Assembly: GCA_913056145.1 (NCBI GenBank)
Contig: CAJXMI010000007.1
Location: forward strand, 1-43,782
Direction: 5' to 3'
Source of the DNA: an uncultured Spiribacter sp.
GTDB lineage: Bacteria; Pseudomonadota; Gammaproteobacteria; Nitrococcales; Nitrococcaceae
DNA length: 43,782 nt
Shown in pieces: positions 1 to 43,782 of the stretch. Below the pieces are notes generated by a model. It did no database searches and had not been told where the DNA came from. It saw only the letters and a program-made list of their open reading frames with translations. Position 1 is the first letter of the stretch. Every line of letters begins with the position of its first letter. The position numbers and the translations under genes were made by a program.

Positions 1-110
1 AGCCCGTTGGATTTGATATCGAGCGCGTCATAGATCTTCGGGACGGCGTCGCGGGGGAACTCAATGTCCACCACGGCACCGATGATCTGGACGACCTTTC
101 CTGAACTCAT
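1..110 (-). CDS. atpD: ATP synthase F1 beta subunit, N-terminal part (cut by window edge)
   Basis: Only the first 36 codons lie in the window. The ATG is at 108-110 on the minus strand and the protein begins [19 protein letters not shown], the usual start of the beta subunit's N-terminal beta-barrel domain. The nucleotide-binding and catalytic parts are outside. It follows atpG on the same strand after a 54-base gap, the standard order in the atp operon, so atpC is expected beyond the edge. The identity rests on the N-terminal sequence and the gene order. Confidence 0.95.
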
Positions 111-164
111 AGCGCGGTTCCTCTTCGCGAAAGCGTTTTGTTCGATTGGGTGTGACCGTCCACG

Positions 165-1037
165 CTAGACGGCCTCGGCGCCGGCCACAATCTCCGACAG
201 CTCGGTGGTGATCGCGGCCTGACGTGCCTTGTTGTAGGCAAGATTGAGCTCTTCGATCAGCTTCCCGGCATTGTCGGAGGCAGCCTTCATCGCCACCATG
301 CGTGCCGCCTGCTCGCAGGCGATATTCTCGACCACCGACTGGTAGACCAGCGACTCGAGATAGCGCTCGAGCAGCAGGTCCAACGCCGCCGCGGGCGAGG
401 GTTCGTAGATGTAGTCCCAGCTGTGTGAGCGCTGGGCGGTTTCATCCCCTTCGGCCTCCGGCAGCGGCAGGAGCTGCTCGATCGTGGGCTCCTGGGTCAT
501 CGTGTTGACGAAGCGGTTGTAGCAGATGACCACACGGTCCAGCTTGCCCTCGGCGTATTGATCCATCATGACCTTGACGGAGCCAATGAGGTCTTCGAGC
601 CGCGGTGTGTCACCCAGCTGCGAGACCTCGGCCACGATGGGTGCCGAGAGCCGGCCAAAGAACTGAATGGCTTTCGAGCCGATCGTGCACAGCTGCATCG
701 ACTGACCGGCGTGCTCGTGATCGCGCAACTGCTTGATGACGGCCCGGAACAGGTTGTTGTTGAGGCCGCCGCAAAGGCCGCGATCGCTCGAGACAATGAT
801 AAAGCCGATGTTCTGGACCGAGTCCCGTTTTTCGAGGAACGGGTGCCGGTACTCGGGGTTGGCATTCGCCAGATGCCCGATGACCTGACGCATTTTCCCG
901 GCATAGGGAAGCGCGGCCTGCATGCGCTGCTGCGCGCCACGCATCTTTGACGCCGCGACCATCTCCATGGCCGTGGTGATTTTCTGCGTGTTGCCGACAC
1001 TCTTTATCTGAGTGCGGATTTCCTTTGCGCCCGACAT
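165..1037 (-). CDS. atpG: ATP synthase F1 gamma subunit
   Basis: The 290-residue gamma subunit is the central rotor stalk that couples proton flow in F0 to catalysis in the alpha3-beta3 head. The conserved terminal helices that form the coiled coil are visible: near the N-terminus [20 protein letters not shown], with MEMVAASKM just after, and near the C-terminus [20 protein letters not shown]. The length is normal for Gammaproteobacteria. It lies 20 bases downstream of atpA and upstream of atpD, as expected in the operon. The ATG at 1037 starts directly at the conserved first helix. Confidence 0.97.
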
Positions 1038-1057
1038 GCCGTACCTACCCTATCCCG

Positions 1058-2599
1058 TTACCAGGTGCCGTTGGCCTTGAAGTCATCAAGCGCCTTGCCC
1101 AGCTTTGACTGGATATCGTCGTTGTAGTCGCCACTGTCATTGATCTCCTTGACGAGATCCGCGTGGTTGTTGGCGACATACTGGTGCAGGGCCGCCTCGA
1201 AATCGCTGACCTTCTTGTTCTCGAGGTCATCGAGGTAGCCCTCGTTGAGCGCGAAAAGCGAGATGGCCATGAAGGCAACCGACAACGGCGCATACTGGCC
1301 CTGCTTGAGGACCTCCATGGCGCGCTGGCCCCGCTCGAGCTGCTTGCGGGTCGACTCATCGAGATCGGAGGCAAACTGCGCAAACGCGGCCAGCTCACGA
1401 TACTGCGCCAGCGCCAGACGGATACCGCCGCCGAGCTTTTTAACGATTTTGGTCTGGGCCGCGCCACCGACACGCGAAACGGACAGGCCCGCGTTGATGG
1501 CCGGCCGAATACCGGCGTTGAACAGATCGGTCTCGAGGTAGATCTGACCGTCAGTGATCGAAATCACGTTCGTTGGCACAAACGCCGATACATCACCGGC
1601 CTGCGTCTCGATGATCGGCAGCGCCGTCAGTGACCCGGTCTTGCCCTTGACCTCGCCGTTGGTCAGGCGCTCCACCTCGGCTTCGTTGATCCGCGCGGCG
1701 CGCTCCAGCAGCCGTGAATGGAGATAGAACACGTCGCCCGGGAACGCCTCACGACCTGGGGGGCGGCGCAACAGCAAGGAGACCTGGCGATAGGCCACCG
1801 CCTGCTTGGAGAGGTCATCGTAGATAATCAGGGCATCTTCGCCGCGGTCGCGGAAAAACTCGCCCATGGTGCAGCCGGCATAGGGGGCGATGAACTGCAG
1901 CGCCGCCGACTCGGCCGCCGAGGCCGCCACCACAATGGTGTGCTCAAGGGCGCCATGCTCTTCGAGCTTGCGCACCACGTTGGCGATGGACGAGGCTTTC
2001 TGACCCACCGCCACATAGATGCACTTAATGCCGGTGCCTTTCTGGTTGATGATGGCATCGACCGCGACAGCGGTTTTACCGGTCTGCCGGTCGCCAATGA
2101 TGAGCTCGCGCTGGCCACGGCCCACCGGAACCATGGAATCGATGGCCTTGAGCCCGGTCTGGACGGGCTGGTCAACCGACTGGCGGGCGATCACGCCCGG
2201 GGCCACCTTCTCGACAGGGGCGGTGGCGGTGGACGCGACCTCACCCTTGCCGTCGATGGGCTCACCGAGTGCGTTGACGACCCGGCCCAGGAGGCCTTCA
2301 CCGATCGGGACCTCCAGGATACGGCCGGTGGTCCGGACGCTGTCGCCTTCACTGAGGTGCGAGTAATCGCCCAGCACCACGGCGCCAACCGAGTCGCGCT
2401 CGAGGTTGAGGGCCATACCGAACGTCTCGCCGGGGAACTCAAGCATTTCGCCCTGCATGGCGTCGCTGAGTCCGTGAATGCGCACGATACCGTCGGTGAC
2501 GCTAACCACCGTGCCTTCGTTGCGCGCCTCGGCAACCGCCTCGAAATTCTCGATGCGCTGCTTGATAAGGTCGCTGATTTCCGTGGGATTGAGTTGCAT
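1058..2599 (-). CDS. atpA: ATP synthase F1 alpha subunit
   Basis: The 513-residue alpha subunit carries the non-catalytic nucleotide sites of F1. The Walker A motif GDRQTGKT lies at residues 169-176, the same place as in E. coli. The N-terminal barrel ([19 protein letters not shown]) and the C-terminal helical domain are complete. It lies 13 bases after atpH and 20 bases before atpG. No anomaly is seen. A 317-codon open frame on the opposite strand is a GC-rich shadow. Confidence 0.98.
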
Positions 2600-2612
2600 C
2601 TAGTCTGTCCTC

Positions 2613-3149
2613 TTAGCGGCTCAGGGCGCCGGTCAGGCGCGTCAATCGGCCGCGCACCGATCCATCAATGACCAGGTCACCGGCGCGGACGATGGCCCCG
2701 CCAATGAGTGTCTCGTCGATTTCCGTGGCAAGCGTGACGGTGCGATCGAGATGACGTGACAGCGCCGCTGCCAGCCGGTCGCGAACCGCATCGTCCACGG
2801 GTTGGGCACTGATCAGCCGGGCCTCGAGCGTGCGCTCGTGGTCCGCCCTCAGCGCGCGGAACTGCCGATGAATCTCGGGCAGCAGCAAAATCCGGTCCCG
2901 CTGCGTAAGCAGCCGGATCAGATTGCGTTGCTGAAGGTCGAGGGCATCGCCGCACACCTCCAGCACGAGCGCCGCTTTGCGCTCCACGTCGACCCGGGGG
3001 CTCCGCAGCACCTGGTCGACGCGCTCATCGGCGACAACCTGTGCCGCAAGGCCAAGCCCGTCGGTCCAGGCCGCGAGCGCGTCAGCGTCGCGCGCCAGCG
3101 CAAACGCCGCTTCAGCGTAGGGCCGGGCAATGGTGATCGACTGCGCCAT
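2613..3149 (-). CDS. atpH: ATP synthase F1 delta subunit
   Basis: The 178-residue delta subunit (OSCP family) connects the F1 head to the peripheral b-subunit stalk. The N-terminus MAQSITIARPYAEAAFALA is the family's helical signature. Toward the end, the segment around TEIDETLIGGAIVRAGDLVI matches the conserved delta motif (IGG..I..GD..ID.S). Only 10 bases separate it from atpF and 13 from atpA, so it is co-transcribed within the atp operon. Confidence 0.96.
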   Translation of the reverse strand: MAQSITIARPYAEAAFALARDADALAAWTDGLGLAAQVVADERVDQVLRSPRVDVERKAALVLEVCGDALDLQQRNLIRLLTQRDRILLLPEIHRQFRALRADHERTLEARLISAQPVDDAVRDRLAAALSRHLDRTVTLATEIDETLIGGAIVRAGDLVIDGSVRGRLTRLTGALSR

Positions 3150-3159
3150 CGTGACTGCC

Positions 3160-3630
3160 TCAGACCTGCTCGGTCAGTTGATCGAGCATCTGCTGATGGG
3201 CCTTCGCATCGACCTCGCGCTCGAGGATGCGACTGGCACCCAGGATGGCGAGATCGGATACCTCGCGCCGCAGCTGTGCCTTGGCCTGACCGATCTCCTG
3301 CTCGATGCGGGCCTCGGCAGCGGCCCGTTCACGCTCGGCAACGGTGCGCGCTTCCTCGCGCGCCTCGTCGACCAGCGCAGTCCCCTGACGGTTGGCCTTT
3401 TCGATGATTTCGGCCGCCTGCGCCTTGGCCTCGCGAATATGCTCGGCTGCCCGCTCCTTGGCGAGCTCCAGCTCATGCTGCGACCGCTCGGCCGATGCCA
3501 GCCCGTCGGCGATGCGCTTTTCGCGCTCACTCATGGCCTGCTTGATCGGCGGCCAGACGAACTTCATCGTGAACAGGATGAACACCAAAAAGGTGATCAT
3601 CTGTCCGAACAGCGTGACGTTAATGCCCAC
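3160..3630 (-). CDS. atpF: ATP synthase F0 b subunit
   Basis: The 156-residue b subunit forms the peripheral stalk. It has one N-terminal membrane helix (about residues 5-26, [16 protein letters not shown]), followed by a long, highly charged, alanine-rich helix (about 33-140) typical of the stator coiled coil. The start codon is GTG at 3628-3630; the resulting N-terminus [10 protein letters not shown] aligns with the usual MNxNxTxxGQ start. It sits between atpE and atpH. Confidence 0.96.
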
Positions 3631-3681
3631 GGTTCACTCTCCCATGCTGCCCGTCGTCGGGTATCGCGGGTGTCCGGTTGT

Positions 3682-3966
<285 letters not shown>

Positions 3967-4007
3967 TTAAGGTTGATACCAGCACGACCGGCCCCGTACG
4001 GCGCCGA

Positions 4008-4793
<786 letters not shown>

Positions 4794-4800
4794 TCAGCTT

Positions 4801-5160
4801 TCAGTCGATGTCGCCCAGCAACACGAGCCCGTAAGCGGCCAGCGTGAATGCCAGGGTGGTCACCAGCGCCGCCGCGTTGTCGCGGAAAACGTACACGCCA
4901 ATGAATATCAACCCTGTCCCGAGAAGGAGCTTCATCATCTCCGCCCGGTAGAACCCGCCCAGCATGGCCTTGGGTTCTTCTGCCCCACTGCTGAGGGACC
5001 ACTTGAGCGCCACGTACCCGGTCATTGCGGTACTGATGCCCAGGCCCACCAGCGCTGCAAGCGCCGCGGCAGGCCCGCCGAGCCACCACCAGATGGCAGC
5101 GGCCACGGCCCCGATCAGCCACTGAATGCGGATCACCCTCCAGGCAACCCGCCTCAGCAT
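4801..5160 (-). CDS. atpI: ATP synthase assembly protein I
   Basis: The 119-residue protein has four predicted membrane segments, the AtpI pattern; AtpI is thought to help c-ring assembly or Mg2+ supply. It is the first gene of the atp operon, which with its position fixes the assignment because AtpI sequences diverge strongly. A GGAG Shine-Dalgarno lies six bases before the ATG, and a candidate promoter sits just upstream at the end of parB. Confidence 0.85.
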   Translation of the reverse strand: MLRRVAWRVIRIQWLIGAVAAAIWWWLGGPAAALAALVGLGISTAMTGYVALKWSLSSGAEEPKAMLGGFYRAEMMKLLLGTGLIFIGVYVFRDNAAALVTTLAFTLAAYGLVLLGDID

Positions 5161-5198
5161 GCTGCTCCGCCTTTCGGCCGAACAACAAAAGCGCCCGA

Positions 5199-5227
5199 AG
5201 TGTAAACGAGTCGTGTCACGGCTTCAA
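5199..5227 (-). promoter_or_regulatory. Candidate sigma-70 promoter of the atp operon
   Basis: On the minus strand TTGAAG (5222-5227, overlapping the parB stop codon) and TACACT (5199-5204) are separated by exactly 17 bases, about 40 bases before the atpI start. Each hexamer matches the consensus at 4 of 6 positions. Position and spacing make it the best candidate for atp transcription; it is a prediction only. Confidence 0.45.
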
Positions 5228-6084
5228 CGAATATGCTCGAGAATTCCGTCGAGCTCATCGAGGCTGTTGTAGCGAATCACGAGCCGCCCTTTGCCGCGCT
5301 GGCCGTGCTCTATGCGCACATTGGCACCCAGACGGTCCGCCAGATCGCTCTGCAGGCTGCGAATGTTCGGGTCGGGTTCACTCGAACCCCGCCGCTCGGA
5401 TGCGCCGCTCTGCAGCTTCCGCACCAGTGCCTCGGTCTGGCGCACGGTAAGGCCGCGCGCAACCACCTGGCGCGCGGCATCGCCCTGCGCGGCGTCATCC
5501 AGCGAGAGGAGGGCACGGGCATGTCCCATCTCGAGCTCACCGGCCGCTATATGGCGCTTGACCGCCTCGGACACATCCAGCAGACGCAACAGGTTGGAGA
5601 CACCCACCCGCGACCGGCCCACCGCATCGGCCACCGCCTGATGGGTCATTCCAAACTCCTCGGTGAGTCGCAGCAGGGCACTGGCCTCCTCCAGCGGGTT
5701 CAAATCCTCGCGCTGGATATTCTCGATCAGCGCAACCGCGACGGCCATTTCATCGGGGATATCACGGACAATGGCCGGAATGACCGCCAGCTCGGCAAGC
5801 TGGGCGGCACGCCAGCGGCGCTCACCGGCAATGATTTCATAATGCCCACCGCCCGGCAGTGGCCGCACCACGATGGGCTGCACCACGCCCTGCGCCCGGA
5901 TGGAATGCGCAAGCTCCTGCAACGCCGCGGGATCAAACTCGCGCCGCGGCTGGTAGCGCCCGCTCTCAAGCTGATCGACCGGCAGGTCGCGCAGATTGGC
6001 CTCGCCCGCGCCAGCGGCCTCACCGGTCGCCTCGCCAAGCAGGGCATCAAGGCCACGGCCCAGTCCACGTCGTCGATTGCTCAT
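5224..6084 (-). CDS. parB: Chromosome-partitioning protein ParB
   Basis: The 286-residue centromere-binding CTPase begins MSNRRRGLGRGLDALLGE, the usual ParB start. It contains the CTP-binding motif GERRWRA, the ENIQREDLNPLEEA segment, and a helix-turn-helix around HQAVADAVGRSRVGVSNLLR. It loads at parS, spreads and recruits ParA and SMC. Its start overlaps the parA stop in ATGA, so translation is probably coupled. Two matching parS sites are present about 10 kb away inside recF. Confidence 0.97.
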   Translation of the reverse strand: MSNRRRGLGRGLDALLGEATGEAAGAGEANLRDLPVDQLESGRYQPRREFDPAALQELAHSIRAQGVVQPIVVRPLPGGGHYEIIAGERRWRAAQLAELAVIPAIVRDIPDEMAVAVALIENIQREDLNPLEEASALLRLTEEFGMTHQAVADAVGRSRVGVSNLLRLLDVSEAVKRHIAAGELEMGHARALLSLDDAAQGDAARQVVARGLTVRQTEALVRKLQSGASERRGSSEPDPNIRSLQSDLADRLGANVRIEHGQRGKGRLVIRYNSLDELDGILEHIR

Positions 6085-6878
6085 GCCACACCTCCCATGG
6101 CGCCTGCCGCCTCCTGCTGGCGCCGCAGCAGCTCCGAGGCAAGGGCCAGATAGGCCACTGCACCCCGCGAGCTGCGATCATACTGCAGCACCGCCAGGCC
6201 GTGACTGGGCGCTTCGGCCAGACGGACGTTGCGCGGAATCTGGGTGCGATAGACCTGCCCGGGGAAATGCTCGAGCAGTTGCGCGCCGACCTGGGTAGAG
6301 AGGTTGTTGCGGCCGTCGAACATGGTTCGCACCAGCCCCTCGATGCCCAACGCGGGATTGACCGTCTGCCGGACCCGCTCGATGGTGTTCAGCAGCGCCG
6401 ACAGGCCCTCCAGCGCGTAGTACTCGCACTGGATGGGGATCAGCACCCGATCGGCGGCCACGAACGCATTCACCGTAAGGATGTTCAGGGCCGGCGGGCA
6501 GTCGATGAGGATATGGTCATAGTCATCGCGGACATCGGCGAGGGCCTCGACCAGCCGCTTCTCGCGCCCCGCTTCGGTGCCCATCAGGGCGACTTCGGCC
6601 GCCGTCAGATCGCCATTGGCGGGCAGCAGGTCAAAGCCCCCGCTCAGCTCACGGCAGCGCACCTGCATGACGCCGGCCTCGCCCATCAGGAGCTCGTAAT
6701 TGCTGGCCTGGACCGCGTCCTTGTCGAGGCCGGAGCCAACCGTTGCGTTGCCCTGCGGGTCCATATCGACCAGCAGCACGCGCCGGCCGTTGCTGACCAG
6801 CGATGCCGCCAGATTGACGCAGGTTGTCGTCTTGCCGACGCCGCCCTTCTGATTGGCTACGGCGAGTGTCTGGGTCAT
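6081..6878 (-). CDS. parA: Chromosome-partitioning ATPase ParA (Soj)
   Basis: The 265-residue deviant Walker ATPase works with ParB to segregate origins. The motif KGGVGKTTTCVNLA near residue 10, VLLVDMDPQGNAT and the Walker B-like ILIDCPPAL are present. The start was set at the ATG at 6876-6878 (MTQTLAVANQKGG), not the longer in-frame ATG at 6959. It has a GAGG Shine-Dalgarno eight bases upstream, overlaps the rsmG stop in ATGA, and matches ParA N-termini. Confidence 0.97.
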   Translation of the reverse strand: MTQTLAVANQKGGVGKTTTCVNLAASLVSNGRRVLLVDMDPQGNATVGSGLDKDAVQASNYELLMGEAGVMQVRCRELSGGFDLLPANGDLTAAEVALMGTEAGREKRLVEALADVRDDYDHILIDCPPALNILTVNAFVAADRVLIPIQCEYYALEGLSALLNTIERVRQTVNPALGIEGLVRTMFDGRNNLSTQVGAQLLEHFPGQVYRTQIPRNVRLAEAPSHGLAVLQYDRSSRGAVAYLALASELLRRQQEAAGAMGGVA

Positions 6879-7510
6879 GCGGTCTTCCTCATGATAAGCA
6901 GGTGACGCTCGGCATCCAGCCCCGGAACGTCCAGTGTCTGCCAGTGGCATGATACGCACGCCGACTCGAGACCTGCCAACTCGTCGGCCTGGCGGCGTCC
7001 TTTCATGGCAAGCGCCAATGCCGCCGGCGCCAGCAACGGCGCCACTCCATGCCAGAAGGTGGCGGCGTCGCTGAAGGCCCGGCAGACCGCTACCGGAAAG
7101 GGCGTCTCCGCCCGATAATCCTCCAGCCGCGTATGCGCAACCGTCACATTATCCAACCCCAGCTCCAGACAGGCCTGACGCAAAAAGCGCACCTTCTTGC
7201 CGTTGGCCTCGAGCAGCGTCACCGCACGCTCGGGTTGTGCGATGGCAACCGGAATCCCGGGCAGCCCGGGGCCCGTGCCCACGTCCAGAAGCGCCCCGTC
7301 CGGGAGCTGCGGCAGGATGACCAGGCTGTCCAGTAGATGGCGGGTCACCATCAGCGCCGGGTCGCGCACTGCCGACAGGTTGTACACCCGATTCCAGCGT
7401 GCCAGCAGGTCGCGGTAGGCCAGCAGCGGCCCGGCCAGCTCAGTGGGGAGGCCCAGCTGCGCCAGGCCCGATGGCAGGGGAGCGGTGACGTCGGTCGCGG
7501 CGTCACCCAC
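6875..7510 (-). CDS. rsmG: 16S rRNA (guanine-527-N7) methyltransferase RsmG (GidB)
   Basis: The 211-residue SAM-dependent methyltransferase modifies G527 in the 16S rRNA 530 loop. The SAM-binding motif [16 protein letters not shown] is followed by the acidic strand VTLLEANGKKVRFL, both diagnostic of RsmG. The start is GTG at 7508-7510, directly abutting the mnmG stop with no spacer. The mnmG-rsmG-parA-parB order is conserved near gammaproteobacterial origins. Confidence 0.96.
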   Translation of the reverse strand: MGDAATDVTAPLPSGLAQLGLPTELAGPLLAYRDLLARWNRVYNLSAVRDPALMVTRHLLDSLVILPQLPDGALLDVGTGPGLPGIPVAIAQPERAVTLLEANGKKVRFLRQACLELGLDNVTVAHTRLEDYRAETPFPVAVCRAFSDAATFWHGVAPLLAPAALALAMKGRRQADELAGLESACVSCHWQTLDVPGLDAERHLLIMRKTA

Positions 7511-9397
7511 TCAGGCGCTCCGCCGGGTGTCGCCGCGGCGCAGATATACCAGCAACAACGACACCGCCGCGGGCGTCATCCCCGGGATGCGCGCGGCCTG
7601 CCCCAGCGTGGCCGGGCGATGATCGCCGAGTTTTTCGCGCACCTCGGAGGAGAGCCCCGGCACCTGGGCATAGTCAATCTGATCGGGAATGACCCGGTGC
7701 TCGTTCTGCGCCGAGCGCGCGACCTGATCGGCCTGGCGCTTGAGATACCCGGCATACCGCGCGCCGATCACCACCTGCTCGCTCACACGCGGGTCGTCCA
7801 CGCCCGGGCCGGCACCCGGCAGCCCGACCAGGGTGGCATAGTCCATTTCGGGCCGGCGCAATAGCCCCAGGAGATTCTGCTCCCGCCGCAGCGGTTGGCC
7901 CAGGACGGCCTCACCGGCATCCGCACCCAGGTCGTGGGGCCGCATCCAGGTGGTCTCGAGCCGACGGGTCTCGGCGGCGATTGCCTCGCGGTACTGCTCG
8001 AACGCCGCCCAGGCGCCATCATCGATCAGGCCATACGCGCGGGCCACCGGCAGCAGCCGCAGATCGGCGTTGTCCTCGCGCAGCTGCAATCGATACTCGG
8101 CCCGCGAGGTAAACATCCGATAGGGCTCTCGGGTCCCGCGGGTCGTGAGATCGTCAACCAGCACGCCCAGATACGCCTCATGGCGCTGTGGCACCCAGCG
8201 CGGCAGAGCGCGCGCACGCGCTACCGCGTTGACGCCGGCCAGCAGCCCCTGCGCGCCGGCCTCCTCGTAGCCCGTCGTCCCGTTTATCTGACCGGCCAGA
8301 AAGAGGCCCGGCAGGTGCAGGCTCTCGAGCCCGGGGTGCAGGTCACGCGGGTCGAGATAGTCATATTCAATCGCGTAGCCGGGACGGGTGATATGCGCCT
8401 GCTCAAGCCCGCGAATACTGCGCACCAGCGCCACCTGGGTATCGTAGGGAAGGCTGGTCGAGATGCCGTTGGGATAGACCTCGCGGGTCTGGAGGCCTTC
8501 CGGTTCCAGGAAAATCTGGTGGCCATCGCGGTCGCCAAAGCGCACGACCTTGTCCTCGATGGACGGGCAATAGCGCGGCCCCACGCCATCGATCTCGCCG
8601 CTGAACAACGGCGAGCGATCCAGGGCGCCCGCGATAATCGCATGCGTTTCGGGATTGGTGTGGGTGATATGACAGGGCACCTGGCGGGGATGCTCGTCGC
8701 CCCGGCTCCAGCGCGAAAACCCGGGTGCCGGGTCGTCTCCCGGCTGCTCGGCGAGGGCCGCATAGTCAATGCTGCGGGCATCGATTCGTGGTGGCGTGCC
8801 GGTCTTGAGCCGCCCCACCCGCAGCGGCAGTTCCCGCAGCCGCTCGGCAAGAGCAATGGACGGGGCATCACCCGCCCGCCCGCCACTGCGGTTGTGATCA
8901 CCAATGTGGATACGCCCGCCAAGGAAGGTCCCCACCGTCAGCACCACCGCGCCGGCGCGCAGGCGAAGGCCCATGCCGGTCACAACGCCGCGCACCTCGC
9001 CACCCTCGACAATCAGATCCTGCACCGTGTCCTGAAACAGCGTGAGGTTGTCCAGCTCATCGAGCAGGGACCGCACCGCCTGGCGATAGAGTGCGCGATC
9101 CGCCTGTGCCCGGGTGGCGCGCACCGCCGGGCCCTTGCGCTGATTGAGGATACGGAACTGGATGCCGGCCCGGTCGATGGCCCGGCCCATGATGCCGCCA
9201 AAGGCGTCGATTTCGCGCACCAGATGGCCCTTGCCGATGCCCCCGATCGCCGGGTTGCAGCTCATCTGCCCAATCGTATCGAGGCTCTGGGTCAGCAAAA
9301 GCGTGCGCGCACCCATCCGCGCCGCGGCACTGGCGGCCTCGGTTCCGGCGTGGCCGCCGCCGACCACGATGACATCAGATGACGGATTGTGCTCCAT
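7511..9397 (-). CDS. mnmG: tRNA uridine-5-carboxymethylaminomethyl(34) synthesis protein MnmG (GidA)
   Basis: The 628-residue FAD enzyme works with MnmE to install the (carboxymethyl)aminomethyl group on U34 of certain tRNAs. The N-terminal dinucleotide-binding motif [12 protein letters not shown] is followed by the family signature around [20 protein letters not shown], and the second by [11 protein letters not shown]. The C-terminal helical domain that binds MnmE is complete. Length is normal. The ATG at 9397 begins six residues before the FAD motif strand. Confidence 0.98.
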
Positions 9398-9507
9398 GAC
9401 TCCGGCGGGTTGCGGTTATCGACTGCGCGATGATACCCGGAGACGCCCGGGGCCGGAAAGCGGACGGGTTGCCCATGCGCACCACCAGGGTCAGGCGCAG
9501 CGGGGCG

Positions 9508-10833
9508 TTACTTGCCAATACAGAACGTGGAGAAGATGCGCCCCAGAAGATCCTCGGTGCTGACCGCGCCGGTAATCTCACCCAGCCGCCCCTGTGCCTG
9601 GCGCAGCGACTCGGCGATAAGCTCCTCACCAAGGCCGTTGCGGGCGCCAGCGAGTGCCTCGTCAATGCACTCGGCCGCCGCCGCAAGCGCATCGAGGTGA
9701 CGGCGCCTTGCGATGAACGCCGCCTCGCCATCGCTCACGCCCAGCACCTCGCGCAAATGGCGGCGTAGCGCCGGCAGACCTGCTCCGGTCAACGCCGAAA
9801 CCGCCACCTGTTCGCCCTGGACCCCGGCGGCATCCCCGGTCAGATCGATTTTGTTGACAACCCGGGTGACAGCCACGCCAGCGGGCAACGCCACGGCACC
9901 GTCGGCAGACGGATCAGCCGCGCCCGCCTCGGTAACCAGCAGAATCCGGTCGGCGTCGGCCATGGCGGCACGTGCCCGGCGCATGCCCTCCTGCTCGACA
10001 ACATCGCCCCCCCTGCGCAGTCCGGCGGTGTCCAGAACCCGCAGCGGCAGGCCATCCAGGTGCAAATGCGCATCGAGCACGTCACGCGTCGTGCCCGCCT
10101 GGGCCGTCACGATGGCCGCATCCCGGCCGGCAAGGGCATTGAGCAGACTCGACTTGCCGGCATTTGGCGGGCCTGCAATCACCACCGTGAGCCCCTCCTG
10201 GAGCTGTTGCCCGCGACCTGCCGCCTGCCGGGTCTGCTCGACGGCCGCGCCGATCGCCTCGATCTGCTGGCCAACATCACTCAGCGCCAGCCCCTCGAGC
10301 GGTTCATCGACAAAATCAATGCTCGACTCCAGATGCACGCGCAGCCGGGTGAGTTGCTCGACCAGCTCTGCAACCGCGCGGGCAAACTCGCCCTGCAACG
10401 AGCGCACAGCGGCCCGTGCGGCGGCCTCGCTGCCGGCTTCGATCAGATCGGCAACCGCCTCGGCGCGGGTAAGATCCATGCGGCCATTCACAAAGGCTCG
10501 CTGGCTGAACTCGCCCGGCGCGGCCAGCTCCGCACCCAGGTCGAGCAGCCGCTGCAGCAGCCGGTCCATGACAACCGGCCCCCCATGCCCCTGCAGCTCC
10601 ATTACATCTTCGCCGGTAAACGAACCTGGGCCCGGGAACCAGAGCAGCAGGCCTTCATCGAGGGTCTCGCCGTCTACTCCGCAAAAGCGCCGATAGACGG
10701 CCTGCCGGGGCGGAGGCACAGGGCCCGCCATGGCCTCGGCCAACCGGCCCGCCTCAGGCCCGGATACCCGAATGACACCGACACCACCACGCCCCGGCGG
10801 TGTGGCCACGGCGCAGATGGTGCTCGTCGTCAT
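9508..10833 (-). CDS. mnmE: tRNA modification GTPase MnmE (TrmE)
   Basis: The 441-residue GTPase is MnmG's partner. The N-terminal folate-binding domain starts MTTSTICAVATPPGRGGVGV; the inserted G domain has G1 GPPNAGKSSLL, G3 DTAGLR and G4 NKID; the protein ends in the conserved CIGK, whose cysteine is characteristic of the family. The ATG at 10831-10833 was chosen over an upstream in-frame ATG because homologues start there and a GGAG lies just upstream, overlapping the yidC end. It is 110 bases from mnmG. Confidence 0.97.
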   Translation of the reverse strand: MTTSTICAVATPPGRGGVGVIRVSGPEAGRLAEAMAGPVPPPRQAVYRRFCGVDGETLDEGLLLWFPGPGSFTGEDVMELQGHGGPVVMDRLLQRLLDLGAELAAPGEFSQRAFVNGRMDLTRAEAVADLIEAGSEAAARAAVRSLQGEFARAVAELVEQLTRLRVHLESSIDFVDEPLEGLALSDVGQQIEAIGAAVEQTRQAAGRGQQLQEGLTVVIAGPPNAGKSSLLNALAGRDAAIVTAQAGTTRDVLDAHLHLDGLPLRVLDTAGLRRGGDVVEQEGMRRARAAMADADRILLVTEAGAADPSADGAVALPAGVAVTRVVNKIDLTGDAAGVQGEQVAVSALTGAGLPALRRHLREVLGVSDGEAAFIARRRHLDALAAAAECIDEALAGARNGLGEELIAESLRQAQGRLGEITGAVSTEDLLGRIFSTFCIGK

Positions 10834-10834
10834 G

Positions 10835-12534
10835 TCACTCCTTTGCGCCGGCCTCAATCCGCCGCGTGATCACCCATTGCTGGAGGATCGACAGACTGTT
10901 GTTGGTGACCCAGTAGAGCACCAGACCGGCCGGGAAGAAGACAAAGAACACCGTGAAGACCAGCGGCAGGCCCATCATGATCTTCTGCTGAATGGGATCC
11001 ATGGGCGCCGGGTTGAGCTTTTGCTGGATGAACATGGTGGCACCCATGAGCAGCGGCAGCACATAAAAGGGATCGCGTACCGACAGGTCATTGATCCACA
11101 GCACCCAGGGCGCCTGGCGCAGCTCCACGCTCTCCAGCAGGACCCAGTAGAGCGCAATGAATACGGGGATCTGGATGAGGATGGGCAAACAGCCGCCCAG
11201 CGGATTGACCTTCTCCTTTTTGTAGAGGGTCATCAGTTCCTGGTTCATGCGCTGCTTGTCGTCGCTGTAGCGCTCGCGCAGCTTCTGCATTTCGGGCTGG
11301 AGCTTGCGCATTCGCGCCATGGAGCGGTAGCTGGTCTCGGAGAGCTTGTAGAAGACCAGCTTGATGCCCAGCGTGAGCAGGATGATGGACCAGCCCCAGT
11401 TCCCGACAATGTCGTGAATCCAGTCGAGGGCAATGAACAGCGGTTTCGAGATGATCGTGAGCCAGCCGTAATCAACCGCGAGCTGCAGGCCTTCGGCCAC
11501 ATCCGCCAGCCGGTCCTGCTCCTTGGGCCCTACAAACAGGCGATTCTCGAAGCGGCCGGTCTCGCCCGCTGCCACCACCTGCCAGGGCGCGCTCTGGCCG
11601 AGGATGTACTCACCGCGACTCACCCGCGAGTAGTAGCGCAGCGTGGTATCGCGTGGCGGCACCCAGGCCGCCAGGAAGTAATGCTGAATCATCGCAAGCC
11701 AGCCATCGGCGATGTTGCGCGACAGATCCTCGTCTTCCATGTCGCCAAAGCTGATCTTCTGGAATTTCTCGGCCGGGCTGTAGATAACCCCGCCCGTGTA
11801 ACTGGCCGCGCCCAGAAAGCCCGGTCCTTCGGTCTCGGTAGTACGTCGCAGCTGGCTGTACTGATACCCCCGCCAGGGTTCACCACTGGCGTTTTCCACA
11901 TCGTGGACCACTCGCACCACATAGCTGTCGCGCTCGAAGATATAGCGCCGCGTCACGGTGACGCCCGTCGCCGTCGACCAGCGCAGGGGCACCTCAAGCT
12001 GATCCTGGCCCCCCTCAAGGCGGTAGGTATCGGCGCCAGCCTGCCAGGCGGCAGAGTGCCCGGGCGCTTCGGCGTTGTCACCCACCAGCCCGATCTGGGC
12101 CACAAAGAGCGGATCGCGGTTGCCGAGGAGGCGGAACGGCGTGTCATTATCGATCGCCATCGTGTGCTCCAGCAGGTCGGCCTGACGGATATTGCCACCG
12201 GCAAGCGGGATTTCGACATCGAGTACGTCGGTGGTGACGCGCACCGTGTCGGTCATGACCCGTTCACCTTCAGCCCCGCCGGCGGATACCGCTGCCGACC
12301 GCTCGTCTGCCTGCTCGGCCGGCCCGCCCGGGGTGGCGGGGGTGCCTCGCCCGCCGGTGCCGCCATGGTATCGGGCTGGGGCGCCGCCGACCCGGCTGCC
12401 TGCTCGGCCGTCTGGGCGGTGGTGTCCGCGGTGGTCGCCCGACCCGGGCCGTAGTCCTGCTGCCAGGTGGTCCAGATCAGGAGCATGACCAGCGCCAGGG
12501 CAACCAGCAGGAATAGACGTTGATTCTCCATCAT
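10835..12534 (-). CDS. yidC: Membrane protein insertase YidC, split by an apparent one-base frameshift
   Basis: YidC inserts inner-membrane proteins, including F0 subunits. The N-terminal membrane anchor ([20 protein letters not shown]) and its Thr/Ala-rich linker are read in one frame from 12534 and stop at 12253. The rest (periplasmic P1 domain from about [13 protein letters not shown], then the five-helix insertase core with [20 protein letters not shown]) is in the next frame, ending at 10835. Adding one base in a G-tract at 12330-12342 (plus strand) joins them into a 566-residue protein of normal length. A sequencing or assembly error is most likely because the gene is essential. In the sequence as given, the N-terminal frame's TGA overlaps an ATG of the downstream frame in ATGA, so two coupled products are formally possible. 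The extended open frame beginning at 12556 is not the natural N-terminus. Confidence 0.85.
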
Positions 12535-12767
12535 GAGTGGCGACTCGCGGGTTCACGCTCCGGGACGGGGTCGAGACCGCCCGGATGCAGGGGATTGCAG
12601 CGCAGAATGCGCCGAACGGCGTAATACCCGCCCCGCAGTGCCCCGTGCCGTTCGACGGCCTCGATGGCGTAACACGAGCAGGTGGGGTGGAAGCGGCAGC
12701 ATGGCCCGAAGAGCGGGCTGATGCAGTAGCGGTAGGCGCGCAGCAGAGCGATCAGGAGGGTTCGCAT
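12531..12767 (-). CDS. yidD: Membrane protein insertion efficiency factor YidD
   Basis: The 78-residue small protein of the YidD family has an amphipathic N-terminal helix and the signature cysteine/proline core [14 protein letters not shown], then [10 protein letters not shown]. It is a membrane-associated helper of YidC-dependent insertion. Its 5' end overlaps rnpA by 16 bases and its stop overlaps the yidC start in ATGA, the conserved rpmH-rnpA-yidD-yidC arrangement. Confidence 0.95.
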
Positions 12768-13123
12768 GTGCGGGATATCCGTTGCCAGAGTCGATCCAGT
12801 GCTTGCGCCAGTGTACCGCTTTCAATGTGACGGGCGATCGGTCGGACCATGACCACCGCGTCAACGCAAGGCAGGTCAGTTTGATGCCGGCGGAAGCTCT
12901 CGCGTATCAGGCGCTTCAGCCTGTTGCGATCAACCGCTCTGGGCGCCGCTCGGCGGGACACCGCAAGACCCAGTCGCGGGCGATCCGCCTGGCCGGGAGC
13001 GGCCAGCATCGTGAAGTGACGGTCGGCGAAGCGCTCTGCCCCGGAGAAAACGGCCCGAAAGTCGCTGCCGCGGGTGAGTCGAGCACTACGCGGAAACGCG
13101 TTGGCTGACGCCGGGGCCGCCAC
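12752..13123 (-). CDS. rnpA: Ribonuclease P protein component
   Basis: The 123-residue basic protein assists the RNase P RNA in tRNA 5' maturation. [17 protein letters not shown] at the N-terminus and the RNR-type motif region [20 protein letters not shown] are diagnostic. The likely start is GTG at 13121-13123, five bases after the rpmH stop. No good Shine-Dalgarno is seen, so translational coupling to rpmH is plausible. It overlaps yidD by 16 bases. Confidence 0.94.
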
Positions 13124-13128
13124 CGCAA

Positions 13129-13263
13129 TCAGGGTGCGAGGCGCGCGCGTCCCTTGGCACGGCGCCGGGCAAGGACCTTGCGGCCGTTGCGCGTGGCCAT
13201 GCGAGCGCGAAAACCGTGGGTGCGCTTGCGCTTGATGACGCTGGGTTGAAACGTCCTCTTCAT
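13129..13263 (-). CDS. rpmH: 50S ribosomal protein L34
   Basis: This 44-codon gene runs from ATG at 13261-13263 to TGA at 13129-13131. The product starts [20 protein letters not shown] and ends in an Arg/Lys-rich tail, unmistakably bacterial L34. It is first in the rpmH-rnpA-yidD-yidC-mnmE cluster, divergent from dnaA. It is very short, so automated gene calling may miss it. Confidence 0.97.
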
Positions 13264-13312
13264 GACGGGACCGCCTTTTTGAAACTGGTGTCAGGGCTGA
13301 AAGTAGCCGGCA

Positions 13313-13342
13313 AGGTTAATCCGCGCCATGATGCGGTGTCAA
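13313..13342 (-). promoter_or_regulatory. Candidate promoter of rpmH-rnpA operon
   Basis: In the 209-base rpmH-dnaA gap the minus strand has a perfect TTGACA (13337-13342), then 18 bases, then TAACCT (13313-13318), about 50 bases before rpmH. The -35 is strong and the -10 weak, as seen at other ribosomal-protein promoters. No TTATCCACA-type DnaA box was seen in this gap. Confidence 0.5.
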
Positions 13343-13472
13343 CGAAGAGACCGGGTTGCGGCAGACGGGCTTTCTGGCACCACTCCGAGTCAGCGGTTAG
13401 ACTCAGACGCTCACGCACGGGCACTGGTACGAACGGTGCCTCCATCCCCCTGGGCTCGGAGGAACTGCATTC

Positions 13473-14810
13473 TTGGTCGATCGTCTCTGGCAAGGCTGTC
13501 TGCAGCGACTGGAACGGGAGTTGCCCGCCCAGCAGCTCAATACCTGGATACGCCCGCTGCAGGCCGAGGAATCGTCCGACCAGCTTCGGCTCTTTGCGCC
13601 CAATCGTTTTGTCCTCGACTGGGTTCGCGAACACTTCTCGGCGCGTATCGAGGAGCTTCTGGCCAGTCTGCAACCCGATGCGCCGCCGCGCCTGGCACTC
13701 GAAATTGGTGGCAGTGCGCCAAGCCACCCCCGGCCACCGGCGCCCGAGACAGGCCCGGCGCATGCCAGCGCCCCGGAATCGACCCCTCACACCGCCAATC
13801 TGAATCGCGACTTTACGTTCTCGACGTTTGTGGAGGGCAAGTCCAACCAGCTGGCACGCGCGGCCAGCCTGCAGGTCGTCGATAACCTTGGGGATGCCTA
13901 CAACCCGTTGTTCATCTATGGCGGTGTCGGGCTTGGCAAGACGCATCTCATGCATGCCATCGGGAATGCGCTGCTTGCAAGAAAGCCGGACGCCCGTGTG
14001 CTCTATCTGCACTCCGAGCGCTTTGTAGCCGACATGATCAAGGCCCTCCAGCACAATGCCATCAACGAGTTCAAACGCCATTATCGCGGCGTCGATGCGT
14101 TGCTGATCGACGATATCCAGTTCTTTGCCGGCAAAGAGCGCTCGCAGGAAGAGTTCTTTCACACCTTTAACGCGCTGCTCGAGGGCCATCAGCAGGTGGT
14201 CATGAGCTGCGACCGCTACCCCAAGGAAGTCAACGGGCTCGAGGAGCGGCTTAAATCCCGATTTGGCTGGGGGCTGACCATCGCGATCGAACCCCCCGAG
14301 CTCGAGACCCGGGTGGCCATCCTGATGCGCAAGGCTGAACAGGCCGGGCTCCAGCTTCCGCCCGAGGTGGCGTTTTTCATTGCCAAGCGCATCCGCTCCA
14401 ACATCCGCGAGCTGGAAGGCGCGCTGCGGCGGGTGATGGCCAACGCGCATTTTACGGGCGCTGCCATAACGGTCGATTTCACCAAGGGGGCGCTTCGCGA
14501 TCTGCTGGCCCTCCAGGACAAGCTCGTTACCACCGAGAATATCCAGAAGACCGTCGCGGAGTACTACAAAATCCGTGTGGCGGACCTGTTATCCAAGCGC
14601 CGAAGCCGCTCGATCACCCGCCCCCGGCAAATGGCAATGGCCCTGGCCAAGGAACTGACCAGCCACAGCCTTCCGGAGATTGGCGACGCCTTTGGGGGCC
14701 GTGACCACACCACCGTGATGCATGCCTGCCGCAAGGTCCGCGAGCTTCGCGATAGCGATGGCCGGTTTGACGAGGACTATCACAACCTGTCGAGAACCCT
14801 GTCATCATGA
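13473..14810 (+). CDS. dnaA: Chromosomal replication initiator DnaA
   Basis: The 445-residue AAA+ initiator binds DnaA boxes and melts the origin. Domain I (residues 1-80, with [12 protein letters not shown]) is followed by a proline-rich linker, AAA+ Walker [15 protein letters not shown], Walker [10 protein letters not shown], and the domain IV DNA-binding signature [14 protein letters not shown]. The start is TTG at 13473-13475: a GGAGGAA Shine-Dalgarno about ten bases upstream supports it, and [13 protein letters not shown] matches the family N-terminus. A rare start codon on dnaA may limit its synthesis (inference). Confidence 0.97.
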
Positions 14811-15028
14811 TGTGGATAACCTGTGGGCGAACCAAAGCCGCTATTTCATCCACAGGTTATCCCCGCGGCATTCCCGCCAGAACCGGGACTGCTGCACAGG
14901 TTATGAGTTGCCAATACCGCTTTAAAAACAGGTACTTAAGTTACATACCCACAGATTCGGGGCGGCCTTGCTACAACAACTGTCTTTAATACAGACTCTT
15001 TAAGATATAGAGAACAACGGATAGCGCC
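14811..15028 (+). other. Probable chromosomal replication origin (oriC)
   Basis: The 218-base dnaA-dnaN gap holds a perfect DnaA box in reverse (TGTGGATAA, 14811-14819), a one-mismatch box TCATCCACA (14846-14854) and two weaker ones (TTATCCCCG 14857-14865; ATACCCACA 14945-14953). These are followed by an AT-rich stretch (about 14920-15015, with TTTAAAAACA, TACTTAAGTTACATA and CTTTAATACAGACTCTTTAAG) suitable as an unwinding element. The dnaA-dnaN location, divergence of strand polarity between flanking operons and nearby parAB/parS all support it. The dnaN promoter presumably lies here too. Confidence 0.8.
14814..14862. repeat. Perfect 13-base inverted repeat in oriC
   Basis: GGATAACCTGTGG (14814-14826) is repeated in inverse as CCACAGGTTATCC (14850-14862), 23 bases apart. 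Each arm combines most of a DnaA box with CCTGTGG. A third partial copy, CACAGGTTAT, lies at 14895-14904. The arrangement could be paired DnaA binding sites or, on RNA, a hairpin after dnaA; no T-tract follows, so termination is less likely. Confidence 0.85.
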
Positions 15029-16129
15029 ATGCAGTTCGAAATTGACCGGGATTCGCTCTTACGTCCGCTCCAGGCCGTCATCGGCGTCGTGGAACGTCGC
15101 CAGACCCTGCCTGTCCTTGCCAACGTGCTGCTGGAGATCGGTGACGGTCGGCTTGCAGTCACTGCCACCGACCTCGAAGTGGAGCTGCGGGCGCAGGTGG
15201 ATCTGGAAGCCGGCGAACCCGGCCAGGTCACGGTACCTGCGCGCAAGCTGATGGACATCGTCCGCAATCTGCCTGATGACAGTCGGGTCACCGTAACCCG
15301 TGAGTCCGAGCGGGTTGTCGTGCGGGCCGGTCGCAGCCGCTTTGCGCTCACGACGCTACCGGCAGAAGACTTCCCGACTGTGGATCAGGTCGAAGCCAGC
15401 CATCGTGTCTCGGTACCTCAGGCGCAACTGCGCTGGTTGATCGAGAAAACCCACTTCGCCATGGCACTCCAGGACGTGCGCTATTACCTGAACGGGCTGC
15501 TCGTGGAACTTGCCCCGCAGCATCTGCGTGCGGTAGCAACCGACGGCCACCGTTTGGCCATGGCCGAGTTGGCGCCCAATCTTGATCTTGAGGAGCCAAC
15601 GCAGGTGATCGTGCCTCGCAAGGGCATCCAGGAGATGCTGCGGCTGCTCGATTCCTCCGAGGATCCCGTTGAACTGGTGCTGGGTACTGGCCATGTGCAG
15701 GTCACCCTGCCCGAGATCCGGTTTACGTCTAAACTGATTGATGGCCGTTTTCCGGACTATCAGCGTGTGATTCCCGCTGAAGACGGGCCATCGGCGCAAG
15801 TGGATCGCGAGACGCTGCGCAAGGCGCTGGTGCGGGCGTCGATCCTGTCCAATGAAAAATACCGCGGCGTCCGGTTTGGCTTTGAGCCTGAACAGCTGCG
15901 GATTCAGTCCAATAACCCCGAGCAGGAAGAGGCCGAGGAGGAAATCCCGGCCAGTTTTGATGGTGACGCGATCGAGATCGGTTTCAATGCCAGTTACATG
16001 CTGGATGCACTCGCTGCCATCGATGAGCCCAGCGTGACGGTGTATGTGCGTGATGGCAGCAGCAGCGCCCTGGTACTGGGCGAAAAGGGCCGCGACGCCC
16101 GCTACGTCGTGATGCCGATGCGGCTTTAG
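15029..16129 (+). CDS. dnaN: DNA polymerase III beta subunit (sliding clamp)
   Basis: The 366-residue clamp dimerises around DNA and tethers polymerases. The N-terminus MQFEIDRDSLLRPLQAVIGVVERR, the internal YYLNGLLVE and the ending YVVMPMRL are family hallmarks. Length is standard. It follows oriC and precedes recF by two bases, so the two are co-transcribed. Confidence 0.98.
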   Translation: MQFEIDRDSLLRPLQAVIGVVERRQTLPVLANVLLEIGDGRLAVTATDLEVELRAQVDLEAGEPGQVTVPARKLMDIVRNLPDDSRVTVTRESERVVVRAGRSRFALTTLPAEDFPTVDQVEASHRVSVPQAQLRWLIEKTHFAMALQDVRYYLNGLLVELAPQHLRAVATDGHRLAMAELAPNLDLEEPTQVIVPRKGIQEMLRLLDSSEDPVELVLGTGHVQVTLPEIRFTSKLIDGRFPDYQRVIPAEDGPSAQVDRETLRKALVRASILSNEKYRGVRFGFEPEQLRIQSNNPEQEEAEEEIPASFDGDAIEIGFNASYMLDALAAIDEPSVTVYVRDGSSSALVLGEKGRDARYVVMPMRL

Positions 16130-16131
16130 CC

Positions 16132-17217
16132 GTGACCCGTTCCAAGGGAACGGCGGGACTCTCGCGACTGGCGATTAACGGTTTTCGCCACCTGTCGACG
16201 ACAACCGTGGAGCCGTCCCCACGACTTAACGTGATCTATGGCCACAACGCCGCTGGCAAGACCAGTGTGCTTGAGGCCATCCATTTCCTGGCCCGCGCCA
16301 GAAGCTTTCTGACCACGCGAACCGCCCGGCTCGTGACGCGCAGCGGTGATTCGGTCACGGTCCACGGCCGGATTAATACCGCTGATGCCGTGCATGGGCT
16401 GGGTGTTCAATATCAGGACGGCCAGACACGGGTTCGGCTTAACGGGGTCGATGTTCAAACGCTCTCGGAGTCGGCCTGGCTGTTGCCGATACAGGTCATC
16501 AATACCGAAGCCCAACGACTGCTGACGGATGGGCCACCGGTACGCCGTGCCTTCATTAACTGGGGAGTGTTCCACGTGGAACCGACCTATCGCGATCACT
16601 GGCGGCGGTATCAACGGGCCCTGCGGCAACGCAATTCGGCGCTGCGCTCTGGTGATGCACGATTGGCGGCGGCCTGGGAGCCCGAGATGGCGGCGGCTGC
16701 TGAGGCGGTGGAAGCGAGCCGCCATGGGTTTCTGGCCACGCTCATGCCACGCGCGGTCGCGTTGGCGTCCCAGTGGTTGGGCGAAGATCGTCTTGACTGG
16801 CGCTATCGTCGCGGCTGGACCCGCGATACGCCGTTGGCAGAGGTGTTTGCCGCCGCCCGGCCGCGCGAAATGGCACAGGGGTTCAGCCTCTATGGCCCGC
16901 AACGCGCCGATCTTCGGTTTCTGGTCGATGGCGTGGAGGCGTCGGTGTGTCTCAGTCGCGGGCAGCAGAAGCTGTTGGTGGCGGGCTTGCGCTTAGCGCT
17001 CGCCGAGCAGTGGGGCGTTGCCGGAGAGCAGCGCCCTTTGGTGTTGGTCGATGATCTGCCGGCGGAATTGGATGCCGAGCATCGACAGCAATTACTGACC
17101 CAGCTGCAGGCAACGGGCGCGCAGTTGTTTGTCACGACGATTGAGCGCGAGCAGGTTCCAGCCATGGCCGATGCCGAATGGTTCCACGTGGAACAGGGAA
17201 TGATTGCGCCGGTGTGA
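16132..17217 (+). CDS. recF: DNA replication/repair protein RecF
   Basis: The 361-residue SMC-like ATPase loads RecA at gaps. Walker A GHNAAGKTSVLE is near residue 40, the ABC-type signature LSRGQQKLL near 280, and Walker B LVLVDDLPAELD follows. The GTG start at 16132 lies two bases after the dnaN stop. Unusually, two parS sites are embedded in the coding sequence (16568-16583 and 17180-17195), each encoding Phe-His-Val-Glu. Confidence 0.96.
   Translation: MTRSKGTAGLSRLAINGFRHLSTTTVEPSPRLNVIYGHNAAGKTSVLEAIHFLARARSFLTTRTARLVTRSGDSVTVHGRINTADAVHGLGVQYQDGQTRVRLNGVDVQTLSESAWLLPIQVINTEAQRLLTDGPPVRRAFINWGVFHVEPTYRDHWRRYQRALRQRNSALRSGDARLAAAWEPEMAAAAEAVEASRHGFLATLMPRAVALASQWLGEDRLDWRYRRGWTRDTPLAEVFAAARPREMAQGFSLYGPQRADLRFLVDGVEASVCLSRGQQKLLVAGLRLALAEQWGVAGEQRPLVLVDDLPAELDAEHRQQLLTQLQATGAQLFVTTIEREQVPAMADAEWFHVEQGMIAPV
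16568..16583. other. parS centromere site 1 (inside recF)
   Basis: TGTTCCACGTGGAACC contains the perfect 14-base palindrome GTTCCACGTGGAAC (16569-16582), the core of the bacterial parS consensus bound by ParB. It is about 1.7 kb from the probable oriC, in range for chromosomal parS, and the cognate parAB are in this window. Confidence 0.93.
17180..17195. other. parS centromere site 2 (inside recF)
   Basis: GGTTCCACGTGGAACA carries the same perfect 14-base palindrome at 17181-17194, 612 bases from site 1 and only 22 bases before the end of recF. Having two sites here makes this segment the likely ParB nucleation centre of the chromosome. Confidence 0.93.
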
Positions 17218-17257
17218 GGCCCGACGGCCGGTTCGCGCCCTGCCGCCGCAAATCGGT

Positions 17258-17263
17258 TATAAT
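17258..17263 (+). promoter_or_regulatory. Candidate -10 element of gyrB
   Basis: A perfect TATAAT lies 27 bases before the gyrB ATG in the 73-base recF-gyrB gap. No good -35 hexamer is present at 16-18 bases upstream. It probably gives gyrB a short-leader transcript of its own besides read-through from recF. Confidence 0.5.
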
Positions 17264-17266
17264 TAA

Positions 17267-20449
<3,183 letters not shown>

Positions 20450-20459
20450 GACGGCCGGC

Positions 20460-20996
20460 TCATGTGTCAAGCAGCGCCGCGACGGCCGCCGCCAGGTTGT
20501 CGTAAACGCTGACCGGTGCCGGGAGCGTGGCCTCGGTGGCAGCGCCATTGCCGGTGCGCACAAGCCACGGGGTTACCCCGGCCTGGCGTGCGGCCTCGAG
20601 ATCGCGGCCGCTGTCGCCAATAAAAAGCGCCTCGTCGGGCCTTACCGCAAACGCCGCGAGCGCCTGTTCGACGAGCCCTGGCGCGGGCTTTCGGCAGTGG
20701 CAGCCAGCGTCCGGGGCATGCGGGCAGTAAAACAGGCGGTCAATATGGGCGCCGTCGTTGGCAAGCACGGCGTCCATCCGCGAATGAATGGCCGCCAGTG
20801 TCGCGGGCGTGAGCATCCCCCGCCCCACCGCCGACTGATTGGTGCACACCGCAACGGCGATTGCCGCCCGATTGAGCCGTGCAATTGCCGGCACGCTCCC
20901 GGGCAGAGGCACCCAGTCGTCCGGCGCCAGGATGTAGTCTGCCGAATCGACGTTGATGACGCCGTCCCGATCCAGCAGTACCAGCCGGGGCGGCAC
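20460..20996 (-). CDS. gmhB: D-glycero-beta-D-manno-heptose 1,7-bisphosphate 7-phosphatase
   Basis: The 178-residue HAD phosphatase belongs to the ADP-heptose pathway for the LPS inner core. HAD motif I LLDRDGVINVD is at the N-terminus, motif II VCTNQS follows, and motif IV is FIGDSGRDLEAA. The zinc-loop set CPHAPDAGCHCRKPAPG (Cys-x-His...Cys-x-Cys) is typical of GmhB. The start is GTG at 20994-20996, three bases after the glyS stop. The glyS-gmhB-plsC arrangement is common in Gammaproteobacteria. Confidence 0.93.
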   Translation of the reverse strand: MPPRLVLLDRDGVINVDSADYILAPDDWVPLPGSVPAIARLNRAAIAVAVCTNQSAVGRGMLTPATLAAIHSRMDAVLANDGAHIDRLFYCPHAPDAGCHCRKPAPGLVEQALAAFAVRPDEALFIGDSGRDLEAARQAGVTPWLVRTGNGAATEATLPAPVSVYDNLAAAVAALLDT

Positions 20997-20999
20997 GAC

Positions 21000-23090
21000 C
21001 TACGCCGACTCCGGCAGCGCGGATACATCGGCAATGGCAAGGAAGAGGCCCTGGAGGCGGCCGAGCAGTGCGAGCCGGTTGCTTTGCAGCGCAGGGTCAT
21101 CGCACATGACCATTACGTCGTCGAAGAAACGGTCCACCGGTTCCCTGAGCTCGGCCAGGAGCGCCAGCGCGGCGCTGTACTCGCCCGCCTCGATACGCTG
21201 CTGCACGGGCCCGGCACGCTCGTCGATCGCGGCATGCAGGGCCTGCTCGGCGGGATCGGTCAGTTGGCGCGGATCGACAACCGTCTCGGACCCGGCCTCG
21301 GCACGGCGCAGGATATTGCGGATCCGCTTGTTGGCAGCGGCCAGACTGCCGGCCGCCGGGAGGCGGGCAAAGTCCTGGCAGGCACGCAGTCGGCGATCAA
21401 AGTCGAGCGGCTCGAAGGACTCGGGCGACAATACCGAGCGCACGGCCTCGAAGAGCTCGGCGCCAAAGCCCGCCTCCTGATAGATGGCCCGCAGCCGCTC
21501 CAGACAGAAAGTGACGAGCGGCTCCGCCTGCGCCTCGCCGTCGACACCATCCGGTTGCCGGGCGCCCGCCGCTGCAAAGAGGGCGTGCAGGTTGATGGCA
21601 TGCTCACCTTCGATGAGGGTGCGCAAGAGGCCAACGGCGGCACGGCGCAGCGCAAACGGATCCTTGGCGCCGCTCGGGGCCTTGCCGATCGCGAAAATGC
21701 CCACCAGCGTGTCGGCCCGGTCCATTACGGCAAGCAACTGCCCGAGTGGCGTGGTCGCGACCGCATCGCCGGCATGCCGCGGCTGGTAGATTTCATCGAG
21801 GGCCACGGCCAGGGCCTCGGGCTCGCCGTCTTCAGCGGCGTAGTAGCGTCCCATGACGCCCTGCAGGTCCGGGAACTCCCCCACCATCTCGGTCAGCAAG
21901 TCGGCCTTGGAGAGCCTCGCGGCGCGCTCGGCAAGCCCGGGCTCGGTCGCAAATCGTTCGGCGTAGTCGGCGGCCAGGGCGGCCACCCGCTCCACTTTGT
22001 CCTGCAGGCTGCCCAGGGCCTTTTGAAATACCACGGCGCGCAGGTCGCTTTCACGCCCGGCCAGTGGGCGGGCGCGGTCCTGATCCCAAAAGAAGGCGGC
22101 ATCGGCGAGCCGCGGCCGGATCACGCGCTCGTTGCCGGCGATGACCCGGGCGGGCTCCCGGCTCTCGATGTTGGCGACCGTGATGAAGCGGGGCATCAGC
22201 GCGCCGCTGGCATCACGCACCGGAAAATAGCGCTGGTGCTCTTGCATGCTCGACACGAGGGCTTCGGCGGGTACGCGCAGAAAGTCATCGTCAAATGCGC
22301 CCGAGAGCACCACGGGCCATTCCACAAGGGCATTGACCTCGTCGATCAGGGCCTCGTCCATGACGGCATGGCCGCCCAGGCGCTCGCCCTCGGCGCGAAC
22401 GCCCTCGCTGATGCGATCACGCCGCTCGGTGATATCCACCAGCACGTGGGCAGCGCGCAAAGCCGATTCGTACCCCCCGGCGTCGGGGATGCGGACCGGG
22501 GCGGGATGGTGAAAGCGATGCCCGCGGCTCTCGCACCCACTGTCCACGCCAAAAAAACGGGCGGGAACCACCGCGTCGCCCAGCATGAGCACGACCCAGT
22601 GGACCGGGCGGACAAACTCGGCGGTCTGATCACCCCAGCGCATGCGCTTTGGAATGGGTAGCCGGGCGAGGGCCTGGTCGATGATGCCCGGTAGCAGATC
22701 GGCACTGGCCTGGCCCGGCTCGACACCGCGATGCACCAGCCAGGCCCCCGCCTCGTTCTGCAGGCGCTCCAGCTCGGCCACGCCTACCCCGCAGGAGCGG
22801 GCGAATCCCTCGGCGGCCCGGGTGGGGTTGCCGTCATCGTCAAACGCCACGTCAACGCCTGGCCCGCGGCGCTCGAATGCCTGATCGGGCTGGCGCAGCG
22901 CCAGTTCCGGGATGCGCAGGGCGAGCCGGCGCGGCGCCCCGAGAACCCGGGCCGACCCGTGTGGAATCCCGGCGCGATCCAGTCCATCGCAGACCCCCGC
23001 GGCCAACGCCTCGCTGAGCGTAACCAGAGCGCCGGGCGGCAGTTCCTCGGTACCGAGTTCGAAGAGCAGCGTGGTGCGCGCCTCGTTCAT
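21000..23090 (-). CDS. glyS: Glycine-tRNA ligase beta subunit
   Basis: The 696-residue beta subunit of the alpha2-beta2 bacterial glycyl-tRNA synthetase recognises tRNA. The N-terminus [19 protein letters not shown] is the family signature; [20 protein letters not shown] is another strongly conserved segment, and a C-terminal anticodon-binding-like domain is complete. The start overlaps the glyQ stop in ATGA, so the two subunits are made together. Confidence 0.98.
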
Positions 23091-23992
23091 GCCACGTCTC
23101 GTGCGGGATCGGTGTTGCGGCAGAGTGGGAAGCCGAGTGCCTCGCGCGCCTCGTAATAGGCCTTTGCCGCCGCCCGCGCCATGGTGCGCACGCGCAGAAT
23201 GTAGCCCTGACGCTCGGTCACCGAAATGGCCCGGCGCGCATCGAGCAGGTTGAACGTATGCGAGGCCTTCATCGTCATCTCGTAGGCCGGCAGCGGGAGC
23301 CCTTGCTCGACCAGCCGCAGCGCCTCACGCTCACAGGTGTCGAACCAGCCGAACAGGCTGGCCACATCGGCCTGTTCAAAGTTGTAGTGCGACTGCTCGC
23401 GCTCGTTTTGCAGATAGACATCGCCGTAGGTCACGGGCCCGTCCGGCCCGTTGGTCCAGACCAGGTCGTAGACGCTTTCGACCTCCTGGAGGTACATGGC
23501 GATGCGCTCAAGGCCATAGGTGATTTCGCCCATGACCGGATGGCAGTCGAGGCCGCCCGCCTGCTGGAAATAGGTAAACTGCGTGATCTCCATGCCGTTC
23601 AGCCAGATCTCCCAGCCAAGCCCCCAGGCACCCAGGGTGGGGGACTCCCAGTTGTCTTCGACAAAGCGGATGTCATGGACCAGCGGATCGATGCCGAGCG
23701 CCTCCAGCGAGCCCAGATAGAGCGCCTGGAAATCCGCCGGCGAGGGCTTCAGGACCACCTGGAACTGATAGTAGTGCTGCAGCCGGTTGGGGTTTTCGCC
23801 ATACCGCCCGTCGGTGGGTCGTCGCGAGGGCTGCACATAGGCGGCCCGCCAGGGCTCGGGCCCGATGGCCTTGAGAAAGGTGGCGGGGTGGAACGTGCCC
23901 GCGCCCACTTCCATGTCGAGAGGCTGCATGACAACGCAGCCCCGCTGCGCCCAGTACTGCTGGAGGGCGAGGATGAGTTCCTGAAAGGTCAT
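23087..23992 (-). CDS. glyQ: Glycine-tRNA ligase alpha subunit
   Basis: The 301-residue catalytic subunit begins [19 protein letters not shown]. It contains [36 protein letters not shown] and FTYFQQAGG, all diagnostic of GlyQ. The ATG at 23990-23992 was chosen over an ATG 117 bases upstream; it has a GGAG just upstream and matches the family start. The gene is divergent from glnA, with its own promoter at 24025-24054. Confidence 0.98.
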
Positions 23993-24024
23993 TGATTCTC
24001 CAGAGAATCCGCGAAATGCGCGCC

Positions 24025-24054
24025 AGTATAGCCCGGCCGACGGGGAGCTGTCAG
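24025..24054 (-). promoter_or_regulatory. Candidate sigma-70 promoter of glyQ operon
   Basis: CTGACA (24049-24054) and TATACT (24025-24030) on the minus strand are 18 bases apart; each matches consensus at 5 of 6 positions. The element lies about 35 bases before the glyQ start. Confidence 0.65.
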
Positions 24055-24073
24055 GATGCGGTTTTCGGGCACA

Positions 24074-24090
24074 TGCACCATAATGGCGCC
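24074..24090 (+). promoter_or_regulatory. NtrC-type activator site 1 upstream of glnA
   Basis: TGCACCATAATGGCGCC matches the NtrC consensus (TGCACCAWWWTGGTGCA) at 15 of 17 positions. Its centre is about 129 bases before the predicted sigma-54 start of glnA, a normal enhancer position. Confidence 0.75.
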
Positions 24091-24104
24091 CCACAGGCCG
24101 TTTC

Positions 24105-24121
24105 TGCACTTAACTAGTGCG
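24105..24121 (+). promoter_or_regulatory. NtrC-type activator site 2 upstream of glnA
   Basis: GCACT-TAACT-AGTGC (24106-24120) is a perfect palindrome with the same 5+5+5 layout as NtrC sites (GCACC-N5-GGTGC). It lies 31 bases from site 1, about three helical turns, which fits cooperative NtrC binding. A weaker half-site with GGTGC is at 24167-24171. Confidence 0.65.
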
Positions 24122-24183
24122 AATGCGTGCGCTTGCCGTGGCGCATTACTGAAAATGGCCCGTTTTGGTGCGTCTTTGCGGAG

Positions 24184-24200
24184 CTGGCACGGAACATGCT
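24184..24200 (+). promoter_or_regulatory. Sigma-54 (RpoN) promoter of glnA
   Basis: CTGGCACGGAACATGCT matches YTGGCACGRNNNTTGCW at all positions but one, with the invariant GG (-24) and GC (-12) correctly spaced. The predicted start is near 24211, giving a leader of about 37 bases with the GGAGG ribosome-binding site. Nitrogen control through NtrC is expected. Confidence 0.85.
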
Positions 24201-24247
24201 TCATTCGCGGAGGCAAAACTTTGATCCGACATATTGGAGGCCGAACG

Positions 24248-25663
24248 ATGGCAAAATCCGCCGATGACGTTCTCAAGATGATTCAGGAAAACGAGGTTCG
24301 CTTCGTTGACCTGCGGTTTACTGACCCGAAGGGCAAGTCGCAGCACGTCACCCTGCCCGCGCATGCCGTTGATGCCGACTTCTTTGCCGAGGGCAAGATG
24401 TTTGACGGCTCCTCCATCGAGGGCTGGAAGGGCATCAACGAGTCCGACATGATCCTGATGCCCGATCCGGACACCGCTGTCCTGGATCCCTTCTTCGATG
24501 ACTCCACGCTCATCCTGGTGTGCAACATCATCGAGCCCAACACCATGCAGGGCTACGGGCGTGACCCGCGCTCGATTGCCGAGCGCGCCGAGGCCTACCT
24601 GCAGTCCACCGGCATTGGCGATGTGGCCTACTTTGGCCCCGAGAACGAGTTCTTCGTGTTCGACGATGTCCGCTGGGGCACCGACATGAGCGGCTCGTTC
24701 TACAAGATCGACTCCGAAGAGGCCGAATGGAACACCGAGAAGGTCTATCCCGACGGCAACATGGGCCATCGCCCGGGCGTCAAGGGCGGCTACTTCCCGG
24801 TGCCGCCGGTCGACAGCCTGCATGACATGCGCTCGGCCATGCTCGAGTGTCTGACCGAGATGGGCATCGAAACCGAGGTTCATCACCATGAGGTGGCAAC
24901 CGCCGGTCAGTGCGAACTGGGCGTCGGGTTCACCACGCTGGTCAAGAAGGCCGACGAGGTCCAGACCCTCAAGTATGTGGTGCACAACGTGGCTGCCGCC
25001 TATGGCAAGACCGCTACCTTCATGCCCAAGCCGGTCGTTGGCGACAACGGCAGCGGCATGCACGTCCATCAGTCGATCGGCAAGACCGGCGAGATGCTGT
25101 TTGCCGGTGACCAGTACGGCGGTCTGTCCGAGACGGCCCTGTACTACATCGGTGGCATCATCAAGCACGCCAAGGCCATCAACGCCTTTGCCAACGCCTC
25201 CACCAACAGCTACAAGCGCCTGGTGCCGGGCTTCGAAGCCCCGGTGCTGCTGGCCTACTCGGCCCGGAACCGCTCGGCGTCGGTGCGTATCCCGTGGGTG
25301 GCCAACCCCAAGGCCCGCCGGGTCGAGATCCGCTTCCCCGACAGCACGGCCAACCCGTACCTCTGCTTTGCGGCCATGCTGATGGCCGGCCTCGACGGCA
25401 TTCAGAACAAGATCCACCCCGGCGATGCCATGGACAAGGATCTCTACGACCTGCCGCCCGAGGAAGAGGCCGAGATCGAAAAGGTCGCCTTCTCGCTGGA
25501 AGAGGCCCTCGACGCACTCGACCAGGACCGCGAGTTCCTCAAGGTAGGCGGTGTTTTCACCGACGATGCCATCGATGGCTACATCGAGCTCAAGCGTGAG
25601 GAAGTGCTGCAGCTGCGCATGACGACGCACCCCGTGGAGTTTGATCTCTACTACAGCGTCTAA
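24248..25663 (+). CDS. glnA: Glutamine synthetase type I
   Basis: The 471-residue enzyme makes glutamine from glutamate, ammonia and ATP; it forms a dodecamer. The N-terminal latch-bearing domain starts [19 protein letters not shown]. Active-site blocks [12 protein letters not shown], the [11 protein letters not shown] region, [12 protein letters not shown] and [10 protein letters not shown] are present. The adenylylation site Tyr lies in [11 protein letters not shown], so GlnE-type control is expected. The ATG at 24248 was chosen because GGAGG lies nine bases upstream; an ORF extension to 24056 runs through the promoter. A terminator follows directly. Confidence 0.98.
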
Positions 25664-25688
25664 ACCGCGCGGTTAGCCGCGCCCTGCC

Positions 25689-25714
25689 AACCCCCGCTCC
25701 GGCGGGGGTTTTTT
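25689..25714 (+). terminator. Rho-independent terminator of glnA
   Basis: A 9-base-pair stem AACCCCCGC / GCGGGGGTT with a TCCG loop is followed by a run of T, 26 bases after the glnA stop codon. On the opposite strand no T-run follows, so it serves glnA only. Confidence 0.93.
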
Positions 25715-25716
25715 AT

Positions 25717-25938
25717 GCCCGAGGGATCCGGGGAGCACCGCCGGATCGCCAGGCACCTCTCAAAAAGCCCAGGGCCGCCACCGGATCCCGGGCTTGCCGA
25801 TTTCGCATGCTTCCCCCGGGCGATCTTGATGAGCCCGTCAGTGTGTAGCGGCGGTTCGGCTGCCCCGCGAGTCTCGTGAGCCCGGGGGAAGTGTGCGGAA
25901 GCGGCACAGCACGGCCGCGGAAGCGGCATGGCACGGCA
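25717..25938. repeat. Non-coding block of nested inverted repeats and a tandem repeat
   Basis: Between the ends of glnA and the pyr operon no gene is supported, but three structures are. Arm pair GCCC-GA-GGGATCCGG (25717-25731) and CCGGATCCC-GGGC (25781-25793) is one. A perfect 12-base inverted repeat CTTCCCCCGGGC (25810-25821) / GCCCGGGGGAAG (25880-25891) is the second. The third is two 22-base tandem units starting GCGGAAGCGGCA (25895-25916 and 25917-25938). It could be a structured RNA, a processing or termination signal for the pyr operon, or a decayed repeat element. Confidence 0.6.
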
Positions 25939-25954
25939 AAAACCGAAATGAAGG

Positions 25955-26653
25955 TTAGAGACCAGCCTGCCCCCGAGGCAGCTCAACCAGCTGCACAGCG
26001 CGAAGACTGGCGACAAGGGCCTCGCGAGCGGACTGCAGAGCGCCCCAGGGCGTGAAGGCCACCAGCTCGAGGGCCTGCCGCTCAGCCTGAGGTGTGTCGG
26101 CCAGATAGCGCCCCAGAAGCTCGGCGACACGGCCCTCATGAACGCCCGGCCGCTCGTCGGCAAGTGCGATGCGCGCAGGCACGCCAGCCTGCTCCAGGCT
26201 CGATACACCCGCGATGGCGGTGTCGGTCAGTGCCGGGACGAAAAAGCGCGACGGGGCAAGGCGCCCCGGTATGCCATGGCAGCCGCCGAGCAGCACCAGC
26301 CGGACCTGCGCGGCGTGACGTTCAGCGAGGGCGAGGGCCGGGCCGATGCCGAGGTCTTCGCCGAGGATCAGGAGAGGCTGGGCGTTGGCGGGCGCAACCG
26401 CGTTGCCCTGCAGCGCCGAGATATGAACGCGGGTACCGGGGCCGAGGGGGCCGGGCAGGGCGGTCCCGGGGATGACGCCGGCGAGCCAGCCTTCGCCGGC
26501 GTCGGCGTCGCGCACGGGCAGGCAGACGCGGCGGTCATTGACGTCGAGCCATAGCCATTGTCCGGGCTGCGGGGCCTCGCCGGTCCAGGCAAGGCGGATC
26601 AGCCACCAGTCATCAACAACCGGTGTGGCGTCAATCAGCCGCGCTGGCGTCAT
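25955..26653 (-). CDS. FNR/PyrK-like protein at the end of the pyr operon, function unknown
   Basis: This is a 232-residue protein. After a short N-terminal strand region (VVDDWWLIRLAW), PGQWLWLDV and RRVCLPV resemble a degenerate flavin-binding barrel. LLILGEDLGIGPALALAE resembles the nucleotide-binding GG.GIAP.L.L motif of dihydroorotate dehydrogenase electron-transfer subunits (PyrK). The cysteine cluster that binds 2Fe-2S in PyrK is absent, and the usual RxYS flavin motif is not intact. It overlaps the pyrC' gene by 23 bases (start 26653; an alternative ATG at 26668 would lengthen the overlap). The pyr-operon setting supports a role linked to pyrimidine synthesis, but this is inference. 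Confidence 0.6.
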   Translation of the reverse strand: MTPARLIDATPVVDDWWLIRLAWTGEAPQPGQWLWLDVNDRRVCLPVRDADAGEGWLAGVIPGTALPGPLGPGTRVHISALQGNAVAPANAQPLLILGEDLGIGPALALAERHAAQVRLVLLGGCHGIPGRLAPSRFFVPALTDTAIAGVSSLEQAGVPARIALADERPGVHEGRVAELLGRYLADTPQAERQALELVAFTPWGALQSAREALVASLRAVQLVELPRGQAGL

Positions 26654-27917
26654 GGATGCGGTGGCCATCGACCAGGGTATGGGTGACACGGGTGTCGAAT
26701 TCCCAGCCGAGGAAAGGGGAGTTGTGGCCACGGCTTCGGAGGGTCTCGGGCGTGCAGAACCAGGGGTTGTTCTGGGCAACGACGGTGATGTCGGCGACGG
26801 CACCGGTCTCGAGCCGGCCAGCCTCCAGGCCGAGCAGCCTGGCGGGGGTCACGGTGACGGCGGCCAGCGCGCGCTGCAGTGGCAGCACGCCCTCGCGTAC
26901 CAGGCGCAGTACCAGCGGCAACAGGGTGTCGATGCCGGCGGCGCCCGGGGCGGTGCTGGCAAATGGCCCGTCCTTGGCGTCGCGATCGTGGGGCTGGTGA
27001 TCGGAGCAGATGATGTCGATTACGCCATCGGCGACGGCCTGGCGCAGGGCTTCGCGGTCGACGATGTCGCGCAGCGGCGGGTCGACATGAAAGCGTGGGT
27101 CGTAGCCCATGAGATCCTGGTCGGTCAGAAAGAGCTGATGGATGGCCACATCGGCGCTGATTTCGCGCTGCTCACGCCGGGCGGCGGCGAATAGTCGGGC
27201 GCCGGCTGCGCTCGACAGACGGGAGAAGTGCACCCGCGCGCGGGTGGCGCTGGCAATGGCAATCTGGCGGCCCAGGCCGGCGGTTTCGGCCGCTACCGGG
27301 ATGCCGGGCAGGCCAAGACGGGTGGCCGTCGGGCCTTCATGGACGCAGCCCTGGCCCAGATCGGGGTCAACGGGCGTCAGGATGGCAGGCAGCGAGAAGG
27401 TGCTGGCATATTCAAGGGCCCGCCGCAGCACCAGGCCATCGCGCAGGGGGCGGCCGGCGTCACTGACGGCGGGGCAGCCGGCTGCGGCCAGGGCGGCCAT
27501 GCCGGGGAGCTGTTCGCCGGCCAGACCGCGGGTGAGGGCCCCGAGGGGTACGACGCGGGCGGCGCCGGCCTGGTGCGCGCGATGGTTGACCAGATCGACA
27601 ACCGAAGGGGTGTCCATGACCGGGTCGGTATCCGGGGGCATCACGAGAGTGGTGATGCCGGCCGCGGCAGCGGCGCGGGCCTCGCTGGCGATGTCGGCCT
27701 TGCGGGTGGCGCCCGGTTCACGCAGGCGTGCGGCAAGGTCAATCAGACCAGGCATGACCCACTGGTCCGAGGCATCGATGGTCTGCTCCGGGGTGAAGTC
27801 GGCAATGGCGCCGCCCAGGGCCACGATGCGCCCATCGGCAATCGCGACATCACCGGTCTCGTCCAGGCCGCTGGCGGGATCGAGCAGACGGCCGCCGGTG
27901 ATCAGGATACGGCTCAT
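26631..27917 (-). CDS. pyrC': Dihydroorotase-like protein PyrC' (PyrX), probably non-catalytic
   Basis: The 428-residue protein of the type I dihydroorotase/amidohydrolase family has GLID at 57-60 and LREPG at 65-69. Between them the metal-binding HxH is replaced by Ala62-Ala63-Arg64, so two zinc ligands are missing. Later landmarks remain recognisable ([36 protein letters not shown]). In Pseudomonas such an inactive homologue, PyrC', is needed to assemble aspartate transcarbamoylase; here its ATG overlaps the pyrB stop in ATGA, the same arrangement. A separate active dihydroorotase gene is expected elsewhere in the genome. Confidence 0.88.
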
Positions 27918-28882
27918 GCTTCCTCCCGTGCGCTGTCGGGGGCCACGCCAAGCACCATGGTCATGACCGCCATGCGCACGGCAATGCCGTTGGTGACCTG
28001 ATCCAGGATGACCGACCGCGGGCCGTCGGCCAGGGCGGAATCGATCTCGACCCCGCGGTTGATGGGCCCGGGGTGCATGACGATGGCCTCGGGGTGGGCT
28101 GGCCCCAGGCGCGCCTCGGTGAGGCCGTAGTGGCGGAAGTATTCGGCCTCGCCGGGCAGCAATGCACCCTGCATGCGCTCGCGCTGCAGCCGCAGGGCGA
28201 TCACAACATCCACGTCGCGCAGCCCGGCGCTCAGGTCGGTGTAGACCTGCACGCCCAGCGAGTCGATATCGGCCGGCAGCAGGGTGTTCGGGGCAATGAC
28301 GCGAATCTCGCCGGCGCCCAGGCCATTCAGCGCATGAATCTGCGAGCGGGCCACGCGCGAGTGGCGGATGTCGCCCACAATGGCAATGCGCAGCGGCTCG
28401 AAGTGGCCCTTGTGGCGGCGAATGGTAAAGGCATCGAGCATGGCCTGGGTGGGGTGGGCATGCCAGCCATCGCCAGCGTTCAGCACCGCGACACCCGGAT
28501 CGACATGGCGGGCGAAGTACTCGGCAGCGCCGCTTTCGGCATGACGAATGACAAACATGTCGGCCTGCATGGCCTGCAGGTTGCGCAGCATGTCGAGCAG
28601 GCTCTCGCCCTTGGTGGCCGTGGTGTCGGCGCTGACGTTGAGAACGTCGGCCGACAGCCGTTTGGCCGCCAGCTCGAAGGTGGTGCGGGTGCGGGTGCTC
28701 GACTCGAAAAAGAGGTTGATGACGGTGCGACCGCGCAGCAACGGCACCTTTTTGACCGATTTGCCAATGACGCCCGAGAACGACTCGGCGGTATCGAGAA
28801 TGCGCTCAAGGAGCGCCGGGTCAAGGCCCTCGGTGGTCAGAAAGTGCCGCAGGCGGCCGTCATGGTCGATCTGCACACTCAT
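27914..28882 (-). CDS. pyrB: Aspartate carbamoyltransferase catalytic subunit
   Basis: The 322-residue enzyme joins carbamoyl phosphate and aspartate, the committed step of pyrimidine synthesis. The carbamoyl-phosphate motif [13 protein letters not shown] and HPGPINRG are present, as is the KGES loop (ATKGESLLD). An extended N-terminus ([18 protein letters not shown]) resembles class A ATCases that pair with PyrC'. It overlaps pyrR upstream and pyrC' downstream, both in ATGA. No pyrI regulatory-chain gene is nearby. Confidence 0.97.
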
Positions 28883-29391
28883 GCCCGGGCCTCCTCGATG
28901 ACCAGGTGCAGGGGGTCGGGGCCGCGCAGTTTGACGCGCTGGCGCGGCGGCAGCTCGATGGTCTGCGCGGCAATGTCGGCGGCGATCGGCAACTGCCGGC
29001 CCGGGCGCTCCAGCAGGACGACCAGGCGCACGGCCGCCGGCCGGCCATAGTCGAAGATCTCGTTGAGGGCCGCGCGAATGGTGCGCCCGGTGTAGAGGAT
29101 GTCATCAACCAGAATGATCACCCGATCGTCGATATCGAGTGGCATGCGCGTGGGCCGGACGGTGCCTTGCAGGCCGGCGCGGTCCAGATCATCGCGATAG
29201 AAGGCGATATCAAGCGCTCCCGGTTCGCCTGGCAGCCCGAGTCGCTCCTGCAGAGTCCGGGCCAGCCAGGCACCGCCCTGGTGGATGCCGACGAGCGCGC
29301 AGCGCTCCTGCCCCTCGGCATCGATCAGCGCCTCGACGCGGTGGGTGAGGGTATCGAGAAGCGGTTCAATGTGGGGCAGATGATGGGTCAC
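28879..29391 (-). CDS. pyrR: Bifunctional pyr operon regulator / uracil phosphoribosyltransferase PyrR
   Basis: The 170-residue phosphoribosyltransferase-fold protein carries the PRPP-binding motif [19 protein letters not shown]. In Firmicutes PyrR is an RNA-binding attenuator; in Pseudomonas-type pyrRBC' operons it is a regulator linked to pyrB. The GTG start (29389-29391) overlaps the ruvX stop. No PyrR-binding leader was recognised upstream of pyrB; the ATGA coupling leaves no room for one, so any attenuation would act at gshB. Confidence 0.92.
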
Positions 29392-29801
29392 GAAAACTGC
29401 TCGCCAAACCAGGTTTCCAGAATGATACGCGCTGCTTCGGCATCCAGCACGTCCGTACGGGCCCCGCGCTCGCGCAGGGAGTCGGCCGCGGCATGGCTTG
29501 AGAGATGCTCATCGATGCGATGCACGGCTGTACCGCTGCGCCGCGCGAGTTCGCCGGCGAAGCGCTCGGCAAGGCGTGTGCTGTGCGATGCCGTGCCATC
29601 GCTGTGACGCGGCATGCCAACCACCAGCGCAGTGGGCTGCCAGTCGCCCAGCAGTGCGCCCACGCGCGCCCAGTCGGGGACGCCCTGCCGGCAGCGAATG
29701 ACCTCGAGCGCGCGGGCATGGCCCGTGAGGGTCTCGCCCACCGCAACGCCAAGGCGTTTTTCGCCGACGTCGAACCCCAGATAGGTGCCGTGGCCGCTCA
29801 T
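29388..29801 (-). CDS. ruvX: Holliday junction resolvase-like / pre-16S rRNA nuclease RuvX (YqgF)
   Basis: This is a 137-residue RNase H-fold protein. The N-terminal acidic strand LGFDVGEKRLGVAVG, the middle LVVGMPRHSDGT and the C-terminal DVLDAEAARIILE are the YqgF signature. E. coli YqgF processes the 16S rRNA 5' end. The ATG is at 29799-29801; the frame continues upstream inside gshB, but homologues start here and ATG overlaps the gshB stop. The gshB-yqgE-ruvX-pyrR-pyrB order is common in Gammaproteobacteria; yqgE is absent here. Confidence 0.94.
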   Translation of the reverse strand: MSGHGTYLGFDVGEKRLGVAVGETLTGHARALEVIRCRQGVPDWARVGALLGDWQPTALVVGMPRHSDGTASHSTRLAERFAGELARRSGTAVHRIDEHLSSHAAADSLRERGARTDVLDAEAARIILETWFGEQFS

Positions 29802-30754
29802 CGCCGGCCGAGCAGGCGGTGCTCGATCACCGTAAAGAGCTCGCCGGCGATGTTGGTGCCCTGCTGGGCGTCGATCTCGCGCACGCAGGTGGGGCTGGTG
29901 ACGTTGATTTCGGTGAGATAGCCGCCGATCACATCCAGGCCGGCAAAGAGGATGCCCTGCTCGGCCAGCAACGGGCGGACCTGCTCGACGATCCAGTGCT
30001 CCCGCTCGGTCAGGGGGCGGGCCACGCCCCGGCCGCCGGCCGCGAGGTTGCCGCGGCTCTCGCCGGCCGCCGGCAGCCGTGCCAGGGCAAAATCCACCGG
30101 CTGGCCATCCACCACCAGGATGCGGCGGTCGCCCTCGCTGATCTCGGGCAGATAACGCTGCGCCATGACGTAGCGCGTGCCCCGCTCGGAGAGCTGCTCG
30201 ATGATGACGCTGGTGTTGGGGTCGCCGGCATACACCACAAAAATCGCCTCGCCGCCCATGCCATGCAGCGGCTTTAATACCGCACGCTCCTGGGCGTTGA
30301 TGAAGGCCTTGAGCGGCTCGGCCTTCATCTCGACAACCGTCGGGGTGCAGCACTGCGGGAACTGCGCGATCGAGAGCTTCTCCTGGACGTTGCGCAGCCC
30401 GGCGGGCCGATTGACCACCAGCACGCCGGCACGCTCGGCCACCTCCAGGATCTGGGTGGCGTAGACATAGGCGCTGTCCACGGGCGGGTCCTTGCGCATC
30501 AGAATGGCGTCGAGGTTCTCGAGCGCCTCTTCATCACGCTCGCCCAGGGTGTACCAGTCGTTGTTGTCGTCGCGCACTTCCAGCAGCGCGCCATCGCCAT
30601 AGGCCACGCCATCGCGCAGCGACAGATCGGCCAGGGTCAGGTAGCGGATCTCCCAGCCCCGCCGCTGCGCCTCGAGCAGCATCGCAAGCGTGGTGTCCTT
30701 GTAGGGCGTGATCCCTTCGATGGGGTCCATGACGACCCCGAGGCGGTAGGCCAT
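29798..30754 (-). CDS. gshB: Glutathione synthetase
   Basis: The 318-residue ATP-grasp ligase adds glycine to gamma-glutamylcysteine. The N-terminal domain includes VVMDPIEGITPYKDTTLAM; the ATP-grasp region has VLKPLHGMGGEAIFVV and the C-terminal metal/ATP segment FAGLDVIGGYLTEINVTSPT. An AGAGGAG ribosome-binding site lies seven bases before the ATG, and a -10-like TACACT about 40 bases upstream. It is first in the run gshB-ruvX-pyrR-pyrB-pyrC'. Confidence 0.97.
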   Translation of the reverse strand: MAYRLGVVMDPIEGITPYKDTTLAMLLEAQRRGWEIRYLTLADLSLRDGVAYGDGALLEVRDDNNDWYTLGERDEEALENLDAILMRKDPPVDSAYVYATQILEVAERAGVLVVNRPAGLRNVQEKLSIAQFPQCCTPTVVEMKAEPLKAFINAQERAVLKPLHGMGGEAIFVVYAGDPNTSVIIEQLSERGTRYVMAQRYLPEISEGDRRILVVDGQPVDFALARLPAAGESRGNLAAGGRGVARPLTEREHWIVEQVRPLLAEQGILFAGLDVIGGYLTEINVTSPTCVREIDAQQGTNIAGELFTVIEHRLLGRR

Positions 30755-30827
30755 GCAGGGCTCCTCTGTTCGGCGGCTTTACGGTCGCAACAGTGTAGCC
30801 GATGAGGTCAGCGGGTGCGGTCAGTCA

Positions 30828-31004
30828 TTAATCCCGGCAGGCGGATACTGCGTATGCGAAGGCTCGAAAGTCGTCGAGGTCACTGTCATCGTTGGCCTCG
30901 CCGCGAGCCATCGAGCCGAATACCACGGCAAGGGTGATATCCGCCTGCTCCGCGAGGAAGTCGCGGACCCGGGCCAGCTCCGGAGAGTTGATGGTGCTAT
31001 CCAT
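30828..31004 (-). pseudogene. Truncated MNT-type nucleotidyltransferase gene remnant
   Basis: A 58-codon frame (ATG 31002-31004, TAA 30828-30830) encodes the N-terminal half of a minimal nucleotidyltransferase. ITLAVVFGSMARGEANDDSD, followed by LD, fits GSX10DxD exactly, but the protein ends 14 residues later, without the rest of the fold or the third carboxylate. A TATACT box lies only 6 bases upstream of the ATG, so a nearly leaderless transcript is possible. No HEPN partner gene is beside it. It is most likely a decayed toxin-antitoxin gene; a short expressed peptide cannot be ruled out. Confidence 0.75.
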
Positions 31005-31064
31005 GCGGCCAGTATAGGGGATACGGGGGGTGTCCGCGCATCCCCTGGCAAGCCATGCGCTTTT

Positions 31065-32861
31065 TCAGGAGCGCCCGGCGTAGCGGCGCCACGAGCCGAG
31101 TGCGGAGATATCCTCGGCGTCCGGGGTGACGGCTGCGGCCTCGCAGAGAAACCCCGGTACCGGGTCGCCGTCGGCCAGTCGCACCTGCCCCAGTCCGAGG
31201 GGCGCGGGGATGCCGGCGAGGAAGTCGCCGACCGCGCGACGCGGCAATGTCCAGACCTCGAGCTCAATGGCGCTGCCGCCCTCATCAACACGGACGAGGC
31301 CGGGGCGCGTTGGCGGCCCGCCGGGCAGGGCAACCAGGCGATACTCGGGCGTTGTCTGGCTGGTGCGCAAAAAGCGTCCGCCGCGCTCGGTGAGTTCATG
31401 ATTGAGCGGAAGGCCGCTCATGTGGGCGCCGCATACGGCGATGGGCAGGCGATGGGCGCCGTGGTCGAGGCCGGCAGGCGCCTCATGTGGCACCGGGCGC
31501 TCGCTGATGCCAAGGGGCAGTGCCAGCTGCCGTTGCAGTCTTCCGGCCAGGTTGAGCAGTGGTGCATCCATGAATGCGGGCGCGAACAGGGTGATGCCAA
31601 AGGGCAGGCCGTTGGCGCCAGATCCGGCGGGTGTGGCAACGGCGCTCAGGTCGAGCAGGTTCATGAAGTTGGTGTAGTAACCCAGCTGGCTGTTGACGCC
31701 GATCGGATCGGCCTCGACAGCGGCCAGCGTGGGCAGGGTCGGCGCGGTCGGGGTCACGATGCAATCCAGCGTCGACCAGACGGCCTCGGTCTCGCGTCGA
31801 AGCTCGGCCAGGCGATGCTCGGCGGCAAAAAGATCGCAGGCGAGGGGCGTTGCGCCGCCGCCGATGATCTGGCGGGTCACTGGCAGCAACGCCTCGGGCC
31901 GTGACTCGATGAATTCGCGGATGGCGCTGTAGCGCTCCGCCACCCAGGGCCCTTCATAGAGCAGCCGCGCGGCTTCAAAAAACGGGCCAAGGTCGACCGG
32001 CTCGGCGACACCACCCAGGGCCTCCAGGCCGGCGATGGCCGCATCGAATGCTGCGCGGTCGGCCGCGGCATCGAGCGCCGCCAGTCCGGCCTCGGTTGGC
32101 ACGCCAAAACGAAAGCCATGGGCGGGGATATCGGCGCGCAACGGCTCGGGTGACTGCATTGCACGCGACAGGGGGTCCGCCGAGTCGTAAGCCTGCGCCA
32201 CGGCAAAGACCCGTTGAACATCGTCGGCGCACAGGCCAAAGATGCTCACGCAGTCCAGGCTGCGGCAGGCCGGCACAACGCCCCGGGTACTGAGCAGCCC
32301 GCGGCTTGGCTTGAGGCCAACCAGGTTATTGAAGGCCGCCGGCACGCGGCCCGACCCGGCGGTGTCGGTTCCCAGCGAGAAACTCACCCGACCCAGTGCC
32401 ACGGCAACGGCCGACCCCGAGCTGGACCCGCCCGACACCCGCTCGGTATCAAAGGCGTTCCGGCAGGGCCCGTAGGGCGAACGGGCGCCGACGAGCCCGG
32501 TGGCAAACTGATCCAGATTGGTCTTGCCCATGGGCACCGCGCCGGCGTCGATCAGACGCTGGACGACGGTCGCCGAGTCATCGGGCCGATATTGGTAGTC
32601 GGGGCATCCGGCCGTGGTCGGCAGCCCCGCCACATCAATATTGTCCTTGACCGCAAACGCAATGCCGTAGAGCGGCAGGGTTGTGGGATCCGCCTGCTCA
32701 AGCCGGGCGATATGGGACTCGAGCAGGGCCTCGTCGATGACCGTGATCCAGGCATTGTGCGGATCGGACTCGGCAATGACCCGGCGAATGCCGGGCAGAT
32801 GCCCGCGTGGAGTGAGTGCGCCCGTGCGATAGGCCACGAGAAGATCGGCGATCGTGTCCAT
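31065..32861 (-). CDS. atzF: Allophanate hydrolase
   Basis: The 598-residue amidase-signature enzyme cleaves allophanate; the final products are two ammonia and CO2. The Lys-Ser-Ser triad can be placed at Lys72 (AVKDNIDV), Ser146 (RVSGGSSSGSAV) and Ser170 (GTDTAGSGRVP), with the same spacing as in AtzF. The C-terminal domain (about 450-598), which decarboxylates the intermediate in AtzF, is present. Its ATG overlaps the carboxylase stop in TGATG. It is the last gene of the guanidine operon; the product ammonia can feed GlnA. Confidence 0.95.
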   Translation of the reverse strand: MDTIADLLVAYRTGALTPRGHLPGIRRVIAESDPHNAWITVIDEALLESHIARLEQADPTTLPLYGIAFAVKDNIDVAGLPTTAGCPDYQYRPDDSATVVQRLIDAGAVPMGKTNLDQFATGLVGARSPYGPCRNAFDTERVSGGSSSGSAVAVALGRVSFSLGTDTAGSGRVPAAFNNLVGLKPSRGLLSTRGVVPACRSLDCVSIFGLCADDVQRVFAVAQAYDSADPLSRAMQSPEPLRADIPAHGFRFGVPTEAGLAALDAAADRAAFDAAIAGLEALGGVAEPVDLGPFFEAARLLYEGPWVAERYSAIREFIESRPEALLPVTRQIIGGGATPLACDLFAAEHRLAELRRETEAVWSTLDCIVTPTAPTLPTLAAVEADPIGVNSQLGYYTNFMNLLDLSAVATPAGSGANGLPFGITLFAPAFMDAPLLNLAGRLQRQLALPLGISERPVPHEAPAGLDHGAHRLPIAVCGAHMSGLPLNHELTERGGRFLRTSQTTPEYRLVALPGGPPTRPGLVRVDEGGSAIELEVWTLPRRAVGDFLAGIPAPLGLGQVRLADGDPVPGFLCEAAAVTPDAEDISALGSWRRYAGRS

Positions 32862-35800
32862 CAGTCAGTCTCCCATTCAATAACAGCAAGGGGCTGGCCT
32901 GGGGTCACCGGACGGCCCGGCTCGCAGAGCACCCGCTTGATCACCCCGGGCCGTGGGGCATGGACGGGGATCTCCATTTTCATGGATTCAATGACCAGCA
33001 GCGCGGCATCGGGGCTGACGCGATCGCCTTCGCCCACATCAACCGTCCAGATGCTGCCGTGGACGTCCGCCTCGATCGCGTCTTCGCCATCATCCAGTTC
33101 AAGCCCTTCCTCCACCGGGGCCGGCGGCTCGGACTCGGTGGCAAAGTCGGCCTGGCCGCTGGCGATCCAGCGCTGACGCTCGGCCTCGAAGGCCGCCTGC
33201 TGGCGGGTCTTGAATGCCTCGATGCTGGCCTGGTTGGCGGCCACGAATTGCTGATGCCGGGCCAGCGAGAAGGTGGTCTCCTCGATGTCGAGGCGCAGGC
33301 CGCCGCCGGGGAAGGCCGCGCGCATGTCCATCAGCTCGGCCTCGCTCACCTCGTAGAAGCGGATCTGGTCAAAAAACCGCAGCAGCCAGGGTTGCTGGAA
33401 CTCGGGCGTGGTGCGATAGCGGTTCCAGATCTGCAGCGTGCGGCCGACAAACTGATAGCCGCCGGGGCCCTCCATGCCGTAGATGCACAGATATGAGCCG
33501 CCGATGCCCACCGCGTTTTCGGGCGTCCAGGTGCGGGCCGGGTTGTACTTGGTGGTGACCAGCCGGTGCCGGGGGTCGATCGGGGTCGCAAGCGGGGCGG
33601 AGAGGTAGACATCGCCCAGCCCCATGACCAGATAGGAGGCGTCGAAGACGATGCGCCGCAACTCGGCCTCGTCCTCGAGCCCGTTGATGCGGCGGATGAA
33701 CTCGATGTTGTGCGGGCACCAGGGCGCATCGGGGCGCACCGACTGCATGTACTTCTCGGTCGCAAGCCGGGTCTGGCTGTCATCCCAGGCCAGTGGCAGA
33801 TGGATGATGCGCGAGGGCAGCTCGGCCTCGGCCTGATGGGTGAGCTCGGCCTCGGACTGCTCGAGGATGTCGAGCAGTCGCTCCACCGGGAGCTGGCCGG
33901 GGTCGAAGTGGATCTGCAGACTGCGCACGCCGGGCGTCATTTCGATCACGCCCGGGATATTGAGTGCCGTCAGCCACTCCAGCAGCGCCTGAACGCGAAA
34001 GCGCAGCGCCAGGTCGAGCACGATGGGCCCGTATTCCACGAGCAGATAGCGATCGCCGGCCGCTCGATAGGTTACTTCGGGCCGCTGCGACGAGCCCTCG
34101 CGGCGGCTGATGATCGGGCTGGCGGGGGCAATGGGATCCGGCGCGGCCCGGGGTGCCGGCGGCTGCAGGGTGGCAATCATGGCCGCCTGCTCGGCGGCCG
34201 CCTGGCGGGCCTCGTCCCGGCCAACCGCCTGAAAACGCAGGGTATCGCCGGGCCGCAGCTGGCCGAGCTTCCACAGATCGGCATCAATGACCGTGGCGGG
34301 GCACACAAACCCGCCCAGGCTCGGGCCGTCCGGGCCCAGGATCACGGGCATGTCGCCGGTGAAATCGACGCTGCCAATGGCATAGGCATTGTCATGGATG
34401 TTGGAGGGATGCAGCCCGGCCTCGCCCCCGTCCTCGCGGGCCCAGTCCGGTTTGGGGCCGATCAGGCGCACGCCGGTGCGGCTCGAGTTGTAGTGCACCT
34501 CCCAGTCGGTGCTGAAAAACGCCTCGATGTCGGCGGGCGTGAAGAAATCAGGCGCGCCATGCGGGCCGGACATGGCACGCAGCGTCCAGTGCCCATTCAT
34601 GGACGGGATGATGGCCTCGGGCACACACTGCCCCGGCGCTGTGAGCGGCGTTGTCGGCGCGGCGGTTGCCGGGCCCGGCGTGAGGACATCGCCTGCCGTC
34701 AGAGCCCGGCCGCCGTGACCGCCGAGCTGGCCCAGCGTAAAGGTGGCGCGGCTGCCCATGTGCAGCGGGACATCGAGCCCGCCTTGCACAAGCAGATAGG
34801 CGCGGATGCCCGCGCCACTCACGCCGCCAATGCGCAGGGTCTCGCCCGCGTTTACCGTAAAGACTGTCCATGCCGGTACCTCGCGCTCCCCGCAGGTCGC
34901 GCGCATGGTGGCACCGGTGAGCACGGCCCGGGTGGTGTATGAAAAGCGCAGCGTGGGCCCCTGGGCGGTGATCTCCAGGCCACTGGCCGTCTCGGCGTTA
35001 CCCAGCAGGCGGTTGCCCAGCCGAAAGGCCAGGCTGTCCATGGGCCCGGAGGGCGGCACCCCGATGTCCCAATAGCCAACACGGCCGGGCCAGTCCTGCA
35101 CCGTGGTCAGCGTGCCGGCGCTGATGACGTCGATCCGGGCGGTGTCATGCCGGAAATCCGCCAGACTCCGGGTAACGGCCTGGCCAGCCACGAGCGCTGG
35201 CATACGGGTTACGGCGCGCAGGTAGTCAAGATTGGTCACGACGCCGTCGATGCGCATGCTATCCAGTGCCGCGCCGAGCCGGGTCAATGCCGTATCGCGC
35301 TCTCCGGCGTGCACGATCACCTTGGCAAGCATGGGGTCGTAGTAGGGGGTGACCTCGATTCCGCGCTCGATCCAGGTATCCACGCGGCAGTCGGCCGGCA
35401 GGACCGCCTCGGTGATGAGCCCGGTGGCGGGCTGAAAGTCCTTGCCAGGGTCTTCGGCGTAGACGCGTGCCTGAATGGCGTGACCATCCGGCGGCCCGGG
35501 GCGGCGCTCACCCAGGCGGTCGAGCTCGCCCGCCGCCGCGCTGAGCATCCAGGCCACCAGGTCGATGCCAGTGACCGCCTCGGTGACACCATGCTCGACC
35601 TGGAGCCGGGTGTTGACCTCAAGAAAGTGGAACGCACCGGTATCGGCATCAAAGAGAAACTCCACCGTGCCGGCCGAGCGATAGGCGACGCTGCGGCCCA
35701 GACGCTCGGCGGCCTCATGCAGGGCCTTGCGGGTTGCCGCTGGCAGGTTGGGCGCGGGCGTCTCCTCGATCACCTTCTGGTGACGGCGCTGCAGTGAGCA

Positions 35801-36481
35801 GTCGCGCTCGCCAAGGGCGATGACCTCGCCCGCGCCGTCACCAAAGATCTGCACCTCGATGTGGCGGGCGTTGGGGATGAATTTCTCGAGGAATATCCCA
35901 CTGTCCGAGAAGTTGTTCTGCGACAGGCGTTGCACCGAGTGAAACGCCGTCTCAAGCCCGGCGGCATCGTCACACAGCTGCATGCCAATGCCGCCCCCGC
36001 CGGCCGTGCTTTTCAGCATCACCGGGTAGCCGATGCGCTGCGCCTGCGCGAGGGCCTCATCAACATCGACGAGCAACCCGGTACCGGGCAGGAGTGGCAC
36101 GTCATTGGCTCTGGCGAGCGCGCGGGCGGTGTGCTTGAGCCCAAACTCACGAATCTGCGCCGGCGTGGGGCCAATAAAGGCGATCCCTGCCGCCTCGCAG
36201 GCCTCGGCAAAGTCGGCGTTCTCCGAGAGAAAGCCATAGCCGGGGTGGATGGCCTCGGCGCCATGCTGCTGGGCGACGGCAAGGATGCGCTCGGCATTGA
36301 GATAGGAGTCGCTGGCGCGGGCGGGGCCGATCGCGACGGCCTCGTCAGCCTCGTGGACGTGGCGCGACGTGCGATCGGCCTCGGAGTAGACGGCCAGGCT
36401 CGTCACCCCGAGCTCGCGCAGCGTGCGCTCGATGCGGCAGGCGATGGCGCCACGGTTGGCAATCAATACCTTGCTGAACAT
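32861..36481 (-). CDS. Biotin-dependent guanidine carboxylase (urea carboxylase family)
   Basis: This is a 1206-residue multi-domain enzyme. The biotin carboxylase domain starts MFSKVLIANRGAIACRIERT and carries the ATP-grasp glycine loop KSTAGGGGIGMQLC. The KipA- and KipI-like halves of the carboxyltransferase follow (about 470-1060), and a C-terminal biotin carrier domain has the biotinylated lysine in ESMKMEIP near residue 1168. Homology alone would give urea carboxylase; the upstream guanidine-I riboswitch, the two DUF1989 genes and allophanate hydrolase point to guanidine as substrate, forming carboxyguanidine from guanidine, bicarbonate and ATP. The start was moved to ATG 36479-36481, the family N-terminus, 76 bases after the preceding gene. 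Confidence 0.9.
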   Translation of the reverse strand: MFSKVLIANRGAIACRIERTLRELGVTSLAVYSEADRTSRHVHEADEAVAIGPARASDSYLNAERILAVAQQHGAEAIHPGYGFLSENADFAEACEAAGIAFIGPTPAQIREFGLKHTARALARANDVPLLPGTGLLVDVDEALAQAQRIGYPVMLKSTAGGGGIGMQLCDDAAGLETAFHSVQRLSQNNFSDSGIFLEKFIPNARHIEVQIFGDGAGEVIALGERDCSLQRRHQKVIEETPAPNLPAATRKALHEAAERLGRSVAYRSAGTVEFLFDADTGAFHFLEVNTRLQVEHGVTEAVTGIDLVAWMLSAAAGELDRLGERRPGPPDGHAIQARVYAEDPGKDFQPATGLITEAVLPADCRVDTWIERGIEVTPYYDPMLAKVIVHAGERDTALTRLGAALDSMRIDGVVTNLDYLRAVTRMPALVAGQAVTRSLADFRHDTARIDVISAGTLTTVQDWPGRVGYWDIGVPPSGPMDSLAFRLGNRLLGNAETASGLEITAQGPTLRFSYTTRAVLTGATMRATCGEREVPAWTVFTVNAGETLRIGGVSGAGIRAYLLVQGGLDVPLHMGSRATFTLGQLGGHGGRALTAGDVLTPGPATAAPTTPLTAPGQCVPEAIIPSMNGHWTLRAMSGPHGAPDFFTPADIEAFFSTDWEVHYNSSRTGVRLIGPKPDWAREDGGEAGLHPSNIHDNAYAIGSVDFTGDMPVILGPDGPSLGGFVCPATVIDADLWKLGQLRPGDTLRFQAVGRDEARQAAAEQAAMIATLQPPAPRAAPDPIAPASPIISRREGSSQRPEVTYRAAGDRYLLVEYGPIVLDLALRFRVQALLEWLTALNIPGVIEMTPGVRSLQIHFDPGQLPVERLLDILEQSEAELTHQAEAELPSRIIHLPLAWDDSQTRLATEKYMQSVRPDAPWCPHNIEFIRRINGLEDEAELRRIVFDASYLVMGLGDVYLSAPLATPIDPRHRLVTTKYNPARTWTPENAVGIGGSYLCIYGMEGPGGYQFVGRTLQIWNRYRTTPEFQQPWLLRFFDQIRFYEVSEAELMDMRAAFPGGGLRLDIEETTFSLARHQQFVAANQASIEAFKTRQQAAFEAERQRWIASGQADFATESEPPAPVEEGLELDDGEDAIEADVHGSIWTVDVGEGDRVSPDAALLVIESMKMEIPVHAPRPGVIKRVLCEPGRPVTPGQPLAVIEWETD

Positions 36482-36501
36482 GCTTGATCCGGTTGTATCG
36501 G

Positions 36502-36550
36502 GGCGGGTCGTCCCGCCTGTGCGCAAGGCGCGCCGGGGTCGTCCCCGGCG
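36502..36550 (-). other. Two tandem perfect hairpins with the same loop between operon genes
   Basis: On the plus strand GGCGGG-TCGT-CCCGCC (36502-36517) and CGCCGGGG-TCGT-CCCCGGCG (36531-36550) are perfect 6- and 8-base-pair hairpins, both with the tetraloop ACGA when read on the transcribed strand. They lie in the 76-base gap before the carboxylase gene. No T-run follows, so they are more likely RNA stability or processing elements than terminators. Confidence 0.7.
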
Positions 36551-36557
36551 GCCGCCG

Positions 36558-37208
36558 TCAGTCCCAGATGATCATCTCGAGCGGGGTCGGATTAAAGCCG
36601 CTGCAAGGATTGTTGAGCTGCGGGCAGTTCGAGACCAGTGCGATCACATCCATTGCGGCGCGCATCTCCACGTACTTGCCCGGGCCCGAGATGCCGTCCT
36701 GAAAGCTCAACCCGCCCTCGGCCGTGACCGGGACGTTCATGAAGAAGTTGATATTGCTCACGACATCGCGCTTGGTCAGGCCGTACGGGCTTTCCTGGAC
36801 AGCGTGCAGAAAATTGTCGCGGCAGGAGTGCATTGATTTTTTCTCGAGCGCGTAGCGCATCTGATTGGCCTCGGCCGAGCAGGCCCCGCCCAGCGTGTCA
36901 TGGCGGCCGCAGGTGTCGGCGGTGATGGTCAGCATGACATTGCCGTTGCTCGAGACGAGCGGCGAGCCGGTGGTCAGATACACGTTGCCCTGGCGCTGGG
37001 CGGTATCAATGGCGCTGTAGCGCTCGCCGGTCGGGTCGGCGAGGCTGTAGAAAAGCGTATCGGCGGCCTCGTTGCCCTCGACATCGACAATGCGCAGGGT
37101 CTGCCCCTGGCGAAGCTCGGCCATCCACCACTCGCCGGCCGGGACGGTCTCGCGACGCACGGCATCCTTCGGGTCGAGCATGCTTTCTTGCAGGTTCATT
37201 GCAGGCAC
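36558..37208 (-). CDS. DUF1989 protein, UAAP2-type, carboxyguanidine deiminase subunit
   Basis: The 216-residue DUF1989 protein was historically named urea amidolyase-associated protein 2. Family members beside such carboxylases have been shown to be two-subunit carboxyguanidine deiminases (CgdAB), releasing ammonia from carboxyguanidine to give allophanate. This copy keeps DTCGRHD (Cys100, His103), Cys110 and the terminal [16 protein letters not shown], so it is likely the catalytic or metal-binding subunit (inference). The GTG at 37206-37208 was chosen because AGGAG lies eight bases upstream, overlapping the previous stop; ATG at 37199 is the alternative. Confidence 0.88.
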
Positions 37209-37213
37209 GAGTC

Positions 37214-37951
37214 TTACTCCTGGCAGTTGGCGATCAGCGTATTGGCATAGGCCCGGGCGTTTTCCGGGGCGTGGTGGATGCAGACGTCGTCATCCGCGAC
37301 CGGGGCCGAGCGGAAGATGGATACCGCCACCGCGCCGGGCCGGTAATCCGGGCCGGGCGCCATGGGATGGGGTGCTGTGGTCAGCACGACCAGGCTGTCG
37401 GTCTCGGCCCGCAGATCCACGCTGGCGCCCGGATGGCTGTGATCGGCGTGATAGTGCAGATCGCCGTCGTCATCCACGCTGACTTTCTGAAAGAAGTTAA
37501 CGGGGATAACCAGATCGCGCGGGCCCAGGCCCCACTTGGCCAGTTCGATCAGAAACAACTCCCGGCCATCGCGGTAGAAGTCGTTCCAGTGGTCCTGAAA
37601 GCTGGCCTCGCCATAGCGCGCGCGGATCAGCCCGGCATCGCTGATGCCGCCGATCGGGTCATGCCAGCCCACGGTGTCCTCGGTGATCGAAAACAGCGCC
37701 CGGCCCATGTCCGAGAACAGCATGTTGCCGCGGGTAAGGCGACTGACATGCTGGCCCTTGAGCGTGTCGGCCATGTTGTAGCGCTCGAGCGGGTTATGCG
37801 GGTTGTAGGCCAGAAGGGCCGCGTTGGCGCAGCCGTCGAGGTCGGTCAGGCGCAGCGTGTGGCCGCGTTTGATGATCATCGACCAGTAGCGCGCGCCGGG
37901 CACCGTCTCGCGGTGCACGATGCGGGTCTCGGCAATGGGGGTAGCGTGCAT
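37214..37951 (-). CDS. DUF1989 protein, UAAP1-type, carboxyguanidine deiminase subunit
   Basis: This 245-residue partner belongs to the same family (urea amidolyase-associated protein 1). The first half aligns in pattern with the neighbouring gene ([23 protein letters not shown]), but the cysteine of DTCGRHD is valine here and the C-terminal Cys-rich segment is replaced by [16 protein letters not shown]. The pair therefore looks like a heteromer with one divergent subunit. GAGGAGA nine bases upstream supports the ATG at 37949-37951, which overlaps the ATPase gene stop in TGATG. Confidence 0.87.
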
Positions 37952-38745
37952 CAGGCACTCTCCTCATCGGGGGTGGATGAAAGCCCCGCGCGCACGGCGG
38001 CCGGCAGCCGGTCGTCCGACCGGAGGCCCTGCTGCAGCGGGATGTCGTAGGTGATCGTTGCCCCGTAGGCGTTGGGGGCATGCGGGTCGACCCGGGTCTT
38101 GTCGAACACCAGCAGGCGGGTGCCCAGGTCGAAGCCTTCCTTCAGGTCGTGGGTGACCATGAAGATGGTGATGTCGAGGCGCTCCCAGAGCTCGAGAATG
38201 AGCGCGTGCATGTCCTTGCGGATGCCGGGGTCGAGCGCGCCGAAGGGCTCGTCGAGCAGCAGGATGCGCGGGTTTTTCATCAGCGCCTGGGCAATGGCGA
38301 GGCGCTGCTGCATGCCGCCCGAGAGCTGGCTGGGGTATTTGTCGGCGGCATCGGCAAGCCCGACGCGCTCGAGCATTGCCTGCGCGCGTGCCATGGCCTC
38401 GCGCCGCGGCCGGCCCAATAGGCGAGCGGTGATATTGGCCTGCTCCAGCTCCTCGGCCAGCAGCACGTTGCCAAGGGCGGTGAGATGCGGGAATACCGAG
38501 TACTTCTGAAACACCACGCCGCGATCCGGTCCGGGCTCTTCAGGCATGGCCGCCCCATCCAGCAGCAAGGTGCCGCGGGTGGGTGTCTCCTCGCCAAGGA
38601 GCATGCGCAAAAAGGTGCTCTTGCCGCAGCCCGAGGCGCCGACGACAGTGACGAAGTCGCCGGCGGCCACGCGCAGATGGACATCCTCAAGGACCACATC
38701 GCGGCCGTATTCCTTCCACAGGTTCTTGGCTTCGATAATGCTCAT
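37951..38745 (-). CDS. ABC importer ATP-binding protein (guanidine uptake)
   Basis: The 264-residue ATPase resembles the nitrate/sulfonate/taurine importer class. It has Walker A GASGCGKST, signature LSGGMQQRLAIAQAL, Walker B ILLLDEPFGALD and the switch histidine in FMVTHDL. It energises the permease encoded just upstream, which it overlaps by four bases. A C-terminal tail of about 40 residues follows the ATPase core. Guanidine as substrate is inferred from the riboswitch and the enzymes in the operon; urea or a related compound is the alternative. Confidence 0.9.
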   Translation of the reverse strand: MSIIEAKNLWKEYGRDVVLEDVHLRVAAGDFVTVVGASGCGKSTFLRMLLGEETPTRGTLLLDGAAMPEEPGPDRGVVFQKYSVFPHLTALGNVLLAEELEQANITARLLGRPRREAMARAQAMLERVGLADAADKYPSQLSGGMQQRLAIAQALMKNPRILLLDEPFGALDPGIRKDMHALILELWERLDITIFMVTHDLKEGFDLGTRLLVFDKTRVDPHAPNAYGATITYDIPLQQGLRSDDRLPAAVRAGLSSTPDEESA

Positions 38746-39563
38746 TTCGCCCGCCCCGTCACATACCAGGGAAAGAGCCAGTGGTTAACGCGCCGCAGTA
38801 GCCAGTCGAGTGAAAAGGCAAGCAGCGTGATCCACGCCACGTAGGGCAGGATGGTCTGCATGTCGAGATAGCGGCGGACGAGGAATATGCGATAGCCAAG
38901 CCCTTGTTCGGCGGCAATGGCCTCGGCCGCAATCAAAAAGAGCCAGGCGGCGCCCAGCGCGAGCCGGGTAGCGTCAAACAGCCGCGGCAGGGTCTGCGGG
39001 ATGGCCACCCGCAGCAGGATCTGCCAGGTCGAGCCGCCCAGGGTCTGGGCCTTGACGAACTGCTCGCCGGGGATTTCCTCCACGCGCTGCTGCAGGTCGC
39101 GCATCATGAACGGCAGGATGCCAAAGATGATCAGGACCACCTTGGACAGCTCACCGACACCAAAGGTGATGAACAGAATGGGCAGAATGGAGAGCGGAGG
39201 AATCATGGCCAGCGCCGCGAGGAACGGGGATAGCGAGCGGCGCAGATAGGGGATCAGGCCTGTGGCCGTGCCTACGATCAGCGCCAGGGCCATGCTGATC
39301 GCCACCCCGGTCAGCAGTCGCGCCAGGCTGGCTGCCGTGTCGGCCCACAGCAGGATCTCGCCGGTGCGCCGCGAGGGCTCGGTGGCCAGGCGTACCAGCG
39401 CCTCTGCCATGCTCATGAGCGAGGGCAGCAGCTTGTCGCCGGGGTTGTCGGCCAGCCGGGCGGCCGATGCCGCCATGTAGGCAAGCACCACCAGCGCAAA
39501 CGGCAGCAGGGCCAGCACGGCGCCGAGCACCCGTCCGGGGCGTTGATTGATCAGTCGTTTCAT
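38742..39563 (-). CDS. ABC importer permease (guanidine uptake)
   Basis: The 273-residue membrane protein of the BPD-type permease family has about six hydrophobic helices. The cytoplasmic coupling loop is recognisable as LGGSTWQILLRVAIPQTLPR (the EAA-loop region that contacts the ATPase). It sits between the binding-protein and ATPase genes. A stable hairpin lies between it and the binding-protein gene. Confidence 0.9.
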   Translation of the reverse strand: MKRLINQRPGRVLGAVLALLPFALVVLAYMAASAARLADNPGDKLLPSLMSMAEALVRLATEPSRRTGEILLWADTAASLARLLTGVAISMALALIVGTATGLIPYLRRSLSPFLAALAMIPPLSILPILFITFGVGELSKVVLIIFGILPFMMRDLQQRVEEIPGEQFVKAQTLGGSTWQILLRVAIPQTLPRLFDATRLALGAAWLFLIAAEAIAAEQGLGYRIFLVRRYLDMQTILPYVAWITLLAFSLDWLLRRVNHWLFPWYVTGRAK

Positions 39564-39588
39564 TGTGTGGGGTGTGCGTAACAGGGGG

Positions 39589-39613
39589 CCGGAGGCGGCA
39601 GCGCCGCCCCCGG
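39589..39613 (-). other. Intercistronic hairpin after the binding-protein gene
   Basis: An 11-base-pair stem (one G-U pair) with a 3-base loop: on the transcribed strand CCGGGGGCGGC, loop GCT, GCCGCCTCCGG. It lies in the 64-base gap between binding protein and permease. Such hairpins commonly protect the upstream mRNA so that the binding protein is made in excess; no T-run follows, so full termination is unlikely. Confidence 0.7.
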
Positions 39614-39627
39614 ACGACCCATTGGCC

Positions 39628-40716
39628 CTACAGCTCGCCCTCGGCGGCCATGCGCATGTACTCGTCGGTAAAGCGCAACTTCACGTTGCTGGATGAGCCC
39701 AGCACCGAACCATCCGCAAACTCGATGCCCACGAAATCAGGGCTCTGGGCGCTGGCACCCAGCAGACCGCGATCGAAGGCAAACTGGCGCACGTTATCCA
39801 TGGTGGTCTGCGGCTGGTCGCTGGTCACAAAGTCCACGGCATCCGCGGCGTCATAGAACATCTCGGTGCTGTCGAGCTGGAGCTCATAGCCGGCAAGATC
39901 CGTCCCCGCCGCCTCGGCCATCTCGGTGCGGGCCTCGACGCCGGTGTCGTTATCCGCCGACATGTTGGCCATGATCTCGTACCAGGCGCCAGCAAGGGCC
40001 ATGCCCAGCTCGGGGTTGGCCTCGAGGACCTCGGTGTTGAGCGCCAGGGTGTCGATGATCTCGCCGGGGATGTCCGAGGAGTCGAAGACCACGTTGGCAT
40101 CCGGCATGGCGCCAAGCTCGCTTAGCTGCGGGTTCCAGGTGGCCGCCGCGGTGACATCCGGGCTTGAAAACGCCCCCACGATATCCGCATCCGAGGTGTT
40201 GACCACGGTCACGTCTCGCTCGGTCATGTCGACCGACTCGAGCGCCCGGGCCAGCAGATAATGCGATACCGAGAGCTCCACCAGGTTGACGCGTCGGCCT
40301 TCGATATCGGCCAGGTCATCGCTGCCTTTCAGGACAACGCCGTCGTTGCCGTTGGAGAAGTCGCCCACGATGGCGAGGGTGGTGTCCACCCCGCTGGCCG
40401 AGGGGATGGCGAGGGCATCCATGTTGGTCACGGTCACGCCGTCGAACTCGCCGGCGGTGTAGAGGTTGATGGACTCGATGTAGTCGTTGATCTGCACCAC
40501 ATCGATCTCGATGTCGTAGCGATCGGCCCATTTATCGACAATGCCCGAGCTCTCGCCGTAGCCCCAGGGCATCCAGCCTACGTAGATGCTCCAGGCAATG
40601 CGGAAGCTGTCGCGCTCCTGGGCAACGCCAGAGCCCGGAATGGCAAGGGTGAGTGCGACGAGCGCGGGGGTGATGCGGCGCAGGCCGCGGCGGAAGGACT
40701 TGCTGGGACGTTTCAT
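39628..40716 (-). CDS. ABC importer periplasmic substrate-binding protein (guanidine uptake)
   Basis: The 362-residue protein has a signal peptide (Arg/Lys-rich start, hydrophobic ALVALTLAIPG, probable cleavage after GVA near residue 32) and a mature part like the taurine/nitrate-type binding proteins found beside urea-carboxylase-family genes (FRIAWSIYVGWMPWGYGE). The ATG at 40714-40716 was chosen over one at 40752 because AGGAG lies seven bases upstream and the signal peptide then starts correctly. It is the first gene after the guanidine-I riboswitch, so its expression should respond to guanidine. Confidence 0.9.
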   Translation of the reverse strand: MKRPSKSFRRGLRRITPALVALTLAIPGSGVAQERDSFRIAWSIYVGWMPWGYGESSGIVDKWADRYDIEIDVVQINDYIESINLYTAGEFDGVTVTNMDALAIPSASGVDTTLAIVGDFSNGNDGVVLKGSDDLADIEGRRVNLVELSVSHYLLARALESVDMTERDVTVVNTSDADIVGAFSSPDVTAAATWNPQLSELGAMPDANVVFDSSDIPGEIIDTLALNTEVLEANPELGMALAGAWYEIMANMSADNDTGVEARTEMAEAAGTDLAGYELQLDSTEMFYDAADAVDFVTSDQPQTTMDNVRQFAFDRGLLGASAQSPDFVGIEFADGSVLGSSSNVKLRFTDEYMRMAAEGEL

Positions 40717-40767
40717 GGCCGTCTCCTGTCGGGTTGGTCGGGAAATACACACGGGAGGTCCTCGACG

Positions 40768-40866
40768 AATCTCCCGGGCTTTTGTCCCGCCGTGTAACCC
40801 CTTCAGGAGAGGTCGGATGCTCTTGGACCAGACGCCCGCGATGCGGACCGGAACCCTAGCGTCCCA
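40768..40866 (-). ncRNA. Guanidine-I riboswitch (ykkC class)
   Basis: The transcribed strand carries the conserved blocks of the ykkC/guanidine-I aptamer in order: GCTAGGGTTCCGG (40848-40860), GTCTGGTCCAAGAG (40819-40832), then ACACGGCGGGACAAAAGC and CCGGGAGA (40770-40795). Known members have CTAGGGTTCCG, ACTGGTCCGAGAG and ACACGGaGGGAtAAAAGCCCGGGAGA. Downstream, CGGGAG (40771-40776) can pair with CTCCCG (40752-40757), and ACACGG (40790-40795) with CCGTGT (40749-40754); both would break the aptamer, a likely off-state. Guanidine binding should switch on the whole import and degradation operon. Confidence 0.95.
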
Positions 40867-40939
40867 TTACTCACCAAATTGTAGCGGCGGGCTGCCAGAG
40901 GCCGATCCGCCGGGGGTCCCGTGTACCCGCGCTTTGCAA

Positions 40940-40956
40940 TGCAACATTCCTGCCAG
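40940..40956 (-). promoter_or_regulatory. Sigma-54 (RpoN) promoter of the guanidine operon
   Basis: CTGGCAGGAATGTTGCA on the minus strand matches YTGGCACGRNNNTTGCW at all but one position (C to G at position 7), with GG and GC correctly spaced. The predicted start near 40929 gives about 70 bases of leader before the riboswitch. A TACAAT about 10 bases before the riboswitch, without a good -35, is a weaker alternative promoter. The rest of the 40861-41159 gap holds no gene. Confidence 0.75.
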
Positions 40957-41045
40957 TTTGGCCCGAAATGTCGATGATGCCCGTCGTGCAGGCCCTGGCC
41001 GGCGCATCGTTGCGCCGCTCGATGGCCGTGGACGGGCCGGCCTGT

Positions 41046-41062
41046 TGCACCTTTATGGTTCA
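41046..41062 (-). promoter_or_regulatory. NtrC-type activator site of the guanidine operon
   Basis: TGCACCTTTATGGTTCA (plus-strand reading) matches the NtrC consensus at 15 of 17 positions. Its centre is about 125 bases before the predicted sigma-54 start, close to the 129 bases of the best site at glnA. Together with the RpoN promoter it suggests control by nitrogen limitation. Confidence 0.65.
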
Positions 41063-41159
41063 AAGTCTGGCCGGGCGGCCCCATATCGGGGCGCCGCGGG
41101 CCAAGTGCGGTGCCAGGCAGCGATGCCGGGGCATCAGTGCGGCCGCGTTATGCCGGTTG

Positions 41160-42347
41160 TCAGCCGCAGCCCGCTGCTGCTGGCCGCCGGCCCAATGCCC
41201 ACAACCCCAGCACCGGCCCGGGCAGCAGCCACAGCAGCACCCAGGGGCCCTGGCTGGCCCAGAGCTGGCCGGTCAGCCAGATGGCGGGGATGCTCAGCCC
41301 AAAGCCGATGGTGTTCATGATGGCAAGCGATGCGCCGACCCTATGTGGCGGGGCGCTGGCCGAGGCGAGCGCCGAGAACTGCGGCGAGTCGGCGATGACG
41401 GTGAGGCCCCAGATAAAGAGCAGCGCAATGAGTGCCAGTGGCGGAGCCCCGAGCGCGGCCAGCAAGGGATAAATCAGGCACAGCGCGCCCGAGATGGTGA
41501 GCGCCCGCGCCGCCACCCAGGCACTGCCGCGCTGCCGGCTGAGGCGCCCGCCAATCACGCAGCCGACAAGGCCGATACCAATGATGAGCCAGGAGAGGAA
41601 TGGCACCAGCGCGGGCCCGCCACCCAGGCGGGTCAATTCGCGTGCGACCAGCAGGGGCACCAGCATCCAGACCGCATAGAGCTCCCACATATGCCCGAAA
41701 TAACCGCCGGCAGCCGCCCGGAATTCGGGAAAGCGCAGGGCCTCCAGGCCCCCACGCAGGGCAATGGGGCCTGCGGTGGGCGGTAGGTGCGGGCCATCGC
41801 CCAGGCGCCAGACCAGCGCGCCGCCAATCAGCGTGAGTGCGGATGCGCCGAGCAGCGCCCATTCCCAGGGCAGTCCCAGCGTCAGGCCGCGCAGCAGATG
41901 CGGTGTGGCCGTGCCCAGGGTGAGCATGCCCACGAGCCAGGCGAGCGCTGCCCCGGCATGGGTGGGGGTCCAACCAATCACCAGCTTCATGCCAAGCGGA
42001 TAGATGCCCGCAAGGCACAGCCCGGTCAGAAAGCGCAGGCCGGTTGCCGGCATCGGATCGGCGGCTGCCAGGATGAAACCGGCGTTCATCAGTGCACCCA
42101 GCACGCTGGCCACGGCAAAGATACGACTGGCGGGAAAGCGGTCAGCGAGCCCCGTTGTCGCGAGGATCAGCGTGCCAAGGATAAAGCCCGCCTGCACGCT
42201 AAGCGTCAGGCGCCCAAGGTCGCCCTCGCTCAGGCCCAGCCCGGCGGCGAGCGAAAACCACACCCCGTTGATACTGAACCACAGCGAGGTGCCAAAGAGC
42301 TGCGCGATCACGATGACGGCGAGCGGCCGGCGTGGCAGTAGTGGCAT
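41160..42347 (-). CDS. MFS transporter, substrate unknown
   Basis: The 395-residue major facilitator protein has about twelve hydrophobic segments and the family's inter-helix motif in degenerate form (TGLADRFPASRIF after helix 2). The start was set at ATG 42345-42347 because AGGAG lies just upstream, eight codons inside the longest frame. It lies upstream of the guanidine operon on the same strand, but 300 bases with a separate promoter divide them, so a link to guanidine is not supported. A TATTAT box (42388-42393) on the minus strand is a possible -10. Confidence 0.8.
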   Translation of the reverse strand: MPLLPRRPLAVIVIAQLFGTSLWFSINGVWFSLAAGLGLSEGDLGRLTLSVQAGFILGTLILATTGLADRFPASRIFAVASVLGALMNAGFILAAADPMPATGLRFLTGLCLAGIYPLGMKLVIGWTPTHAGAALAWLVGMLTLGTATPHLLRGLTLGLPWEWALLGASALTLIGGALVWRLGDGPHLPPTAGPIALRGGLEALRFPEFRAAAGGYFGHMWELYAVWMLVPLLVARELTRLGGGPALVPFLSWLIIGIGLVGCVIGGRLSRQRGSAWVAARALTISGALCLIYPLLAALGAPPLALIALLFIWGLTVIADSPQFSALASASAPPHRVGASLAIMNTIGFGLSIPAIWLTGQLWASQGPWVLLWLLPGPVLGLWALGRRPAAAGCG

Positions 42348-42364
42348 GGGATCTCCTGACGGGC

Positions 42365-42392
42365 TTGCCACAGGGTATCAGTGCCACATAAT
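42365..42392 (+). promoter_or_regulatory. Candidate sigma-70 promoter of the MNT-HEPN pair
   Basis: TTGCCA (42365-42370), 16 bases, CATAAT (42387-42392): each hexamer matches at 5 of 6 positions. It lies about 38 bases before the GTG start in the divergent gap with the MFS gene. Confidence 0.55.
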
Positions 42393-42429
42393 ACCCTCAG
42401 GTGCAGTCGGCCGAAGACCAGGAGGCATC

Positions 42430-42720
42430 GTGGATAGGGAACCGGCGCTTAGAGTCCTTCGTCACAGCAAAGCCGAGTTGAAAGAGCGCTATGGTGTGAA
42501 GCGACTGGCCCTTTTTGGCTCAACCGCTCATGGCGTTGCAAAGCCTGAGAGTGATGTCGACGTGATTGTGGCCTTTGATGGCCCGGCAGATTCGAGGCGG
42601 TATTTCGGGGTGCAGTTCTATTTGGAGGATCAACTCGGCTGTCCCGTCGATTTGGTGACCGAAAAGGCACTGCGGCCCGAGCTTCGAGCAGCGATTAATG
42701 CGGAGCGTGTTGATGTCTGA
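42430..42720 (+). CDS. mntA: MNT-type nucleotidyltransferase, antitoxin of a type VII system
   Basis: The 96-residue minimal nucleotidyltransferase has the GSX10DxD motif GSTAHGVAKPESDVD, and a third carboxylate in PVDLVTEKAL. In characterised MntA-HepT pairs MntA adenylylates a tyrosine of the HEPN toxin and neutralises it. The start is GTG at 42430-42432, four bases after GGAGG; longer frames run back through the MFS gene. Its last eight bases overlap the HEPN gene, typical of these pairs. Confidence 0.92.
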   Translation: MDREPALRVLRHSKAELKERYGVKRLALFGSTAHGVAKPESDVDVIVAFDGPADSRRYFGVQFYLEDQLGCPVDLVTEKALRPELRAAINAERVDV

Positions 42721-43072
42721 GCCTCAGGAACGGCGATGGGATCTGTACATCGCGGACATGATTGAGTTCTCCGAGAGAGCATTGAGCTATACGGAAGGAC
42801 TTGATCAGAGCAGTTTTCTTGCCAGTGGCATTACTTATGACGCGACGCTCCGCAATCTGGAGCTGATCGGAGAAGCCGCGAGCCGCGTTCCTGAGAGCGT
42901 CAGAGCGCAGTACCCGAAAGTGCCATGGCGCTTGATTATCGCGACCAGAAATCGTCTGGCCCACGCCTATCTCGGAATTGATGACGATACGGTGTGGAGC
43001 ATCCTTCAAGATGACTTGCCGTCGTTGCTCGGCTTGTTGCAAGCAATGAACAAAGAAATCGATTCTGACTGA
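42713..43072 (+). CDS. hepT: HEPN-domain toxin RNase of a type VII system
   Basis: The 119-residue helical DUF86/HepT protein carries the RX4H RNase motif in RNRLAHAYLGID; the tyrosine shortly after the histidine fits the residue modified by MntA in known pairs. ITYDATLRNLELIGEAA is another family hallmark. The ATG at 42713 has GGAG upstream inside mntA and overlaps its stop by eight bases. It ends 20 bases before the convergent rsmE end. Confidence 0.93.
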   Translation: MSEPQERRWDLYIADMIEFSERALSYTEGLDQSSFLASGITYDATLRNLELIGEAASRVPESVRAQYPKVPWRLIIATRNRLAHAYLGIDDDTVWSILQDDLPSLLGLLQAMNKEIDSD

Positions 43073-43092
43073 ACGCCCCTGTCTCCTTGTCT

Positions 43093-43782
43093 CTACCCAA
43101 GATCCCCGATCACCGTCTGAATGACGGCGAGGGCCGCGACGGGGGCGGTGTCGCTGCGCAGGATGCGCGGGCCCAGACGAATACGTTGCCAGCCGAGATT
43201 GGCGACGCGCTGAATCTCGTCGGGGGCGAGTCCGCCCTCGGGGCCGATGAGGGTGGCCAGCGCAGTGCTGCGTGCCAGATCCTGGGCCGCCTGGTCGCCC
43301 TCGGTATCAAAGATAACCCCGGGCAGACCATCCACCTGACCTAACGCTTCATCCAACCCGCAGGGCATGTCCACCGGCGGGATGCGGTTGCGGCCGCACT
43401 GCTCGCAGGCGGCAACGGCCACGGCCTGCCAGTGGCGCTGCTTTTTGGCCCAGCGCTCGGTGTCGAGTCGCACCACGCAGCGCTCGCTGATGACCGGAAT
43501 GATCCGGGCAACGCCCAACTCGGTGGCCTTCTGCACCGAGTAGTCCATGCGCTCGCCCTTGCTGATGCCCTGGAGGAGGGTGACCGCCACGGGCGGCTCG
43601 GCCTCGCGGGGTGAAAAGGACTCGATGCGGGCCTGGGCCCGGCGCTTTTCGAGCGTGTCCAGCCGCGCCGTGTACTCGCCGCCCTTGCCGTCAAAAAGCA
43701 CAAGCCCGTCGCTGCGGCGCAGCCGACGGGCCTGGATATGTCGAACCGCCGCGTCGGGCAGGTCCATGACCTCCCCGACGGA
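43093..43782 (-). CDS. rsmE: 16S rRNA (uracil-1498-N3) methyltransferase RsmE (N-terminus outside window)
   Basis: This SPOUT-fold methyltransferase has at least 229 residues in the window. The N-terminal PUA-like domain includes LPDAAVRHIQARRLR and VLFDGKGGEYTA; the SAM-knot region has QKATELGV, LIGPEGGLAPDEI and LGPRILRSDTAPVAAL, the RsmE signature. The ATG at 43767 is internal: codons upstream to the window edge (SVGEV) continue the normal family sequence, so the true start lies beyond 43782. Confidence 0.95.
   Translation of the reverse strand, partial: SVGEVMDLPDAAVRHIQARRLRRSDGLVLFDGKGGEYTARLDTLEKRRAQARIESFSPREAEPPVAVTLLQGISKGERMDYSVQKATELGVARIIPVISERCVVRLDTERWAKKQRHWQAVAVAACEQCGRNRIPPVDMPCGLDEALGQVDGLPGVIFDTEGDQAAQDLARSTALATLIGPEGGLAPDEIQRVANLGWQRIRLGPRILRSDTAPVAALAVIQTVIGDLG

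Follow-up and report, generated by a model that had tools for sequence, protein, structure and literature searches.

The usual neighbours of yidC, the gene for the membrane protein insertase, are rnpA, yidD, mnmE and dnaA. In E. coli YidC, the first transmembrane segment (TM1) is described as nonconserved and the P1 domain as not essential (PMC4124156). YidC function is described as essential, and a large deletion in P1 as tolerated (PMC7618853). Here we examined a yidC locus in which the anchor and the remainder of the protein are printed in different reading frames.

The window, i.e. the whole stretch of 43,782 nucleotides that was analysed, is contig C7 of the draft genome G000 (1.87 Mb in 144 contigs; completeness 87.7%, contamination 3.6%). 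In the genome_contigs collection, from which records of the window's own genome were possibly left out in this search, the closest named relatives were Spiribacter salilacus and metagenome-assembled genomes labelled Spiribacter or Ectothiorhodospiraceae. Because of these names the source bacterium is probably salt-loving. The minus strand carries mnmE, yidC, yidD and rnpA, and dnaA is on the plus strand; the gene at 15029, after dnaA, is presumably dnaN. The genes are tightly packed in what looks like an operon: the frames of rnpA and yidD share 16 bases (12752-12767) and the yidD stop overlaps the yidC start. The features are as follows.

10835-12347, minus strand: main yidC frame with the remaining linker, the PF14849 periplasmic domain and the PF02096 insertase domain (from ORFs, domain matches, codon usage and a Viterbi path).
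12253-12256, minus strand: ATGA in which the stop of the N-terminal frame overlaps an ATG of the main frame; probably coincidental.
12256-12534, minus strand: N-terminal yidC frame with the start, the TM1 anchor, the first part of the linker and about 29 out-of-frame residues (matches to TIGR03593 positions 1-69 and NF002352 positions 1-65).
12330-12348, minus strand: probable site of the frame break, with plus-strand G runs of 4 (12330-12333) and 5 (12338-12342) bases (from profile matches, codon usage, the Viterbi path and GC content).
12531-12767, minus strand: yidD, its stop overlapping the yidC start in ATGA (from the ORF list and profile matches).

The N-terminal ORF extends from 12534 to 12253 (93 amino acids; stop codon 12255-12253). 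The main ORF lies one frame off, from 12556 to 10835, and has a GTG start and 573 amino acids. The two overlap by 282 bases, or by 304 when counted from the GTG. The DNA here has about 65% GC and many overlapping ORFs are listed, so the overlap alone says little. The profile matches are more telling. Positions 1-65 of NF002352 matched residues 2-65 of the N-terminal frame, and positions 66-557 matched residues 82-572 of the main frame. One family profile is thus covered by two frames, which is more than a chance overlap of ORFs. The main frame scored 679.7 bits against NF002352 (cut-off 447), 286.5 bits against PF14849 (cut-off 24) and 225.4 bits against PF02096 (cut-off 35). The N-terminal frame matched TIGR03593 with an E-value of 4.1e-10 and 39.8 bits; the cut-off of 58.25 applies to the whole protein, and a fragment may fall short of it. 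The locus encodes a YidC insertase of the gammaproteobacterial type: PF14849 and PF02096 are present and the TM1 anchor is encoded upstream. It is not a single-frame yidC, as anchor and periplasmic domain are printed in two frames. The shift is -1, i.e. one base too few modulo three; from the sequence, 1, 4 or 7 missing bases would look alike.

Where does the frame break? By homology to NF002352, the frame changes somewhere from about 12340 to 12313. Codon usage, modelled on 18 genes from the window, put the best switch at 12345, with a broad optimum in which the 12 best places (12336-12399) lie within 3.4 natural-log units. A codon table of the same kind also underlay the Viterbi path, which switched at 12347/12348. 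The composition at this site is extreme. The stretch 12313-12348 has 89% GC and the 60 bases 12301-12360 have 85%, a level reached by only 0.16% of the 60-mers in the window. Low coverage and indel errors are a general hazard in GC-extreme DNA. G or C runs of at least five bases occur 60 times in the window, and no other compared gene there was broken. Our data bear out the preliminary description, which had stated that yidC is out of frame by one base, the anchor and the rest lying in different minus-strand frames; this follows from the ORFs and NF002352. Its proposal that one added base yields 566 codons agrees with the arithmetic, and its location of the break near 12330-12342 fits, as the homology, codon-usage and Viterbi values surround both G runs.

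The frame used after the switch was examined in the linker segment 12342-12256. Its net charge is -3 in the main frame and +6 in the N-terminal frame. In 12 relatives of the same genus the last 28 linker residues carry net charges of -1 to -7 and contain no lysine; by eye, the nearest relative has DPASPGGREDD at the corresponding place. Past the switch only the main frame reads as the usual acidic linker. From 12342 to 12310, and again past 12255, the codon model favoured the main frame. In the piece from 12309 to 12256 it gave no separation (-3.93 versus -3.94 per codon), and third-position GC was higher in the N-terminal frame. Linker charge, profile match and the overall position of the switch indicate that the main frame is coding about 90 bases ahead of the ATGA.

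The same locus was then compared in relatives. A search of 59 genomes detected yidC in 57 of them, one being the window's own genome, and the DNA was compared for 29 relatives (L003-L031). The genome_contigs search found 175 relatives, of which 80 were kept. Together these are 109 relative loci with 98 distinct N-terminal sequences, some genomes being represented twice. Anchor and periplasmic domain lie in one frame in 107 of the 109 loci; the other two are cut by contig ends. The collection contains 14 genomes of the genus including the window's own, none given as the same species, and the nearest relative has 84% protein identity. All 13 other genomes have a single-frame yidC with anchor and periplasmic domain joined. 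Twelve of them belong to the set of 109 loci, and over the main part their proteins are 74-84% identical to the one here; in the thirteenth, G007, the frame runs open through the junction, although its match is a contig-edge piece only (55% identity over this short piece). A comparison with close relatives had been proposed in the preliminary description; it gave the same single-frame answer 13 times out of 13. One PF02096 match is present in G000, and each genome of the genus has one yidC match. A second yidC copy in G000 is conceivable because the draft is incomplete. In viral_contigs, a scan for this locus that allowed variable spacing gave no match, and the plasmid collection yielded 22 records with 60-80% identity.

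Is the assembly error-ridden elsewhere? A sample of about 444 kb (443,782 bases) of G000 was taken, made up of the window and of 20-kb pieces of 20 other contigs. Of 329 genes of the relative G005 used as queries, 73 found a counterpart there, 17 of them inside the window and 56 beyond it. Three of these 73 comparisons looked split, and after reading three frames only yidC was left. The other two were due to over-called starts in G005; by Pfam their G005 proteins match a class I tRNA synthetase of the E/Q type, with its counterpart in L133, and a TolA-binding protein, with its counterpart in L137. In the reverse survey two of 78 were flagged, both on the basis of short hits with low scores (25.8 and 24.3 bits). 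A further comparison, confined to the first 25.7 kb of the window, yielded two multi-frame queries, both of them ORFs on the plus strand that lie antisense to conserved genes of the minus strand; it missed the N-terminal piece of yidC, which was found at the looser threshold of the G005 survey.

A Viterbi scan of the 443,782 bases detected 57 same-strand frame switches. Twenty-five were dropped because one piece had 45 bases or less, and 32 were reviewed. Three of the 32, namely yidC and two other pairs, have their upstream stop over 45 bases beyond the switch. The translations of the latter look like ordinary neighbours, and they were rejected as in-gene breaks. We take one pair to be ruvC-ruvA and the other to be a gene without a recognised name followed by a short-chain dehydrogenase. 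On contig 21 (L137:9741-10915) the ruvC-like gene precedes the ruvA-like gene and has a basic, low-complexity C-terminal tail, in which the codon signal changes 68 bases ahead of the stop; this was read as an ordinary gene pair. Outside the window, the orthologue and codon surveys of 400 kb found no in-gene frameshift, where breaks near gene ends could escape both. With yidC alone among 73 orthologue comparisons and 32 reviewed switches, the idea of a noisy, indel-rich assembly was discarded. The clean sample indicates a single local defect and not a platform with widespread homopolymer errors.

Because the genes of the relatives are whole and the break falls into an extremely G-rich spot, a small error is the most likely cause, and we consider the break in the printed yidC very probably to be a local indel error of sequencing or assembly. 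The locus would then carry the ordinary yidC of a Spiribacter-like draft genome. An indel in the extremely GC-rich, low-complexity linker at about 12330-12348 would have left the printed gene one base short, modulo three. The yidC of the living organism is probably whole. What speaks against the error is that the sampled assembly is otherwise clean, that a platform prone to homopolymer errors is without support, and that runs of five or more G or C are common in the window although no other compared gene there is broken. The same absence of other indel errors in the sampled genes favours the main rival, a real frameshift mutation of recent date, carried by some or all members of the sampled population, that leaves a damaged or low-activity YidC. 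G runs are mutable. Partial function is conceivable given that TM1 of E. coli is nonconserved and its P1 not essential, as described in PMC4124156. Together with the tolerated P1 deletion (PMC7618853) this makes a damaged but tolerated yidC not impossible. Against such a mutation stand the single yidC match in the genome combined with the essential function of YidC described in PMC7618853, and the lack of the break in every examined relative. A mutation would have to be recent, since the codon signal is normal both before and after the break. All in all, a real mutation is improbable, though it is the rival to be taken most seriously; a split or recoded YidC is unlikely.

In a truly split YidC, a short anchor peptide would be made on its own, and translational coupling at the ATGA (12256-12253) would restart the main chain. 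Two points favour it: among the 32 reviewed junctions, 27, yidC included, have an ATG or GTG at -4 to the upstream stop of an overlapping gene, and the restart site is just ahead of the periplasmic domain. Within the window, start codons at -4 are seen at 12531-12534, 6081-6084, 23087-23090 and at other sites. However, in yidC the codon signal shifts 95 bases before the upstream stop, compared with 2-32 bases at the 29 unflagged junctions; at the other two flagged junctions it changes 62 and 68 bases before the stop. The signal is therefore off the stop/restart overlap. Whereas the 12 linkers of the genus are acidic, the out-of-frame tail is basic. Shine-Dalgarno pairing is ordinary, with 22% of the 628 minus-strand ATGs in the window equal or better. 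None of the examined relatives has the split form, i.e. it is not conserved. Two relatives with intact proteins have the methionine of this ATG at the corresponding position (AVMTD in L008, AIMAD in L003), which makes the possible restart codon plain protein sequence. A main chain without TM1 would lack a helix that places P1 in the periplasm and is unlikely to work. We agree with the earlier judgement that a split, coupled protein is the less likely alternative, on the grounds of linker charge, profile match, position of the codon switch and the methionine in two relatives, and regard it as very improbable. Its extreme form, a two-chain YidC in which a free anchor peptide supplies the anchor helix in trans to an anchorless insertase restarted at the ATGA, is more improbable still. 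Programmed -1 ribosomal frameshifting might join both frames, and the -1 direction and the GC-rich surroundings are formally compatible with it. Yet a scan of the N-terminal frame for slippery heptamers of the type X XXY YYZ found none at the switch. The sole heptamer in this frame, CCCGGGT at 12448, is about 100 bases before the codon switch, and the examined relatives need no shift. There is scarcely any chance that recoding accounts for the printed gene.

A local indel error has a practical consequence. An automatic annotation will probably start YidC at the wrong place and lose the anchor, or mark the gene as a pseudogene, though the genes of the relatives are whole. Only if the printed sequence were true would it say something new on how the YidC anchor works.

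The locus can be set beside two known cases. Isolated indel errors in draft and metagenome assemblies, as they are generally known, resemble it in that there is a single break, in an extremely GC-rich, low-complexity part of a gene and in one draft only; a difference is that elsewhere the sampled assembly looks clean. With the YidC of gammaproteobacteria (NF002352, or TIGR03593 plus TIGR03592; PF14849 plus PF02096) the printed gene shares the same domains in the same order and the usual place among rnpA, yidD, mnmE and dnaA, but it is spread over two frames where the genes of the examined relatives use one.
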